A stretch of 64,000 bases of DNA, taken from positions 2,914,001 through 2,978,000 of the forward strand of contig NZ_CP020821.1 of assembly GCF_002105755.1 (NCBI RefSeq). Direction: 5' to 3'. The notes beneath the pieces are model-generated. The model did not search any database. It saw only the letters and a list, made by a program, of their open reading frames with translations, and was not told where the DNA came from. Both the position numbers and the translations under genes were made by a program. The DNA is from Mycobacterium colombiense CECT 3035. GTDB lineage: Bacteria; Actinomycetota; Actinomycetes; Mycobacteriales; Mycobacteriaceae. Shown piece by piece: positions 1 through 64,000 of this stretch. Positions within the stretch are counted from its first letter, which is position 1; the number at the start of each line of letters is the position of its first letter.

Positions 1-828
1 TTTGCCGGCGTCGACGGGATCAGCCTGGTCGCCGACGAATGGAACCGCGGCTCCGACGGTGCCGGGCGCCCGAGCATCCTGATGTTGCACGGGGGCGGCC
101 AGAACCGCTTTTCCTGGAAAAACACCGGCCAGACGCTGGCCGATGAGGGACTGCACGTGGTGGCGCTGGATTCGCGGGGTCACGGCGACAGCGCCCGCTC
201 CCCCGACGCCGACTACGAGATCGAAACGCTCACCGGCGACGTCATGCGGGTGCTGGACGCAATCGGGCGGCCCGTGACGATCATCGGGGCCAGCATGGGC
301 GGGCTGACCGGCATCCTCGCCGCGCACCGGGCCGGCCCGGCGAAGGTCACCCGGTTGGTGCTCGTCGACGTCGTCCCCCGATTCGAAAAGGGCGGCAGCG
401 CCCGCATCCGCGACTTCATGTTCAGCGGCCTCGACGGCTTCGACTCGCTGGAGCAGGCCGCCGATGCCGTCGCCGCCTACCTGCCCTACCGAAGCAAGCC
501 GCGCAGCCCCGAGGGCCTGAAAAAGAACCTGCGACTGCGCGACGGCCGCTGGTATTGGCACTGGGACCCGGCCTTCATGACCAAGCCCGGCGACGATCCC
601 GAATTGCGCACCGAAAGCTTCGAGCAGGCCGCCAAGAACTTGACGATCCCCGTCCTGCTGATCCGCGGCAAGCTGTCCGACGTGGTGAGCCCCGAGGGTG
701 TCCGGCATTTCCTGGCCACCGTGCCGCGCGCCGAGTTCGTCGAGCTGTCCAACGCCGGGCACACCGCGGCCGGCGACGACAACGACGCGTTCAGCGACGC
801 GGTGGTGGCCTTCGTCAATCGCCGCTAG
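1..828 (+). CDS. alpha/beta hydrolase, BpoB-like (5' end outside window)
   Basis: The reading frame is open from base 1, so the start codon lies upstream of the window; the first internal ATG is at 82. It encodes an alpha/beta-hydrolase-fold enzyme of the non-haem 'bromoperoxidase' type (Rv1123c/BpoB in M. tuberculosis by position). Visible features are the oxyanion-side HGGGQ segment, the nucleophile elbow GASMGG with the catalytic Ser, an acidic residue in GKLSDVV, and the C-terminal AGHTAAG containing the catalytic His. No signal peptide is visible, so it is probably cytoplasmic. Substrate is unknown; most members act as esterases or lactonases. It converges on gnd2 with a 19 bp gap. Confidence 0.85.
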   Translation, partial: FAGVDGISLVADEWNRGSDGAGRPSILMLHGGGQNRFSWKNTGQTLADEGLHVVALDSRGHGDSARSPDADYEIETLTGDVMRVLDAIGRPVTIIGASMGGLTGILAAHRAGPAKVTRLVLVDVVPRFEKGGSARIRDFMFSGLDGFDSLEQAADAVAAYLPYRSKPRSPEGLKKNLRLRDGRWYWHWDPAFMTKPGDDPELRTESFEQAAKNLTIPVLLIRGKLSDVVSPEGVRHFLATVPRAEFVELSNAGHTAAGDDNDAFSDAVVAFVNRR

Positions 829-847
829 ATCTGATGGCGGCGACCCG

Positions 848-1870
848 CTAGTTCGCCGGCTTCTCGGCGTGCCCGCCGAATTGCTTGCGCATCGCCGAGA
901 GCGCCTTGTTGGCGAAGTCGTCGAGCTGGCGCGAGGCGAAACGCGACTGCAGCGCGGTGGTCAGCACCGGCGAGGGCACTCCCTCGTCGATCGCCGCGAT
1001 GGAGGTCCAGCGACCCTCCCCGGAGTCGGAGACCCGGCCGGAGAACTCCTTGAGCTCCGGCGACTCGTGCAGCGCGATCGCCGTCAGGTCCAGCAGCCAG
1101 GAACCGATGACGCTGCCGCGCCGCCACACCTCGGCCACCTCCGGAATGTCGAAGTCGTACTGGTAGAACTCCGGATTGGACAGCGGCGCGGTTTCGGCGT
1201 CACTTTCCTGCACGTGCTTGCCGATGTCGGCGTTGCGCAAGATGTTCAGCCCCTCGGCGAGCGAGGCCATCATGCCGTACTCGATTCCGTTGTGGACCAT
1301 CTTCACGAAGTGCCCGGCACCGGCCGGCCCGCAATGCAGGTATCCCTTCTCCGCCTGCCCGACCTCGCCGTCGCGGCCGGGTGTACGCGGCGCGGCGTCG
1401 ACGCCCGGCGCGACCGTGGCGAAGATGGGCTCTGCGTGCGCGAAGGCCTCGTCGTCGCCGCCGACCATCAGGCAGTAGCCGCGCTCGCGGCCCCAGACGC
1501 CGCCGCTGGTTCCGCAATCGAGGAAGTGAATTCCCTTCTCCGACAGCGTCTTCGCGTGACGAATGTCATCGCGGTAGTAGGAGTTGCCGCCGTCGATGAC
1601 GATGTCTCCGGAGTCGAGCGTCTTGGCCAGCTCATCGATCACCCCCGTGGTGATCGTCCCGGCCGGGACCATGACCCAGACCAGCCGCGGCGCCGTCAGC
1701 TTTTCGGCGAGCTCCTGTAGCGAGGACACCCCGGTGGTCTTGTCCTCCCCCGCCATCGCCTTGACCGCGTCGGGGTTGTGGTCGTAGACCACGCACTCGT
1801 GTCCGTCGGCGACCACGCGGCGGACGATGTTCGCGCCCATCCTGCCGAGGCCGATCATCCCAAGCTGCAT
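848..1870 (-). CDS. gnd2: 6-phosphogluconate dehydrogenase, decarboxylating (short type)
   Basis: Converts 6-phosphogluconate to ribulose-5-phosphate and CO2 in the oxidative pentose phosphate pathway. At 340 aa it is the short GndA-like class, not the ~470 aa class. The start is set at the ATG at 1870 because the Rossmann motif GLGRMG follows immediately (MQLGMIGLGRMG); the longer open frame upstream is not gnd-like. The substrate-binding stretch DCGTSGGVWG and the catalytic Lys/Asn segment KMVHNGIEYG are intact. It lies 13 bp downstream of zwf1 in the same direction, so the two enzymes of the oxidative branch very probably share an operon. Matches Rv1122 (340 aa). Confidence 0.95.
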   Translation of the reverse strand: MQLGMIGLGRMGANIVRRVVADGHECVVYDHNPDAVKAMAGEDKTTGVSSLQELAEKLTAPRLVWVMVPAGTITTGVIDELAKTLDSGDIVIDGGNSYYRDDIRHAKTLSEKGIHFLDCGTSGGVWGRERGYCLMVGGDDEAFAHAEPIFATVAPGVDAAPRTPGRDGEVGQAEKGYLHCGPAGAGHFVKMVHNGIEYGMMASLAEGLNILRNADIGKHVQESDAETAPLSNPEFYQYDFDIPEVAEVWRRGSVIGSWLLDLTAIALHESPELKEFSGRVSDSGEGRWTSIAAIDEGVPSPVLTTALQSRFASRQLDDFANKALSAMRKQFGGHAEKPAN

Positions 1871-1883
1871 CGTGGGTGTCTCC

Positions 1884-3293
1884 TTACTGTTGGGTGGGCT
1901 TGCTGCGCGGCAGCCACGGCTCGTGCCAGCTGTGGTGGCCCCGCAGCAGCGACTGTGCGGCCTCGGGTCCCCACGAGCCCTCGTCGTAATGATGAATGCG
2001 GCCGGGCCTGTCGAGCACCGGCTGCACGATTCGCCACGTCTCTTCGATGGCATCTTCGCGGGCGAACAATTGGCGATCCCCGTTGAAGGCGGCGTAGAGC
2101 AGCCTCTCGTAGGGCCGCACCGGTTCGCCGAGATCCTCGGCGAACGACGAGTCCAGGTGAACGTCGTGCCATGAATCGCCGACCTGGGCGGACAACTGCA
2201 GCCGCATACCGGGATCGGGGTCGATGCGCAGCACGATCTGGTTGCACTCGGGCGGCCGGCGGTTGGGCAGGAACGAAAATCCGGGGACGTGGTGCAGGAA
2301 CATCCGCACCTCGGTTACCTTCTCCGGCAACGCCTTTCCGGCGCGCAGGAAGATGGGCACCCCGGCCCAGCGCCAGTTGTCGATCTCGGTCCGCAGCGCG
2401 ATATAGGTCTCGGTGGTGGAATCCTTTGCCACACCGGCGACGTCGGTGTAGCCGCGGTACTGCCCCCGGACGCAACGTTGCGGATCCAGCGCCGGCATCG
2501 CCCGGAAGACCTCGGCTTTCTTGTCGTTCAGGTCGTCGGCACCCGCACCGACCGGGGGCTCCATGGCGACCAGGGCAAGCACCTGCAGCAGGTGGTTTTG
2601 CACGACGTCGCGAAGGGCGCCCACCGCGTCGTAGAACTTGCCGCGGTCCTCGATGCCGAAGTCCTCGGCCATCGTGATGTGGATCTCGGAGATGCTGTCG
2701 CGGTCCCACAGCTTGGCGAGTCCTCGATTGGCGAACCGCAGGTATTGCAGTTCTTCGACCGGCTGTTTGCCCAAAAAGTGGTCCACCCGCAGGATTTGGT
2801 CTTCGTCCAGCACCGCGCGCAGCCGCTCGTTGAGGTCGCGCGCCGAGTCCAGGTCGTGCCCGAACGGCTTCTCCACCGCCACCCTGGCCCGCTCCAGCAG
2901 GTCGGCCTTCGCCAGGTTCTCCACGATCGGCGCGAACAAGGCCGGCGGCATTTCCAGGTAATAGAGCGGATGAGAGTCCGACGGGATCTTCTTGGCCAGT
3001 TGCTTGTAGAGCCCTGCGTCGGTGACGTCGCCGTGTAGATAAGACAGCCGGCCCGCCAGCCGGTCGAACACGGCCTCGTCGAACGTCTCCCCCGATGCCT
3101 TGATGGCGTCGCGAGCCCGATCCTGCAGCTGCTCGACGGTGATGTCGTCACTGGCGACACCGACGATCGGGTGGCTGAGCATGTCGCGGCGCTCCAGCCG
3201 GTACAACGCCCGGAACGTCATCTTGCGCGCCAGATCACCGGTGATTCCGAAGATGACCAGCAGGTCAGATGGGTTAGTGTCGTCCTCGGCCAA
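1884..3293 (-). CDS. zwf1: glucose-6-phosphate 1-dehydrogenase
   Basis: First enzyme of the oxidative pentose phosphate pathway, giving 6-phosphogluconolactone and reduced cofactor. 469 aa, normal length. The N-terminal dinucleotide motif GITGDLARK and the signature RVDHFLGK with the catalytic His are intact, followed by the ELQYLRFAN segment of the C-terminal domain. Start ATG at 3293. It is first in the zwf1-gnd2 pair and is divergent from the cyclase gene at 3434; the 140 bp between them should hold both promoters. Equivalent to Rv1121. Confidence 0.95.
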   Translation of the reverse strand: MAEDDTNPSDLLVIFGITGDLARKMTFRALYRLERRDMLSHPIVGVASDDITVEQLQDRARDAIKASGETFDEAVFDRLAGRLSYLHGDVTDAGLYKQLAKKIPSDSHPLYYLEMPPALFAPIVENLAKADLLERARVAVEKPFGHDLDSARDLNERLRAVLDEDQILRVDHFLGKQPVEELQYLRFANRGLAKLWDRDSISEIHITMAEDFGIEDRGKFYDAVGALRDVVQNHLLQVLALVAMEPPVGAGADDLNDKKAEVFRAMPALDPQRCVRGQYRGYTDVAGVAKDSTTETYIALRTEIDNWRWAGVPIFLRAGKALPEKVTEVRMFLHHVPGFSFLPNRRPPECNQIVLRIDPDPGMRLQLSAQVGDSWHDVHLDSSFAEDLGEPVRPYERLLYAAFNGDRQLFAREDAIEETWRIVQPVLDRPGRIHHYDEGSWGPEAAQSLLRGHHSWHEPWLPRSKPTQQ

Positions 3294-3433
3294 AACCGCT
3301 CCTCCCGAAAGTCACCCGATCGGCTCCCTTGAGATCACTACCCGCGGCCGGCGGAGTCAACACTAGACACTGCCAATAGGGCCGACAACCCGAGTGGACC
3401 GGGCCCTTGAAAGCGCCTGAAAGGATGACCGCC

Positions 3434-4258
3434 ATGGCTGACGCGCTGCACGTCACGGTCTACCTGCTGGCCGGGATCGCCGCGATCGAGGGCGTTGGGC
3501 TGATCGTGCTGTGGCGGTTGCTGGTGCGCAGCCAACAGGAGCTCGACGAGCTGCGCCAGCGGACCGACGCCCGCAATCAGCTGCTGTCGGGCGGTCGCGA
3601 GGCCGTCAAAAGGGTGTGGAACACCGCCAACCTGATGCGCAAAGAGGGCTTCGGGGCGGCGGTGCGCAGCAGCATCGAGGACCTCGCGGACTGGGCCGAA
3701 GTCGAGCGACCCGACCTTGCCCGCGTCACCCCGGACGGCCGGGTGGTGATCTTGTTCTCCGACATCGAGGAATCGACCGCGCTCAACGAGCGGATCGGCG
3801 ACCGGGCGTGGGTGAAGCTGATCAGCTCGCACGACAAGCTGGTCTCGGATCTGGTGCAGCGCCGGTCCGGTCATGTGGTGAAGAGCCAGGGCGACGGGTT
3901 CATGATCGCGTTCGCGCGCGCCGACCAGGCGGTGCGGTGCGGCATCGACCTGCAGCGGGCGTTGCGCAGGGACGCAAACCGTAAGCGGCACGAGGAGATT
4001 CGCGTCCGGATCGGCATCCACATGGGTCGTTCGGTGCGCCGCGGCGACGACCTGTTCGGCCGCAACGTCGCGATGGCGGCTCGGGTCGCCGCGCAGGCGG
4101 TCGGTGGTCAGATCCTGGTAAGCCAGCCGGTGCGAGATGCCCTGGCCGATTCCGATGGCATCCGGTTCGACGACGGCCGCAACGTGGAGCTAAAGGGCTT
4201 TTCGGGCACCTACCGGTTGTTCGCCGTCGAGTCTCCGGCCGATTCCGAGCCGGACTGA
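3434..4258 (+). CDS. membrane-anchored class III adenylate/guanylate cyclase
   Basis: Predicted to make cAMP or cGMP from NTP. One N-terminal membrane helix (about residues 5-28, [21 protein letters not shown]) is followed by a charged linker and a C-terminal cyclase homology domain. Key residues: metal Asp in LFSDIEEST, second metal Asp in SQGDGF, and the Asn/Arg transition-state region in [10 protein letters not shown]. The start is chosen at 3434 because AAGGA lies nine bases upstream; in-frame ATGs at 3407 and 3425 are alternatives. By position it is the intact form of Rv1120c, which is a short remnant in M. tuberculosis. Its 3' end overlaps the small gene on the other strand. Confidence 0.85.
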
Positions 4259-4419
4259 CCGCCGTCCCCGTTGTATTCGGCCAACCGCTGATGCAGGCGG
4301 TCGCGGACCTCGTCGGCGGTGTATGCGCGCCGCTTGCGTTGGTCGCGGACGACCAGCGCGCCCCCGGCGACGACACCGGCCGCACCCGCCAATCCCAGCC
4401 ACTTCCACACATTGCGCAT
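4210..4419 (-). CDS. small single-pass membrane protein, Rv1119c-like
   Basis: 69 aa. The N-terminus has one hydrophobic segment (about residues 7-23, [18 protein letters not shown]), then a basic stretch [21 protein letters not shown] and a polar tail. The layout is that of a tail-exposed inner-membrane protein of unknown function; the equivalent position in M. tuberculosis has the short hypothetical Rv1119c. It overlaps the 3' end of the cyclase gene by 49 bp tail to tail. Function not recognised. Confidence 0.6.
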
Positions 4420-4574
4420 GACTCCAGGCTATGCGCAGCCGGACCGCTATGGCCCGGTTGTGATTGACTTGTGTGCCCGCAACGTTCGGCAGCGCAGCGC
4501 GCGTGACGTACCGGCGGGCCCACACTGGCGATGACAGCGACGAAAGTTGCAGCGGCGGACGGGCTTACACGAAG

Positions 4575-5255
4575 ATGCTCACGTTGGACCAGGCGCTGGA
4601 ACAGACCCGCACCGGAGACCTCTGGCTGTTTCGGGGCGGTTCGGGACCCGACCGCGCCATCCAGACGCTGACCAACAGCCCGGTGAACCACGTCGGGATG
4701 ACGGTGGCCATCGACGACCTGCCGCCGCTGATCTGGCACGCCGAACTCGGCGACAAGCTCGTCGACCTGTGGACAGGGACGAATCACCGTGGCGTGCAAC
4801 TCAACGACCTTGCGCAGTCGGTGTCGCAGTGGTCGCAGCGCTACCACCAGCGGTGCTGGCTGCGCCAGTTGACCCCGCCGGCCAACCGCGAGCAAGAGAA
4901 CACGCTGCTGCGCGTGATCGCCCGGATGGATGGCACCGCGTTTCCCACCACCATGCGCCTGACCGGCCGCTGGCTGCGTGGCCGGCTGCCGAACGCCTAC
5001 GACTGGACGCGCGGAATCCCGGTCGTGGACAGGAAGGTTCGCGAATCGACGCAGCGGCGCAAGGAGCGCCAGAAGCTCGGTCTGGAGGTGGCCTATTGCG
5101 CAGAAACGGTGGCCATCACCTATGAGGAAATGGGGTTGCTCACCACCGAGAAGTATTCCAATTACTTCGACCCCGGCTCGTTCTGGAGCGGTGACAGGCT
5201 CCCGCTGACACCGGGCTACGCGCTGGGCGACGAGATCGAGATCGCGGTCGGCTAG
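4575..5255 (+). CDS. permuted papain-like (YiiX/NlpC-P60 fold) protein, Rv1118c-like
   Basis: 226 aa from the ATG at 4575. The order of motifs is that of circularly permuted papain-fold proteins of the YiiX type: an early GDLWLFRGG with NHVGMTV (candidate catalytic His about residue 36), and the candidate catalytic Cys late, in VAYCAETVA. There is no signal peptide. Family members act as amidases, peptidases or acyltransferases on cell-wall or lipid substrates, but the substrate here cannot be told. It converges on the ABM gene with a 7 bp gap. Longer upstream starts exist (to 4464), but that N-terminus is low-complexity and does not look conserved. Confidence 0.75.
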   Translation: MLTLDQALEQTRTGDLWLFRGGSGPDRAIQTLTNSPVNHVGMTVAIDDLPPLIWHAELGDKLVDLWTGTNHRGVQLNDLAQSVSQWSQRYHQRCWLRQLTPPANREQENTLLRVIARMDGTAFPTTMRLTGRWLRGRLPNAYDWTRGIPVVDRKVRESTQRRKERQKLGLEVAYCAETVAITYEEMGLLTTEKYSNYFDPGSFWSGDRLPLTPGYALGDEIEIAVG

Positions 5256-5262
5256 TCGAGGA

Positions 5263-5586
5263 TCACCCGACCGCCATCTCGCCCATCTCGGACCAGCCCG
5301 TGGCGTCGATGGTCTGGTTGATGATCTTGGGCGTGGACTTCAGCGCCTGCGGGACCTCTTGGATGAAGCGCTTGAAGTGCTCGCTGTTGACGTGGATGCC
5401 GCCCGCCTCGTCGTCGCGGAACGCCTCCACCAAGACGTACTCCGCCGGGTCGTCCAGGCTGCGCGACCAGTCGAACCACAGATTGCCTTCTTCGGCCCGG
5501 GTCGCCGCGGTAAACGGCGCGACGAGTTCGGGCCAGCGGTCGGTCCACTCGGGTTTGGTCTCGAACTTGACGACGATGAAGATCAT
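5263..5586 (-). CDS. ABM-domain (antibiotic biosynthesis monooxygenase-like) protein, Rv1117-like
   Basis: 107 aa. Short dimeric ferredoxin-like (ABM) fold: MIFIVVKFETKPEWTD, then the hallmark NLWFDWSRSLDDP and VEAFRDDEAGGIHVNSEHFKRF with the conserved His. Members include quinol monooxygenases and haem-degrading proteins; which applies is not clear. It is unlinked to same-strand neighbours, with a 377 bp non-coding stretch upstream. Confidence 0.85.
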   Translation of the reverse strand: MIFIVVKFETKPEWTDRWPELVAPFTAATRAEEGNLWFDWSRSLDDPAEYVLVEAFRDDEAGGIHVNSEHFKRFIQEVPQALKSTPKIINQTIDATGWSEMGEMAVG

Positions 5587-5727
5587 TGCGGCCCCGCCTC
5601 GGTTGTGTTCCGGTTACGCCCGCCCGGTCTCCGCGGGCAGCGCCAGCCTATCCGCCCGTGGGCGCCGCCGCGCCGGCCTCCGGGCGCCCACCGCCGGTAG
5701 GTAGTTCGCTTCGGTAATGGTCAGAGC

Positions 5728-5769
5728 AAAGTGTGCTCATGCGTCACACCTGACACATGAGCACACTTT
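5728..5769. repeat. perfect 14 bp inverted repeat with nested stem, in a 377 bp gene-free gap
   Basis: Arms AAAGTGTGCTCATG (5728-5741) and CATGAGCACACTTT (5756-5769) are exact reverse complements. Inside the loop GTCA (5743-5746) pairs with TGAC (5751-5754), so the whole 42 nt can form one long hairpin with a single mismatch and a 4 nt loop. A-run/T-run flanks make it resemble a bidirectional terminator. It lies about 195 bp past the corrected end of the NlpC/P60-like gene and about 140 bp upstream of the ABM start, so an operator role is also possible. I see no gene in the remainder of 5587-5963, which is AT-richer than its surroundings. Confidence 0.75.
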
Positions 5770-6007
5770 CGCCGCTTGACAGCTCTTCCCCGGCGCTGGG
5801 TGGCGTAGCTCACAGAAGGGCGTTAACCGGTGGTATTTCACTTTTCCGCGTAACAGCCGGATCAGCGGTGCCCGCGGAGAGAAATAACTCTTTCTTATCC
5901 CCGCCGGCTTGCACCCTATTCGTTATTCATTCGCAATTCACGCGTGGCCGGATAAAGGGTAATTCAGGGCGCCGGCGGAGGCGGGACGTCCGGCGCCGGG
6001 GCGTCGA

Positions 6008-6550
6008 TCAAAACGGCCGGCGCAGGCGGCGGAGCATCCGGCGCGGGCGGGGGCGGCGGGGCGTCCGGCGGCGGGGGCGGCGCGTCCGGCGGGGCGGCGG
6101 GGCGTCGGGCGGGGGCGGCGGCGCGAACAAGGGCGGCGGCGTGCCACCATCTTCCGGCGGCATCGGGAGGAACATGTGGTGGGTGAATCCGGCCTGGTAG
6201 GCGCCCGCACCACCGATGTGCACGCCGCCACGTTCGCCACTGGACACCGGCGTTCCGTCCGGCAGCGTCACGGCGGTGTGCCCGCCGTTCCAGCCGATGA
6301 CCAAGGCGTTGGGGGCGGTTCCGTACTGGAACCCGCGCGCCAGCAATGCGCCCTCTTCGTTTCCGGTGTTGAATCGATCTCCGAAAACGGGCCTGTCAGT
6401 TGCCGCATTCGCAATCCACGAAGCAAGTCCCGAACAATCGGTACCGGCCGGCGAATCGCCACCCGGAATATAGGGCGTGCCGGAGACCTGACCGATCAAC
6501 GACATCAATGTTGCAATAACGACCATGGCCAGGGAGGCTAGCAATAACAT
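6008..6550 (-). CDS. exported NlpC/P60-like protein with Pro-rich tail (tail likely frameshifted)
   Basis: 180 aa as read. A short hydrophobic N-terminus (about residues 2-21) serves as signal or anchor. GTDCSGLASW carries the NlpC/P60-type Cys and WNGGHTAVTL the His, so it is a candidate cell-wall hydrolase, or a binding homologue, outside the membrane; it corresponds by place to the exported Rv1115. A TAA stop sits directly before the ATG at 6550, fixing the start. After PPPPPDAPPP the frame turns into Arg-rich residues. One extra C at the G-run 6091-6094 (C on the coding strand) gives instead a regular PPPPPDA-type tail ending at a TGA at 5964-5966, about 195 aa in all. Confidence 0.75.
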   Translation of the reverse strand: MLLLASLAMVVIATLMSLIGQVSGTPYIPGGDSPAGTDCSGLASWIANAATDRPVFGDRFNTGNEEGALLARGFQYGTAPNALVIGWNGGHTAVTLPDGTPVSSGERGGVHIGGAGAYQAGFTHHMFLPMPPEDGGTPPPLFAPPPPPDAPPPRRTRRPRRRTPRRPRPRRMLRRLRRPF

Positions 6551-6571
6551 TTATTGTGAACCAAAATTTGT

Positions 6572-6609
6572 GGCGCAGGTCATTTGCTATACGGACAATG
6601 ACCTGCGCC
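6572..6609. repeat. perfect 13 bp inverted repeat upstream of the NlpC/P60-like gene
   Basis: GGCGCAGGTCATT (6572-6584) and AATGACCTGCGCC (6597-6609) are exact reverse complements separated by 12 bases. It begins 22 bp upstream of the start codon at 6550 and lies 110 bp past the stop of the coiled-coil gene on the same strand. There is no T-run, so it is either a protein-binding palindrome controlling the 6550 gene, a 5'-UTR hairpin, or a tail-less terminator. Confidence 0.7.
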
Positions 6610-6719
6610 GCACCAGAGCAAACTTATTACACAGCGGTATATTTTTCGCAGCAAAATACCTGTGCTACCGGGGCGCCGGTTCAGCAACTTCCCGCGGACG
6701 CATCCCAAGCGGTGATCGG

Positions 6720-7079
6720 CTAGGACTTGGCGGGGCCTCGTTCGCTTTGCGCCGTCTCACGGTCGACGTCGGCTTGCTCCCGTATTGCACGGGCTCGGAC
6801 GCGCTTGCGCTGTTCGTCCTTGCGTCGCAGCCGCTCGCGCTCGCGCTCGGCGGCCGTTCCCTCGCGCTCGTCCGCGCGCAGCTCTCGCTCGTCTGCCACC
6901 AGCTCGCGGTCGTCCGCGATCCGCTCGCGCTGGTCGGCCACGCGGTCTCTTCTACCGGCCTGGAATTCGCGTCGCCTCAGTTCGGCCTCGCGCTGGACCA
7001 GCTCCCTTTCGCGCTCATCGAGCTCGTGGACCCGGCGTTCCAGCTCCGCGGGCGGCTCGACACGGTTCTCCGCGGCCAC
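6720..7079 (-). CDS. highly charged coiled-coil protein of unknown function
   Basis: 119 aa, almost entirely Arg/Glu/Asp/Ala/Leu with strong heptad character and no membrane segment. The central part repeats a short unit seen as VADQRERI, ADDRELV, ADERELR and ADEREG. The N-terminal ERRVHELDERERELVQRE is also coiled-coil. The opposite strand has a long open frame over the same bases, but its product is a low-complexity translation of the same repeats, so the minus strand is preferred. Function not recognised; such proteins are often scaffolds. Minor repeat-driven composition could also mean a non-functional low-complexity tract. Confidence 0.55.
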   Translation of the reverse strand: MAAENRVEPPAELERRVHELDERERELVQREAELRRREFQAGRRDRVADQRERIADDRELVADERELRADEREGTAAERERERLRRKDEQRKRVRARAIREQADVDRETAQSERGPAKS

Positions 7080-7166
7080 AGCTCACCCTAACGCCGGACA
7101 GTCGGCCGTTCGACCGAGCTGGAGCCGCGCATCGCCGGCAAGGCCCGGTCGATCAGCGATCTTCGC

Positions 7167-7550
7167 TCAGAGGGGTGTCCAAATCCCGTTGTTCCAGATC
7201 CCCCAGTTGCCGGCGCCGGTGGGATTCCACATCATCTGAGCCCCGGGCGCCCAGGCCGGTTGGGGTGGCGGCGGCGGGGCCCACGCCGGCGGCGGTCCCC
7301 AGGGCCCCCACCCTGCCGGCGCGGACGGGCCGCCCGGGCGTTGCCAATCGTGGCAGTGATTCCAGTCCCAGTCCGCCACGTTGCCCCAGGTGGGGTTCCA
7401 AGGATCGCCCGGGCACCAATGACCGGTGGGTGCCGGGGGCGGGGCCGCCCGAGCGACGGTGCCACCGGCCAGACCCAGAGCGGACAGAACCAACGCGCCG
7501 CCCGCAGCCACGCTCGCACACCGCCGCACCGCGCTCTTCACAGTCGCCAT
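7167..7550 (-). CDS. secreted Trp/Pro/Gly-rich protein
   Basis: 127 aa from the ATG at 7550. An N-terminal signal peptide (basic SAVRRC, hydrophobic VAAGGALVLSALGLAGG, cleavage near ARA-AP) precedes a mature part rich in Trp, Pro and Asn. It contains GHWCPGDPWNPTWG and WDWNHCHDW with two Cys that could form a disulfide. This GHWCPG pattern recurs in small exported mycobacterial proteins of unknown role. It is located in the variable island between the coiled-coil and VOC genes. Confidence 0.7.
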   Translation of the reverse strand: MATVKSAVRRCASVAAGGALVLSALGLAGGTVARAAPPPAPTGHWCPGDPWNPTWGNVADWDWNHCHDWQRPGGPSAPAGWGPWGPPPAWAPPPPPQPAWAPGAQMMWNPTGAGNWGIWNNGIWTPL

Positions 7551-7606
7551 CTCCCAAGAATTTCCCTCGGCGGGGATCCCGGCAAGTAGCAATTCGCAGC
7601 CTCGAC

Positions 7607-8005
7607 TCAGAGTCCGAACTTCGCCCGCGCTTCCTCGGTCACCGGGGTGAAGAGGTTGACCAGGTTTCCGTCCGGATCCCGGAACAACAACGCGCGGTTT
7701 CCCCAGGGCATCGTGGTCGGCGCCGTCACGACCTCACCCACGTGCTCGCGAAGCCGCACGTACTCGGCGTCCACGTCCTCGACGATGAACTCCAGGATGG
7801 CGCTGCGGTTGGCCGCCGGTTCGGCGGATCCCTCGCCGAACAGCGGGACGGTCTTCTCGCTGCCGATGGCCAGCGTGCCGATCGGCGTCGGGATCTCGGC
7901 GAACAGCTCGTTGCCCCAGATCGCGGAGATGCCGGTCACCATCTCGTAGAAGCCGACGAGCCGCCCGACGTCGGCCGTGATGATGCGGGTCGAAATGAAT
8001 TTCAT
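7607..8005 (-). CDS. VOC/glyoxalase-family protein
   Basis: 132 aa, one vicinal-oxygen-chelate domain pair: MKFISTRIITADVGRLVGFYEMVTG at the start of the first beta-alpha-beta-beta-beta module and FRDPDGNLVNLFTP at the end of the second. A Glu in ILEFIVEDVD and the final Glu/Asn region are candidate metal ligands, but the early His of true glyoxalases is absent. Function (isomerase, dioxygenase or binding protein) cannot be assigned. Confidence 0.8.
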   Translation of the reverse strand: MKFISTRIITADVGRLVGFYEMVTGISAIWGNELFAEIPTPIGTLAIGSEKTVPLFGEGSAEPAANRSAILEFIVEDVDAEYVRLREHVGEVVTAPTTMPWGNRALLFRDPDGNLVNLFTPVTEEARAKFGL

Positions 8006-8128
8006 GCGGTCCCTCCAGGTGAGAGCGGTCGGTGTCCGGGCACCGAATGCTAAACGCCGCCTCCGACAACCCCGAGGGATCGGACGAGAGTTCGCGAAGC
8101 CACCGGTCGACCGCTGCCCGGCTTCGCG

Positions 8129-8749
8129 CTAGTCATCCGTGAAATCGACCGTCTTGCCGCGCATTGCGGCGCAGGCTTTGACGCAGAGCGTCGTCGCCGG
8201 GACGGCGACGAGAGCCGCTATCGCAAGCGCGAGAACCGAATCGAGCCAGAAGAAGCGTCCGGTCAGAGCCATGACCGCACCGGCGACGGCAATCGCCGCG
8301 GCCGCCGCCGCATCGGCGAGCGTGTCCAGCAGAACGGAGCGCATGTGGAGGTTCTCGTTGGCGGCCGAGGCGCCCAACACCCAGGCGCCCACCAGTAGCA
8401 CCGCCATCGTCGCCGCACTGACAACCAACACCGGCAGGCCGTGCACCTCGGGAACGCCGCGAGTCAGCCGGCCTATCGCTTCCACCGCGATCAGTGTCAC
8501 CACTACCAGGAGAGCAATGCCGTTGATCAACGCGACGATAGGGATCGCCGCCGAGCGCCAGGCATAGTCGGTGCGGTCCCGGACGGTAACGGCGATCAGG
8601 CCCAGAACCAGTGCCACCGAATCCGCCGCCGTGTCGCCGGCAGCGGCGATCACACCGACGGAATGTGCGGTCAGGCCGACGATGACCAGCGCGGCTATCA
8701 GAGAAACGTTGAGGCCGAGGACGATTCCCAGCCGCCTGCGCTGGCTCAC
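8129..8749 (-). CDS. small cation diffusion facilitator (CDF) transporter
   Basis: 206 aa with about six membrane helices and no C-terminal cytoplasmic domain. CDF transmembrane metal-site positions are recognisable: AGDTAADS in helix 2 (where Zn-type CDFs have AGHxxxD) and LLDTLADA in helix 5 (usually HxxxD). Both His are Asp, giving DxxxD plus DxxxD. It would export a divalent metal by proton exchange. Its start is 4 bp from the ychF stop, so the two are probably co-transcribed. Confidence 0.75.
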   Translation of the reverse strand: MSQRRRLGIVLGLNVSLIAALVIVGLTAHSVGVIAAAGDTAADSVALVLGLIAVTVRDRTDYAWRSAAIPIVALINGIALLVVVTLIAVEAIGRLTRGVPEVHGLPVLVVSAATMAVLLVGAWVLGASAANENLHMRSVLLDTLADAAAAAAIAVAGAVMALTGRFFWLDSVLALAIAALVAVPATTLCVKACAAMRGKTVDFTDD

Positions 8750-8753
8750 CGGC

Positions 8754-9827
8754 CTACACGTTGAACCGGAACTCGACCACGTCGCCGTCGGCCATGACGT
8801 AGTCCTTGCCCTCCATGCGCACCTTGCCGGCCGACTTGGCCGCCGCCATGGAACCCGCGGCGATCAGATCGTCGTAGGAGACGATCTCGGCCTTGATGAA
8901 ACCCTTCTCGAAGTCGGTGTGGATCACCCCGGCGGCCTTGGGCGCGGTGTCGCCCTGGTGAATCACCCACGCGCGCGCCTCTTTTGGGCCCGCGGTCAGA
9001 TAGGTCTGCAGCTTCAGCGTGTGAAAACCGGCCCGCGCCAACGCATCGAGCCCTCGCTCGGTCTGCCCGATGGACTCCAGCAGCTCGGCCGCCGACTCGT
9101 CGTCCAGCTCCTGCAGTTCGGCCTCGATCTTCGCGTCGAGGAACACCGCGTCGGCGGGTGCGACCATCGCGCGTAGCTCGGCCTTGCGGGCGTCGTCGGT
9201 CAGCACGGATTCGTCGGAGTTGAACACGTACAGGAACGGCTTGGTGGTCATCAGGTTCAGCTCGCGCAGCAGTGCCGCGTCGACCCCGGCCGCGAACAGC
9301 GTCTTACCGGAGTTCAGCACGGCCTCGGCGGCAACGGCCGCCTCGTGCACGGCCTTGCGGTCCTTGTTGTTGCGGGCTTCCTTCTCCAGCCGCGGGACGG
9401 CCTTCTCCAACGTCTGCAGGTCGGCGAGGATCAGCTCGGTCTCGATCACCTCGATGTCGGAGCGCGGGTCCACCTTGCCGTCGACGTGCACGACGTCGTC
9501 GTCGGCGAACACCCGCACCACCTGGCAGATCGCGTCGCACTCGCGGATGTTCGCGAGGAACTTGTTGCCCAGCCCGGCGCCCTCGGAGGCGCCCTTCACG
9601 ATTCCGGCGATGTCGACGAAGGTCACCGGTGCCGGCACGACCTTCTCGGAATCGAACATCTCGGCCAGCTTGTCCAGCCGGGGATCGGGCAGCGGAACGA
9701 CGCCCTCGTTGGGCTCGATCGTCGCGAACGGATAGTTGGCCGCCACCACGTTGTTCCGGGTCAGCGCGTTGAACAAGGTCGACTTGCCGACGTTGGGCAA
9801 ACCCACTATTCCCAGGCTCAGGCTCAC
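8754..9827 (-). CDS. ychF: redox-regulated ATPase/GTPase YchF (Obg family)
   Basis: 357 aa, full length. An N-terminal P-loop GLPNVGKST, switch region, DIAGIVKGASEGAGLGNKFL (G3), a coiled-coil insertion (about residues 130-200) and a C-terminal TGS-like domain ending in YVMADGDVVEFRFNV. The G4 position carries FNSDE rather than NKxD, as in YchF proteins that prefer ATP. It binds ribosomes and is linked to stress and translation control. Equivalent to Rv1112; the CDF gene follows 4 bp downstream. Confidence 0.95.
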   Translation of the reverse strand: MSLSLGIVGLPNVGKSTLFNALTRNNVVAANYPFATIEPNEGVVPLPDPRLDKLAEMFDSEKVVPAPVTFVDIAGIVKGASEGAGLGNKFLANIRECDAICQVVRVFADDDVVHVDGKVDPRSDIEVIETELILADLQTLEKAVPRLEKEARNNKDRKAVHEAAVAAEAVLNSGKTLFAAGVDAALLRELNLMTTKPFLYVFNSDESVLTDDARKAELRAMVAPADAVFLDAKIEAELQELDDESAAELLESIGQTERGLDALARAGFHTLKLQTYLTAGPKEARAWVIHQGDTAPKAAGVIHTDFEKGFIKAEIVSYDDLIAAGSMAAAKSAGKVRMEGKDYVMADGDVVEFRFNV

Positions 9828-9969
9828 GGGGAACCAAGTCTAGGGGTCCTGGCGGCGACGGGCGCCGGGGACCGCTGATCACCGCCGATACCGCACACCG
9901 GCGTGGCACGCGCAGGATCGCAACGAGGTATTTACGGGCCTTTCGGCCCATTCCCGGTACGGTCTACAT

Positions 9970-11205
9970 GTGTCAGCACAGCGGGCAAGTTCGACGGTGG
10001 AGGGTGCCCATCGGTCGATCCACCCAAATATCCCAGGTGTCCCCTGGTATGCGGCCCTGCTTATCGCCGTCACGGCGACTGCCATCGGCTACGGAATCGA
10101 CGCTGGTCACAAGGAACTGACCCACGTCTTCGCCGGCTTCTATATAGCCGGCTGCGTGGCGGCGGTGCTGGCGGTGCGCCAGGACGGCATCTTCACCACG
10201 ATCATCCAGCCGCCGCTTATCCTGTTCGGCGCGGTCCCCGGCGCCTACTGGCTGTTCCACGACGCCAAGGTCGGCCGCCTCAAGGACCTGCTGATCAACT
10301 GCGGCTACCCGCTGATCGAGCGGTTCCCGCTGATGCTCGGCACCGCCGGCGGCGTGCTGGCGATCGGGCTGGCCCGCTGGTATTTCGGAAATGCTTATTT
10401 CGGAAACGCTGATAAGGACAGCGCAACGGCGAACGCCTCCGAGGAGGTCGCCGGGGGCGCCGGCGTCGACGTCAAGTCGTTCTTCAACAGCATCGTCGCC
10501 AAGGCGCAGGCGGTGCTGCAGTCCGACACCGACGCGGACGACGACGAAGCCACCGATTCCCGTCGTGAGCGCAGGTCGGGCTCGTCGTCGAGGGCACGCC
10601 GCACCACGCGCAGCACCCGCTCCTCCACCAGGTCGGCGCGCGCCCGCTCCCGGCATTCACGCGAGCCGCTGGGCGACGGGTCGGATCCGGTCGAGCGGCC
10701 CGAGCGGCCCAGGCGCAGCAGCACACGCCGCAGTGCCGCGTCGGCCCGCGACTACGACGCCGCCGAGCCGGCCCGGCGACCCCGCCGCCGGCCACGGCCG
10801 GACGCCGACGCGGACCCGCGTGGCCAATCGTCCCGGGAGGCCCGTCGCGAACCGCGCAGCCGCCGCAACCCCTACGAGCGGCCCACCCCGCGGAGCAGCC
10901 GTTTCGATGGCTTCGAGTCCTACGGCGACAGGTATGACCCGCCGAGCGGCCCGACTTCGGGGGGCCGATATGGGAGCCGCTACGACGCCCGCGAGCCCTA
11001 CGAGCCGTCCTCTGAACCGAGGCGCCGGCGGCCCCCGTCGAACGGCTCCACCGGGACACATCACCCCATCTCGCAGGTGCGCTACCGCGGCGCCGGTTCG
11101 CAAGACCCGCCGCGCGAGCCGCACACCGAGCGCCGCAGCCGCTCGCGGACGCCGGGACGCACGCACGGACGGTCGCCGGCGGAATCGTGGGAGTACGACG
11201 TCTAG
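9970..11205 (+). CDS. membrane protein with long Arg/Ser-rich tail, Rv1111c-like (DUF6542-type)
   Basis: 411 aa from a GTG at 9970 that overlaps an out-of-frame ATG. The first ~140 residues hold four membrane helices (VPWYAALLIAVTATAIGYGI; FAGFYIAGCVAAVLAV; TTIIQPPLILFGAVPG; LMLGTAGGVLAIGLAR). The remaining ~260 are disordered, Arg/Ser/Pro/Asp-rich and strongly basic, likely cytoplasmic. A 15 bp tandem duplication (10381-10410) gives YFGNA twice at the end of helix 4. Role unknown. It converges on ispH. Confidence 0.8.
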   Translation: MSAQRASSTVEGAHRSIHPNIPGVPWYAALLIAVTATAIGYGIDAGHKELTHVFAGFYIAGCVAAVLAVRQDGIFTTIIQPPLILFGAVPGAYWLFHDAKVGRLKDLLINCGYPLIERFPLMLGTAGGVLAIGLARWYFGNAYFGNADKDSATANASEEVAGGAGVDVKSFFNSIVAKAQAVLQSDTDADDDEATDSRRERRSGSSSRARRTTRSTRSSTRSARARSRHSREPLGDGSDPVERPERPRRSSTRRSAASARDYDAAEPARRPRRRPRPDADADPRGQSSREARREPRSRRNPYERPTPRSSRFDGFESYGDRYDPPSGPTSGGRYGSRYDAREPYEPSSEPRRRRPPSNGSTGTHHPISQVRYRGAGSQDPPREPHTERRSRSRTPGRTHGRSPAESWEYDV

Positions 11206-11218
11206 CGGCGGGCGCGCC

Positions 11219-12229
11219 TCAGCGAGCTGACCGGATCTCGCGCGGCAGCGCGAACACCAGGGTCTCCTGCGCGGTCGTGACCGGCTGCACGACGTCGTAG
11301 CCGCACTCGGCGAGCCGCGACAGCACGCCTTCCACCAGCACCTCGGGCACCGATGCCCCCGAGGTGACGCCCACCGTCGTGACGCCTTCCAGCCAGGCCG
11401 GGTCGATGTCGTCGGCCCAGTCGACCAAATGCGCGGCGGCGGCCCCGCCGCCCAGCGCCACCTCGACCAGCCGCACCGAATTCGACGAGTTGCGGGACCC
11501 GACGACGATCACCAGCTCGCACTCCGGAGCCATCGCCTTGACCGCGACCTGCCGGTTCTGGGTCGCGTAGCAGATGTCGTCGCTGGGCGGATCCTGCAGC
11601 TTCGGGAAGCGCTCGCGCAGGCGCTCGACGATCTCCATGGTCTCGTCGACCGACAGCGTGGTCTGCGAGAGCCACACCACCTTGTTCTCGTCGCGCACGG
11701 TGACGTTGTCCACGGCGGCGACCCCGTCGACCAGCTGCACGTGGTCGGGCGCTTCGCCCGCGGTCCCGACGACCTCCTCGTGACCCTCGTGGCCGATGAG
11801 CAGAATGTCGTAGTCGTTGCGGGCGAACCGCCTGGCCTCGTTGTGCACCTTGGTCACCAGGGGGCAGGTGGCGTCGATGGTGTGCAGGTTGCGCTCGGCG
11901 GCGGCGGCGTGCACCGTGGGCGCGACGCCATGGGCCGAGAACACCACGATGGCACCCTCGGGCACCTCGTCGGTCTCCTCGACGAACACCGCACCGGCCT
12001 TCTCCAGGGTGGTGACGACGTGCCGGTTGTGCACGATCTCATGGCGCACGTAGACGGGTGGGCCGTGCTTTTTCAGTGCGCGTTCCACGGTCTCGACGGC
12101 CCTGTCCACGCCCGCGCAGTAGCCACGCGGTTCGGCCAGGAGCACTCGCTTACGGGCTGGGTCGCTGGCTACCGATCGCGCTGGTCCTCCCACACGGCCG
12201 GGAATCCCCATGTCGATAGTCGGCGGCAT
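11219..12229 (-). CDS. ispH: 4-hydroxy-3-methylbut-2-enyl diphosphate reductase
   Basis: Last step of the MEP pathway, making IPP and DMAPP from HMBPP using a [4Fe-4S] cluster. The three cluster Cys are in [20 protein letters not shown] and [10 protein letters not shown]; the His and Glu region ([28 protein letters not shown]) is intact. 336 aa from the ATG at 12229 ([11 protein letters not shown]), matching Rv1110/LytB2; the open frame runs further upstream but that part is not conserved. It is divergent from the Rv1109c-like gene across 89 bp. Confidence 0.95.
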
Positions 12230-12318
12230 GACGTCCAGGGTACTTACTGCCGACACGGCCTTGCCAGCTCGCGCCGGTGGGCTTGGAGTTAGCCGCCGCT
12301 TAGGGCAATCTTGGACCC

Positions 12319-12918
12319 ATGGGCACTGCACCGTATGGCGTTCGGCTGCTGGTCGGCGCGGCAACAGTCGCTGTCGAAGAGACCATCAGGCTGCCGAAGA
12401 CCATCCTGATGTACCCGATGACACTGGCCAGCCAGGCGGCGCACATCGTGATGCGCTTTCAGCAGAACCTCGCCGAGCTGGCGATCAAGGGCGACAGCAC
12501 CCTCGAATCGATCTTCCCGCCGCGGGACGAGAAGCCGGAATGGGCGACCTTCGACGAGGACCTGAACGACGCGATCGACGCCGGCTACAGTCCGGTACCC
12601 GACGGCGGTGAGGGCGAGCGCCGGGCCGAGGGCCGGTTCGCGCTGTACTCGGTGGCCGACGCGCACGAAGACGCCAGCGCCCTGACCAGGCCCGCCCGGC
12701 AATCGAAGAAGCCGGGCGCCAACGCCTCGGTTCCGCAACCGGAGGTGGTCACCGAGCTGGACTACTCGTCGCTGACGCTGGCGCAGCTGCGGGCCCGCCT
12801 GCAATCGCTGAGCGTGGACGAACTCGAAGCCCTGCTGGCCTACGAGCAGGCCACCAAGGGCCGCGCACCGTTCCAGACGCTGCTGGCCAACAGGATCACC
12901 CGCGCGAACGCGAAGTGA
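12319..12918 (+). CDS. conserved actinobacterial protein, Rv1109c-like
   Basis: 199 aa, soluble to peripheral. A hydrophobic N-terminus ([27 protein letters not shown]) is followed by an acidic linker and a C-terminal helical segment [31 protein letters not shown], a short helical domain found next to xseA in mycobacteria. Possible role as a membrane-associated lipid-droplet or adaptor protein is only a guess. Its TGA overlaps the xseA GTG (GTGA), so it is translationally coupled to xseA. Confidence 0.85.
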
Positions 12919-14159
12919 CACCGGCCGTTACCTCCGAACCAAACTCCGCCGAGAATCCCTTTCCGGTGCGCGCGGTGGCCATCCGCGTCGCGGGCTGGAT
13001 CGACAAGCTGGGCACCGTCTGGGTCGAGGGCCAGCTCGCCCAGATCTCGATGCGGCAGGATTCCAAAACCGTGTTCATGGTGCTGCGCGACCCGGCCGCC
13101 GACATGTCGCTGAGCGTGACGTGCCCGCGCGATCTGGTGCTCAACGCGCCGGTTAAGCTGGCCGAAGGCACGCAGGTGGTGGTGCGCGGCAAGCCCTCCT
13201 TTTACACGGGCCGGGGCACATTCTCGTTGCGGCTCACCGAGATTCGTGCGGTCGGCGTGGGCGAGCTACTGGCCCGCATCGACCGGCTGCGCAGGCTGCT
13301 GGACGCCGAGGGACTTTTCGATGCCCGGCTCAAGCGACCAATCCCGTTCTTACCTAACATGATCGGCTTGATCACCGGCCGGGCCAGCGCCGCCGAACGC
13401 GACGTGACAACCGTGGCGGCCGCCCGCTGGCCCGGGGTTCGCTTCGCGGTGCGTAACACCGCCGTGCAGGGACCCAACGCCGTCGCCCAGATCGTCGAGG
13501 CGCTGGGCGAACTCGACCGCGACGCCGAGGTGGACGTCATCGTGCTCGCCCGCGGCGGCGGCAGCGTCGAGGATCTGCTGCCGTTCTCCGACGAGACGCT
13601 GTGCCGCGCTATCGCGGCGTGCCGCACCCCGGTGATCAGTGCGGTCGGCCACGAGCCCGACAATCCGCTGTGCGACCTGGTCGCCGATCTACGCGCGGCC
13701 ACTCCCACCGACGCGGCGAAGAAGGTGGTGCCCGACACCGCCGCCGAGCAGCGGCTGATCGACGACCTGCGCCGGCGTAGCGCGCAGGCGCTGCGCAACT
13801 GGGTGTCCCGCGAGCAACGGGCGCTGGCCCAGATACGCAGCCGCCCGGTGCTGGCCGAGCCGCTGGCGGCGCTGACCGCGCGCGCCGAGGAGGTGCACCG
13901 CGCCCGATCGGCGATTCGTCGCGACATCACGCGGCTGGCCGCCACCGAGACCGAACGCGTCGGCCACCTGAGCGCGCGGCTGGCGACGTTGGGACCTGCC
14001 GCCACGCTGGCGCGTGGCTACGCGGTCGTGCAGGCCATCGGGCCGACGAGCCGGGTGCTTCGCTCGGTCGACGACGCGCCGGCCGGCACGCGGCTGCGGG
14101 TGCGGGTGGCCGACGGCGCCGTGGCCGCGGTGAGCGAGGGACGGACCGATGGCGCGTAA
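12915..14159 (+). CDS. xseA: exodeoxyribonuclease VII large subunit
   Basis: 414 aa. An N-terminal OB-fold ([23 protein letters not shown]...) is followed by the catalytic region with [29 protein letters not shown] and [26 protein letters not shown], then a long coiled-coil that binds the small subunits, and a C-terminal LARGYAVV segment. Degrades single-stranded DNA to oligonucleotides. GTG start at 12915 overlapping the previous stop; its end overlaps xseB by 11 bp. Equivalent to Rv1108c. Confidence 0.95.
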
Positions 14160-14418
14160 AAACGACGGTGGAAACGACTCCACCACCCCGCAAGAGGGCG
14201 AATCCATTACACCTATTAGTCACCTGGCGTATGAGGCCTGCCGCGACGAGTTGATCGAGGTCGTCCGGGCGCTGGAGCAGGGCGGCTTGGATCTGGATGA
14301 GTCGCTGAAGTTGTGGGAACGAGGCGAGCAGCTGGCGAAACGCTGTGAAGAGCACTTAGCTGGCGCGCGGAAGAGAATCGAAGATGCGCTCGCGGCGGGC
14401 GAGGCCGAGGACGCCTGA
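14149..14418 (+). CDS. xseB: exodeoxyribonuclease VII small subunit
   Basis: 89 aa, normal size. It has the XseB core [47 protein letters not shown], cut here only for description; two helices pack on the XseA coiled-coil. An 11 bp overlap with xseA indicates coupled translation so that subunit ratios are maintained. Equivalent to Rv1107c. Confidence 0.93.
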
Positions 14419-14462
14419 GCACGCCGATATGTGGGGGCTTTGTTGAAAACTTTCCGCCAAAC

Positions 14463-14476
14463 TGGAACACGTTACA
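14463..14476 (+). promoter_or_regulatory. KstR-type operator upstream of hsd
   Basis: TGGAACACGTTACA matches the KstR consensus TNNAACNNGTTNNA at every fixed position. It ends 27 bp before the ATG of the 3-beta-hydroxysteroid dehydrogenase, with a T-rich stretch and a TAAGCT hexamer (possible -10) between them. KstR is the TetR-family repressor of cholesterol catabolism in mycobacteria. The site is read by eye; binding is inferred. Confidence 0.6.
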
Positions 14477-14503
14477 TTTTTTCTCGGCTAAGCTAGCCGG
14501 ACT

Positions 14504-15592
14504 ATGGGTGATGCATCGCTGACGGCCGAGCTCGGCCGCGTCCTGGTCACCGGGGGGTCCGGATTCGTCGGCGCCAACCTGGTGACCACCTTGCTCGACC
14601 GCGGGCATCAGGTCCGCTCCTTCGACCGCGCGCCCTCGCCGCTGCCGCCGCACCCGCGGCTGGAGGTGCTGCAGGGCGACATCACCGACACGGCGGTGTG
14701 CGCCCAGGCGGTCGACGGCATCGACACCGTCTTCCACACCGCCGCGATCATCGACCTGATGGGCGGCGCGTCGGTGACCGACGAGTACCGGCAGCGCAGC
14801 TTCGGGGTCAACGTCGGCGGCACCGAGAACCTGGTCCGCGCCGGGCAGGCCGCCGGGGTGCAGCGCTTCGTCTACACCTCGTCCAACAGCGTCGTCATGG
14901 GCGGCCAGAACATCGTCAACGGCGACGAGACGCTGCCCTACACCACGCGGTTCAACGACCTGTACACCGAGACCAAGGTGATCGCCGAGCGATTCGTCCT
15001 GGGCCAGAACGGGGTTGACGGCCTGTTGACGTGTGCCATCCGGCCCAGCGGCATCTGGGGCCGTGGCGATCAGACGATGTTTCGCAAACTGTTCGAGAGC
15101 GTGATCGCCGGCCACGTCAAGGTGCTGATCGGGCGCAAATCGGCCCGGCTGGATAACTCCTACGTGCACAACCTAATTCACGGTTTCATCCTGGCCGCCG
15201 AGCACCTGACGCCCGGCGGCACCGCGCCCGGCCAGGCGTACTTCATCAACGACGCCGAGCCGATCAACATGTTCGAGTTCGCCAGGCCGGTGGTCGAGGC
15301 CTGCGGGGAGAAGTGGCCGCGGGTCCGGGTGAACGGCCCGATCGTGCGCGCGGCGATGACGGGTTGGCAGCGGCTGCACTTTCGGTTCGGGATACCCGCG
15401 CCCCTGCTCGAGCCGCTCGCGGTCGAGCGGTTGTATCTGGACAACTTCTTCTCGATCGCCAAGGCCTCGCGCGATCTCGGCTACCAGCCGCTGTTCAACA
15501 CCGAGCAGGCGCTCACGGAATGCCTGTCGTACTACGTCGACATGTTCGACCAGATGAAGCGACAAGCCCTGGCGGGCAAGGCATCCGCCTAG
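14504..15592 (+). CDS. 3-beta-hydroxysteroid dehydrogenase/isomerase
   Basis: Oxidises the 3-beta-hydroxyl of cholesterol to the 3-keto-4-ene product, the entry step of sterol catabolism. 362 aa, extended SDR family: N-terminal VLVTGGSGFVGANLV (NAD binding), TSSNSVV with the catalytic Ser, and YTETKVIAE with the catalytic Tyr and Lys. Matches Rv1106c in place and size. A KstR-like operator lies just upstream, fitting induction by sterols. Its stop overlaps the stop of the convergent carboxylesterase by 4 bp. Confidence 0.93.
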   Translation: MGDASLTAELGRVLVTGGSGFVGANLVTTLLDRGHQVRSFDRAPSPLPPHPRLEVLQGDITDTAVCAQAVDGIDTVFHTAAIIDLMGGASVTDEYRQRSFGVNVGGTENLVRAGQAAGVQRFVYTSSNSVVMGGQNIVNGDETLPYTTRFNDLYTETKVIAERFVLGQNGVDGLLTCAIRPSGIWGRGDQTMFRKLFESVIAGHVKVLIGRKSARLDNSYVHNLIHGFILAAEHLTPGGTAPGQAYFINDAEPINMFEFARPVVEACGEKWPRVRVNGPIVRAAMTGWQRLHFRFGIPAPLLEPLAVERLYLDNFFSIAKASRDLGYQPLFNTEQALTECLSYYVDMFDQMKRQALAGKASA

Positions 15593-17133
15593 CGGAAGCT
15601 CACCATCTCGCTGCCCCAGGCCGCGCGAATGCCAGCGTCCACGTCGTGCGCGAGGGCGTCGTTGCGGCCGATGATCAGGCAGGCACGGTCGTCGTGGGCA
15701 TACGGCGTCCACTCCGGCTCGCCGGCCGGACCCGCGGGCGAGCCGTGCGCGGCGAAGTTGATCCACCGGGCGCGCACCCTCTTGGACACCGCCTTGGCGG
15801 TTCTGCTACCGCCGAGCTTCAGGGTGGGATCCTTGGGCGCACCGAGAGTGCCCCAGACGTAAGGCAATTCGGTGGCATGCGCGGCGTTGACCATCAGCAG
15901 CTTCAGCAACGGGGTGGCGTAATCGAAGCGGTACAGATAGACGGGCGCCACCCGGCTGTGGCCCTCGGCGAGCCACACCGACGGCATCCGGAAGCCGACG
16001 TCGGTCGCGATGCTCAAACTCCGTGCCTTGCGCCGCATTCGTGAATACGCCGAGCCGATCACCTCTTCGGTGGGCAACTGCAGATCGGGTTGTTCGGCGG
16101 CGATCTGGTTGAACATCGACGTGATCGCACTCGGAGTGATCGGCATCAGCGGCGAGCGCATCAACCGAAACAGCGCCGCCTCGTGCTTGTTTGTGCCGAT
16201 GATCAGCGGGACCGGAAGGGAGCGCCCCTCCTGCGCCAGCTTGACCGGGTAGTCGCTCAGCACGTCGCCGTCGACGATCGGGACGAACGCCAGCCTTCCG
16301 GGGTTGCGCACCGGCACTTCGTCGAACACCTGTTGCGACGCGGTCAGGATGGCCCCCATGGGCAGGTCGAACAGCTTTTGCGATTCCGACGGGGTGACTC
16401 CCAGCCGGTCGAGGAAGGCCTGGGCCACCGGCGCGGCACGCTCGCGGTCGTAAACCGAAGTGGCCGGCGAACTTTGCGCGATCGCCGCGCCGAACAGGCC
16501 CTCGGCCGCCGGGCTGGCCAGCAGGGTGGTGACGATCCCGGCGCCGGCGGACTCGCCGAACAGGGTGACCCGCCGGGGATCGCCGCCGAAGGCGGCGATG
16601 TTGTCGCGCACCCACTCCAGCGCGGCCAGCACGTCGCGCAAGCCGACGTTCGAGTCGAAATGCCGCCCCGCGCCGTCGAACGATGACAGGTCGAGAAAGC
16701 CGAGCACCCCGAGCCGATAGTTGACGGTCACCACGACGACGTCGCCGTGGCTGACCAGCCTGCGGCCGTCATACAGCGTCTGGCTGCTCGACCCCAGGAC
16801 ATAGGCACCGCCGTGCAGCCAGACCATCACCGGCTTGGCGTCACCTGGCCGGGTGGCAGAAGACGCCCAGACGTTGAGCCGCAAGCAGTCCTCGCCCTGC
16901 GGTGCGCCCAAATCCAATGGCATGTTGGGAAATACGGGTTGCGGGCAGGCCGGCCCGAATGCGGTGGCGTCCGCGACCTCGGCGCTGCGCGCTGGCGGCT
17001 GTGGCGCCCGGAATCGCAGCTCGCCGGTGGGGGCGGCCGCGTACCGAATGCCCTTCCACGCCTTGACGTTGTCCTCTGCGATGCCCCGGACCGGACCGTA
17101 ATTGGTTTCGACCACCAGGTCGTCGATTGCCAT
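15589..17133 (-). CDS. type-B carboxylesterase (para-nitrobenzyl esterase-like)
   Basis: 514 aa, full-length alpha/beta-hydrolase of the cholinesterase-like family. Visible are the oxyanion-hole WLHGGAYVLG, the nucleophile elbow FGESAGAG with the catalytic Ser, the EDCLRLNV N-terminal signature, and a His near ATELPYVWG or later. The start is the ATG at 17133 (MAIDDLVVETNYGPVRG). The corresponding M. tuberculosis locus is split between Rv1104 and Rv1105; here it is one continuous gene. The NRPS gene ends only 26 bp upstream on the same strand, so they could be co-transcribed. No signal peptide is visible. Confidence 0.9.
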   Translation of the reverse strand: MAIDDLVVETNYGPVRGIAEDNVKAWKGIRYAAAPTGELRFRAPQPPARSAEVADATAFGPACPQPVFPNMPLDLGAPQGEDCLRLNVWASSATRPGDAKPVMVWLHGGAYVLGSSSQTLYDGRRLVSHGDVVVVTVNYRLGVLGFLDLSSFDGAGRHFDSNVGLRDVLAALEWVRDNIAAFGGDPRRVTLFGESAGAGIVTTLLASPAAEGLFGAAIAQSSPATSVYDRERAAPVAQAFLDRLGVTPSESQKLFDLPMGAILTASQQVFDEVPVRNPGRLAFVPIVDGDVLSDYPVKLAQEGRSLPVPLIIGTNKHEAALFRLMRSPLMPITPSAITSMFNQIAAEQPDLQLPTEEVIGSAYSRMRRKARSLSIATDVGFRMPSVWLAEGHSRVAPVYLYRFDYATPLLKLLMVNAAHATELPYVWGTLGAPKDPTLKLGGSRTAKAVSKRVRARWINFAAHGSPAGPAGEPEWTPYAHDDRACLIIGRNDALAHDVDAGIRAAWGSEMVSFR

Positions 17134-17159
17134 GCGCGTGCGAAATCTTTCGGGTGAGC

Positions 17160-20100
17160 TCAAATGGGACGTGACGTCATTATCGTCGAAGATCGGGGCG
17201 ACGGCGTCGGCGCAGTGCCGCGACCGTGCCGCACATGCGCGCAGATGCCGGTCAGAGCCTCGAACAACAGCTGGTTCAGGCGCTGGATCTGTTCCTCGTC
17301 CAGCGCCGAGGGCGCCCATGCCCATGTCGCATGCAGGCGCTGGCCGGTGCCGGTGTCGAGGAGGGCGGCATTGAATTCCACGGTATGGCCGAGCGGCGTG
17401 GGTATCGCCGACGCCGCGGGGATGGTCGCCATGGCGCCCTCATCGACCCGCCACAGATTGTTGGAGACAGCGGCCGCATCGGCGTCAAACCGCCCGAGAT
17501 AGTTGAATTCGATGGTCGGCTCCGAACCATCCAGTCCCACTTCGGGATTCAGATAGCGCAACACCCCGTAGGTCAGACCGTCGGGCATGGCGCGGAGCCG
17601 TTCTAAAGCGGCCGTGATCAATGGCCCCAGCGGGGCCTCGCCGGCGGCCACGTCCGTCCACGGCAGTTCGCCCATCGTCAGCGCTACCGGGTACTTACAG
17701 GTGAACCACCCCACGGTGCGCGACAGATCAACGTCGCGTCCCAGCTCTTCGGCGCGGCCGTGACCTTTGACGTCGATGCCGATCGGCGCGCCACCCGCGC
17801 CGAGGAATTCATTCCAGGCCAAGCCGAACGCGATCAACAGAATGTCTTGCACCCCAGCGTGAAACACGACCGACACCTCGCCAAGCAACTGGTGAGTGGT
17901 CTCGATGTCCAGGGCCGCCAGCAGGTGGCCCGCTGCGGCGTAGGTGTCGACCGCAGGTCGTACCGCGGGCAATGCGGCGGGGGTCGCCAGCAATCGTCGC
18001 CACGTGTCCGCCAGCTGCACGACCGCCGCGCTGCGCGCGTGCTCACTGAGTACCGACCCCCACCGGGCAAACGACGTTCTGCCGGTGGGCAATTCGACGG
18101 GCTGACCGTGGTGATGTTGCACCCAAGCAATGTTCAAGTCTTCGAACAGGATTCGCCAGGACGGCACATCCACGGACAGGTGGTGAATCATCAACGCCAA
18201 CTGGCCCGTGTCTGGCACCCATAACGCGGTGAACATCGTTCCCGTCCCCGGATTCAAGCGTGACCGCGCGGCCACCAGCGCCTCATCAGACAGCGCATCC
18301 ACCGCCTGCAGGCAGGTTCGGGCGTCCACGGCCCCTACCTCGGGTACCCACAGCGACCAATCGCCGTCGCCGGTGTCCTCGGCACGCAGCCGCAACATAG
18401 CGTGCCGGTCCAGCAGGGCTTGCAACACGACGACCACGTCGGCCTCGGTCACTCCGGCGGGAGCTTGCACCACCACCGTCTGGTTGTACTCATCGACCGG
18501 GCCGTCAAAATCGTGTAGCCAGCGCATGATCGGGGTGGCCACCACCTCGCCGACACCCTCGTCGATGTCTTCTGCGGGGCCGTCGAGCAAAACGGCCACC
18601 TGCGCAAGTCGGGCCACCGTCTGCTCGACGAAGACATCGCGCTGTCGACACAGCACGCCGGCCGCGCGCGCCCGAGCCACCACCTGCATCGACAACACGC
18701 TGTCCCCGCCCAGGTCGAAGAACGAGTCGTCCACGCCGACCCGCTCGATACCGAGGACCTGGGCGTAGATATCGGCCAGAACCTGCTCGATCGCGTCTCC
18801 CGGCGCGCGGTACCGATCGGCGTCCTGGTACTCCGGTGGCGGCAAGGCGCGGGTGTCGAGTTTGCCGTTGACCGTCAGTGGCAGAGCCTGTAGCCCCACG
18901 ACCGCGGCCGGCACCATGTATTCCGGCAGTCGATCCGCCAGCTGCGTGCGCACCTTGACCGGATCGGCGGTCCCCGTGACGTAGCCGACCAGGCGCTTGT
19001 CGCCCGGACGGTCCTCGCGGGCGATCACCGCCGCCTGATCCACTCCGTCCATCTCACCGAGCGCCGCCTTGATCTCGCCCAGCTCGATGCGATATCCGCG
19101 GATTTTGACCTGCTCATCGGCGCGGCCCACATACTGCAGCTGACCATCGGCGTCCCAGCGCACCAGATCGCCGGTGCGATACATGCGTTGTCCAGGCGCC
19201 TCCGCAGAGCCGAACGGGCACGCCACGAACCGCGACGCCGTCAACCCGGACCGACCCCAGTATCCGGAGGTCACTCCCGCACCGGCCACATAGAGCTCAC
19301 CGACGACGCCCGCCGACACCCGACGCAGGAATTTATCCAGCACGAAGAAGGCCAGGTGCTCCAACGGCACGCCGATCGGGCTGACGTTGTTGTCGACGTC
19401 GCCGACGCCGATCTGCCGGAACGAGGCATGCACCGTCGTCTCGGTGATGCCGTACATATTGATCATCCGCGGCGACTCCGGATGATTGCGGAACCATGAC
19501 GCAAGGCGTTGCGGTTCAAGCGCTTCGCCGCCGAAGACCACCGTCTTCAGGCTCAGCCGCCCCGTATCGGGGTGCAGCGCGTCGGCGGTTTGCAGCGCAT
19601 GAAAGGCCGACGGGGTCTGGCTCAAGACGCTGACCTGTTCGCGCACCAGCAGGGCGTGGAATTCTTCCGACGAACGAACGACACCGTCCGGCACCACCAA
19701 CAGCCGCCCGCCGCACAGCAGCGGGGCCCAGATCTCCCAGACGGAGTAATCGAAAGCCAGGGAATGACACTGCGTCCACACCTGTCCCCGCGCCAGTTCG
19801 GCGTCGAGTGACTCGAGGAGCTGGGTCACATTACGGTGCGTGACGGCCACGCCCTTGGGCGTGCCGGTGGTGCCCGAGGTGTAGACGAGGTAGGCGAGAT
19901 TGCCGGCGGCGGGGACCGGCAACGCGCCGCCGGACTGCGCGTCGATGGCGGAGTCATTGACGTCGATGACGGCCACGTCGGACGCATCCACCCGCAGACG
20001 CAGGTCCGCGGTGGTGATCACGGCGATCGGTGCAGCGTCTCCCAGGACCAACTCGATGCGGGCGTCGGGATGTGCTGGATCCATCGGGACGTATGCCGCG

Positions 20101-20480
20101 CCAGTCTTGATCACCGCCAGGACCGCCACGATGGCCTCGGCGCAGCGCGGCAGCAGCATCGCCACGCGCTCACCGGGGGCCGCGCCGCGACCAACGAGCA
20201 GGTGCGCCAACCGATTCGATGCCGCGTCCAGCTCGCCGTAGGTCATCGAGCGGCTCCCGCAGGTGATCGCTACCGCCTCCGCGTCGCGGGCCACCTGCGT
20301 CGCGAACAATTCGGGAATTGAGAACGGCCGGCGGGCCGGCTGTGCCAGCACCGCTCGGTTGCCCCATTCGTCGAGCTGGCTGTGTTCATCGGCATCGAGC
20401 AAGTCGATCGACAACAACCTTTTAGCCGGGTCGGCGGGTATGGCCGCCGGTAACGCGCCGCAATCAGATTCCATTTGCAC
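17160..20480 (-). CDS. orphan single-module NRPS: adenylation - carrier - epimerisation (A-T-E)
   Basis: 1106 aa. Residues 1-50 are a typical condensation-to-adenylation linker ([20 protein letters not shown]), but no condensation domain precedes it. A domain ~52-550: [38 protein letters not shown], catalytic K540 in NGKLD. By-eye specificity residues D,Y,W,S,V,G,M,V,H,K resemble the threonine code. Carrier domain ~560-630 with Ser594 in DLGGDSV. Epimerisation domain ~645-1085: [44 protein letters not shown]; the conserved Glu of EGHGR is Lys905 (VKGHGR). GTG start at 20480 (ATG at 20474 alternative); a TGA at 20484-20486 closes the frame upstream. Looks like a detached D-allo-Thr module of a glycopeptidolipid-type synthetase. 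Confidence 0.92.
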
Positions 20481-20768
20481 CGTTCACAGGCCGAGAGCTG
20501 CCATAAGGTCCAGCGATATCAGGCACACCGATTTTCCTCAGCCCCCTGGACGACATAGCGAAATGTTCCGAATTGTACTCAGAGATAACGTGACCCGTCC
20601 CGGTTTCCGACTCGCCAAAGTCGACGCAATAGGCTCGCGCTGGACCCGCGAAATGGTAGACAGGGGCGGCGTACATCCGCCGCGCACCTGGAGCCGCAAC
20701 CGGACTCGGTAGTTCCGGATGCGGTGCGTCGGCGCCCGGGCGCGATGACCGAAAGTTTGAGATCCGTC

Positions 20769-22043
20769 ATGAGATTTGCGCTGGCTAGCTATGGAACTCG
20801 AGGCGATATCGAGCCGTCTGTCGTTGTTGGCCGCGAACTGCAGCGCAGAGGGCATGACGTGTGCATCGCCGTCCCGCCCGACCTGGTCGGCTTCGCGCAA
20901 TCGGCCGGCCTCTCCGCGATCCCCTACGGAGCCGAGACGAACGCTTGGATGGATGCGTTCCGCAAATTCAGCACGACCCTGTTCAGCAGGTTTTGGAGAG
21001 TTCGGGACATATCGCGGTCGGGGCGCGAAATCAAGGAGGTCACCAACCAGTCTTGGGCACAGATGAGCGGGACACTGAAGTCGCTGGCGGAGGGAGCCGA
21101 CCTGGTGCTCGCCGGGCAGACCTACCAGGAGATCGCCGCCAATGTGGCGGAATATCACGGTCTTCCGTTGGTCACGCTGCACCACGTCCCGATGCGGCCC
21201 AACGGCCAGGTTGTGGCGATCTTGCCGGCGCCGGCGTCTCGCTTCGCGGTGCGGGTGTTCGACTGGCTGACTTGGCGCCTGAGCAAAAAGCTCGAGGACG
21301 CGCAGCGCAGCGACCTCGGCCTACCGAAGACAACGTCGTCCTCGCCGCGACGGATTGCCGCATTGAGAGCATTGGAAATTCAGGCATACGACGAGGTGGC
21401 ATTCCCGGGGCTGGCAGCTGAATGGGCGAGATGGAAAGACCAGCGGCCCTTCGTCGGCGCGCTGACGATGGAGTTGGCGACGAGCGCCGATGACGAAGTC
21501 GCATCGTGGATTGCCGCGGGCACGCCGCCGATTTTCTTCGGCTTCGGCAGCATGCCGGTGGAATCTCCGTCCGACACGGTCGAGATGATCAGTGGAGCCT
21601 GCGCGCAATTGGGTGAGCGGGCGTTGATTTGCGCCGGCTGGAGCGACTTCGACAACGTCCCGCATTCCGATCACGTCAAAATGGTCGCGGCGGTGAACTA
21701 CGCGTCCATCTTTCCCCTCTGCCGCGCGGCCGTGCACCATGGCGGCTCGGGCACCACGGCCGCAAGTTTGCGTGCCGGAATTCCGACGCTGGTCCTGTCC
21801 GTGGACGGTAATCAGATCATCTGGGGAGCTCAGGTGAAACGACGCCTGAAGGTGGGCACCCACCGCCGCCTATCGGCCGCTACCCGGGCATCGCTCGTCG
21901 CAGATCTGCGCCGAATCTTGGCGCCTGAGTATGCGAGCCGCGCCCGCGAGCTTGCCGCCCGGATGACGACACCCGCCGAAAGCGTCGCCAAGGCCGCAGA
22001 CCTGACCGAGAACTTCGCCGGCTCGAGGCGAAGTGCCCGGTAG
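20769..22043 (+). CDS. GT1 glycosyltransferase, glycopeptidolipid/UGT type
   Basis: 424 aa from the ATG at 20769 (MRFALASYGTRGDIEP). GT-B fold: N-terminal acceptor domain starting with the YGTRGD motif typical of mycobacterial Gtf/Rtf and sterol glycosyltransferases, and a C-terminal donor domain with FFGFGSMPV and HHGGSGTTAASLRAGIPTL, the nucleotide-sugar signature. Likely transfers a 6-deoxyhexose or glucose to a hydroxyl of a peptide, lipid or sterol; the acceptor is unknown. It is divergent from the NRPS gene across 288 bp of non-coding DNA and converges on the dienelactone hydrolase gene (5 bp gap). The segment looks less GC-rich than the flanks by eye. Confidence 0.88.
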   Translation: MRFALASYGTRGDIEPSVVVGRELQRRGHDVCIAVPPDLVGFAQSAGLSAIPYGAETNAWMDAFRKFSTTLFSRFWRVRDISRSGREIKEVTNQSWAQMSGTLKSLAEGADLVLAGQTYQEIAANVAEYHGLPLVTLHHVPMRPNGQVVAILPAPASRFAVRVFDWLTWRLSKKLEDAQRSDLGLPKTTSSSPRRIAALRALEIQAYDEVAFPGLAAEWARWKDQRPFVGALTMELATSADDEVASWIAAGTPPIFFGFGSMPVESPSDTVEMISGACAQLGERALICAGWSDFDNVPHSDHVKMVAAVNYASIFPLCRAAVHHGGSGTTAASLRAGIPTLVLSVDGNQIIWGAQVKRRLKVGTHRRLSAATRASLVADLRRILAPEYASRARELAARMTTPAESVAKAADLTENFAGSRRSAR

Positions 22044-22048
22044 GGCGC

Positions 22049-22846
22049 CTAGCTGAGCCGCTCGGTGAGGAACTCGACCACGCGCTTGCGGGCCTCGTAG
22101 GCGGGGTGGCCGTCGATTTCGCGGACCTCGTCGGTGAGCACCGAGTGCGCCATCTTGCCGAAGCCGTGCTGATTGTTTGGGCCCGAGTCGATGTCGATCA
22201 CCTCGAAGGCGTCGCCGAGGCGCTGCTTGAGCGTCGCGAACCGCTCGCCGGGCGCCGTCTTGTCCTCGCTGAACCGCAGGCCCATGGCGCACAGGCCGTC
22301 GGTGGCGCACCGATCGGCCACGGTGGTCAGCTCCGACTCGCTCAGCCCGGGATCACGCCGCCGCGCGGCACCCAGCGGGAACGGGACCGACGGCTGCGAA
22401 AGCACCGGCGCCAGCACGCTGTCGTCCACCGCGGCGGCCAGCGCGAATCCGCCGGTGAAGCACTGGCCGATCACGCCGACACCCTTGCCCGGCGTGGCGG
22501 CGTTGAGGTCGCGCGCGAGCGCTCGCAGGAACGCCGCTACCGGCCGCTGCTTGTTCAGCGCGAGCGCCGCGAATTCCCTTGCCACGCAGGCCCGCGTGAT
22601 CGCGCCGACTAGGTACCCGGCCGTCTTGGCCTTGCCCGGCTCGCCGAACAGCGATGGCATGGCGACGGTGAAGCCGTTGTCCACCAGGTGATTACCCAAG
22701 CCCAGTACACCGGGATGGATCCCGGGCAGCTCCGGAATCAGCACCACGCCGGGGCCGCTGCCCTTGCGGTAGACGTCGTGGGTGTAGCCGCCACCGCTGA
22801 ACGGCGCCGCCGACCATCCGGACAGATCGGCCTCCGGTGCGCCCAT
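22049..22846 (-). CDS. dienelactone hydrolase-family protein
   Basis: 265 aa from the ATG at 22846 ([11 protein letters not shown]). Alpha/beta-hydrolase with a Cys nucleophile: [13 protein letters not shown] (Cys in G-x-C-x-G-G), oxyanion segment [13 protein letters not shown], and His in [11 protein letters not shown]. The fold hydrolyses lactone or ester bonds; the physiological substrate is unknown. It starts 11 bp past the DUF4245 stop, so the two are probably one transcript. Confidence 0.85.
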
Positions 22847-22857
22847 GCGGTCCCCTT

Positions 22858-23559
22858 CTATTTGTGACTCGGCAAAGGCGGTTGCGATTGCGTCGCCGAC
22901 GCCAGCGTACGGAACTGATCGGTGTTTCCGGCGCCGGTTATCGCGATTTGGGTGACGCCGCCCGGGCCGCTGAGCCGGGTCGTCCACACCGGCTCGGCGT
23001 CCGCGCCGTCCTGGCCGGAACCCTGATAGACCACCCAGTTGGTTCCCGCGACGTCGACCGCGCCGGTCGGGAAGGCCGACGGGTGGATCGAGCTGACGAG
23101 CTTGTCCTCGTCGGCGTCGCTCTGGGTCAGGCTCAGGTACATCCCCGTCGGACTGATGTAGCCGACGACCGAGATGGGCGCGTTCACCCGCTGCCCGCTG
23201 GCCGGGTCGGTCCGCCCGCCCTGGATGCCACCGCGGTGGCCGGAATTGGCCTGCCAGCCGCCGGGCAACCGCGGTTCGCGGATGGGAAAGCCCAGCGCGG
23301 AAGCGTCGGCGCGCAGGGCCGCGCCCGCGTCGTAGGACGGGACGGGGCCCTCGTGATTGCCGACCTGAAACGAGCACATGCCCAGCATCCCGGCCAGCAC
23401 GACACACCCGATGACCAGCGGAATCAGCGACCAGAACATGTCGCGGCCGTCCTGCAACAGCCGGGGCTTCGCCGGCCTGGGCGCCGGTCCTGGTTGCGCG
23501 GACGGCGCGCCGGCCTCACTCCCGTCAAGCTGGGTATTCAGCGGCGGCTCCTCCGTCAT
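22858..23559 (-). CDS. membrane-anchored DUF4245 protein, Rv1100-like
   Basis: 233 aa. Proline-rich cytoplasmic N-terminus (about 45 residues), one membrane helix ([20 protein letters not shown]), then an extracytoplasmic domain with [17 protein letters not shown] and [10 protein letters not shown]. The family is actinobacterial with unknown role. It is divergent from glpX with 54 bp between starts, and precedes the dienelactone hydrolase gene. Confidence 0.88.
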
Positions 23560-23613
23560 CCCCCAAGTATCCCAGTTCCAGCGGACCGATCCGCTTCTGG
23601 GACAATCCCAACC

Positions 23614-24693
23614 ATGACAGTTGAGGGCGACCGCTCGACCGCCACCGCCGGCCGGGCCTCAGCGCAGGGACGACCGCGCGGTGAGGCTCCGGACCGCAAC
23701 CTGGCTTTGGAACTGGTACGCGTCACCGAGGCTGGTGCCATGGCCGCAGGTCGCTGGGTAGGCCGCGGCGACAAAGAGGGCGGCGACGGGGCGGCCGTCG
23801 ACGCGATGCGCGAGCTGGTCAACTCGGTGTCGATGCGCGGCGTCGTCGTCATCGGCGAGGGTGAGAAGGACCACGCGCCGATGCTCTACAACGGCGAGGA
23901 GGTCGGCAACGGCGACGGCGCGGAGTGCGACTTCGCCGTCGACCCCATCGACGGCACCACGCTGATGAGCAAGGGCATGCCCAACGCCATCTCCGTGCTG
24001 GCGGTGGCCGACCGGGGGGCGATGTTCGATCCGTCGGCGGTCTTCTACATGAACAAGGTCGCCGTCGGCCCCGAGGCCGCGCACGTGCTCGATATCACCG
24101 CCCCGATCGCCGAGAACATCAAGGCCGTCGCCAAGGTGAAGGCGCTGTCGGTGCGGGACATGACCGTGTGCATCCTGGACCGGCCGCGGCACGCCAAGCT
24201 GATCGAGGATGTACGGGCCACCGGGGCCCGGATCCGGCTGATCACCGACGGCGACGTCGCCGGCGCCATCTCGGCCTGCCGGCCGCACTCGGGCACCGAC
24301 ATGCTGGCCGGCATCGGCGGCACGCCGGAGGGCATCATCGCCGCCGCCGCGATCCGCTGCATGGGCGGCGCCATCCAGGCGCAGCTGGCTCCCACCGACG
24401 ACGAGGAACGCCAGAAGGCCATCGACGCCGGTTACGACCTCGACCGCGTGCTGACCACCGAGGACCTGGTCTCCGGCGAGAACGTGTTCTTCTGCGCCAC
24501 CGGGGTCACCAACGGCGACCTGCTCAAGGGCGTGCAGTACTACCCCGGCGGCTGCACGACGCAGTCGATCGTGATGCGGTCGAAGTCGGGAACCGTCCGG
24601 ATGATCGAGGCCTACCACCGGCTTTCGAAACTCAACGAGTACTCCGCCATCGACTTCATTGGCGATAGCTCCGCCGCCTACCCCCTGCCCTGA
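23614..24693 (+). CDS. glpX: fructose-1,6-bisphosphatase class II
   Basis: Dephosphorylates fructose-1,6-bisphosphate in gluconeogenesis. 359 aa from the ATG at 23614; the open frame extends far upstream but without homology. Metal- and substrate-binding motifs: [46 protein letters not shown]. It is the only essential FBPase type in mycobacteria (Rv1099c). fum follows 30 bp downstream, so glpX-fum is likely an operon linking the TCA cycle and gluconeogenesis. Confidence 0.95.
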
Positions 24694-24723
24694 CCACCGA
24701 CCGAAGAACGAGGAAGCCACTCA

Positions 24724-26139
24724 ATGGCCGCTGAAGACGTTGCCGACACCGAGTACCGCATCGAGCACGACACCATGGGCGAGGTCCGTGTACCCGCAAA
24801 AGCGTTGTGGCGGGCCCAAACTCAGCGCGCGGTCGAGAACTTCCCGATCTCGGGCCGTGGCCTGGAACGCACCCAGATCCGTGCGTTGGGCCTGCTGAAG
24901 GGCGCCTGCGCGCAGGTCAACAAGGACCTCGGGTTGCTGGCGCCGGAGAAGGCCGACGCGATCATCGCCGCGGCGGCCGAGATCGCCGACGGCCGGCACG
25001 ACGACCAGTTCCCCATCGACGTCTTCCAGACCGGCTCGGGCACCAGCTCCAACATGAACACCAACGAGGTGATCGCCAGCATCGCGGCCGCCAACGGTGT
25101 GACGGTGCACCCCAACGACGACGTCAACATGTCGCAGTCGTCGAATGACACCTTCCCCACCGCGACCCACATCGCGGCCACCGAGGCCGCGGTGCGTCAT
25201 CTCATTCCGGCCCTCGAGGTGCTGCACGCCGCCCTGGCCGGCAAGGCCCGCGAGTGGCACACGGTCGTCAAATCCGGACGCACCCACCTGATGGACGCCG
25301 TCCCGGTGACCCTCGGTCAGGAATTCAGCGGGTACGCCCGGCAGGTCGAGGCGGGCATCGAGCGGGTCCGCGCGACGCTGCCCCGGCTCGGCGAGCTGGC
25401 CATCGGCGGCACGGCGGTCGGCACCGGCCTGAACGCACCCGACGGCTTCGGTGCCAAGGTGGTCGAGACTCTGGTCGCCTCCACCGGCCTGGGCGAATTG
25501 CGCCCGGCGGCAAATAGTTTCGAGGCGCAGGCGGCGCGCGACGGGCTGGTCGAGGCGTCCGGCGCGCTGCGCACCATCGCGGTGTCGCTGACCAAGATCG
25601 CCAACGACGTGCGCTGGATGGGGTCGGGCCCGCTGACCGGCCTGGCCGAGATCCAGCTGCCCGACCTGCAGCCGGGTAGCTCGATCATGCCGGGCAAGGT
25701 CAATCCCGTGCTGCCCGAGGCGGTTACGCAGGTCGCAGCGCAGGTGATCGGCAACGACGCCGCGGTCGCCTGGGGCGGTGGGAACGGTGCGTTCGAACTC
25801 AACGTCTACATCCCGATGATGGCCCGCAACATTCTCGAGTCCTTCAAGCTGCTGACCAACGTGTCCAGGCTGTTCGCCGAGCGCTGCATCACCGGCCTGG
25901 CCGCCAACGTCGAGCACCTGCGCGAGCTGGCCGAGTCGTCGCCGTCCATCGTGACGCCCCTCAACTCGGCGATCGGCTACGAGGAGGCCGCCGCGGTGGC
26001 CAAGCAGGCGCTCAAGGAGCGCAAGACGATTCGTCAGACCGTGATCGATCGCGGCCTGATCGGCGACAAGTTGTCGATCGAGGAACTCGACCGGCGGCTC
26101 GACGTGCTGGCGATGGCCAAGGTCAAGCCCGAAGACTGA
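24724..26139 (+). CDS. fum: fumarate hydratase, class II
   Basis: Reversible hydration of fumarate to L-malate. 471 aa, normal length. Signature [12 protein letters not shown] with the mobile catalytic Ser loop, [14 protein letters not shown] and the [14 protein letters not shown] stretch are intact. Homotetrameric oxygen-stable fumarase, Rv1098c equivalent. ATG at 24724, 30 bp after glpX. Confidence 0.96.
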
Positions 26140-26192
26140 GCCGCTCGTCCGGGGGTGACGGCGGTGGTCGACGAGAGTAAGGGTGGTTTTCC

Positions 26193-27140
26193 ATGACGGC
26201 TCCTCCCGGCGGTCCCTACGGCCAGGGGCCCTACGGAAGCAATCCCTATGGGCAGGACCCGAATTGGGGTGGCCAGCCGCAGGGCTATCCGGGGCCCTAC
26301 CCGCAGGGCGGTCCGTACGGCTACCCGCCGCCGGGTGGCCCGTACCCTTATCAGCAGTATCCCCAACCCGGCCAACCGTTTCCGCCGGGTGGGCCGGGCG
26401 GGCCCTACCCTCCGGGGCCGCCGCCGGGTGGGTCCGGCTCGAAGCTGCCGTGGCTGATCGTCGCCGGCCTGGTGGCGCTGGCGGTGATCGCGTTGGTGGC
26501 GACGCTGCTGGTGATGCGCGGCGGCCATGACAACAAGTCGGCCACCGCGCCCTCCACAACGAGCAGCTCGGTCTCGCAACCGAAGAACTCCGCGCAGAAC
26601 GCGACCGACTGCACCCCGAACGTGTCCGGCGGTGAGATGCCCCGAGGCGACTCGATCTCCGCCGGCAAGCTTTCGTTCCCCGCCAGCGCGGCGCCGGGCG
26701 GCTGGACGGTGTTCTCCGATGATCAGGGCCCGAATCTGATCGGCGGGCTGGGGGTCGCCCAGGACGTGCCGGGGGCCAATCAGTGGATGATGACGGCCGA
26801 GGTGGGCGTCACCAATTTCGTTCCCAGCATGGACCTTACGGCGCAGGCCACGAAGTTGATGCAATGCATCGTCGCGGGTCCCGGCTATGCGAACGCCCAG
26901 CCCACACTGGGACCGACGAAGTCGTCGTCGATCACCGTCGACGGCACCAAGGCCGTCCGGGTCGACGCCGACGTTACGATCGCCGACCCCAGCCGCAACG
27001 TCAAGGGCGACTCGGTCACCATCATCGCCGTCGACACCAAGCCGGTCACGGTCTTCATCGGCAGCACACCCATCGGCGACGCCGCTTCGGCGGGCCTCGT
27101 CGGCAAAATTATTGCCGCGCTGAAGGTCTCGAAGTCCTGA
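26193..27140 (+). CDS. Gly/Pro/Tyr-rich membrane protein, Rv1097c-like
   Basis: 315 aa. About 85 residues of Gly/Pro/Tyr/Gln-rich repeats (QGPYG, GGPYGYPPPGGPYPY) form a disordered cytoplasmic N-terminus. One membrane helix (LPWLIVAGLVALAVIALVATLLVM) follows, then a Ser/Thr linker and an extracytoplasmic domain of about 170 residues with two Cys (DCTPN, MQCIV). Function unknown. It follows fum by 53 bp and may be in the same transcript. Confidence 0.88.
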   Translation: MTAPPGGPYGQGPYGSNPYGQDPNWGGQPQGYPGPYPQGGPYGYPPPGGPYPYQQYPQPGQPFPPGGPGGPYPPGPPPGGSGSKLPWLIVAGLVALAVIALVATLLVMRGGHDNKSATAPSTTSSSVSQPKNSAQNATDCTPNVSGGEMPRGDSISAGKLSFPASAAPGGWTVFSDDQGPNLIGGLGVAQDVPGANQWMMTAEVGVTNFVPSMDLTAQATKLMQCIVAGPGYANAQPTLGPTKSSSITVDGTKAVRVDADVTIADPSRNVKGDSVTIIAVDTKPVTVFIGSTPIGDAASAGLVGKIIAALKVSKS

Positions 27141-27155
27141 CGCGAATCGGACCGG

Positions 27156-28717
27156 CTAACCGGCCGGGCCGGTCGGTGCCGAGACGTGGGTGGCCTCCGA
27201 GCGCCCGCGCAGTACCGTGGAATAGCATTCGGCCCACTGCGCGCGCTCGGCCTCACCCGCGGCGTCGATGGCACGCGCCGAGCACAGGATTCGCCGGTCC
27301 GAGGTTTTTGCGAGGTCGGCCAGCCGCGCGGCCTCGTTGACCGCATCGCCGATCACGGTGTATTCGTACCGGTTCTCGGCGCCGACGTTGCCCGCGAACA
27401 CCCGTCCCGCTGACACACCGATGCCGAAATCGACCGGCAGCCTGCGCAGTTGGGCGCCGAGCGTGCGGGCGGTCGCCAACGCCGACGATGCGGGCTCGCT
27501 GATGGGCAACGGCACCCCGAAGACGGCCAGTGCGGCATCGCCGGCGAATTTGTTGATCAGCCCGTGGTGTTCGTCGACGGCGTGCACGACGATCCGGAAG
27601 AAGTCGTTGAGCACCTCCGCGACCTCTTGCGGGGGCGGCTTTCGGCGAGCTGGGTGGATCCCACCAGGTCGATGAACAGCACCGCCGCTTCGACCACGTC
27701 GCCCGAGAGAGTGGCCCCCTCGGTGAGGGCGCGCTGCGCGACATCGGCGCCGACATGGCGCCCGAACAGGTCACGCAGCCGGTCGCGCTCGGCGAGGCCG
27801 GCCACCATCCGGTTGAATCCCGTTTGCAGGCGCCCGATTTGGGAGCGTTCGTAAGCACCGACATAAGTTTCCATGCGGCCGTGCTCCACCTCGGCCATCG
27901 CGTCGACGACCTCGCCCACCGGATCCGAGATGGACCGCGAGGTCAGGATCATCGTGGGCAGCCCCAGCACCAGCGCCGCCAGCGACACCACGAGAATCGG
28001 CACGTCCAGCGAGGCCGACTTCTCGATCAGCCACCCATACGAGCGCAGAACGACCAGCGTCGCGATGACGGCGATGGGAAAGGCGCTGCACAAGAACCAC
28101 AGCAGAACCAGCCGCGCGTACACGCTGGGCACCGCAAGCCGCGGTTCGGCGCCCAAGGTGGCGGCGCGCATGATGGGCCGCAGGGTCCGTTGCGCGAGCA
28201 GCATCCCGGTGCCGGCGGCCGCCGATCCGCCGAGCAGCACACCGAGCACGATGGGCAACAGAAGTCGCGGCCCGCCAGCCAGATTGAGCAGGATGAAGAT
28301 CCCGCCGGTCAGCGCCCAGCACGTCACCAGGATCGCCGACTGGCGCCCGGCCAGCTTCATCACGGCTTCACGTTGTTGCGGGGTGGGTTCGTCACCCGCG
28401 ACGTACCAGCGCACCGTGGGCGCCAGGCTGACGGCGCCGGCCACCGCGACGCTGACGATGCCCAGCGCGATGAGCAGCACCACGGGCGCGGTGTTCTGCC
28501 GCGCGAAGTCCGCGGTGGCGCCGACGGAGGTGTGGCCCCGCAGCGGGACCAGGATGGCCGCCGCCTCGACGACGGCCAGCACGTAGGACAGGCTCAGATC
28601 GAACCCGTATTGAAACAACCACCGCCGAAAGGACTTTCGTTGCCCCGTTGCGGGCGGCCCGGCCGGGCCACGCCACGATGACGGAAGCCGATCCCGAAGC
28701 CAGCCCACGGTGATCAC
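27156..28717 (-). pseudogene. membrane adenylate cyclase with HAMP, frameshifted
   Basis: Six-helix membrane domain (to about residue 250), HAMP region (SDPVGEVVDAMAEVEHGRME) and a class III cyclase domain, the architecture of Rv1318c-Rv1320c. The upstream part reads through LFIDLVGSTQLAESRP and then goes out of frame; the rest of the catalytic domain (NKFAGDAALAVFG, YTVIGDAVNEAARL) lies in another frame from 27614 down. Adding one C at the run 27631-27635 (G on this strand) rejoins them into about 520 aa with both metal Asp, the Lys and the Asn/Arg pair intact. As given, the product would stop near 27557 without a full active site. Either a real inactivation or a sequencing indel. I recall no cyclase at this place in M. 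tuberculosis. Confidence 0.82.
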
Positions 28718-28753
28718 CCTACGAAGGTAGCCGCTTCTAATCCGAAAATGGCT

Positions 28754-29629
28754 CTAAGCACCGTTGTTCGGCCCGCCGGAGTTCTGGCCCGGGATGTCGG
28801 TGATCGGGAAATTCGGCATCGGTTTCGGTGAGGGCGTGTTGGGCAGCGTGGGGATGTCGCCGGGCGGGATGTCGTGCAGGCCGTTGACGGGCGGACCGTT
28901 CTCCCGGCTGCCGTAACTGCTGCCGGGAGAACGTGATCCCAGCAGGTCGCTGACCGTCACCAGCCGGTATCCGTTGGCCTTGAGCACCGGGATGAACTGG
29001 TACACCAGGTCGACGGTGCTCGAGTAGGTGCTGTGCAGCAGGACCACCGAGCCGGGCTTGATGTAGGTCATCAGCATGTACCGCGTCGCCGCCGTGTTCG
29101 AGTCGTTCGCCCAATCGAAAGGGATCACATCCCAGAGGATTTCGGCGAGCCCGAATTGACCGGCGGCCTGGCGCACCACCGGGTCGGACAATCCGCCCGC
29201 GGGGCGATACAGGTTCGGGGTGCGGCCGGTCGCGGCGGTGATCGCGTCGTTGGCCTTGGAGAACTGGGCGGCGATGTCCTCGCGCGGGATCGTGGTCATG
29301 TTGGGGTGTTCCCAAGTGTGGCTGCCGATCTCCATCCCCGCGTCGGCGATGCGCTTGGCCCCGGCCGGGTTGGCGGCCACCTTGTTGCCGATCAGGAAGA
29401 AGGTGGCCTTGGCGTCGTTCGCCGTCAGGATGTGCAGCAGCCGCTCGTCGAACGGCCCCGGCCCGTCGTCGAATGTCAGCGCGACGCACTTGACGACCGA
29501 GCAGCTGAGGTCGTCGGCGCGCGTCACGTGGCCCGTGAGCCCGCCGATCACCAGCACCGCGACGGCCGCCGCCACACCGACAACCGTGCGCCAGTAGCGC
29601 CAGGCTTGGGTGTCGGGTCGTTTCGCCAC
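28754..29629 (-). CDS. polysaccharide (NodB-type) deacetylase, exported
   Basis: 291 aa. An N-terminal signal anchor (TVVGVAAAVAVLVIGGLTG) is followed by a CE4/NodB domain: LTFDDGPG (catalytic Asp and metal Asp), GSHTWEHPNM (metal His pair) and VLLHSTYSS with the late His. Removes N-acetyl groups from peptidoglycan or another surface sugar polymer; Rv1096 is the equivalent and was reported to deacetylate peptidoglycan. A Pro/Asn-rich C-terminal tail follows. Single gene on this strand with 36 bp to the cyclase start. Confidence 0.9.
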   Translation of the reverse strand: MAKRPDTQAWRYWRTVVGVAAAVAVLVIGGLTGHVTRADDLSCSVVKCVALTFDDGPGPFDERLLHILTANDAKATFFLIGNKVAANPAGAKRIADAGMEIGSHTWEHPNMTTIPREDIAAQFSKANDAITAATGRTPNLYRPAGGLSDPVVRQAAGQFGLAEILWDVIPFDWANDSNTAATRYMLMTYIKPGSVVLLHSTYSSTVDLVYQFIPVLKANGYRLVTVSDLLGSRSPGSSYGSRENGPPVNGLHDIPPGDIPTLPNTPSPKPMPNFPITDIPGQNSGGPNNGA

Positions 29630-29686
29630 CGTGGAAGTTTATCGAAGGACGGCCTGCCCGGGGCCGAGCGCGCTGGTCGGGCGCCC

Positions 29687-30988
29687 TCACTGGGGGCCGG
29701 CGATCTCCTCGAGCATCTCGGTGACCAGGGCGGCGATCGGGGATCGCTCGCTGCGCAACAGGGTGATGTGGGCGAACAGCGGATGGCCCTTGAGCTTCTC
29801 GATCACCGCCGCGACCCCGTCGTGGCGGCCCACCCGCAGGTTGTCACGCTGCGCGATGTCGTGCGTCAACACCACCCGCGACCCGGTGCCCAGCCTGGAC
29901 AGCACCGTCAGCAGGACGTTGCGCTCCAGCGACTGCGCCTCGTCGACGATCACGAACGAGTCGTGCAGCGACCGGCCCCGGATGTGGGTCAGCGGCAGCA
30001 CCTCGAGCATGCCCCGGGACAGCACTTCCTCGAGCACCGCCGGGCTCGCCAGCCCCTCGAGGGTGTCGAAGACGGCCTGGGCCCACGGCCCCATCTTTTC
30101 GCTCTCGCTGCCGGGCAGGTACCCCAGCTCCTGGCCGCCGACGGCGTAGAGCGGCCGGAACACCACCACCTTGCGCTGGGTCCGCCGCTCCAGCACCGCC
30201 TCCAGGCCGGCGCACAGGGCGAGGGCCGACTTGCCGGTGCCCGCCTTACCGCCCAGCGACACGATGCCCACCGACTCGTCGAGCAGCAGGTCCAGCGCCA
30301 CCCGCTGTTCCGCGGACCGCCCGCGCAGCCCGAACACCTCGCGATCGCCGCGCACCAGCTGCACGCGTTTGTCCGCGTTGACCCGGCCCAGCGCGTGAGA
30401 GCTTCCGCCGAGCAGCCGAACACCGGTGTGGCAGGGCAGGTCTCGCGCTTCCACCAGATCGATCTCACCGTCGGTGAACAGCGCGTCGATGTCCTCGGTG
30501 GCGGTCTCGATCTCGCGCATCCCCGACCACCCGGAGGCCACCACGTCCTGCGCGTGGTACTCGTCGGCGGCCAGACCCACCGCGGCGGCCTTGACCCGAA
30601 GCGGAATGTCCTTGCTGACCAACGTAACTCGCTTGCCTTCGGCGGCGAGGTTGGCGGCACAGCTGAGGATCCGGGAGTCGTTGCTGTCGCTGCGGAAACC
30701 CGCCGGCAGCACCGACGGGTCCGTGTGGTTGAGCTCGACGTGCAGCGAACCGCCTTGCGTCCCAACGGGAATGGGCTGATCCAGTCGTCCGTGCAACAGC
30801 CGCAGGTCGTCGAACAGCCGCAAGGACTGGCGGGCGAACCATCCCAGCTCGTGGTGGTGGCGTTTGGCCTCCAGCTCGCTGATCACCACCAACGGAACAA
30901 CCACCTCGTGTTCGGCGAACCGGCTGCACGCCCAGGGGTCGGACAGCAGCACGGAAGTGTCGATCACGTAGGTCCGGATTTCGGTCAC
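29687..30988 (-). CDS. phoH2: PhoH2: PIN-domain RNase fused to PhoH ATPase/helicase
   Basis: 433 aa, identical in length to Rv1095. N-terminal PIN domain (~1-150) with the acidic residues in [18 protein letters not shown] and [10 protein letters not shown]-terminal PhoH ATPase with Walker [13 protein letters not shown] and Walker [14 protein letters not shown]. Known PhoH2 proteins unwind and cleave RNA in an ATP-dependent manner. The GTG at 30988 is chosen because [11 protein letters not shown] is the conserved start; the frame stays open upstream to 31198 but without conservation. The GTG overlaps the TGA of an upstream small ORF (GTGA). Confidence 0.93.
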
Positions 30989-31128
30989 GTAGCGCTCCTC
31001 GAGCGGGATGAGCCCGCGCGGACCCGCACAGGCATGTCGACGGGAACCGCAGCACCAGGACCGGGGCCGGTCCTTCCGTTGTGGTGACGGGAGGTGCCGC
31101 CCTGGCAGCAGAGCATGACGCTGACCAT
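30985..31128 (-). CDS. small ORF coupled to phoH2 (PhoAT-like candidate)
   Basis: 47 codons from the ATG at 31128 (or 43 from the ATG at 31116), starting [20 protein letters not shown] and ending with a basic RSRSAT. Its TGA shares four bases with the phoH2 GTG, the arrangement expected for translational coupling. In M. tuberculosis and M. smegmatis phoH2 is reported to be preceded by an antitoxin-like gene called phoAT; I recall the gene order but cannot compare sequences. It is highly basic with a Cys pair near the start. Real coding status is uncertain. Confidence 0.45.
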
Positions 31129-31240
31129 CGGGATCGACGCTACTCCCGTGGCCGCATGCGCGCTGTGCAGGCGCGCCGACGTGGCGGGCCGCGACCACCT
31201 TCGCCGGGCGGCCGATGTTGAGGGGCGGTTTCCGGCCGGC

Positions 31241-32068
31241 TTAGCCGACGATCAGTTGCCGCAGTTCAGGCTCGTCGGCGAGCCCCCATGCGGTGACGCG
31301 ATCCGAGATCGCCTGACGCAGCTGCTCGGGACCGAAGATGCCGGCCTTGTCGACGTTGCGCACTTTGTCCGCGTACGCGTCGATGTCGGCGCCGGGCACC
31401 TCGAGGTCGGCCGCGCGGGCGGCGATCGCCGCGATGGTCTCATCGCGGGTGTACTCGAGGCAGTGCGCGACCAGGTTGGAGAAGAAGACCTCGTGGCGGC
31501 GCTCGTCGCGGGCGATCCGGTCGACCAGGCCGGCCAGGATGGGCTCCTCCAGCTTGGCGGCGAGGTTTTCGCAGAACACCGCGTGGGTGCGTTCGACGAA
31601 CGCCATGTGCACCAGCGTTTCCACCTGCGAGTAGGTGTCGGCGCGGTAGCCCTTCATGACGTACTGGACCCGGGCCTCTTCGTTGGCGGTCGGGTCCACC
31701 TCGCGGGTCACCACCAGGTACTCGCGCAGCGCGATGGCGTGCAGGTGCTCCTCGGCGGTCCACCGGCCCAGCCAGCGGCCCCAGTAGTCCTCCAGGATGA
31801 AGTGCTCGACCAATTCGCGGTGGTGCGCGGCCAGGTTGTCCTTGAGCAGCAACATGATTTCGCAGGCGTCCGTCAACGGCCGCGGCAGCGTCATCGACGA
31901 CGGGTCCCAGTCGCGCCCACCGAGGAAGGCGAAGTTCTCGCCCCGGTCGAACGGCACGTATTCGTGCGCGAACCAGAGTTCTTCGGTGGACAGGTGGCGG
32001 TCGATGTTTGCTTCGACGACCGGCTCGAGTTCCAGGGTCAGCGCGTTAGCGACAGGTCTTTCGGCCAT
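31241..32068 (-). CDS. desA2: acyl-[acyl-carrier-protein] desaturase-like diiron protein
   Basis: 275 aa from the ATG at 32068 (MAERPVANAL), matching Rv1094. Ferritin-like diiron fold with ligand motifs in EEHLHAIALREYL and ARDERRHEVFF and a Glu in HFILEDYW. Proposed to desaturate ACP-bound fatty chains during mycolic acid synthesis; DesA2 family members lack some residues of plant enzymes, so activity is not certain. Upstream on its strand a TACAGT hexamer sits six bases before the ATG, which fits a leaderless transcript. Confidence 0.93.
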   Translation of the reverse strand: MAERPVANALTLELEPVVEANIDRHLSTEELWFAHEYVPFDRGENFAFLGGRDWDPSSMTLPRPLTDACEIMLLLKDNLAAHHRELVEHFILEDYWGRWLGRWTAEEHLHAIALREYLVVTREVDPTANEEARVQYVMKGYRADTYSQVETLVHMAFVERTHAVFCENLAAKLEEPILAGLVDRIARDERRHEVFFSNLVAHCLEYTRDETIAAIAARAADLEVPGADIDAYADKVRNVDKAGIFGPEQLRQAISDRVTAWGLADEPELRQLIVG

Positions 32069-32189
32069 GAGATAACTGTAACCCGCGTACACAGGTTCAT
32101 GAAATCGCCGGGGTCGTGTCGGGCCAACTGGTGACTTTGGTCCTCAAAGCCGCCGGGGAGCCGGGCGAAGCGGGTCGCCGCGCTCGACG

Positions 32190-34537
<2,348 letters not shown>

Positions 34538-34573
34538 CGCCCCGACGCGGCTCCCGCCGGCCGGCGCGGCGGA

Positions 34574-34996
34574 TCACGCCTCGAGTCGACGCAGCCCGAG
34601 GTATTGCAGCCCGGCGAACGCCGCCGTGTACGCGCCACTGGCCAGGGTCAACGCCACGCCGGTGGCCGTCAGCGGCAGCGCTTCGGCGGCCACGATCGCG
34701 GCCAGCGTGAACGCGACGTTGACCACCATCACGCTGATGCCGAGACGCCGCAATTCCGGCAGCGCCCCGAGGCTGAACACCAGCAGGCCGGCGATCACGA
34801 AAACCACGCCCACGCCGTATTCCTGGAAAGACGTCAGTCCGGTCAGCGACGAGATCGGGTCGGCGAGGAAGGCGATGGCCAACCCGACCAACCCCGTCAG
34901 GGTCGCGTCGGCGCGCACGGCAAAACGCAACAGCGAGTCCGTCGAGTCGTAGAGGGTCCGGGTCTGGATGCTTGATACGCCAGTGATCGAGCTCAT
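34574..34996 (-). CDS. small four-helix integral membrane protein
   Basis: 140 aa from the ATG at 34996 (MSSITGVSSIQ). Four predicted membrane helices: ATLTGLVGLAIAFLA, YGVGVVFVIAGLLVFSLGAL, ISVMVVNVAFTLAAIVAA and GVALTLASGAYTAAFAGLQYL. No catalytic motif or family that I recognise. Located where M. tuberculosis has PE_PGRS/cellulase genes (Rv1087-Rv1091), none of which is present. The 249 bp upstream (34997-35245) holds no convincing gene apart from the codons discussed under findings. Confidence 0.7.
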   Translation of the reverse strand: MSSITGVSSIQTRTLYDSTDSLLRFAVRADATLTGLVGLAIAFLADPISSLTGLTSFQEYGVGVVFVIAGLLVFSLGALPELRRLGISVMVVNVAFTLAAIVAAEALPLTATGVALTLASGAYTAAFAGLQYLGLRRLEA

Positions 34997-35245
34997 GTGC
35001 TTACTCCTCGCGATGGCGGGTTGGGTCGAACAGCTTCGAGGGTGCCGCCGGTGCACTGCCATATCGACTCGTGGCGCTGCCAACTGCTGCCACGGATACA
35101 ACGACGAGGTGGTTCACCCGACTATTCCCGTCGGCGGGTAAATATTTGACACGCGCCAGCCCCGAAGGGCTCAGCCACCCCAGCAGTCACAGGCACAGGG
35201 GCACAGCACTGTGCCGTCGGCGACCGCGCCGACGAAGTACCCGTT

Positions 35246-36616
35246 CTAGTCGCTGGGAACCGGGACCCGGCCGCGCAGATCGGCGGCGATCAGTCGGGCG
35301 GCCGCGTTCTGCCAGTTGTGCAGCGAGCGCTGGGGCACCTCGGTGACGAACCACTGCCAGGCCTGCCGCGCGATCGGATCCAGACCCGACGCGGTGGCGT
35401 TCTGCGCGTACGCGCGGACCCCGACGACGTAGGGGAAGTACAGCGAGTTGTAGTACCGCCACTCCTCGGTGGTTCCGAAGTCGCCGCCGTCGCGCGGCTT
35501 GAGCCGCGCTATGCCGTCGGCCAGCACCGCCTTGAGTTCGTTGGCCCGCTCGATCGGTTGGTCGGGGGCTCCCCGGGCGGCCAGCCGCTCGTCGATCACG
35601 GGCAACGCGGTCAGCGGGCTGGCGACCAGCTTGGTCAGGTCGCCGTAATGGCCCAGCGCGCGACGGGTGAGCCTGGCGAACGTGACGTCGTCGACGCCGG
35701 CCAGCGGGTGGTCCTGACGCAGCGGCAGCGCCGCGCCGGTATGGCGCAGCGCGGCCCGATCCGCCCGCAGCGCAGGCGATTTCGAGAACGCCAGCCGGTC
35801 GAGCACCCCGGCCAGCGGGTCGGCGAGCACCTGGACGGTGATCGCGATCGCGAGGCTGGTGAACAGCAGCACGGTCAGCGCGGTCTGTGCGCCGGGGTCG
35901 TCGCGGGTCACCGCCAACCCGATCAGCGCCTGGCCGCCGAACAGCACCGCCACCGCCACCGAACCGGCGAACGAGCGCAGCATGTCGGCGCGCAGCGCGT
36001 GGCCCTCGTCGAACGCGTCCCACAGGGCGACGGCGACCCCGAGGCCGAGGACGTCACAACTCGTCGACGCCAGCGCAACCCAGCTCGGCACCACGCCCAG
36101 CGGGATGACCAGGATCGCGTTGCTCAGCGCGAAGAACAGGGTGGCGGTGACGGCGAGTCCCACGGCAGGCCTCGGCCGCCGAGGGCGGCGCAGCGCGACG
36201 ACCATCGCGGCGAGCGTCGACACCGAGATCACCGCGAACATGAGCCAGTGGCCCGGCCGCAGCGGTCCGTCGACGCTGCCGGCCTGCGCCGCCCCGAACA
36301 GGGTCAGCGCGGCCATCCCGGCGACGAGTAACACCTCGCGCGTGCGGGAGCGCCAGCCGTCGCTGGGCCGGGACAGTTCGACGAGCACCGCGAACCACGC
36401 CACGCCGGGGACCGTCGCCAGGTAGATCTCGACCCGGCTCAGCAGCTGGGCGTGCCCGGGGCCGGCGGTGCGGACCGCGTCCAGGCCCACCACGAGCGCG
36501 AATCCGCACAGCCCGATCGCCGCCAGCGCGAGGACGGGCTTACGCGGATCGCGGGCGGCCAGATACAGGCCCAGCCAGGCGCTCAGCGTGAATACCACCG
36601 CCGACAGCGCAGCCAT
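35246..36616 (-). CDS. polytopic membrane protein with 7TM histidine-kinase-like sensor region
   Basis: 456 aa. Residues ~1-205 form seven or so helices in a layout like the N-terminal 7TM region of certain sensor kinases, followed by DAFDEGHALRADMLRS and two or three more helices (VAVAVLFGGQALIGLAV, ALTVLLFTSLAIAITVQ). The C-terminal ~170 residues (from LDRLAFSK) are soluble and contain EEWRYYNSLYFPYVVGVRAY. No kinase, HAMP or GGDEF motif is present. Function not recognised. After its TAG the same frame continues for 24 codons with a Cys-rich end. Confidence 0.75.
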   Translation of the reverse strand: MAALSAVVFTLSAWLGLYLAARDPRKPVLALAAIGLCGFALVVGLDAVRTAGPGHAQLLSRVEIYLATVPGVAWFAVLVELSRPSDGWRSRTREVLLVAGMAALTLFGAAQAGSVDGPLRPGHWLMFAVISVSTLAAMVVALRRPRRPRPAVGLAVTATLFFALSNAILVIPLGVVPSWVALASTSCDVLGLGVAVALWDAFDEGHALRADMLRSFAGSVAVAVLFGGQALIGLAVTRDDPGAQTALTVLLFTSLAIAITVQVLADPLAGVLDRLAFSKSPALRADRAALRHTGAALPLRQDHPLAGVDDVTFARLTRRALGHYGDLTKLVASPLTALPVIDERLAARGAPDQPIERANELKAVLADGIARLKPRDGGDFGTTEEWRYYNSLYFPYVVGVRAYAQNATASGLDPIARQAWQWFVTEVPQRSLHNWQNAAARLIAADLRGRVPVPSD

Positions 36617-36663
36617 GCCCTTAGTGTGGCACGCGCGCGAGCCGGCTCTGAAGGCCTTGAGGG

Positions 36664-37458
36664 CTACTTGCCGTGCCGGCGATCCCGTCGGCTGTAGTCA
36701 CGCAGCGCGCGCAGGAAGTCGACGCGGCGAAACGCCGGCCAATGCGTTTCACAGAACCACATCTCCGAATACGCGCTCTGCCACAGCAGGAACCCGGACA
36801 GCCGTTGCTCGCCCGAGGTGCGGATCACCAGGTCGGGGTCGGGTTGCCCCGACGTGTAGAGGTTTTCCGAGATGGCGTCGACCGTCACCGCGTCGACGAG
36901 CTCCTCGGCGGTGGCGCCGTTGGCGAGTTCCTTGTTCAACAGCGCGCGCACCGCCCCGACGATCTCCTGCCGGCCGCCGTAGCCGACCGCCACGTTGACG
37001 TGGAATGGCGCGACGCTGGGCGTGGACTCGACCGCATCGCGCAACCGGCGGGCCGGCTCGTCGCCGAGCAGTTCCAGGTCCCCCACCGTGCGCACGCTCC
37101 AGCGGTTGGCCGGCGCGCAGATCTCCTCCACGACGTCGGTGATGATTTCGATAAGCCCGGCCAGCTCGTCGGGGTCGCGTTGCAGGTTTTCGGTGGACAG
37201 CAGGTACACCGTGGTCATTTCGACGCCGGCTTCCTGGCACCAGCGCAGCATCTCGGCGATCTTGGACGCGCCCATCCGGTAGCCGTAGCTGACGTCCTCG
37301 TATCCCGCGTCACGGGCCCACCGCCGGTTCCCGTCGCACAGGACGGCGATGTGCCGCGGCAGCTGGGACTTCGAGGCGGCCAGGCCCTGCCTCAGCCGCA
37401 GCTCGTAGACGCGATACAGCGGCTCTTTGAGGCGCGGCGGGATAATTTCCACGAACAT
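36664..37458 (-). CDS. (2Z,6E)-farnesyl diphosphate synthase (short-chain cis-prenyltransferase)
   Basis: 264 aa, Rv1086 equivalent. Adds one isoprene unit in cis to geranyl diphosphate, the first step towards decaprenyl phosphate for cell-wall assembly. UPPS-fold motifs: IAVLCDGNRRWARDAG (catalytic Asp), YLLSTENLQR, VAVGYGGRQEI, and VIRTSGEQRLSGFLLWQ with the phosphate-binding Arg. ATG at 37458. Divergent from the HlyIII gene; the region between them has a palindrome CGGTGATTAATTCACCG at 37474-37490. Confidence 0.94.
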   Translation of the reverse strand: MFVEIIPPRLKEPLYRVYELRLRQGLAASKSQLPRHIAVLCDGNRRWARDAGYEDVSYGYRMGASKIAEMLRWCQEAGVEMTTVYLLSTENLQRDPDELAGLIEIITDVVEEICAPANRWSVRTVGDLELLGDEPARRLRDAVESTPSVAPFHVNVAVGYGGRQEIVGAVRALLNKELANGATAEELVDAVTVDAISENLYTSGQPDPDLVIRTSGEQRLSGFLLWQSAYSEMWFCETHWPAFRRVDFLRALRDYSRRDRRHGK

Positions 37459-37473
37459 CCACCCTACTGCCAG

Positions 37474-37490
37474 CGGTGATTAATTCACCG
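37474..37490. promoter_or_regulatory. short palindrome between divergent Z-FPPS and HlyIII genes
   Basis: CGGTGA-TTAAT-TCACCG has perfect 6 bp arms around an AT core, 15 bp upstream of the prenyl synthase start and about 140 bp upstream of the HlyIII start. A repressor-type operator for the prenyl synthase is possible; no regulator can be named. Confidence 0.35.
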
Positions 37491-37629
37491 GACTCATTTC
37501 GGCGCGGTCGCTGAGAAACCTGAGAAGGCGAGGCTGCGCTGTAACCATCCCTGGCTACTGTGGATCGTGGGCGGCCGTCCGCGGCCGTCCCACCCGTATC
37601 CCACGCCGCGAGAACAAGAGACAGGAGAC

Positions 37630-38403
37630 ATGAGCAGCCAGACCAGCACCGTTCCCACCCCGGATCCCGAACCCGAGTCGATCGTTCCGGGCAACACCGT
37701 CGAGCAGTTCGTCGAGGGTGCCGCCCAGTTCTTGGGCAAGCCCCGGATGCGCGGCTGGATCCACTTCGTCTCGGCGTGGCTGGCCATCATCACCGGCGCC
37801 ACACTGGTGTCGGTGTCCTGGGCGCTCTCCTCGCCCCGCGCCGGTCACTCGACGCTGGTCTATGCCGCCGCCACCGTCGCGATGTTCGCCGTCAGCGCCA
37901 CCTATCACCGCGTGCATTGGAAGTCGGATGTCGCGCGCAGCCGGATGAAGCGGCTCGATCACTCGATGATCTTCGTCTTCATCGCCGGCAGCTACACCCC
38001 GTTCGCGCGGCTGGTCATGCCGCAGAACACCGGTGTGCTGGTGCAGTGCATCGTGTGGGGCGGCGCGGCGGCCGGCATCACGCTGAAGATGTGCTGGCCG
38101 ACGGCGCCGCGCTGGGTCGGGGTGCCGCTGTATCTGCTGCTGGGGTGGGTGGCCGTCTGGTTCGCGCCGACGATCCTGCACCAGGCCGGCGTGGCCGCGA
38201 TGGTGCTGCTGGCGGTGGGCGGCGTGTTCTACAGCGTGGGCGGCATCTTCTATGGGCTGCGCTGGCCCGACCCGTGGCCGAAGACCTTCGGCTATCACGA
38301 GTTCTTCCACGCCTTCACCGCTATCGCGGCCATCCTGCACTACATCGCCATGTGGTTCGCCGTCTTCTACACCAGCGACCACGCCTGGCTGTTAGGCGGC
38401 TAG
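37630..38403 (+). CDS. hemolysin III / PAQR-family membrane protein
   Basis: 257 aa from the ATG at 37630 ([17 protein letters not shown]). Seven-helix PAQR/HlyIII fold with the three metal sites: YHRVHW (His), [16 protein letters not shown] (Asp-His-Ser) and [15 protein letters not shown] (HxxxH). Likely zinc-dependent hydrolase of membrane lipid amides; 'hemolysin' is historical. Equivalent to Rv1085c. Its stop overlaps the stop of the convergent SnoaL-like gene by 4 bp. Confidence 0.92.
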
Positions 38404-38774
38404 GCCGGGGCGACGTCGTCCTGCGGCGACCAGTAGGCCTTCATCGAGGCGATCTTGCCTTGGCCGTCGAAGACCATGACGTCGATCGGCTCGATCACCA
38501 ATCGGTGCTCGCCCGCGGTCACGGTCAGCCGGAATTGGAAGGCCGCCTCGTTGCCGGCCACCCGCAGCGTCACCAGTTCGCATTCGCGCTGCAGTTGGTC
38601 GACCGCGGAGTAGAAGCCGTGGATGGCCTGCCGGCCGATGTGCACCCCGCCGCCGACCGGATCCTCGACGGTGGCGTCGTCGGCGTACAACTCGACCAAA
38701 TCATCGGCGCTGCCCTTGGCGACCAACTCGATGTAGCGGTTGACCGTGTCAGTGATGTGTTCGGCGCTCGGCAT
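38400..38774 (-). CDS. SnoaL/ketosteroid isomerase-like NTF2-fold protein
   Basis: 124 aa, one NTF2-like domain. YIELVAKG at the N-terminus carries the Tyr equivalent to KSI Tyr14/16, and [14 protein letters not shown] the Asp equivalents of KSI Asp38/40; the third KSI acid corresponds roughly to VFDGQGKI. So a steroid delta-isomerase activity is plausible but not shown. Start ATG at 38774. It follows the DUF255 gene on the same strand by 11 bp, so it may be the last gene of the mca operon. Confidence 0.8.
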
Positions 38775-38785
38775 GACACGTCACG

Positions 38786-40784
<1,999 letters not shown>

Positions 40785-40798
<14 letters not shown>

Positions 40799-41096
40799 CG
40801 CCGGGCCCCGGGGCTCGCGGTGAGCCGTCCTCATGGTCGGGGGCGCCGCCCCGGTCGACCGCGTCGGTGCCCTCGTCGGCGGCCTGGTCCGGTTCGGGGT
40901 GCTTGGGGTCAAACGATTCCGGCACCTTCTTCAGCTGGCGGTTCATCGACCGCAGCAGAAACAGCGTGCTGATCAACAGCAACACGACGATCAGCAGCCC
41001 GACCGGGCTGGCCTTGCCGAAATCGGGACCGGTGTGGTGCGGCGGGCCGTCGGCCTGCCAGCCGGCGGCGGTCAGGGCCAGGTAGAGGTGATTCAC
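40785..41096 (-). CDS. small membrane protein, Rv1083-like
   Basis: 103 aa. Hydrophobic helix ([18 protein letters not shown]) after about 30 residues, then a basic [14 protein letters not shown] and an acidic disordered tail. Sits between mca (4 bp start/stop overlap, ATGA) and the DUF255 gene (14 bp overlap), so all three are translated in a coupled fashion. Function unknown, probably an accessory of the mca operon. Confidence 0.87.
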
Positions 41097-41965
41097 TCGT
41101 CGCTCTCGATTCCGGCGAACAGGTCGTCCTCGGGCAGCCGGACCGGGACGCGCGAACGCGCCAACTCGAATTCCTCAGTGGGCCAAAGCCGTTGCTGCCA
41201 CGCGATGGGAGCGGCGAAGAAGTCGTGATCGGGGTCGATCTGGGTGGTGTGCGCGCGCAGCGCGTCGTCGCGCTGGCTGAAGTACGCCGAGCACTCGACC
41301 CGCGTGGTGACCCGGGACTCGAACGGATCGTGTTTGGCGTCCCAGTGTTCGAGCCACTTCTTGAACGGGGGCTCTTGACCATGCTTGACGGCCTCGTCGT
41401 GCAGCAACTGCATGCGCGCGCGCAGGAACCCGTGGTTGTAGTAGAGCTTGGACACCGTCCACGGCTCACCGGCGTCCGGGAAGAGCCGGTAATCGCCGGC
41501 CGCCTCGAACGCGCCGACCGAAACCTGGTGGCAGCGAATGTGATCGGGGTGGGGATAGCCGCCGTTCTCGTCGTACGTGGTCATCACGTGCGGGCGGAAC
41601 TCGCGGACCACGCGGACCAGCGCCTCGACCGACTCCTCCAGCGGCACCAGCGCGAAACAGCCATCGGGCAACGGCGGCGGCGGATCGCCCTGGGGCAATC
41701 CCGAGTCGACGAAACCCAGCCAGGTGTGCTCCACGCCGAGGATCTCGGCGGCCTTGGCCATCTCGTCACGGCGGATTTCGGCGATGTGTCCACGCACCTC
41801 GGGCAGGTCCATCGCCGGGTTGAGAATGTCGCCGCGCTCGCCGCCGGTCAGCGTCACCACCAGCACCCGGTGCCCCTCGTCGGCGTAGCGGGCCAGCGTG
41901 GCCGCGCCCTTGCTGGACTCGTCGTCGGGGTGGGCGTGCACCGCCATCAACCGCAATTCGCTCAC
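41093..41965 (-). CDS. mca: mycothiol S-conjugate amidase
   Basis: Cleaves the amide bond of mycothiol S-conjugates, giving a mercapturic acid that is exported and GlcN-Ins that is recycled: the main actinobacterial detoxification route. 290 aa. PIG-L/LmbE fold with zinc-binding HAHPDDE at the N-terminus and [12 protein letters not shown]. The GTG at 41965 (encoding [14 protein letters not shown] after the start) is preferred over the ATG at 41980 because Rv1082 begins there. First gene of the mca-Rv1083-DUF255 operon. Confidence 0.94.
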
Positions 41966-42087
41966 GTGCTCCCTTGTCACCTCGGGTGGTCGCCCGGTCT
42001 GACCCTATAATTCCAGTTCCGACTTCGTTGCATGCCGCCGGCTGGTGCCCGGCGGCCGACGACCAGGCATAACAGGCATAACAGGCG

Positions 42088-42522
42088 ATGACCGAAACCC
42101 CGATTTCTCGGCCGGAGGCCCGCTACGGGCGCTCCCGGCTGTCGCGCATCCCACGGCGATGGGTGATCGCCGCGCTGGGCGTCCTGGTGGTCGTGGCGGG
42201 GCTCGTCATCGCCGTCATCGGTTATCACCGGTTCGGCACCAGCGACGTCAAGGGGACGATGGCCGGCTACCGGGTGATCGATGACCAGACGGCCTCGATA
42301 ACGATCAGCGTGACGCGATCGGATCCGTCGCGGCCGGTGGACTGCATCGTGCGGGTCCGCGCGCAGGACGGCAGCGAGACCGGCCGGCGCGAGCTGCTGG
42401 TCCCGCCGTCGGACGCGGCCACCGTGCAGGTGACCACGACGGTGAAATCCTTCGAACCGCCGGTGGTGGCCGATATCTATGGCTGCGGCACCGATGTGCC
42501 CGCCTACCTGCGCCCGGCGTGA
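42088..42522 (+). CDS. DUF4307 membrane protein, Rv1081c-like
   Basis: 144 aa. Basic N-terminus, one membrane helix (WVIAALGVLVVVAGLVIAVIGY), then an extracytoplasmic beta-rich domain with GTMAGYRVIDDQTASI and VDCIVRVRAQDGSETGRREL, characteristic of DUF4307. Two Cys (VDCIV, IYGCG) might form a disulfide. Unknown role; conserved in actinobacteria next to mca and greA. Divergent from mca. Confidence 0.9.
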   Translation: MTETPISRPEARYGRSRLSRIPRRWVIAALGVLVVVAGLVIAVIGYHRFGTSDVKGTMAGYRVIDDQTASITISVTRSDPSRPVDCIVRVRAQDGSETGRRELLVPPSDAATVQVTTTVKSFEPPVVADIYGCGTDVPAYLRPA

Positions 42523-42575
42523 CCTCGGAGATCCACGGCGAACAGCGAATATGGGGTCATCAACTGTTTGCGCAG

Positions 42576-42584
42576 TGGTAACAT
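42576..42584 (+). promoter_or_regulatory. extended -10 promoter of greA
   Basis: TGGTAACAT has the TGn extension followed by a TAACAT hexamer (42579-42584), a good SigA-type -10; no clear -35 is visible at the right spacing. It would give a ~150 nt 5' untranslated region before the greA ATG at 42744. The 221 bp between DUF4307 and greA otherwise has no gene. Confidence 0.4.
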
Positions 42585-42743
42585 GGATGAATGCACGGTT
42601 CCGGTTGGGGCCGTGTTGCTGCATTAGCGACCGTGAGCAAAACGGAGCGGCAGCACACGGGGAGGGACCCGCACACTCCGGGACGGCGGAGCTAACAGGA
42701 CTTAACGCGAACTCGCGAAACAACATACGAGGAGCACGACAAG

Positions 42744-43238
42744 ATGACGGACACTTCCGTGACCTGGCTGACCCAAGAGTCACACGATCGACTCAAGGCC
42801 GAGCTCGATCACTTGATCGCGAACCGTCCGGTCATCGCCGCGGAGATCAACGACCGCCGCGAGGAGGGTGACCTGCGCGAGAACGGCGGCTACCACGCCG
42901 CCCGCGAAGAGCAGGGCCAGCAGGAGGCCCGCATCCGTCAGTTGCAGGACCTGCTCAACAACGCCAAGGTCGGCGAGGCGCCCAAGCAGTCCGGCGTCGC
43001 GCTGCCCGGTTCGGTGGTGAAGGTCTACTACAACGGCGACAAGTCCGACACGGAGACCTTCCTGATCGCCACCCGCCAGGAGGGCGTCAACGACGGCAAG
43101 CTCGAGGTGTACTCGCCCAACTCACCGCTGGGCGGCGCCCTGATCGACGCCAAGGAAGGCGAGACGCGCAGCTATACCGTCCCCAACGGCAACACCGTCG
43201 AGGTGACGCTGATCAGCGCGGAGCCCTACCACTCCTGA
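42744..43238 (+). CDS. greA: transcription elongation factor GreA
   Basis: Rescues backtracked RNA polymerase by stimulating transcript cleavage. 164 aa. N-terminal coiled-coil with the tip acidic pair in [21 protein letters not shown]-terminal FKBP-like domain ([19 protein letters not shown]). Shine-Dalgarno-like GAGGAG is 10 bases upstream of the ATG. Equivalent to Rv1080c. Converges on metB across a 10 bp gap. Confidence 0.96.
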
Positions 43239-43248
43239 TCGGCGCCCG

Positions 43249-44436
43249 CTAGTTGAGGGCTTGACCGAGGTCGGCCAGCAGGTCGGCGATGTCTTCGATG
43301 CCGACCGACAGGCGCACCAGGTCGTCGGGCACCTCCAATTGCGACCCGGCCGTCGACGCGTGCGTCATCGCACTGGGGTGTTCGATCAGCGACTCGACCC
43401 CGCCCAGCGATTCCGCCAGGATGAACACCTTCGTCCTGCCGCACAGATCGCGGGCGGCGTCGCGGCCGCCGCGCATGCGGACCGAGACCATGCCGCCGAA
43501 GGCGCTCATCTGCCGTGCGGCGACCTCATGTCCGGGGTGTGACGGCAGGCCCGGGTACAGCACCGCGCTCACCGCGGGATGCCCTTCGAGGAATTCCGCT
43601 ACGGCCGAGGCGTTTTCGCTGTGCCGCTGCATGCGCAGCACCAGCGTCTTCAGCCCGCGCATCGTCAGGTACGCGTCGAACGGGCCGGGCACCGCGCCGG
43701 CCCCGTTCTGCAGGAAGGCGAACGCCTCGTCCAGCTCCTGATCGTTGGTGACCAGCGCACCGCCCACCACGTCGGAGTGCCCACCGATGTATTTGGTGGT
43801 CGAATGCAGCACGATGTCGGCGCCCAGCGTCAACGGCCGCTGCAGTGCGGGCGAGGCAAAAGTGTTGTCCACCAGTAGCTTTGCCGGGTTTTTGGCGTCC
43901 CGCCCGGCCGCCAGTTCGGCCAGCGCCGCGATGTCGGCGATGGACAGCAGCGGATTGGTCGGGGTTTCCGCCCAGATCAGCCGGGTTCGCGGCGTGGTCG
44001 CGGCGGCGACGGCGTCCAGGTCGTGCAGCGCCACCGGCGTGTACTCGACGTTCCACTGGGTGAAGACCTTGTCGATCAGCCGGAAGGTGCCCCCGTAGGC
44101 GTCGTTCGGGATGACCACGTGGTCGCCGGGGCGCAGCAGCGCGCGCAGGGCGCAGTCGGTGGCGGCCATCCCCGAACCGAACGCCCGCCCGTACGCGCCG
44201 TCTTCGACGGCGGCCAGCGCGGCCTCCAGGGCGGCGCGGGTCGGGTTGCCGGTGCGCGCGTATTCGAACCCGCCGCGCAGCGCGCCGACACCGTCCTGGG
44301 CGAAGGTGCTGCTGGCGTAGATCGGCGCGTTCACCGCGCCGGTCGCCGGGTCCGGCCGATAGCCGGCGTGAATCGCTCTGGTGGCCAGTCCGGTGAACTC
44401 GGGGTGTCCGCCGGTGCCCGGGTGGTCGTCGCTCAT
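43249..44436 (-). CDS. metB: cystathionine gamma-synthase/lyase (Cys/Met metabolism PLP enzyme)
   Basis: 395 aa, Rv1079 equivalent. PLP-binding Lys in LHSTTKYIGGHSDVVGG, substrate/PLP region YARTGNPTR and cofactor Asp in LIWAETPTNP/LLVDNTFASP. Catalyses formation of cystathionine from an activated homoserine and cysteine; lyase activity in reverse transsulfuration is also possible, and cbs two genes upstream supports a cystathionine cycle. Start ATG at 44436. Confidence 0.93.
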   Translation of the reverse strand: MSDDHPGTGGHPEFTGLATRAIHAGYRPDPATGAVNAPIYASSTFAQDGVGALRGGFEYARTGNPTRAALEAALAAVEDGAYGRAFGSGMAATDCALRALLRPGDHVVIPNDAYGGTFRLIDKVFTQWNVEYTPVALHDLDAVAAATTPRTRLIWAETPTNPLLSIADIAALAELAAGRDAKNPAKLLVDNTFASPALQRPLTLGADIVLHSTTKYIGGHSDVVGGALVTNDQELDEAFAFLQNGAGAVPGPFDAYLTMRGLKTLVLRMQRHSENASAVAEFLEGHPAVSAVLYPGLPSHPGHEVAARQMSAFGGMVSVRMRGGRDAARDLCGRTKVFILAESLGGVESLIEHPSAMTHASTAGSQLEVPDDLVRLSVGIEDIADLLADLGQALN

Positions 44437-44447
44437 CGACGATCAGC

Positions 44448-45170
44448 CTAGGTGACGGCCGGCCTCTCGGCGCCGTCGATCGGCAGGCACACCGTCGTCA
44501 TGATCTTGTCCGCCAGCGTTTGACGCTTCGAATCCCACAGCGGGAAAAGGAAACCGATGAAGCAGATGACCGCGTCGACGAAGTGGGCCAGCGAGCGCAC
44601 CACCGACATCCCGAAGCCGATGGGTTGGCCGGTGACCTCGCTGACCACCTTGAACTTCAGCACCGACTTGCCGACGCTCGACCCGGTGGTGCCCTGCCGG
44701 TAGCCGTAATTCCAGATCAGATAGAACAGCCCGATAATCGACGCAAGCCACTGCGCCACCATGCCGGTGGTCGAGTTCTGGGTGGCGCAGTACTGGTTGA
44801 CGGCGTACTGCGTGACGTCGGTGATGCAGGCGGTCTGCTGGGTGGCGACCAGGATCGCGGTGCCGATGCCGTGCACCACCACGTACGGGAGGATGTCGAT
44901 CACGAACGCCAGCGCGCGGGTGAGCCACGGCGTGTAGTCCTCGGTCGGCAGCGTGCGGATCGCCGGCCCGGGTGGCGGCGGCGCGTAACCACCGGCCGAC
45001 GGCGGGGGCGGCGGGTACGACCCGCCGGGCGGCGGCGGGGGCGGCGGATAGGACGCGGCGGGCGCCTGCGGGACCTGTTGCCCGCCCGAAGGCTGCTGCG
45101 GCTCACCCGAAGGTCCGGGCGACGAGGGAGGTGGCGGGTAAGCGCCGCCGGGCGGCGGTTGTTCGGTCAT
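44448..45170 (-). CDS. pra: proline-rich antigen homologue, RDD-domain membrane protein
   Basis: 240 aa, same length as Rv1078. N-terminal ~75 residues are Pro/Gly/Ser-rich (PPPGGAYPPPPSSPG and similar blocks). The RDD domain starts at YTPWLTRALAFVIDILPYVVVHGIG with the family's Arg-Asp-Asp-like signature, plus three helices. The Pro-rich part is an immunodominant antigen in M. leprae's homologue. Start ATG at 45170; the open frame upstream of this is a shadow of cbs. Lies between cbs and metB on one strand. Confidence 0.93.
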   Translation of the reverse strand: MTEQPPPGGAYPPPPSSPGPSGEPQQPSGGQQVPQAPAASYPPPPPPPGGSYPPPPPSAGGYAPPPPGPAIRTLPTEDYTPWLTRALAFVIDILPYVVVHGIGTAILVATQQTACITDVTQYAVNQYCATQNSTTGMVAQWLASIIGLFYLIWNYGYRQGTTGSSVGKSVLKFKVVSEVTGQPIGFGMSVVRSLAHFVDAVICFIGFLFPLWDSKRQTLADKIMTTVCLPIDGAERPAVT

Positions 45171-45268
45171 GGGCAACCTTCCACTCCGGGTCAGCGGGAC
45201 CCCTAGCTGGGACAGCCGAAACAGTACCCGAGCGCGTCGCGCCCCGGCGAGACGCGCAACGCCGTGTA

Positions 45269-46675
45269 CTACCGGCGCCCGGACAGCCCCCGAGGCCCGT
45301 CGGAGAGGAAGCCCAGCAGGTCGTAGCGGGTGATCACTCCCACCGGTTTGCCCTCCTCGACCACCATCAGGGCGTCCCAGTCGCGCAGCGCCTTGCCGGC
45401 CGCGCTGACCGACTCCCCGGCGCCGATCATCGGCAGCGGCGGGCTCATGTGCAGCGCGACCGCGTCGGCCAGTTTCGCGCGGCCCTCGAAGACGGCGGAC
45501 AGCAGTTCCCGTTCGGAGACGCTGCCGGCCACCTCCCCGGCCATCACCGGCGGCTCGGCGCCGACCACCGGCATCTGCGACACCCCGTACTCGCGCAGGA
45601 TGCCGATCGCGTCGCGCACGGTCTCGGATGGGTGGGTGTGCACCAGGTCGGGCAGCTCGCCGGACTTGCGGCGCAGCACGTCGCCCACCCTGGACTGGTC
45701 GGTGGAACCGTCGAGGCGGCTGCGCAGGAACCCATACGACGACATCCAGGCGTCGTTGAAGATCTTCGACATGTAGCCGCGTCCGCCGTCGGGTAGCAGC
45801 ACCACCACGATCGAGTCGGGGCCGGCCTGCTCGGCGACCTTGAGGGCGGCGACCACCGCCATCCCGCACGACCCGCCGACCAGCATCGCTTCCTCGCGGG
45901 CCAGCCGCCGGGTCATGTCGAAGGAGTCGGAGTCGGACACGGCGATGATCTCGTCGGGCACCGTGCGGTCGTAGGCCTGCGGCCAGAAGTCCTCCCCGAC
46001 GCCCTCCACCAGATACGGCCGGCCGGTGCCGCCGGAATAGACCGACCCCTCGGGGTCGGCGCCGATGATGCGCACCGCGCCGCCCGACACCTCTTTGAGG
46101 TAGCGGCCCGCGCCGGTGATCGTCCCGCCGGTGCCGATGCCGGCGACGAAATGGGTGACCTTGCCGTCGGTGTCGGCCCAGATCTCCGGGCCCGTGGTGG
46201 CGTAGTGGCTGGCCGGGCCTTCCGGGTTGGCGTACTGGTCGGGTTTCCACGCGCCGTCGATCTCGGTGACCAACCGGTCGGAGACGCTGTAGTAGCTGTC
46301 CGGGTGCTCCGGCGGCACGGCCGTCGGGCACACCACGACCTCGGCGCCGTACGCCATCAGCACGTTGCGCTTGTCCTCGCTGACCTTGTCGGGGCAGACG
46401 AACACGCACTTGTAGCCGCGGTGCTGCGCGACGAGGGCCAGCCCGACGCCGGTGTTGCCCGAGGTGGGTTCGACGATGGTGCCGCCGGGCCGCAGCTGCC
46501 CGCTGGCCTCGGCGGCGTCGATCATCTTCACCGCGATCCGGTCCTTCGAGCTGCCACCGGGATTGAGGTATTCGACCTTGGCCGCCACGATGCCGGCACC
46601 GTCGGGGACGACGGAATTCAGCCGCACCAGCGGCGTGCCGCCGATGAGGTCACTGATGTGCTGCGCGATCCGCAT
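45269..46675 (-). CDS. cbs: cystathionine beta-synthase
   Basis: Condenses serine and homocysteine to cystathionine. 468 aa. PLP domain with Lys in YLNPGGSSKDRIA, phosphate-binding GTGGT (GIGTGGTITGAG) and PTSGNTGVGLALVA; the C-terminus has two CBS motifs (DLVHTHPSETVRDAIGILREYG and PLPMIGAGESVSAAGKALRDW, cited in part), the likely regulatory ligand site. Equivalent to Rv1077. Start ATG at 46675. Part of a cbs-pra-metB transcript unit by direction and short spacing. Confidence 0.95.
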   Translation of the reverse strand: MRIAQHISDLIGGTPLVRLNSVVPDGAGIVAAKVEYLNPGGSSKDRIAVKMIDAAEASGQLRPGGTIVEPTSGNTGVGLALVAQHRGYKCVFVCPDKVSEDKRNVLMAYGAEVVVCPTAVPPEHPDSYYSVSDRLVTEIDGAWKPDQYANPEGPASHYATTGPEIWADTDGKVTHFVAGIGTGGTITGAGRYLKEVSGGAVRIIGADPEGSVYSGGTGRPYLVEGVGEDFWPQAYDRTVPDEIIAVSDSDSFDMTRRLAREEAMLVGGSCGMAVVAALKVAEQAGPDSIVVVLLPDGGRGYMSKIFNDAWMSSYGFLRSRLDGSTDQSRVGDVLRRKSGELPDLVHTHPSETVRDAIGILREYGVSQMPVVGAEPPVMAGEVAGSVSERELLSAVFEGRAKLADAVALHMSPPLPMIGAGESVSAAGKALRDWDALMVVEEGKPVGVITRYDLLGFLSDGPRGLSGRR

Positions 46676-46736
46676 GCGTTCATCGTCTCAGGCGGTTTCG
46701 CGCGGCGCACAACTACTCTCCACGCGGTTTGCGCGT

Positions 46737-47804
46737 CTACTCGGTGGCCTCGCGGATGTAGTCGCCGATCTGGCGCAGCGAGCGCATGGCCTCGGGCACC
46801 ATCGGCGCGGCCAGTTGGAAGTCGTGGATCTGTCCGGGCCACACCCGCACCTCGGCCGGCACGCCCACCGCGGCCAGCCTGCTCGCCGCCAGCCGCGCGT
46901 CGTGCAACAGCACCTCGGAGCCCGACACGTGAATCAGCGTGCGCGGCAGTCCCGGCTTGATGTGCTCCAGCGGCTCGTAGATCTCCTCGGGCTTCCCGTC
47001 CACGATGTTCTTCTCGGCGGCCCCGGCCACCAGCACGGCCAGCGCGTCGAACGCCCCGGCCGTGAACATCGCGTCCGTCTCGATGTTGGGGTGGGTCTGC
47101 TTGGGCTCCTTGGCCAGCTGCAGCAGGGGCGAGATCGCCACCAGCGCGGCGGGATCCTCACCCTCCTCCTGCAGGCGCTGGGCCAGCGTCAGCGCCAGGT
47201 AGCCGCCCGCGGAGTCACCGGCCAGCACGATCTGGTCGGGTTCGTACCCGCGCCGGCGCAGCCAGCGGTACGCGTCGTGGCAGTCCTCGAGCGCCATCCC
47301 GACCGAATTCTTGGGCAGCAGACGGTAATTGACGACCAGGACGGGCGAATCGGCGAACTTGGACAGGGTCTCGACGAGCCGGCCGTGCGAGTTCGCCCCA
47401 CAGGTCAGAAACGCGCCGCCGTGCAGGTAGACGATCACGCGACGGGTGCCGTCGGCGGGCAGCACCCCGGGCGCGCGGACCAGCTGCGCCGACGCGTGGG
47501 GCAGCTTGATGGTCTCGCGGACGGTGGCCGACGCCGGGATCAGCACGCGCGCGGTCAGGTCGATGAGGCCCCAGGGCCAGGGCAGGTTGGGAACGTGGCT
47601 GCCGACGGACAGGATCGGCCGGATGGTCAGGCGCGACGTCAGGTTCGCCAGTCGCGCGGCGACGCTGGGCCCGGATTCCAGGACCTCGACGGGCGCCCCG
47701 TCGCTGATGGCGAATTTGCGCGCCTGGGCTCGACGCGCTCTCAGGACGTCATGGGGCCGAAGGGTAGTTGCCGATGACCCCGATTCCTTGCTAGGTGCAG
47801 TCAT
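46737..47804 (-). CDS. lipU: HSL-family esterase/lipase LipU
   Basis: 355 aa. Hormone-sensitive lipase family: oxyanion YLHGGAFLTCG, nucleophile elbow AGDSAGGYLAL and late His in GQIHDFQLA. Hydrolyses short/medium acyl esters in the cytoplasm. Start at the ATG at 47804 because AGGAAG is eight bases upstream; the annotated-length alternative at 47813 is a GTG. M. tuberculosis LipU (Rv1076) is shorter, about 300 aa, so N-terminal extension may be real or depend on start choice. Confidence 0.92.
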   Translation of the reverse strand: MTAPSKESGSSATTLRPHDVLRARRAQARKFAISDGAPVEVLESGPSVAARLANLTSRLTIRPILSVGSHVPNLPWPWGLIDLTARVLIPASATVRETIKLPHASAQLVRAPGVLPADGTRRVIVYLHGGAFLTCGANSHGRLVETLSKFADSPVLVVNYRLLPKNSVGMALEDCHDAYRWLRRRGYEPDQIVLAGDSAGGYLALTLAQRLQEEGEDPAALVAISPLLQLAKEPKQTHPNIETDAMFTAGAFDALAVLVAGAAEKNIVDGKPEEIYEPLEHIKPGLPRTLIHVSGSEVLLHDARLAASRLAAVGVPAEVRVWPGQIHDFQLAAPMVPEAMRSLRQIGDYIREATE

Positions 47805-48035
47805 GCTCAACACTTCCTACGCCGTTGTAGTGCGATACAGCATGTGACGAGTCGACCGAGCGTCTGGTTCAGCCGTTTGCCGTGGCGCTCAGCCAACCCC
47901 TTGACTTCAGCTTGACAGGCGATGCTTAGTGCAACGTATGAAATTGCTGATTCGATACCAGTTTTGCTTCGCACCGTAATCAGTTCGTTTTCCAGCCACC
48001 CGCGCGAAACTCACCGCCGCTCTAAACTTGACTGC

Positions 48036-49010
48036 GTGACCATGCGGGTGCCACGTCGTTCGGCGATCGCCCTGGCCACAGCGGGCGCGCTGGCCTCAAC
48101 AGGAACCGCCTACCTGGGGGCACGCAGTCTGTTGGTCGGCCAGGCCACCCACGCGCGCACGATCATCCCCAAGTCCTGGGACATCCCGCCCCGCGCGGAC
48201 GGCGTGTACGTGCGCGGCGGCGGCCCGGTGGAGCGGTGGCGCCGGGGCATGGCGGTCGACCAGCACCTGATGATCTTCGGTGACTCGACCGCCGCCGGGT
48301 ACGGCTGCCTGACCGCCGACGAAGTGCCGGGGGTACGGATCGCCCGCGGCCTCGCCGAGCAGACCGGCAAACGAATCCGGTTGAGCACCAAGGCGATCGT
48401 GGGCGCCACCTCCAAGGGCGTGTGCGGTCAGGTCGACGCGATGTTCGTGGCCGGTCCCCCGCCGGACATCGCGGTGATCATGGTCGGCGCCAACGACGTG
48501 ACCGCGCTGAACGGCATCAGCCAGTCGGCGCAGCGGCTGGCGCTGACCGTCCGCAAGTTGCGCGCCCGCGGCGCCGTGGTGATCGTGGGCACCTGCCCCG
48601 ATCTCGGGTTCATCAGCGCCATTCCGCAGCCGCTGCGGTCGCTGGCGCACGAGCGTTGCCTGCAGCTGGCGCGCGCCCAGACCGCGGCAGTCCGGTCGGC
48701 CGGCGGCGTGCCGGTGCCGTTGGCACAGCTGATGGCGCCCCAATTTCGCGCCACGCCGGACGCCATGTTCTCCGCCGACGGCTTCCACCCCTCGGCGCCG
48801 GCCTACGCGCTCGCGGCCGACGCGCTGCTGCTCGCCCTCTGCGACGCGCTGGGCGAGGAGGTGGAGCGCCCGCCGGTGAGTTCGCCGGTGCCGGCGGCGA
48901 CGCCGGTGCTCGGTCAGCGGCACACCCGCACCAGCGTGATGTCGCGGCTGTGGCGGCGTCCGGCGCCCGGACCTGCCCCGTCTTCGTGCCCCGAGGTCGG
49001 CAGCGACTAG
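48036..49010 (+). CDS. exported SGNH/GDSL hydrolase, Rv1075c-like
   Basis: 324 aa from the GTG at 48036 (ATG at 48042 equally possible). A twin-Arg-like VPRRSAIALATAGALAST leader suggests export. SGNH blocks: IFGDSTAAGYG (Ser), GAND (Asn), DGFHPS (Asp and His), all present. Esterase acting on envelope lipids or small esters. The 222 bp upstream, shared with divergent lipU, has two CTTGAC hexamers 11 bp apart and no gene. Confidence 0.88.
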   Translation: MTMRVPRRSAIALATAGALASTGTAYLGARSLLVGQATHARTIIPKSWDIPPRADGVYVRGGGPVERWRRGMAVDQHLMIFGDSTAAGYGCLTADEVPGVRIARGLAEQTGKRIRLSTKAIVGATSKGVCGQVDAMFVAGPPPDIAVIMVGANDVTALNGISQSAQRLALTVRKLRARGAVVIVGTCPDLGFISAIPQPLRSLAHERCLQLARAQTAAVRSAGGVPVPLAQLMAPQFRATPDAMFSADGFHPSAPAYALAADALLLALCDALGEEVERPPVSSPVPAATPVLGQRHTRTSVMSRLWRRPAPGPAPSSCPEVGSD

Positions 49011-49074
49011 ATTTGTTCTCGCCCGTCGGGGTGGACCTACCGCCCGAAGGTGAAGCGAGCCAGCCCCCATCTGT

Positions 49075-49098
49075 GGGATCTGCAGGGATCTGAAGGGA
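49075..49098 (+). repeat. 10 bp tandem repeat covering the fadA3 ribosome-binding site
   Basis: GGGATCTGCA (49075-49084) is followed directly by GGGATCTGAA (49085-49094) and GGGA, the last part being the Shine-Dalgarno-like GAAGGGA 7 bases before the ATG at 49105. A direct repeat on one helical turn next to the start could be an operator or simply slippage. Confidence 0.5.
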
Positions 49099-49104
49099 AC
49101 CACC

Positions 49105-50322
49105 ATGCCTGAAGCCGTCATTGTCTCCACCGCTCGCTCGCCGATCGGCCGCGCGATGAAGGGGTCGCTGGTCAACATGCGCCCCGACGACCTGACCGTC
49201 CAGATCGTGCGCGCCGCGCTCGACAAGGTGCCCGCGTTGAACCCCCACCAGATCGACGACCTGATCCTGGGCTGCGGCCAGCCGGCCGGTGAATCCGGCT
49301 ACAACCTGGCGCGGGTCATCGCCGTCGAGCTCGGCTTCGACTTCCTGCCGGGCACCACCGTCAACCGATACTGCTCGTCGTCGCTGCAGACCTCGCGGAT
49401 GGCCTTCCACGCGATCAAGGCGGGTGAGGGCGACGCCTTCATCTCCGCGGGTGTGGAGACCGTGTCGCGCTTCGCCAAGGGCAGCGCCGACTCGTGGCCG
49501 GACACCAAGAACTCGCTGTTCGCCGAGGCCCAGGAGCGGTCGGCCGCCGCGGCCGAGGGCGCCGAGGAGTGGCACGACCCCCGCGCCGACGACAACGTCC
49601 CCGACGTCTACATCGCGATGGGGCAGACGGCCGAAAACGTGGCGCTGCTGACCGGCATCAGCCGCGAGGACCAGGACCACTGGGGCGTGCGCAGCCAGAA
49701 CCGCGCCGAGGAAGCGATCAAGAGCGGCTTCTTCGAGCGCGAGATCACCCCGGTGACCCTGCCCGACGGCACGACGGTGAGCACCGACGACGGCCCGCGT
49801 CCCGGCACCACCTACGAGAAGATCAGCCAGCTCAAGCCGGTGTTCCGGCCCAACGGCACCGTGACCGCGGGCAACGCCTGCCCGCTCAACGACGGCGCCG
49901 CCGCGGTGGTGATCACCAGCGACACCAAGGCCAAGGAACTGGGCCTGACCCCGCTGGCGCGCATCGTGTCCACCGGGGTCAGCGGCCTGTCCCCCGAGAT
50001 CATGGGTCTGGGCCCGATCGAGGCGACCAAGAAGGCGCTCGCGCGCGCCAAGCTCTCGGTCAGCGACATCGACCTGTTCGAGATCAACGAGGCGTTCGCC
50101 GTCCAGGTGCTGGGCTCGGCCCGCGAGCTGGGCATCGACGAGGACAAGCTGAACGTGTCCGGCGGGGCGATCGCGCTGGGCCACCCCTTCGGCATGACCG
50201 GCGCGCGCATCGCCACCACGCTGCTCAACAACCTGCAGACGCACGACAAGACCTTCGGTCTGGAGACCATGTGCGTCGGCGGCGGGCAGGGCATGGCGAT
50301 GGTGATCGAGCGGCTGAGCTAG
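49105..50322 (+). CDS. fadA3: acetyl-CoA acyltransferase (thiolase)
   Basis: 405 aa, Rv1074c equivalent. Beta-ketothiolase releasing acetyl-CoA in beta-oxidation. Active Cys in TVNRYCSSSLQT, HPFGMTGAR with the catalytic His and the second Cys in CVGGGQGMAMV; NEAFAVQ is intact. Its role could be general fatty acid or sterol side-chain degradation. Terminates before a strong bidirectional terminator at 50413-50446. Confidence 0.95.
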   Translation: MPEAVIVSTARSPIGRAMKGSLVNMRPDDLTVQIVRAALDKVPALNPHQIDDLILGCGQPAGESGYNLARVIAVELGFDFLPGTTVNRYCSSSLQTSRMAFHAIKAGEGDAFISAGVETVSRFAKGSADSWPDTKNSLFAEAQERSAAAAEGAEEWHDPRADDNVPDVYIAMGQTAENVALLTGISREDQDHWGVRSQNRAEEAIKSGFFEREITPVTLPDGTTVSTDDGPRPGTTYEKISQLKPVFRPNGTVTAGNACPLNDGAAAVVITSDTKAKELGLTPLARIVSTGVSGLSPEIMGLGPIEATKKALARAKLSVSDIDLFEINEAFAVQVLGSARELGIDEDKLNVSGGAIALGHPFGMTGARIATTLLNNLQTHDKTFGLETMCVGGGQGMAMVIERLS

Positions 50323-50348
50323 GCCGTTCGAGCGCGGGCCGCAAGCCC

Positions 50349-50391
50349 GGGCGTCGAGTGTGAAACCGCGGCAGGCTCACACTCGACGCCC
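50349..50391. repeat. perfect 15 bp inverted repeat after fadA3
   Basis: GGGCGTCGAGTGTGA (50349-50363) and TCACACTCGACGCCC (50377-50391) pair exactly with a 13 nt loop. It is located 27 bp past the fadA3 stop. The core TCGAGTGTG/CACACTCGA resembles the GTGTG/CACAC palindrome at 5728-5769 in style. No T-run follows. Confidence 0.7.
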
Positions 50392-50412
50392 TCTGCCCCG
50401 ACCGGCACACGA

Positions 50413-50446
50413 AAAAACCGGCACGCCAACGGGCGTGCCGGTTTTT
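50413..50446. terminator. bidirectional intrinsic terminator between fadA3 and Bax-inhibitor-like gene
   Basis: AAAAACCGGCACGCC (50413-50427) pairs perfectly with GGCGTGCCGGTTTTT (50432-50446) around an AACG loop. A-run and T-run on the two sides give a U-tail in both directions. It sits between two convergent genes, the right place for a shared terminator. Confidence 0.9.
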
Positions 50447-50459
50447 CTCTGTGCCAGAG

Positions 50460-51317
50460 CTAGTCGTTCTGCAGATAACTCAGCAGACGCAGGATCTCGA
50501 TGTACAGCCAGACCAGCGTGACGGTCAGGCCGAGCGCGATGCCCCATGCCGCCTTCTCCGGCGCGCCGGCGCGGACCATCTGGTCGGCCGCGTCGAAGTC
50601 GATCAGGAAGCTGAACGCCGCGATCGCGATGCACACCAGCGAGAAGATGATCGCCACCGTGCCGCCGCTGCGCAGGCCCAGGCCGGTGCCGCCGTTGACG
50701 TGGAACATCGCCAATACGAAGTTGCCGAGCATCAGGGCCAGCACGCCGAACATCGCGGCGACCAGCATGCGGGTGAACTTGGGCGTCACCCGGATGGCCC
50801 CGGTCTTGTAGACGACCAGCATGCCGAAGAACACCCCGAAGGTACCCAGCACCGCCTCACCGATCAGCGCGCCGGCGTTGGCGTTCGACACCGAGAAGTT
50901 GGCGAACACGAACGAGATGGCGCCCAAAACCAGGCCCTCGAGCACCGCGTAACTCAACACGATGCCGGGGTTGTCCTGCTTGCGGCCGAAGGTGGCCACC
51001 AGCACCAGGACCAGGCCGCCCAGCCCGCCGACCAGGGCCAGCGGCATGGCCAGCGCCACGTCGCGGGCGACCAGGAAGTAGGAGACCACCGCGGACAGCG
51101 CCAGCACGGCCAGCGTGATGCCGGTCTTGGTGACGACGTCGTCGATGGTCAGCGGACGCGAAGCTTTGGCCTCCTGGTACGGGGCCTGATACGGAGCCGC
51201 GTACGGGTCGGCCCCATAGCCGTAGCCCTGCATCGGGGGCGCGCCAGTGCCGAATTGCGCGTATCCGCCCCTCTGCTTAGGCAGCGAACGAAATACCGGG
51301 TTGCTTGTCTCCCGCAC
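50460..51317 (-). CDS. Bax inhibitor-1/YccA-family membrane protein
   Basis: 285 aa from the GTG at 51317 (encoding RETSNPVFRSLPKQRGG). Gly/Tyr-rich cytoplasmic N-terminus, then seven helices of the BI-1/YccA type, ending with FLIDFDAADQMVRAGAPEKAAW and ending IEILRLLSYLQND; the Asp residues in the last helices are the pH-sensing pair in characterised homologues. Probable ion-leak or stress-related role; gene order places it at Rv1072/Rv1073. Confidence 0.88.
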   Translation of the reverse strand: MRETSNPVFRSLPKQRGGYAQFGTGAPPMQGYGYGADPYAAPYQAPYQEAKASRPLTIDDVVTKTGITLAVLALSAVVSYFLVARDVALAMPLALVGGLGGLVLVLVATFGRKQDNPGIVLSYAVLEGLVLGAISFVFANFSVSNANAGALIGEAVLGTFGVFFGMLVVYKTGAIRVTPKFTRMLVAAMFGVLALMLGNFVLAMFHVNGGTGLGLRSGGTVAIIFSLVCIAIAAFSFLIDFDAADQMVRAGAPEKAAWGIALGLTVTLVWLYIEILRLLSYLQND

Positions 51318-51532
51318 CGTCGGATCCTCTCTAATTGGCTTCGAGCTGTGCGAACACAATCTCAACGATCGGCGTTGCACCCTGGTTCCCAGCGGACCTG
51401 GGCGTTTTCCGGTGTATACGGCCTCCGCCGTTCTCGTCGCGTTAAACATAACCCTTACCCGCGGGTACCGCGCCGGTCGCGACGATCTAGATTTCTTCCT
51501 CGAGGCTGGACCGGCGCGAGGAAGGCGAGGGC

Positions 51533-52570
51533 GTGACCGACGAATCCGATGAGGTTCTGACCGAAGTCGAGGGAAGCGTCGGCTTGATCACGCTCAACCG
51601 CCCCAAGGCGATCAACTCGCTGAACCAGCCGATGATCGACGCGCTGAGTGCCATCCTCACCGACTGGGCGGGCGACGACACCGTGCGCGCGGTGGTGCTG
51701 TCCGGCGCAGGCGAACGCGGACTGTGCGCAGGCGGCGACGTGGTCTCGATTTATCACAGCGCGCGCAAGGACGGCGTCGAGGCGCGACGCTTCTGGCGCG
51801 ACGAGTATCTGCTCAACGCGCAGATCGCCGAGTTCCCCAAGCCGTACGTGGCGTTGATGGACGGCATCGTGATGGGCGGCGGCGTCGGTGTCAGCGCGCA
51901 CGCGAACACCCGGGTGGTCACCGATACCTCCAAGATCGCCATGCCCGAGGTCGGCATCGGCTTCATCCCCGATGTCGGCGGCGTCTATCTGCTGTCGCGG
52001 GCTCCCGGGGGGCTGGGTCTGCACGCCGCCCTGACGGGGGCGCCGTTCTCCGGAGCCGACGCCATCGCCATGGGTTTCGCCGACCACTACGTCGCACACG
52101 GCGACGTCGAGGCGTTCCGCCGCGCGGTGGTCTCCGACGGCGTCGAAGGCGCGCTCGCCAAATACGCGACCGAACCGCCGGCCAGTGACCTTGCCGCGCA
52201 ACGCAACTGGATCGACCAATGCTATGCCGGCGACACCGTCGAGGACATCGTCGCCAGTCTGCGCGGGCACGGTGCGGCTGCGGCCAACGACGCCGCCGAC
52301 CTGATCGCCACCCGTTCCCCGATCGCGCTGTCGGTGACCCTGGAGGCGGTGCGCCGCGCCGCCAAGCTGGCGACGCTGAAAGACGTTCTGGTGCAGGACT
52401 ACCGGGTGTCATCGGCGTCGTTGCGCTCGCACGACCTGGTGGAGGGCATCCGCGCCCAGCTGATCGACAAGGATCGCAACCCGAAGTGGTCGCCGGCGCA
52501 CCTGCCCGAGGTCACCGCGGCCGACGTCGAGGCGTATTTCACCCCGGTCGACGACGACTTGAGTTTCTAG
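51533..52570 (+). CDS. echA9: 3-hydroxyisobutyryl-CoA hydrolase / enoyl-CoA hydratase-like
   Basis: 345 aa, Rv1071c equivalent. Crotonase fold with [12 protein letters not shown] (oxyanion loop), [12 protein letters not shown] and [21 protein letters not shown]. The extra length and FIPDVGG pattern fit HIBYL-CoA hydrolases of valine catabolism rather than classical hydratases. GTG start at 51533. Followed by echA8 after 13 bp, likely one operon. Confidence 0.9.
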
Positions 52571-52583
52571 AAAGGCGGTTTGG

Positions 52584-53366
52584 ATGACGGACACGAATTA
52601 CGAGACGATCATCGTCGAGCGCGAAGAGCGTGTCGGCATCATCACCCTGAACCGGCCGAAGGCGCTCAACGCCCTGAACACTCAGGTGATGAACGAAGTC
52701 ACCAGCGCGGCAGCCGATTTAGATGACGATCCCGGCATCGGGGCGATCATCATCACCGGCTCGGCCAAGGCGTTCGCCGCCGGCGCCGACATCAAGGAGA
52801 TGGCCGGGCTGACGTTCGCCGACGCCTTCGGCGCCGACTTCTTCGCGCCCTGGAGCAAGCTCGCCGCCGTCCGCACGCCCACGATCGCCGCGGTCGCCGG
52901 GCACGCGCTGGGCGGTGGCTGCGAACTCGCGATGATGTGTGATGTGCTGATCGCCGCCGACACAGCGAAATTCGGCCAGCCCGAGATCAAGCTCGGGGTG
53001 CTGCCCGGCATGGGCGGCTCACAGCGGCTGACCCGGGCCATCGGCAAGGCCAAGGCCATGGACCTCATCCTGACCGGCCGCACCATCGGCGCCGAAGAAG
53101 CCGAACGTAGCGGCCTGGTCTCGCGAGTGGTGCCTGCCGACGACCTGCTGACCGAGGCCAAGGCCCTCGCGACCACCATTTCGCACATGTCGCGTTCGGC
53201 GGCCCGGATGGCCAAAGAGGCGGTCAACCGCGCGTTCGAATCCACCCTGGCCGAGGGACTTCTCTACGAGCGCAGGCTCTTTCACTCGACCTTCGCGACC
53301 GAGGATCAGTCCGAGGGGATGGCGGCCTTCGTCGAGAAGCGCCCGCCGAACTTCACCCACCGCTAG
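52584..53366 (+). CDS. echA8: enoyl-CoA hydratase
   Basis: Hydrates trans-2-enoyl-CoA in beta-oxidation. 260 aa. Both catalytic Glu are present: [15 protein letters not shown] and [19 protein letters not shown]; the oxyanion segment is [11 protein letters not shown]. Equivalent to Rv1070c, usually the broad-specificity crotonase. Shine-Dalgarno AAAGG is 9 bases upstream of the ATG. Lies between echA9 (13 bp) and the Rv1069c-like gene (9 bp). Confidence 0.94.
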
Positions 53367-53375
53367 GACGCGCCC

Positions 53376-55166
53376 GTGAGCGAACCGGTTTCCGCGACAC
53401 ACACCGAGGCGGGTAAAGACCCGGCGGACGTCGCCGAAAAGTCCGCGGCGACCGGGCCGGACGCCGCACCGCAATCGGCCCCCGCGTCGCGAGCCGGGCG
53501 TGCGGTGCCCACCCTGCCATGGACCGAAAAGCCTTGGTATGTAAGGCATTACACGTTCACCGGTACCGCGGTGGGCGTGATCTTCATCTGGCTTTCGCTG
53601 ACACCGTCGCTGCTGCCGCGTGGCCCGTTGTTCCAGGGGCTGGTCAGCGGGCTCTCCGGCGCCATCGGCTATGGGCTGGGCGTCTTTTCGGTCTGGCTGG
53701 TGCGGTTCATGCGCGAGAAGGATCACAGCCCGCCGCCGCCGTCCTGGGCATGGAAGGTGCTGATCCCCATCGGCCTGACGGGCCAGGTCCTCATGGCGAT
53801 CTGGTTCCACATCTGGCAGGACGACGTCCGCGACCTGATGGGCGTGGAGCACCTCAAGTGGCACGACTACCCGCTGGCCGGGGCGTTGTCGGTGGTGGTG
53901 TTGTTCGCGGTGGTCGAGCTGGGTCAAGCCACCCGCTGGCTGGTCAGATTCCTGGTCGGTCAGGTGGACCGGTTCGTGCCGTTTCGCCTCTCGGCAACCA
54001 TCGTGGTGGTCACCCTGGTGATCCTGACCATCACGGTGCTCAACGGCGTCGTACTCAAATTCGCGATGCGCACCATGAACAACACCTTCGCCTCGGCCAA
54101 CGAGGAGATGAATCCCGATACCGCTCCCCCGAAAACCCCGCTGCGATCGGGTGGCCCGGAGTCGCTGGTGTCGTGGGACTCGCTGGGGCGTGAGGGTCGC
54201 GTCTTCGTCGAGGGGGGTCCGAAGGTCACCGATCTGACCGCGTTCAACGGGGCGCCGGCCACCGAGCCGATCCGGGCCTACGCCGGACTGGACTCGTCGA
54301 AGGGCATCACGGCGGCCGCGGAGCTGGCGGCACGGGAGTTGCAGCGCGCCGGCGGGTTGCAGCGCGCCGTCGTCGCGGTGGGCACCACCACCGGCACCGG
54401 CTGGATCAACGAGGCGGAAGCCTCGGCGCTGGAATACATGTACAACGGCAACACCGCGATCGTGAGCATGCAGTATTCGTTCTTGCCGAGCTGGCTGTCG
54501 TTCCTGGTGGACAAGGAAAACGCCCGGCACGCCGGGCAGGCGCTGTTCGAGGCCGTCGACAAGCTGATCCGCCAGATGCCCGAAGCCAGCCGGCCCAAGC
54601 TGGTCGTGTTCGGCGAGAGCCTGGGTTCGTTCGGGGGCGAGGCGCCGTTCCTGAGCCTGAACAACGTGCTGGCACGCACCGACGGGGCGCTGTTCAGCGG
54701 ACCGACCTTCAAGAACACCATCTGGACCGATCTGACGTCGACGCGGGACAACGGATCGCCGGAGTGGTTACCGATCTACCAGGACGGTCGGTATGTCCGA
54801 TTCGTAGCCCGCGCAAAGGATTTGACGCGCCCCAACGCGCCGTGGGATCACCCGCGGGTGGTGTATCTGCAGCACGCGTCGGACCCCATCGCCTGGTGGA
54901 CGCCGGACCTGTTGTTCAGCAAGCCCGATTGGCTGAACGAGCCGCGTGGCTACGACGTGCTGCCGCAGACGCGCTGGATTCCGGTCGTGACCTTCCTGCA
55001 GGTGTCGGCCGACATGGCGGTGGCCGTGGACGTACCCGACGGGCATGGCCACCACTACGTCGCCGATGTCGCCGACGGCTGGGCGGCGGTGCTTGCACCG
55101 CCCGGCTGGACGCCGGACAAGACGGCGAAACTGCGTCCGCTGCTGCACTCGGACGAGACGGCTTAA
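53376..55166 (+). CDS. membrane alpha/beta-hydrolase family protein, Rv1069c-like
   Basis: 596 aa from a GTG. Pro/Ala-rich N-terminus, then about five helices (TGTAVGVIFIWLSLTPSLL; VLFAVVELGQ; LSATIVVVTLVILTITVLN) followed by a large soluble alpha/beta-hydrolase region with VFGESLGSFGGEAPF (catalytic Ser elbow GESLG) and YLQHASDPIAWW. The pairing of an N-terminal membrane domain with this hydrolase module is mycobacterial; substrate unknown, possibly envelope lipids. Last gene of the echA9-echA8 unit. Confidence 0.9.
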   Translation: MSEPVSATHTEAGKDPADVAEKSAATGPDAAPQSAPASRAGRAVPTLPWTEKPWYVRHYTFTGTAVGVIFIWLSLTPSLLPRGPLFQGLVSGLSGAIGYGLGVFSVWLVRFMREKDHSPPPPSWAWKVLIPIGLTGQVLMAIWFHIWQDDVRDLMGVEHLKWHDYPLAGALSVVVLFAVVELGQATRWLVRFLVGQVDRFVPFRLSATIVVVTLVILTITVLNGVVLKFAMRTMNNTFASANEEMNPDTAPPKTPLRSGGPESLVSWDSLGREGRVFVEGGPKVTDLTAFNGAPATEPIRAYAGLDSSKGITAAAELAARELQRAGGLQRAVVAVGTTTGTGWINEAEASALEYMYNGNTAIVSMQYSFLPSWLSFLVDKENARHAGQALFEAVDKLIRQMPEASRPKLVVFGESLGSFGGEAPFLSLNNVLARTDGALFSGPTFKNTIWTDLTSTRDNGSPEWLPIYQDGRYVRFVARAKDLTRPNAPWDHPRVVYLQHASDPIAWWTPDLLFSKPDWLNEPRGYDVLPQTRWIPVVTFLQVSADMAVAVDVPDGHGHHYVADVADGWAAVLAPPGWTPDKTAKLRPLLHSDETA

Positions 55167-55204
55167 AGCGACGAGACGGCTCAGAGCCCGCTGGCGGCGA
55201 CCCG

Positions 55205-55642
55205 CTAGATCCAGCGGCGCGCGGTGCCGCCGGTGTCGGCGAACACCGGATCGACCCGGCCACCGGCCAGCTCGCTCAGCACGCCGGCCCCGGCCAGCGC
55301 GTGATAGCCGCCGATGACGTCGGTGGCGCGGTGCAGGCCGATGTCCAGCAGCGCGGCGGCGGCCAGGCTGGAGGTGTAGCCCTCCGAACACAGGATCACC
55401 CATTCGACGTCGTCGCCGACGGCCTCGGGCAGCCTGGCCTCGCTGGTCGGGTCGCAGCGCCACTCCAGGACGTTGCGCTCGATCACCAGCGCGCCCGGCA
55501 CCTCACCCTCGCGAAACCGCTGGGCCTGCGGCCGGATGTCGACCAGCACCGCGCCGCGCCGCAGCGCGTCGGGCACTTCGGCGGCGGGCAGGCGGCGATA
55601 CCGGCGCCGGGCGGATCTCAGGACGACGTCGATGCGGCTCAT
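55205..55642 (-). CDS. single-domain rhodanese (sulfurtransferase), Rv1066-like
   Basis: 145 aa. One rhodanese domain: VLVDIRPQAQRFREGEVPGALVI then active-site loop VILCSEGYTSSLAAAALLDIG, with the Cys persulfide site in CSEGYTS. Transfers sulfane sulfur; donor and acceptor unknown. Its ATG overlaps the TGA of the upstream cysteine-dioxygenase-like gene by 4 bp (ATGA). Confidence 0.9.
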   Translation of the reverse strand: MSRIDVVLRSARRRYRRLPAAEVPDALRRGAVLVDIRPQAQRFREGEVPGALVIERNVLEWRCDPTSEARLPEAVGDDVEWVILCSEGYTSSLAAAALLDIGLHRATDVIGGYHALAGAGVLSELAGGRVDPVFADTGGTARRWI

Positions 55643-56274
55643 GGCGCTCCCTCCGGCTGGTCGGTCAGTTCGGTGCGGTCGCGACGCAACGTCTTGCGGT
55701 CGGTGATCTCGTAGTACGACATCGCCGTCAGCGGCGGCGAGTAGGCGTGCACGCTCAGGGTCGGCCGCACCGGCGCGGCCGCGGCGCCGGGCGACCCCGC
55801 GACCGGCAGCGAAACCGGCACGGTGACCGGCCGCGGCGCCCAGACCACGTCGTGCACCCAGCCCAACGGGAATCCGGCCTGATCGCCGGAGTCCAGCCGA
55901 CGGCGCCGCAAAGCCCTTCCGTCCCAACGGTATTCGTTGAGCGACCCGGAAACGACGGTCAGCGCACCCAGCGACCCGCCGTGGTCGTGCAACTCGGTCG
56001 GCTGGCCGGGTACCCAGCTGATCAGCCAGACGTCGAGTTCTTCGTCGCCGTGAATGCGGGTGAACCAGCGCCGCGACTCGGGTATGCCGCCCGGCGGCAG
56101 CAGGTGGTCGCAGCGGCCGCTGAGCACATCATCGGCGGCCTGGTCGGTGGCGTAGAGCAGGTCGGGCACGCGCAGCCGGGTCGGGCCGGCGGACGGGCGG
56201 AGAGGACTCGCGGGCGCGGGGCGGCCACAGGACCCACAGTGGCGACGGGCACAGACATACAAGGGAGCTTTCAT
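55639..56274 (-). CDS. cysteine dioxygenase-like cupin, Rv1065-like
   Basis: 211 aa with the start at 56274. Cupin core WVPGQPTELHDHGGSLGALTVVSG has the two His of the metal site (HDH), and GWVHDVVW supplies the third His, the pattern of CDO-type dioxygenases. The N-terminus CARRHCGSCGRPA contains three Cys that might bind zinc, but a later start at the VPDLLYATDQ region cannot be excluded. Overlap with the rhodanese gene suggests joint sulfur handling: thiol oxidation to sulfinate plus sulfane-sulfur transfer. Confidence 0.8.
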   Translation of the reverse strand: MKAPLYVCARRHCGSCGRPAPASPLRPSAGPTRLRVPDLLYATDQAADDVLSGRCDHLLPPGGIPESRRWFTRIHGDEELDVWLISWVPGQPTELHDHGGSLGALTVVSGSLNEYRWDGRALRRRRLDSGDQAGFPLGWVHDVVWAPRPVTVPVSLPVAGSPGAAAAPVRPTLSVHAYSPPLTAMSYYEITDRKTLRRDRTELTDQPEGAP

Positions 56275-56374
56275 GCGAAATCGGACAGGGCAAGCGGCGG
56301 CGTGTTACGGCCGACAACACTCGCAAAATCCGAAGCGCTCCATCACGGCCGCAAGTGTTGCATAGATTGAGACC

Positions 56375-56809
56375 GTGCGCTTGAGCGGTGATCGGCCCCG
56401 GCGGTGGGGCGCGGCTGTTGCCACGGCCGCCGCCCTGGCGGCCGTGGGGTGCTCGCACGGCGGCCACAGCGGTGCGCCCGCGTCCCCGTCGGCGCGGCAA
56501 GCCGGCATTCCGGCTTCGCTCCCCGCGGGCGCGGTCGGCCTGTCCCCCTCCGGCGTGACCACCAGGGTCGACGTCCCCGCGAACTCGACCGAGGAGGAGT
56601 ACTACCAGGCCTGTCACGCCGCGAAAGAGTGGATGGACGCCCAGCCCAAGACGGGTGCGTCGCTGTTCGAGCCGTATCTGTCGATGGTTCAGGCGTCCCC
56701 GGCGGGCACCGCGGGCAGCTGGAACGCCCCGTGGTCGAAGTTGACGCCGGCCCGCCAGGCCGCCGTGATCGTCGCCGCGCGGGCCGCCGCCAACGACGAA
56801 TGCGGGTAG
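56375..56809 (+). CDS. lpqV: lipoprotein LpqV
   Basis: 144 aa from the GTG at 56375. Signal peptide with basic DRPRRW, hydrophobic AAVATAAALAAV and lipobox AVGC (Cys about residue 26), so it should be diacylglyceryl-modified and anchored outside. The mature part has EEEYYQACHAAKEWMDAQP and a second Cys near the end (DECG). Function unknown; matches Rv1064c in place. Confidence 0.88.
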   Translation: MRLSGDRPRRWGAAVATAAALAAVGCSHGGHSGAPASPSARQAGIPASLPAGAVGLSPSGVTTRVDVPANSTEEEYYQACHAAKEWMDAQPKTGASLFEPYLSMVQASPAGTAGSWNAPWSKLTPARQAAVIVAARAAANDECG

Positions 56810-56824
56810 GGCCGCATCCGGGGA

Positions 56825-56861
56825 TTTTTCGCCCCGCGTAATTGGAATCACGGGCGAAAAA
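56825..56861. repeat. inverted repeat with outward T/A arms between lpqV and the patatin gene
   Basis: TTTTTCGCCC (56825-56834) and GGGCGAAAAA (56852-56861) are exact reverse complements around a 17 nt loop that can itself partly pair. T-run on the left and A-run on the right is the reverse of a normal terminator, so neither strand gets a U-tail. An operator or RNA structure is more likely than a terminator. Confidence 0.6.
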
Positions 56862-56909
56862 ACCGCCCGCGCCGCCCGCTGACCGAGCGGCACCGCGCAA
56901 AATGTAGGG

Positions 56910-57979
56910 GTGTCTGACGAAGTTCCGCGTCGCTCAGATCCGACCCGGGTGGCACTGGCCCTGGGCAGCGGCGGCGCTCGCGGATACGCCCACATCGGGG
57001 TGATCGAGGCCCTGGTGGCCCGCGGCTACGACATCGTCGGCGTCTCCGGCTCGTCGATGGGTGCGCTGGTCGGCGGCCTGCAGGCGGCCGGGCGGCTGGA
57101 CGAGTTCGCCGACTGGGCGAAGTCGCTGACCCAACGCACCATCCTGCGGCTGCTGGACCCGTCCATCAGCGCGGCCGGCGTGATGCGGGCCGGCAAGATC
57201 TTGGACGCGGTGCGCGACATCCTGGGCCCCGTCGCCATCGAAGAACTGCCCATCCCCTACACCGCGGTGGCCACCGACCTGCTGGCGGGCAAGTCCGTGT
57301 GGTTTCAGCGCGGCCCCCTCGACGAGGCGATCCGGGCGTCGATCGCGATCCCCGGCGTGATCGCACCCCACGCGGTCGACGGACGGCTGCTCGCCGACGG
57401 CGGCATCCTGGATCCGCTGCCGTTGGCCCCGCTCGCCGCGGTCAACGCGGACCTGACCATCGCGGTGAGCCTGTCCGGCAGCGAGGCGATCAGCAACCGC
57501 GAACCGGAGCCGGGTGCCACCGTCGAGTGGTTGACCCGCATGGTGCGCAGCACCTCCGCGCTGCTCGACACGGCCGCCGCCCGCTCGCTGCTCGATCGGC
57601 CGACGGCGCGCGCCGTGCTGAGCAGGCTGGGCGGGCCCCCGGCGAGCCGGACGGCTGGGCGGACACCCCGGAGGACGAGCAGCCCGCCCCCGGTGAGGAC
57701 GCGGGCGAGCTGGCCGGCGTGGGACCCGACGTGCCGAAACTGGGCAGCTTCGAGGTGATGAACCGGACCATCGACATTGCCCAGGCCGCGCTGGCGCGCC
57801 ATACCCTGGCGGTCTACCCGCCCGACCTGCACATCGAGATCCCGCGCTCGACGTGCCGGGCCCTGGAATTCCACCGGGCGGTGGAGGTGATCGCCGCCGG
57901 GCGGGCGCTGGCCGACGACGCGCTGGACGCGCTGGGACTCGGGGACGATCAGGACGTCCCGCCCGCGATCGAGCGCTGA
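56910..57979 (+). pseudogene. patatin-like phospholipase, Rv1063c-like, frameshifted
   Basis: The N-terminal two-thirds is a good patatin: GSGGARGYAHIG (oxyanion), GSSMGALVGGL with the catalytic Ser, and DGGILDPLPL with the catalytic Asp. The frame as given runs on to a stop at 57758 with a Pro/Arg tail, while the conserved C-terminus (SFEVMNRTIDIAQAALARH, PPDLHIEIPRS) continues in the next frame to 57979. One added C at the run 57636-57640 rejoins them to about 356 aa, the size of Rv1063c. So it is disrupted or mis-sequenced; the active site itself lies before the break. GTG start at 56910. Confidence 0.85.
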
Positions 57980-58011
57980 GGACGCTCAAAGCGCTTGCGC
58001 GCCAACCGCCG

Positions 58012-58881
58012 TCACAACCCCAGGAAGCGGGCGAGGTTCGCGGCTTCGCGGCGGCCCTGCTCGCGTCCGGCCAGCGCCGACGGGATGCGGCAACCCGGGT
58101 CCAGCGCGTTGGGTCCGAAGGCGGCCAGCGAATCGCCGTCGGCGAAGACGGCGAACGCCGCGCCGGGAAACGCCGAGACCTCGGCCGCCGGCCCGGCACC
58201 GAACGGCGAGGGCGCGTCGACGCCCGAGGGCACCAGCACCACCGCCGTCGCGCAGTCGGCGGCCACCACGAGGTTGACCGAGCTGGCGACCCCGCCGTCC
58301 ATGTAGTGGCGGCCGTCGATGCGCACCGGCGGCCACGCCCCGGGCACCGCGCAGCTGGCCGCGACGGCGTCGACCAGGTCGACGCCCGAGTCGCGGTCGA
58401 ACACGGTCAGTTCGCCGGTTTCGACGTCGATCGCGGTGAGCCGCAACTCGGCGTCCGGCCAGTCGTGCGACGGCAGGCGCCGTGCGATGACGTCGCGGCG
58501 CACCGGCGCGGGAACGGTTTTGGTGGCCAGCGCCACGGCGCCGATGCGTCGCATCTGTTGCCGGGTCCTGTCCAGCGTCTCCTCGTACGGCTCACCCAGG
58601 GCGGTCAGGAACAGTTCGGTGATGGTCTCGACGTCGACCCCCGAATCGATCTCGGCCGACGACTCGGCGACCTGCCGGTCGAACAGTTCGTCCAGGGTGT
58701 GTCCGCTGCCTAGCTGCGCGGCGACGGCCGAGCCCGCCGACGTCCCGACCAGCACGTCCGACTCGATCAACAGCCGGGCCACCGCCGGCGACTCGTCGGC
58801 GATGCCGCGCAGAACACCTGTCTCCCAAGCGATTCCCGCTATACCCCCACCGGCCAGCACCAGGGCGCGTTTGGTTGTCAC
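58012..58881 (-). CDS. patatin-like phospholipase, Rv1062-like
   Basis: 289 aa, cytoplasmic. LAGGGIAGIAWETGVL (glycine-rich oxyanion), LVGTSAGSAVAAQL with the catalytic Ser in GTSAG, and HYMDGGVASSVN with the catalytic Asp. Hydrolyses acyl esters of phospholipids or similar. Converges on the frameshifted patatin across 32 bp; having two distinct patatins end to end is the arrangement in M. tuberculosis too. Confidence 0.92.
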   Translation of the reverse strand: MTTKRALVLAGGGIAGIAWETGVLRGIADESPAVARLLIESDVLVGTSAGSAVAAQLGSGHTLDELFDRQVAESSAEIDSGVDVETITELFLTALGEPYEETLDRTRQQMRRIGAVALATKTVPAPVRRDVIARRLPSHDWPDAELRLTAIDVETGELTVFDRDSGVDLVDAVAASCAVPGAWPPVRIDGRHYMDGGVASSVNLVVAADCATAVVLVPSGVDAPSPFGAGPAAEVSAFPGAAFAVFADGDSLAAFGPNALDPGCRIPSALAGREQGRREAANLARFLGL

Positions 58882-58904
58882 GGTGTTCAGCTTGCCAGCA
58901 CGGG

Positions 58905-59795
58905 TCAGGCCAGCTGCCGGGTGTTCGGCAGCGCGTGCTGCGACTCCTCCACCGGCGAGCTGAGGTCCTCGCGACGCAGCAGATGTCTGGGCGGATCCGG
59001 CAGGATCATGCTGCGGTGGATCTGCAGACCGGCGTCGACATGGAAGAGTTCACCGGCCGGCAGCAGCCGCCAGCGGGGCTCGTCGTCCATCACCTCGGTG
59101 GCGAACACCACCGACGACCGCTCACACAGGTGCTCCGATCGGGCGTGAATCCGCTTGGTGCACAAGTCGAATTCGGGGTCGCGGGGAGCCGCATCGTCGG
59201 ATCGATCCAAAATGTAGAGCTGATGGGTTTCCGGATAGCGCAGCGCCCACATGTCGGTGGCCGTGCTCAACAGCACGTTGACCGCGTAGATCGGAACGTG
59301 CTCGGCGAGCCATCGCATGGCGTCGGTGAGGCCGGCGGTGATGTCGCCGTCGCGCGCCCGGATCGCGGCGGTGATCAACGCGAACACCCGCTCGGAGTCG
59401 GTGTCGCCCAACACCAGGTCGTCGGTGCCCACCTCGCGCAGCCGTTCGTCGAGGATGTCCAATCCCTCGAGCACACCGTTGTGCGCGAAGATCCGCCCGT
59501 CCTGCAGGAACGGGTGGGTGTTGTGGATGTCGAGTGAGCCGGTGGTCGCGTAACGGACATGGGCGAGGACGGTCGTGCCGGTCATCCGGTGTGCCTCGGT
59601 CGCGAATGTGGCGTCCTGCCAGGCCGCTATCGGCTCCTTGTACAGGTGCGGTCGGCCGTGTTCGTCGAAGACGCCCAGGCCGGTGCCGTCCGGATTTCTC
59701 CTGCTCTGTTGAGCCAGGCTGTCCGGGGCGTCCAGCAGCCAGAAGGTCGCGGTGCACGCGTGTGTCCCGGCGTGCAGGCCAAAGAGTCGGCACAT
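58905..59795 (-). CDS. class II glutamine amidotransferase, Rv1061-like
   Basis: 296 aa. Begins MCRLFGLHAG, so Cys2 becomes the N-terminal nucleophile after Met removal. The Ntn-hydrolase motifs TVLAHVRYATTG, NTHPFLQDGRIFAHNGVLEG and LGDTDSERVFAL are all in place. Probably releases ammonia from glutamine for an unidentified acceptor, or is an EgtC-type gamma-glutamyl amidase; no egt genes surround it, so general amidotransferase is the safer call. Follows the acyl-CoA synthetase gene by 38 bp on the same strand. Confidence 0.88.
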   Translation of the reverse strand: MCRLFGLHAGTHACTATFWLLDAPDSLAQQSRRNPDGTGLGVFDEHGRPHLYKEPIAAWQDATFATEAHRMTGTTVLAHVRYATTGSLDIHNTHPFLQDGRIFAHNGVLEGLDILDERLREVGTDDLVLGDTDSERVFALITAAIRARDGDITAGLTDAMRWLAEHVPIYAVNVLLSTATDMWALRYPETHQLYILDRSDDAAPRDPEFDLCTKRIHARSEHLCERSSVVFATEVMDDEPRWRLLPAGELFHVDAGLQIHRSMILPDPPRHLLRREDLSSPVEESQHALPNTRQLA

Positions 59796-59833
59796 GGCTT
59801 CCCACGGTAGCGGGCGCCGGTCGGCCCGTCAGC

Positions 59834-61447
59834 TCAGCGCGCCTCGATCACCTGATATTCGCCATCGCCGTATCGCGACCGGATGGTCTTCTTGTCGTAC
59901 TTGCCGACGCTGGTGCGCGGGATCTCGTCGACGAAGGCCCACCGTTCGGGCAGCCACCACCGAACGACCTTGTCGGCGAGGAAGTTTCGCAGCTGCTCGG
60001 GGCTCACCGATGCGCCCTCCTTGGCCACGATCACCGCGAGCGGCCGTTCCTCCCAGCGCTCGTCGGGAACGCCGACCACGGCGGCCTCGACCACGTCGGG
60101 GTGCCCGATCAAGAAGTTCTCCAGCTCCACCGAGGAGATCCATTCCCCACCGGATTTGATGACGTCCTTGGCGCGGTCGGTCAGGGTGACGAACCCGCGC
60201 TCATCGATGCGGCCCACGTCGCCGGTGCGCAGCCAGCCGGAGTCGAACCTCGACTCGTCGCGGCCCAGGTAATAAGAGCCGGCGATCCACGGTCCGCGCA
60301 CCTCCACCTCGCCGACGGCTTGGCCGTCGTTGGGCAGCACCTGACCGTCGTCGTCGACGATGCGCATCTCCACCCCGCAGACCGGCTGGCCCTGCGTCCC
60401 GCGGAAAGCCCAGTGCTGGTCCTCCGGGGTGCCCGGCGGCGGCCACGCCATGGTGGCCAGCGGCGAGGTCTCCGTCATGCCCCACAGCTGCCGGATCTGT
60501 ACGTCGTGCTTTTCCTCGAAGGTGCGCATCAGCGACACCGGGACGGCCGAGCCGCCGCAGACCACCAACCGCAGCGAGGACATGTCGTGGTCGGGGTCGT
60601 CCTCGAGGTGATGCAGGACGCCGTTCCAGATGGTCGGCACCGCGCCGGTCACGGTGGGCTTCAGGTCCTCGACCATCGCGACCAGCGACCGGGGGTCGAG
60701 GTGGCAATCGGGCAACACCAGGTCGGCGCCGGCCATCAGCGCCGCGTACGGCAGCCCCCAGGCGTTGGCGTGGAACATCGGCACGATGGGCAGCACGCTG
60801 TCGGTGGCCCCGACGCCGATGCCGTTGGTGGTACACGCCCCCATCGTGTGCAGGAAGCTCGAACGGTGGCTGTAGACAACGCCTTTCGGGTTTCCGGTGG
60901 TGCCGCTGGTGTAACACATCGCGGCCGCGGAGTTCTCGTCGATGCGCGGCCAGTCGAAGTCGGTGGGCTCGCCGTCGAGGACGTCGGCGTAGCGCAGGAC
61001 GGTCTTACCCGACCCCTGCAGCGGCTCGGTTTCGTCGCCGACCACGATCACGGTGTGCACGGTCTCGAGGTCGGGCAGCACGGGTGCGAGCAACTTGACC
61101 AGTGAGGCGTCGACCAGCACCACCTGGTCTTCGGCCTCGTTGGCGACGAAGGCGATCTGCTCGGGGAACAGCCGGATGTTGAGGGTGTGCAGGACCGCGC
61201 CCATCGACGGCAGGGCGAGGTATGCGGTGAGGTGCTCGGCGTTGTTCCACATGAACGTGCCCACCCGCTGGTCACCCGTGACGCCGAGCCGGCGCAGGCC
61301 GTTCGCCAGCTGCGCGGCCTGCCCGCCCAGCTCCCGGTAGGTCGTGCGCCGGTAGCCGTTACCGGTGGCGGTCGTGACGGTGCGCTCCCCGTGCACGGTG
61401 CAGCCGTGACGCATGATCGCGGTGATGGTCAACGGAAAGTCCTGCAT
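59834..61447 (-). CDS. medium/long-chain acyl-CoA synthetase, FadD14-like
   Basis: 537 aa. ANL superfamily: AMP-binding YTSGTTGNPKGVVYSHR (P-loop), MTETSPLATM, WLRTGDVGRID and SGGEWISSVELENFL (A8), catalytic Lys in TSVGKYDKKTIR. Activates fatty acids to acyl-CoA via acyl-AMP. M. tuberculosis carries fadD14 (Rv1058) here; naming it fadD14 rests on position. Start at the ATG at 61447 (MQDFPLTITAIM); the first ATG at 61459 is also possible. Rv1059 and Rv1060 equivalents are missing. Confidence 0.9.
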   Translation of the reverse strand: MQDFPLTITAIMRHGCTVHGERTVTTATGNGYRRTTYRELGGQAAQLANGLRRLGVTGDQRVGTFMWNNAEHLTAYLALPSMGAVLHTLNIRLFPEQIAFVANEAEDQVVLVDASLVKLLAPVLPDLETVHTVIVVGDETEPLQGSGKTVLRYADVLDGEPTDFDWPRIDENSAAAMCYTSGTTGNPKGVVYSHRSSFLHTMGACTTNGIGVGATDSVLPIVPMFHANAWGLPYAALMAGADLVLPDCHLDPRSLVAMVEDLKPTVTGAVPTIWNGVLHHLEDDPDHDMSSLRLVVCGGSAVPVSLMRTFEEKHDVQIRQLWGMTETSPLATMAWPPPGTPEDQHWAFRGTQGQPVCGVEMRIVDDDGQVLPNDGQAVGEVEVRGPWIAGSYYLGRDESRFDSGWLRTGDVGRIDERGFVTLTDRAKDVIKSGGEWISSVELENFLIGHPDVVEAAVVGVPDERWEERPLAVIVAKEGASVSPEQLRNFLADKVVRWWLPERWAFVDEIPRTSVGKYDKKTIRSRYGDGEYQVIEAR

Positions 61448-61633
61448 CGTGCCGTCCACTCATCTACCGCCTTAAGTCTCGGGGCAGCGCCGCCTGTGCC
61501 GTCGGCCGCCTCCCACCCTAAGCCCGAATTCGGCGAGAGTGTCAGCACCCGGGCAGACTGACGGCCGATCGCGTGGATCCCGTTCGGCCGGGGCGGCTTT
61601 GGGTGTCAGCGTGCCCCACGCCACCGGGTGGGC

Positions 61634-62788
61634 CTAGGCCAGGACCGGCTCCCACTCGGGCAGTTCGGGCAGCCAGCCGGCGACCGACAGGTCGCGGTCG
61701 CTCGCACCGCCGCCGGTCTGCGACGGCGCGGCCGAGGCGATGCGCGCCGCGGTGACCACGCCGGAGTAATCGGCGACGTAGAGGTGGGTGCCGTCGGGGC
61801 TCTCCACCACGCACGACGGGTGCTGGGACACCTTGACCTCGCCGACGACGTCCTGCTGGTGGGTGCTCAGCACGGTGATGCGGTCGTCGCTGATCAGGTA
61901 GGCCCGCGCGCCGTCGCGACTGAGCGTCATCCGGGTGAGGGGCCCGGTGATCTCCGGGATCTTGTGGGTGCCGACGATCTTGTTGACCCGGGTGTCGATC
62001 ACGTCGAGCACCGCGCCCGCGACCGGATCGCAGCTCGCCACGTACGCCGTGCCGCCGTCGTTGCTCAGCGCCACGTCACGCAGGGGCAGGCCCAGGTCGA
62101 CGACGCCGACGAGGCGCGACCGGCCGCCGACCCGGCGATTGTCCGACCGCGTTCGGGTCTCGAGCATGGCGAGGCTTCCGCCGGTCCGGGCGTTCATGCC
62201 GACGTACAGCCGGCGTCCGTCGGCGCTGATCCGCACGCACTCGGTGGTGGTGCCCGGCACGGTCGCCAGGTCGATGACCTCGAGTTCGCCGGTGGTGGTG
62301 TCCAGCACCGTCACGTCCGCGCCGCGAACCGCGTTCCGGCTGGCGTAGAGGTATTTGCCGTCCGGACTCACGGTGAGGTCGCTGACGCTGTTCGCGAGCC
62401 GATGTGTGGCGATACGCCAGTTCGTGACGACGTCGATGACCTCGATGGCGTCGTAGCCGGCGGTCGCGATGCTGACGTAGGCGTAGTTGGAGTCCGCCCT
62501 GCTCATGGTGACCGCGAACGGTTCGGTCAGCCCGGTGAGCGCGCTCGAGAGGCGACACGTGCTGGCGTCGATGACCGAAACCATGTTGCGGCCGTAGTTC
62601 GTTGCGACCAGCCGGCGCCCGTCCGGGCTGATGTCCATGTCGCTGATCGGGCCGTTGTGCAACGGGACCCGCACCACCGAGGTGGTGTCAAGCTCGAAGA
62701 TTCGGCCGTCTGGATCGTCGTGCGCGGCCGTAGGGCCGTTCACATCGTTCACGCTGGCACCGCCTTTGCTGTGTTTGTCGGCTCTCAT
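61634..62788 (-). CDS. seven-bladed beta-propeller (YVTN-type) protein, Rv1057-like
   Basis: 384 aa from the ATG at 62788. Repeated blades with the pattern PDGRRLVATNYG, PDGKYLYASRN, ADGRRLYVGMN, NDGGTAYVASC, RDGARAYLISD and PDGTHLYVADYS, each ending in VxVID(T)-like strands. No signal peptide seen. Rv1057 in M. tuberculosis is stress-induced, controlled by MprA/SigE and TrcR; its ligand is unknown. Upstream lies 358 bp without a gene, large enough for such control. Confidence 0.88.
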   Translation of the reverse strand: MRADKHSKGGASVNDVNGPTAAHDDPDGRIFELDTTSVVRVPLHNGPISDMDISPDGRRLVATNYGRNMVSVIDASTCRLSSALTGLTEPFAVTMSRADSNYAYVSIATAGYDAIEVIDVVTNWRIATHRLANSVSDLTVSPDGKYLYASRNAVRGADVTVLDTTTGELEVIDLATVPGTTTECVRISADGRRLYVGMNARTGGSLAMLETRTRSDNRRVGGRSRLVGVVDLGLPLRDVALSNDGGTAYVASCDPVAGAVLDVIDTRVNKIVGTHKIPEITGPLTRMTLSRDGARAYLISDDRITVLSTHQQDVVGEVKVSQHPSCVVESPDGTHLYVADYSGVVTAARIASAAPSQTGGGASDRDLSVAGWLPELPEWEPVLA

Positions 62789-63146
62789 CGTCAAGTGGCG
62801 AAGCCGCCGGTACGCGTGCGACGATTTGGCCTCCGGATCCACCGGATTTCAGCACCGAAAGGCGCTGACGAGACTGGTTTTCGGTAGTCTACTGGCCCAA
62901 CATCGCCTTACCGCAGTTCGAGATGCCCGACGTTAGCTACGTCACTGTCCGCACTCAGGTTCTGCTCAGACTTCCAATCACGCTGTATCGCAGTCGCTTA
63001 CCCGTAGCGAAAGTCGGGCAAACCCGCTTCCGGCGGATTTCGCTCGCGCCGCTAACAGCGCACGTGAGCGCGCTATCGGGCGCGGAGGTAAGGAATTCTC
63101 AGGTTTCGCGGCCGACGAGGGATAAATCACACCGTGCCGGTTTCCC
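62789..63146 (-). promoter_or_regulatory. gene-free upstream region of the Rv1057-like gene with CTCAG repeats
   Basis: 358 bp, AT-richer than its neighbours, with no convincing ORF and no tRNA-like pattern. CTCAG occurs at 62954-62958 and 62965-62969 (11 bp apart, one helical turn) and again at 63098-63102, twice followed by GGTT/GTTT. Such repeats could be response-regulator sites for the downstream stress gene; this is an inference from known MprA/TrcR control of Rv1057, not a consensus match. Confidence 0.35.
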
Positions 63147-63917
63147 CTAGCTGAACTGCGTTTGCGGTCTCGCCAGCCTGGACCCGTCGACGGCGATGTC
63201 GAGTTTCTCGTTGTAGAAAGCGATTAGGCCGGCAATGTGACCGACCGCTGGAAGCGGATAATGGTAGGTCCATGCCAGGTCCTCGTGCACGGCGTCACCC
63301 ACGCGCACCGACCAATAACCCGACGTAACCCCCTTGTACGGACACAAAGTCCGCGTGGGGCTCGATTCCAGGTGCTCGAAGGAGATGTCGGTCGGATCGA
63401 TGTAATACCTTGTCGGCAAACCGGTTTCGAACAGCAACACGGGAGTTGTAGTGTCGGCCAAGACAATTCCGTCGAGCTCGACACGAACGTGGCGGTGCGA
63501 GCGCAGGGCGTCGACCCGCGAATACGGATTGCGTGGGTGACCGTAGATCGGCTCGTCTTCTTCGAACCAGCGCAACGGATTCCACTCGAACCGCACGGTT
63601 CCGGCCAGCGGGCCGCCGCCGTCGGCATCGAACACCCGCGCGGCCGACTCATGCGACTGGCCGGCTCCCACCAGGGAGTACAGCCGCGACGGGCCGAATT
63701 GCACCTTCTGGGCATGGTTTTCGTCGTGCAGGAACTCGGAGCGGACGTCGTCGAGCGGGATGTAGTACTGCGGGTAGTACGGGACTTCCCACACGTACCG
63801 GGCGGCGGTGGTGTCAAAGACCAGCGTGTCGCCGAGATAGCCACGGACCCGCCGCGGAGCGGGTTCGATCCTGCCGCGCGCCGCGGCCATCTGCGGGTAA
63901 GCGGTGTCGGTGTCCAT
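63147..63917 (-). CDS. DUF427-family protein, Rv1056-like
   Basis: 256 aa with two DUF427 units: VRGYLGDTLVFDTTAARYVWEVPYYPQYYIP and HVRVELDGIVLADTTTPVLLFETGLPTRYYIDP (quoted in part), each followed by Tyr/Trp-rich strands such as CPYKGVTSGYWSVRVGD and LAWTYHYPLPAVGHIAGLIAFY. A tandem-domain soluble protein of unknown biochemistry. Start ATG at 63917, 7 bp after the stop of the next gene on the same strand. Confidence 0.88.
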   Translation of the reverse strand: MDTDTAYPQMAAARGRIEPAPRRVRGYLGDTLVFDTTAARYVWEVPYYPQYYIPLDDVRSEFLHDENHAQKVQFGPSRLYSLVGAGQSHESAARVFDADGGGPLAGTVRFEWNPLRWFEEDEPIYGHPRNPYSRVDALRSHRHVRVELDGIVLADTTTPVLLFETGLPTRYYIDPTDISFEHLESSPTRTLCPYKGVTSGYWSVRVGDAVHEDLAWTYHYPLPAVGHIAGLIAFYNEKLDIAVDGSRLARPQTQFS

Positions 63918-63924
63918 CGCCGGC

Positions 63925-64000
63925 CTACTGGTCCCTGGAGGCCAGTCCGGCCGGGGCGTGGCCGATGGCCTTGCGGATGGCGTCGGCCAGCGCCAGCGCG
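63925..64000 (-). CDS. C-terminal end of an unidentified gene
   Basis: Partial; the gene enters from beyond the right edge. The last codons read ALALADAIRKAIGHAPAGLA then SRDQ and a TAG at 63925-63927. Too short to assign; the ADAIRKAIGHAP pattern resembles the ends of several dehydrogenase families but is not diagnostic. Only 7 bp separate it from the DUF427 start, so the two are probably co-transcribed. Confidence 0.5.
   Translation of the reverse strand, partial: ALALADAIRKAIGHAPAGLASRDQ

What the first reader, a model, noticed from the sequence alone, without database searches (positions are those of the whole stretch)
17160..22043. Orphan A-T-E NRPS module beside a divergent GPL-type glycosyltransferase in a conserved housekeeping slot
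Between the carboxylesterase (Rv1104/1105 position) and the DUF4245 gene (Rv1100) M. tuberculosis has mazEF3 and Rv1101c. Here the slot holds one NRPS module without a condensation domain and a GT1 glycosyltransferase of the Gtf/Rtf style. No condensation, reductase, methyltransferase or MbtH gene is near, so the pair cannot build a peptide alone. It may load and hand over an aminoacyl unit in trans, make a small glycosylated amino-acid derivative, or be a detached remnant of a glycopeptidolipid synthetase. Spacing (26 bp) also ties the NRPS to the esterase, which might act as a release enzyme.
Basis: partly seen in the sequence, partly recalled or inferred. Interest (0 to 1): 0.72.

Follow-up and report, generated by a model that had tools for sequence, protein, structure and literature searches.

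The report
Threonine synthetase with altered epimerase
An environmental mycobacterium carries a compact two-gene unit, derived from the machinery that makes its surface glycolipids, in which an enzyme predicted to grab threonine has lost a key residue for flipping its handedness and sits beside a sugar-adding enzyme; what it makes is unknown but testable.

Summary
The pair is real: a C-less A-T-E NRPS (17160-20474, -) and a divergent glycosyltransferase (20724-22043, +), both intact and under purifying selection. It is a ~4.9-kb insertion: esterase and DLH-hydrolase genes lie 13-93 bp apart in 17 of the 20 genomes with the most similar esterases, 4.8-4.9 kb apart in 3. Orthologous pairs occur in 6 of 396 mycobacterial genomes, in three slots and three orientations. 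A and E domains nest among Mps1 threonine modules of other species, not the host's own; the GT groups with GtfA, which glycosylates that threonine. New: all 6 proteins have Lys at the E domain's catalytic Glu (Glu in 36 of 36 other E domains aligned) and lack the C-terminal LTPS linker (0 of 6 vs 36 of 36). So the module probably loads L-threonine, does not epimerise it, and does not hand it on in the usual way. Best reading: a threonine-loading platform for the linked GT. A decaying remnant or an esterase release step is not supported. Product unknown.

The parts
17149..22047 (.). inserted ~4.9-kb block (boundaries by comparison with empty sites; right edge less exact)
   Evidence: Seven nearest empty sites match the window up to 17148; right-hand matches resume at 22048-22056 in five sites and at 22065 in the seven nearest; gaps; no repeats of 16 nt or more at both ends
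17160..20474 (-). stand-alone NRPS, A-T-E*, 1104 aa from the shared ATG
18837..20321 (-). adenylation domain, residues 54-548; pocket residues D-Y-W-S-V-G-M-V-H, threonine type
   Evidence: same pocket type in Mps1 module 2; threonine assignment by homology and recalled code
18591..18803 (-). thiolation domain with intact GGDS attachment site
17199..18563 (-). E* domain: epimerisation-type fold, HHxxxD kept
17766..17768 (-). codon AAA = Lys905 at the catalytic Glu position of the EGHGRE motif
17163..17225 (-). C-terminal tail lacking the LTPS(D) linker seen in other mycobacterial E domains
20724..22043 (+). GtfA-like GT-B glycosyltransferase (start possibly ATG 20745 or 20769)
15589..17133 (-). 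carboxylesterase, flank, not part of the unit
22049..22756 (-). dienelactone-hydrolase-like gene, other flank, not part of the unit

Best explanation
A two-gene unit derived from glycopeptidolipid (GPL) biosynthesis that has moved between genomic slots. SHOWN by sequence: an intact stand-alone A-T-E* protein whose A and E domains descend from an Mps1 threonine module, linked in all six genomes to a GtfA-like glycosyltransferase; E* has Lys for the catalytic Glu and no LTPS docking linker. INFERRED: the A domain activates L-threonine and loads it on T; E* does not epimerise it, so it stays L-Thr-S-T (L-Thr and D-allo-Thr share the 3R hydroxyl that GtfA's lineage glycosylates); the linked GT adds a deoxysugar (dTDP-6-deoxytalose or dTDP-rhamnose) to the threonine hydroxyl, on the carrier or just after release; E* acts as a shield or as a platform for the GT rather than as an enzyme. 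SyrB1 (loads Thr for a trans tailoring enzyme) and the X domain (inactive C-type domain that recruits tailoring enzymes) are the working models. The release step and the final acceptor are unknown.
For: Pair co-occurs in 6 of 396 genomes in three slots and three relative orientations (divergent, convergent, co-directional). A and E trees: six orphans together at 100/100, inside an Mps1 module-2 group; GT tree: the same six plus G259 at 100/100, in a 100/99 group that holds gtfA, with gtfA and rtfA told apart by published primers. Threonine-type pocket in the six, one position varying V/A/I. dN/dS of E* (0.18-0.24 against G000) is like that of A (0.18-0.22). Lys at the catalytic Glu 6 of 6 vs Glu 36 of 36; in 168 genomes 470 Glu-type pattern sites, 6 Lys-type sites of which 4 are orphans and 2 not coding. 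12 of 16 family-specific changes at conserved columns fall in E (12/169 vs 2/196 in A, Fisher p=0.004). LTPS linker 0 of 6 vs 36 of 36. Gtf1/GtfA glycosylates D-allo-Thr (PMC11549994, passages). Precedents SyrB1 and X domain (PMC8949500, passages).
Against: No product, transcript or activity is known. GtfA works on a lipopeptide, not on a carrier-bound amino acid, and one narrow search for carrier-bound glycosylation returned no paper. No obvious release enzyme or acceptor belongs to the pair. Lys could still act as a base, so 'no epimerisation' is an inference. HHxxxD is kept, which X domains do not keep. In M. colombiense GF76 a Gap/Sap-like (SfLAP) gene sits between the two, hinting at a lipid product rather than a free amino acid. 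G259 has the GT without the NRPS orthologue, so the GT can persist alone.
Confidence: 0.42

Rival explanations
1. Trans-acting GPL variant module: the A-T-E* protein replaces or supplements a subunit at the Mps1/Mps2 junction, adding a threonine to a GPL-like lipopeptide, which the linked GT then glycosylates. Mps2 itself begins at the C-A linker and uses the last C domain of Mps1.
For: The orphan N-terminus begins at the same C-A linker as Mps2, and 5 of 6 orphans carry the LLS form seen in 10 of 10 Mps2 starts read, while the internal linkers aligned with them read LSS, MSS or LAS. All six carriers also hold a 3.4-3.5-kaa Mps1-type gene.
Against: Window identity does not place the N-terminal segment with Mps2, so the motif may be convergence at a free N-terminus. 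The C-terminal linker is lost and a downstream D-specific C domain would meet an unepimerised residue. The known GPL core has one threonine.
Confidence: 0.2
2. E* has become an aminoacyl-transfer (C-like) domain: with HHxxxD kept and Glu changed to Lys, it moves threonine from T to a sugar or lipid acceptor made by or presented to the GT.
For: HHxxxD kept 6 of 6; E* under about the same constraint as A; 12 family-specific changes concentrate in E*.
Against: Fold still closest to true E domains; no evidence for an acceptor site; no precedent that I could name.
Confidence: 0.15
3. Non-functional leftover of a GPL locus, spread passively with neighbouring genes.
For: Patchy distribution (6 of 396); lost linker and catalytic Glu; a decayed GPL fragment (starter C domain plus start of A) lies beside the GT orthologue in M. 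ahvazicum.
Against: Six intact copies with dN/dS about 0.2 over dS up to 0.75, in E* as in A; pair kept in three arrangements; the A and T motifs looked at are intact.
Confidence: 0.13
4. Working A-T-E initiation module that feeds D-allo-threonine to a distant synthetase, as GrsA or TycA does.
For: Same domain order; stand-alone; HHxxxD intact.
Against: Catalytic Glu is Lys 6 of 6; LTPS(D) linker lost 6 of 6. No matched partner subunit was seen, but none was searched for systematically.
Confidence: 0.1

Closest known systems
Mps1 module 2 (D-allo-threonine) of glycopeptidolipid synthetase
   Same: A and E domains nest inside this clade; up to 72% identity over the module, 68% to the host's own; same A-pocket type
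   Different: Stand-alone, no C domain, Lys for catalytic Glu, no LTPS linker
GtfA / Gtf1, GPL 6-deoxytalosyltransferase
   Same: Same 100/99 group, 69% identity to the genome's own gtfA
   Different: Outside the GPL locus, separate 100/100 clade, beside the orphan NRPS in six genomes; acceptor unknown
GrsA / TycA A-T-E initiation modules
   Same: Domain order and folds
   Different: Catalytic Glu and donor docking tail lost
SyrB1 stand-alone [A-T] threonine loader
   Same: Separate threonine-loading protein with a trans tailoring enzyme (PMC8949500, passages)
   Different: Here an extra E* domain, a glycosyltransferase instead of a halogenase, no known shuttle or acceptor line
X domain of glycopeptide-antibiotic synthetases
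   Same: C-superfamily domain without its reaction, beside tailoring enzymes (PMC8949500, passages; 4tx2/4tx3 listed)
   Different: Descends from E domains; HHxxxD kept; recruitment untested
GL8P locus of M. abscessus
   Same: GPL-related peptide with sugar on a threonine hydroxyl (PMC11978893: abstract, one section, passages)
   Different: Full two-protein, eight-module synthetase

Membership tests
A-T-E initiation module (GrsA/TycA type) | A, T and E domains in this order, no C domain | tested here: met
A-T-E initiation module (GrsA/TycA type) | intact E-domain catalytic His and Glu (HHxxxD and EGHGRE) | tested here: not met
   His motif kept, Glu replaced by Lys in 6 of 6
A-T-E initiation module (GrsA/TycA type) | C-terminal TPSD/COM donor region | tested here: not met
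   LTPS 0 of 6 vs 36 of 36 others; role of TPSD from PMC11546977 passage
Mps1 module-2 lineage | A and E domains within that clade | tested here: met
   orphan group 100/100; fork joining it to other Mps1 module-2 rows 97/97 (A) and 100/99 (E); trees rooted at midpoint only
GtfA/Gtf1 glycosyltransferases | sequence clade membership | tested here: met
   within a 100/99 group of 22 rows that holds gtfA, branching order inside it unresolved
GtfA/Gtf1 glycosyltransferases | transfer of 6-deoxytalose to allo-threonine of the GPL core | not testable with these tools
   needs assay
SyrB1-type stand-alone loading module | threonine-specific A domain on a separate protein with a linked trans tailoring enzyme | tested here: inconclusive
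   predicted from sequence and linkage only
SyrB1-type stand-alone loading module | shuttle and acceptor module lacking an A domain | tested here: inconclusive
   none seen in the genes scanned beside the pair; genome-wide only C-superfamily domains were listed
X domain | mutated HHxxxDG motif | tested here: not met
   HHxxxD kept, only the last G differs
X domain | recruits a tailoring enzyme | not testable with these tools
   needs binding assay

The most novel reading that the evidence does not exclude
A conserved pseudo-epimerase: an E domain that swapped its catalytic Glu for Lys and became a docking platform bringing a glycosyltransferase to a single carrier-bound threonine, giving on-carrier glycosylation of one amino acid as a two-gene, transferable unit.
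Probability: 0.2. Interest if true: 0.82.

Novelty: new variant of a known kind. Interest (0 to 1): 0.6.

Why it matters
Orphan NRPS modules are usually set aside as debris. This one is a small, testable system: one loader, one sugar transferase, one altered catalytic residue shared by six genomes. It could tell what an E domain does once it stops epimerising, whether single amino acids are glycosylated on a carrier, and whether M. avium-complex species make an unrecognised threonine glycoconjugate beside their GPLs.

Tried and rejected
Chimera of Mps2 head and Mps1 body: suggested by the LLS motif, not supported by window identities. Esterase as release enzyme: not supported, since the esterase keeps its place without the NRPS. 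Missing MbtH as an objection: four MbtH genes lie elsewhere and MbtH cross-talk is reported (PMC3537567, passages). The lone C domain beside the GT in M. ahvazicum is a remnant of an Mps1 starter C domain, not a partner. The two other Lys-type pattern hits (G114, G062) are not E domains: stop codons lie around them. Stops that one search lists inside the G070, G388 and G133 matches lie beyond the natural stop codon, in the tail. E* model: the KGHGR stretch has lower confidence than in the Mps1 E domain (10-residue block mean 56 vs 72); too weak to use. Promoter/terminator scan: nothing found. Repeats: none flanking the block.

Rows dropped: 11 duplicate GT rows and an uncounted number of short ones before the GT tree (56 kept); before the 36 vs 6 count, one row that is a C domain and one divergent E domain that keeps Glu (L051), then two near-duplicates (42 of 44 kept). 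One query (glpX, 23750-24693) was cut out of frame by me; its rows are not used. One search stopped with an error after four of six pocket rows; the other two were read. Literature: 10 searches; no listed title or abstract start named this pair; most subscription papers are not in that library.
Full report
WHAT IS THERE. The window lies in a complete 5,581,643-base Mycobacterium genome. The NRPS (17160-20474, -) has A, T and a condensation-superfamily domain in E position; the divergent GT (20724-22043, +) is a GT-B enzyme with EryCIII-like C-terminus.

AN INSERTED BLOCK. Esterase and DLH orthologues were sought in 396 genomes (each lists only its best rows). Among the 20 genomes with esterase identity of 86% or more (own included), the two genes are 13-93 bp apart in 17 and 4,786-4,918 bp apart in 3 (G000, G070, G388). 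I fetched 12 short-gap sites. The seven nearest match the window up to 17148; on the right the match resumes at 22048-22056 in the five others and at 22065 in the seven nearest. No repeat of 16 nt or more flanks the block and no third gene was recognised in it. Thus the NRPS-esterase proximity is a by-product of insertion. Synonymous divergence of the NRPS between G000 and G070 (0.28) is below that of four flanking genes (0.39-0.46), while between G070 and G388 (0.29) it is above them (0.18-0.27); this suggests exchange between species rather than plain descent, but is not a formal test.

A PAIR THAT STAYS TOGETHER. Searching 396 genomes with the NRPS gave six stand-alone orthologues (75-100%; own included); the next match is 72%, inside a 3,445-aa Mps1-type protein. 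The GT gave the same six plus G259 (76%; next best 70%). In G000, G070 and G388 the pair is divergent in the esterase/DLH slot; in G133 and G111 convergent beside an S49 peptidase; in G142 co-directional with an SfLAP (Gap/Sap-like) gene between. G388's length equals that I recall for M. intracellulare ATCC 13950; this name comes from no call. All six also hold an Mps1-type gene.

ORIGIN. Separate A (47 rows) and E (32 rows) trees put the six orphans together at 100/100, inside Mps1 module-2 sequences of G304, G021, G065, G214, G194 and G012, and away from the host's own Mps1 module 2. Hence it is not a truncated copy of the host's mps1. The GT tree (56 rows) puts the orphan GTs with G259 at 100/100, in a 100/99 group of 22 rows that holds gtfA; the branching order inside that group is unresolved. 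gtfA and rtfA were told apart by the published primers. GtfA/Gtf1 adds 6-deoxytalose to D-allo-Thr (PMC11549994, passages); the GPL core is D-Phe-D-alloThr-D-Ala-L-alaninol (PMC3537567, passages). So the pair unites a descendant of the threonine module with a relative of the enzyme that glycosylates that threonine.

SPECIFICITY. Read off by anchors that I set, the A pocket is D-Y-W-S-x-G-M-V-H in the six, x being V in G000 and G070, A in G388, I in G142, G133 and G111. Mps1 module-2 proteins of the sister lineages read the same type, with Y or F at the second position. The threonine code itself is recalled; the assignment rests on homology.

THE ALTERED E DOMAIN. In the EGHGRE motif, aligned by HMMER to tyrocidine synthetase 1 (9bfd, 2xhg: Glu; 9bfg: Ala), the orphan has Lys905. 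Lys is found in 6 of 6 orphans; Glu in 36 of 36 other mycobacterial E domains aligned (two rows set aside beforehand, see Tried and rejected). In 168 genomes a pattern for [DN]VEGHGR matched 470 sites in 110 genomes (sites not checked one by one); the Lys version matched 6 sites: four orphans and two sites with stop codons around them. G142 was among the 168 but its orphan motif differs beside the Lys; G388 was not among them. That this Glu is catalytic is recalled (number 882 in TycA too) and fits the Ala variant in 9bfg. The HHxxxD motif is kept in all six; the following G is V or A, as A also is in several relatives that keep Glu. Family-specific changes at otherwise conserved columns: E 12 of 169, A 2 of 196, T 2 of 48 (E vs A Fisher p=0.004; changes on one branch are not fully independent). 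Yet E* is as constrained as A: dN/dS against G000 0.18-0.24 for E*, 0.18-0.22 for A. The LTPS linker that ends other mycobacterial E domains (0 of 6 orphans, 36 of 36 others) corresponds to the TPSD fusion site of donor docking domains (PMC11546977, passage). AlphaFold gives E* mean pLDDT 85.8 and its best PDB neighbours are true E domains.

MECHANISM. Shown by sequence: intact loading motifs, threonine-type pocket, lineage, linkage, altered E, lost linker. Inferred: L-Thr is loaded and kept; the GT sugars its hydroxyl; E* serves as platform or shield. The review PMC8949500 (passages) supplies both halves of the analogy: SyrB1 loads threonine for a trans halogenase, and X domains are inactive C-type domains that recruit tailoring P450s. 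The release step is not explained; the SfLAP gene in G142 leaves a lipid product open.

WHAT SPEAKS AGAINST. Patchy presence (most near relatives lack the pair), a GT orthologue without the NRPS in G259, no product, no transcript, no release enzyme belonging to the unit, and the GT lineage's known substrate is a lipopeptide. Lys may retain some base function. Therefore confidence in the full mechanism is moderate, whereas confidence that this is a maintained, non-canonical loading unit is higher.

NOVELTY. Ten literature searches (listed under Tried and rejected) surfaced no paper on this pair or on a Glu-to-Lys E domain; this covers an open-licence library only, mostly by listing. The large protein database could not be queried, so the spread outside Mycobacterium is untested. 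I rate it a new variant of a known kind.

Noticed in passing
G000:C1 732000-758000 and 985000-1020000 (L045-L048): Other large NRPS loci of this genome show overlapping long frames that look frame-shifted (sequencing error or real); described only, nothing mended.
   Followed up: no
L041:9600-16876 (M. ahvazicum, G259): GT orthologue (77%) beside two more GPL-type GTs, a methyltransferase and a truncated Mps1 starter-C domain: looks like a decayed second GPL locus.
   Followed up: partly
L038:10185-11021 (M. colombiense GF76): An SfLAP (Gap/Sap-like) gene lies between the NRPS and the GT, reading the same way; not between them in the other two slots.
   Followed up: partly
L065:12-680 (Mycobacterium sp. 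E1747): A GT fragment 80% identical at a contig edge; no esterase/DLH-slot gene matched in the 10 kb held beyond it, so perhaps a further slot; the other side is off the contig.
   Followed up: partly
window 22020-22080: The last bases of DLH in the window resemble those of other lineages (G072, G155, G349) rather than of the nearest relatives, a possible recombination scar beside the insert.
   Followed up: no
L039:13457-16934 versus L040: G133 has about 3 kb extra (TetR-type regulator, amino-acid permease) right of the NRPS compared with G111.
   Followed up: no
Mps2 N-termini (L044, L088-L096): 10 of 10 Mps2 proteins read start at a C-A linker with LLS, whereas the internal linkers aligned with them read LSS, MSS or LAS: a possible subunit-boundary signature.
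   Followed up: partly
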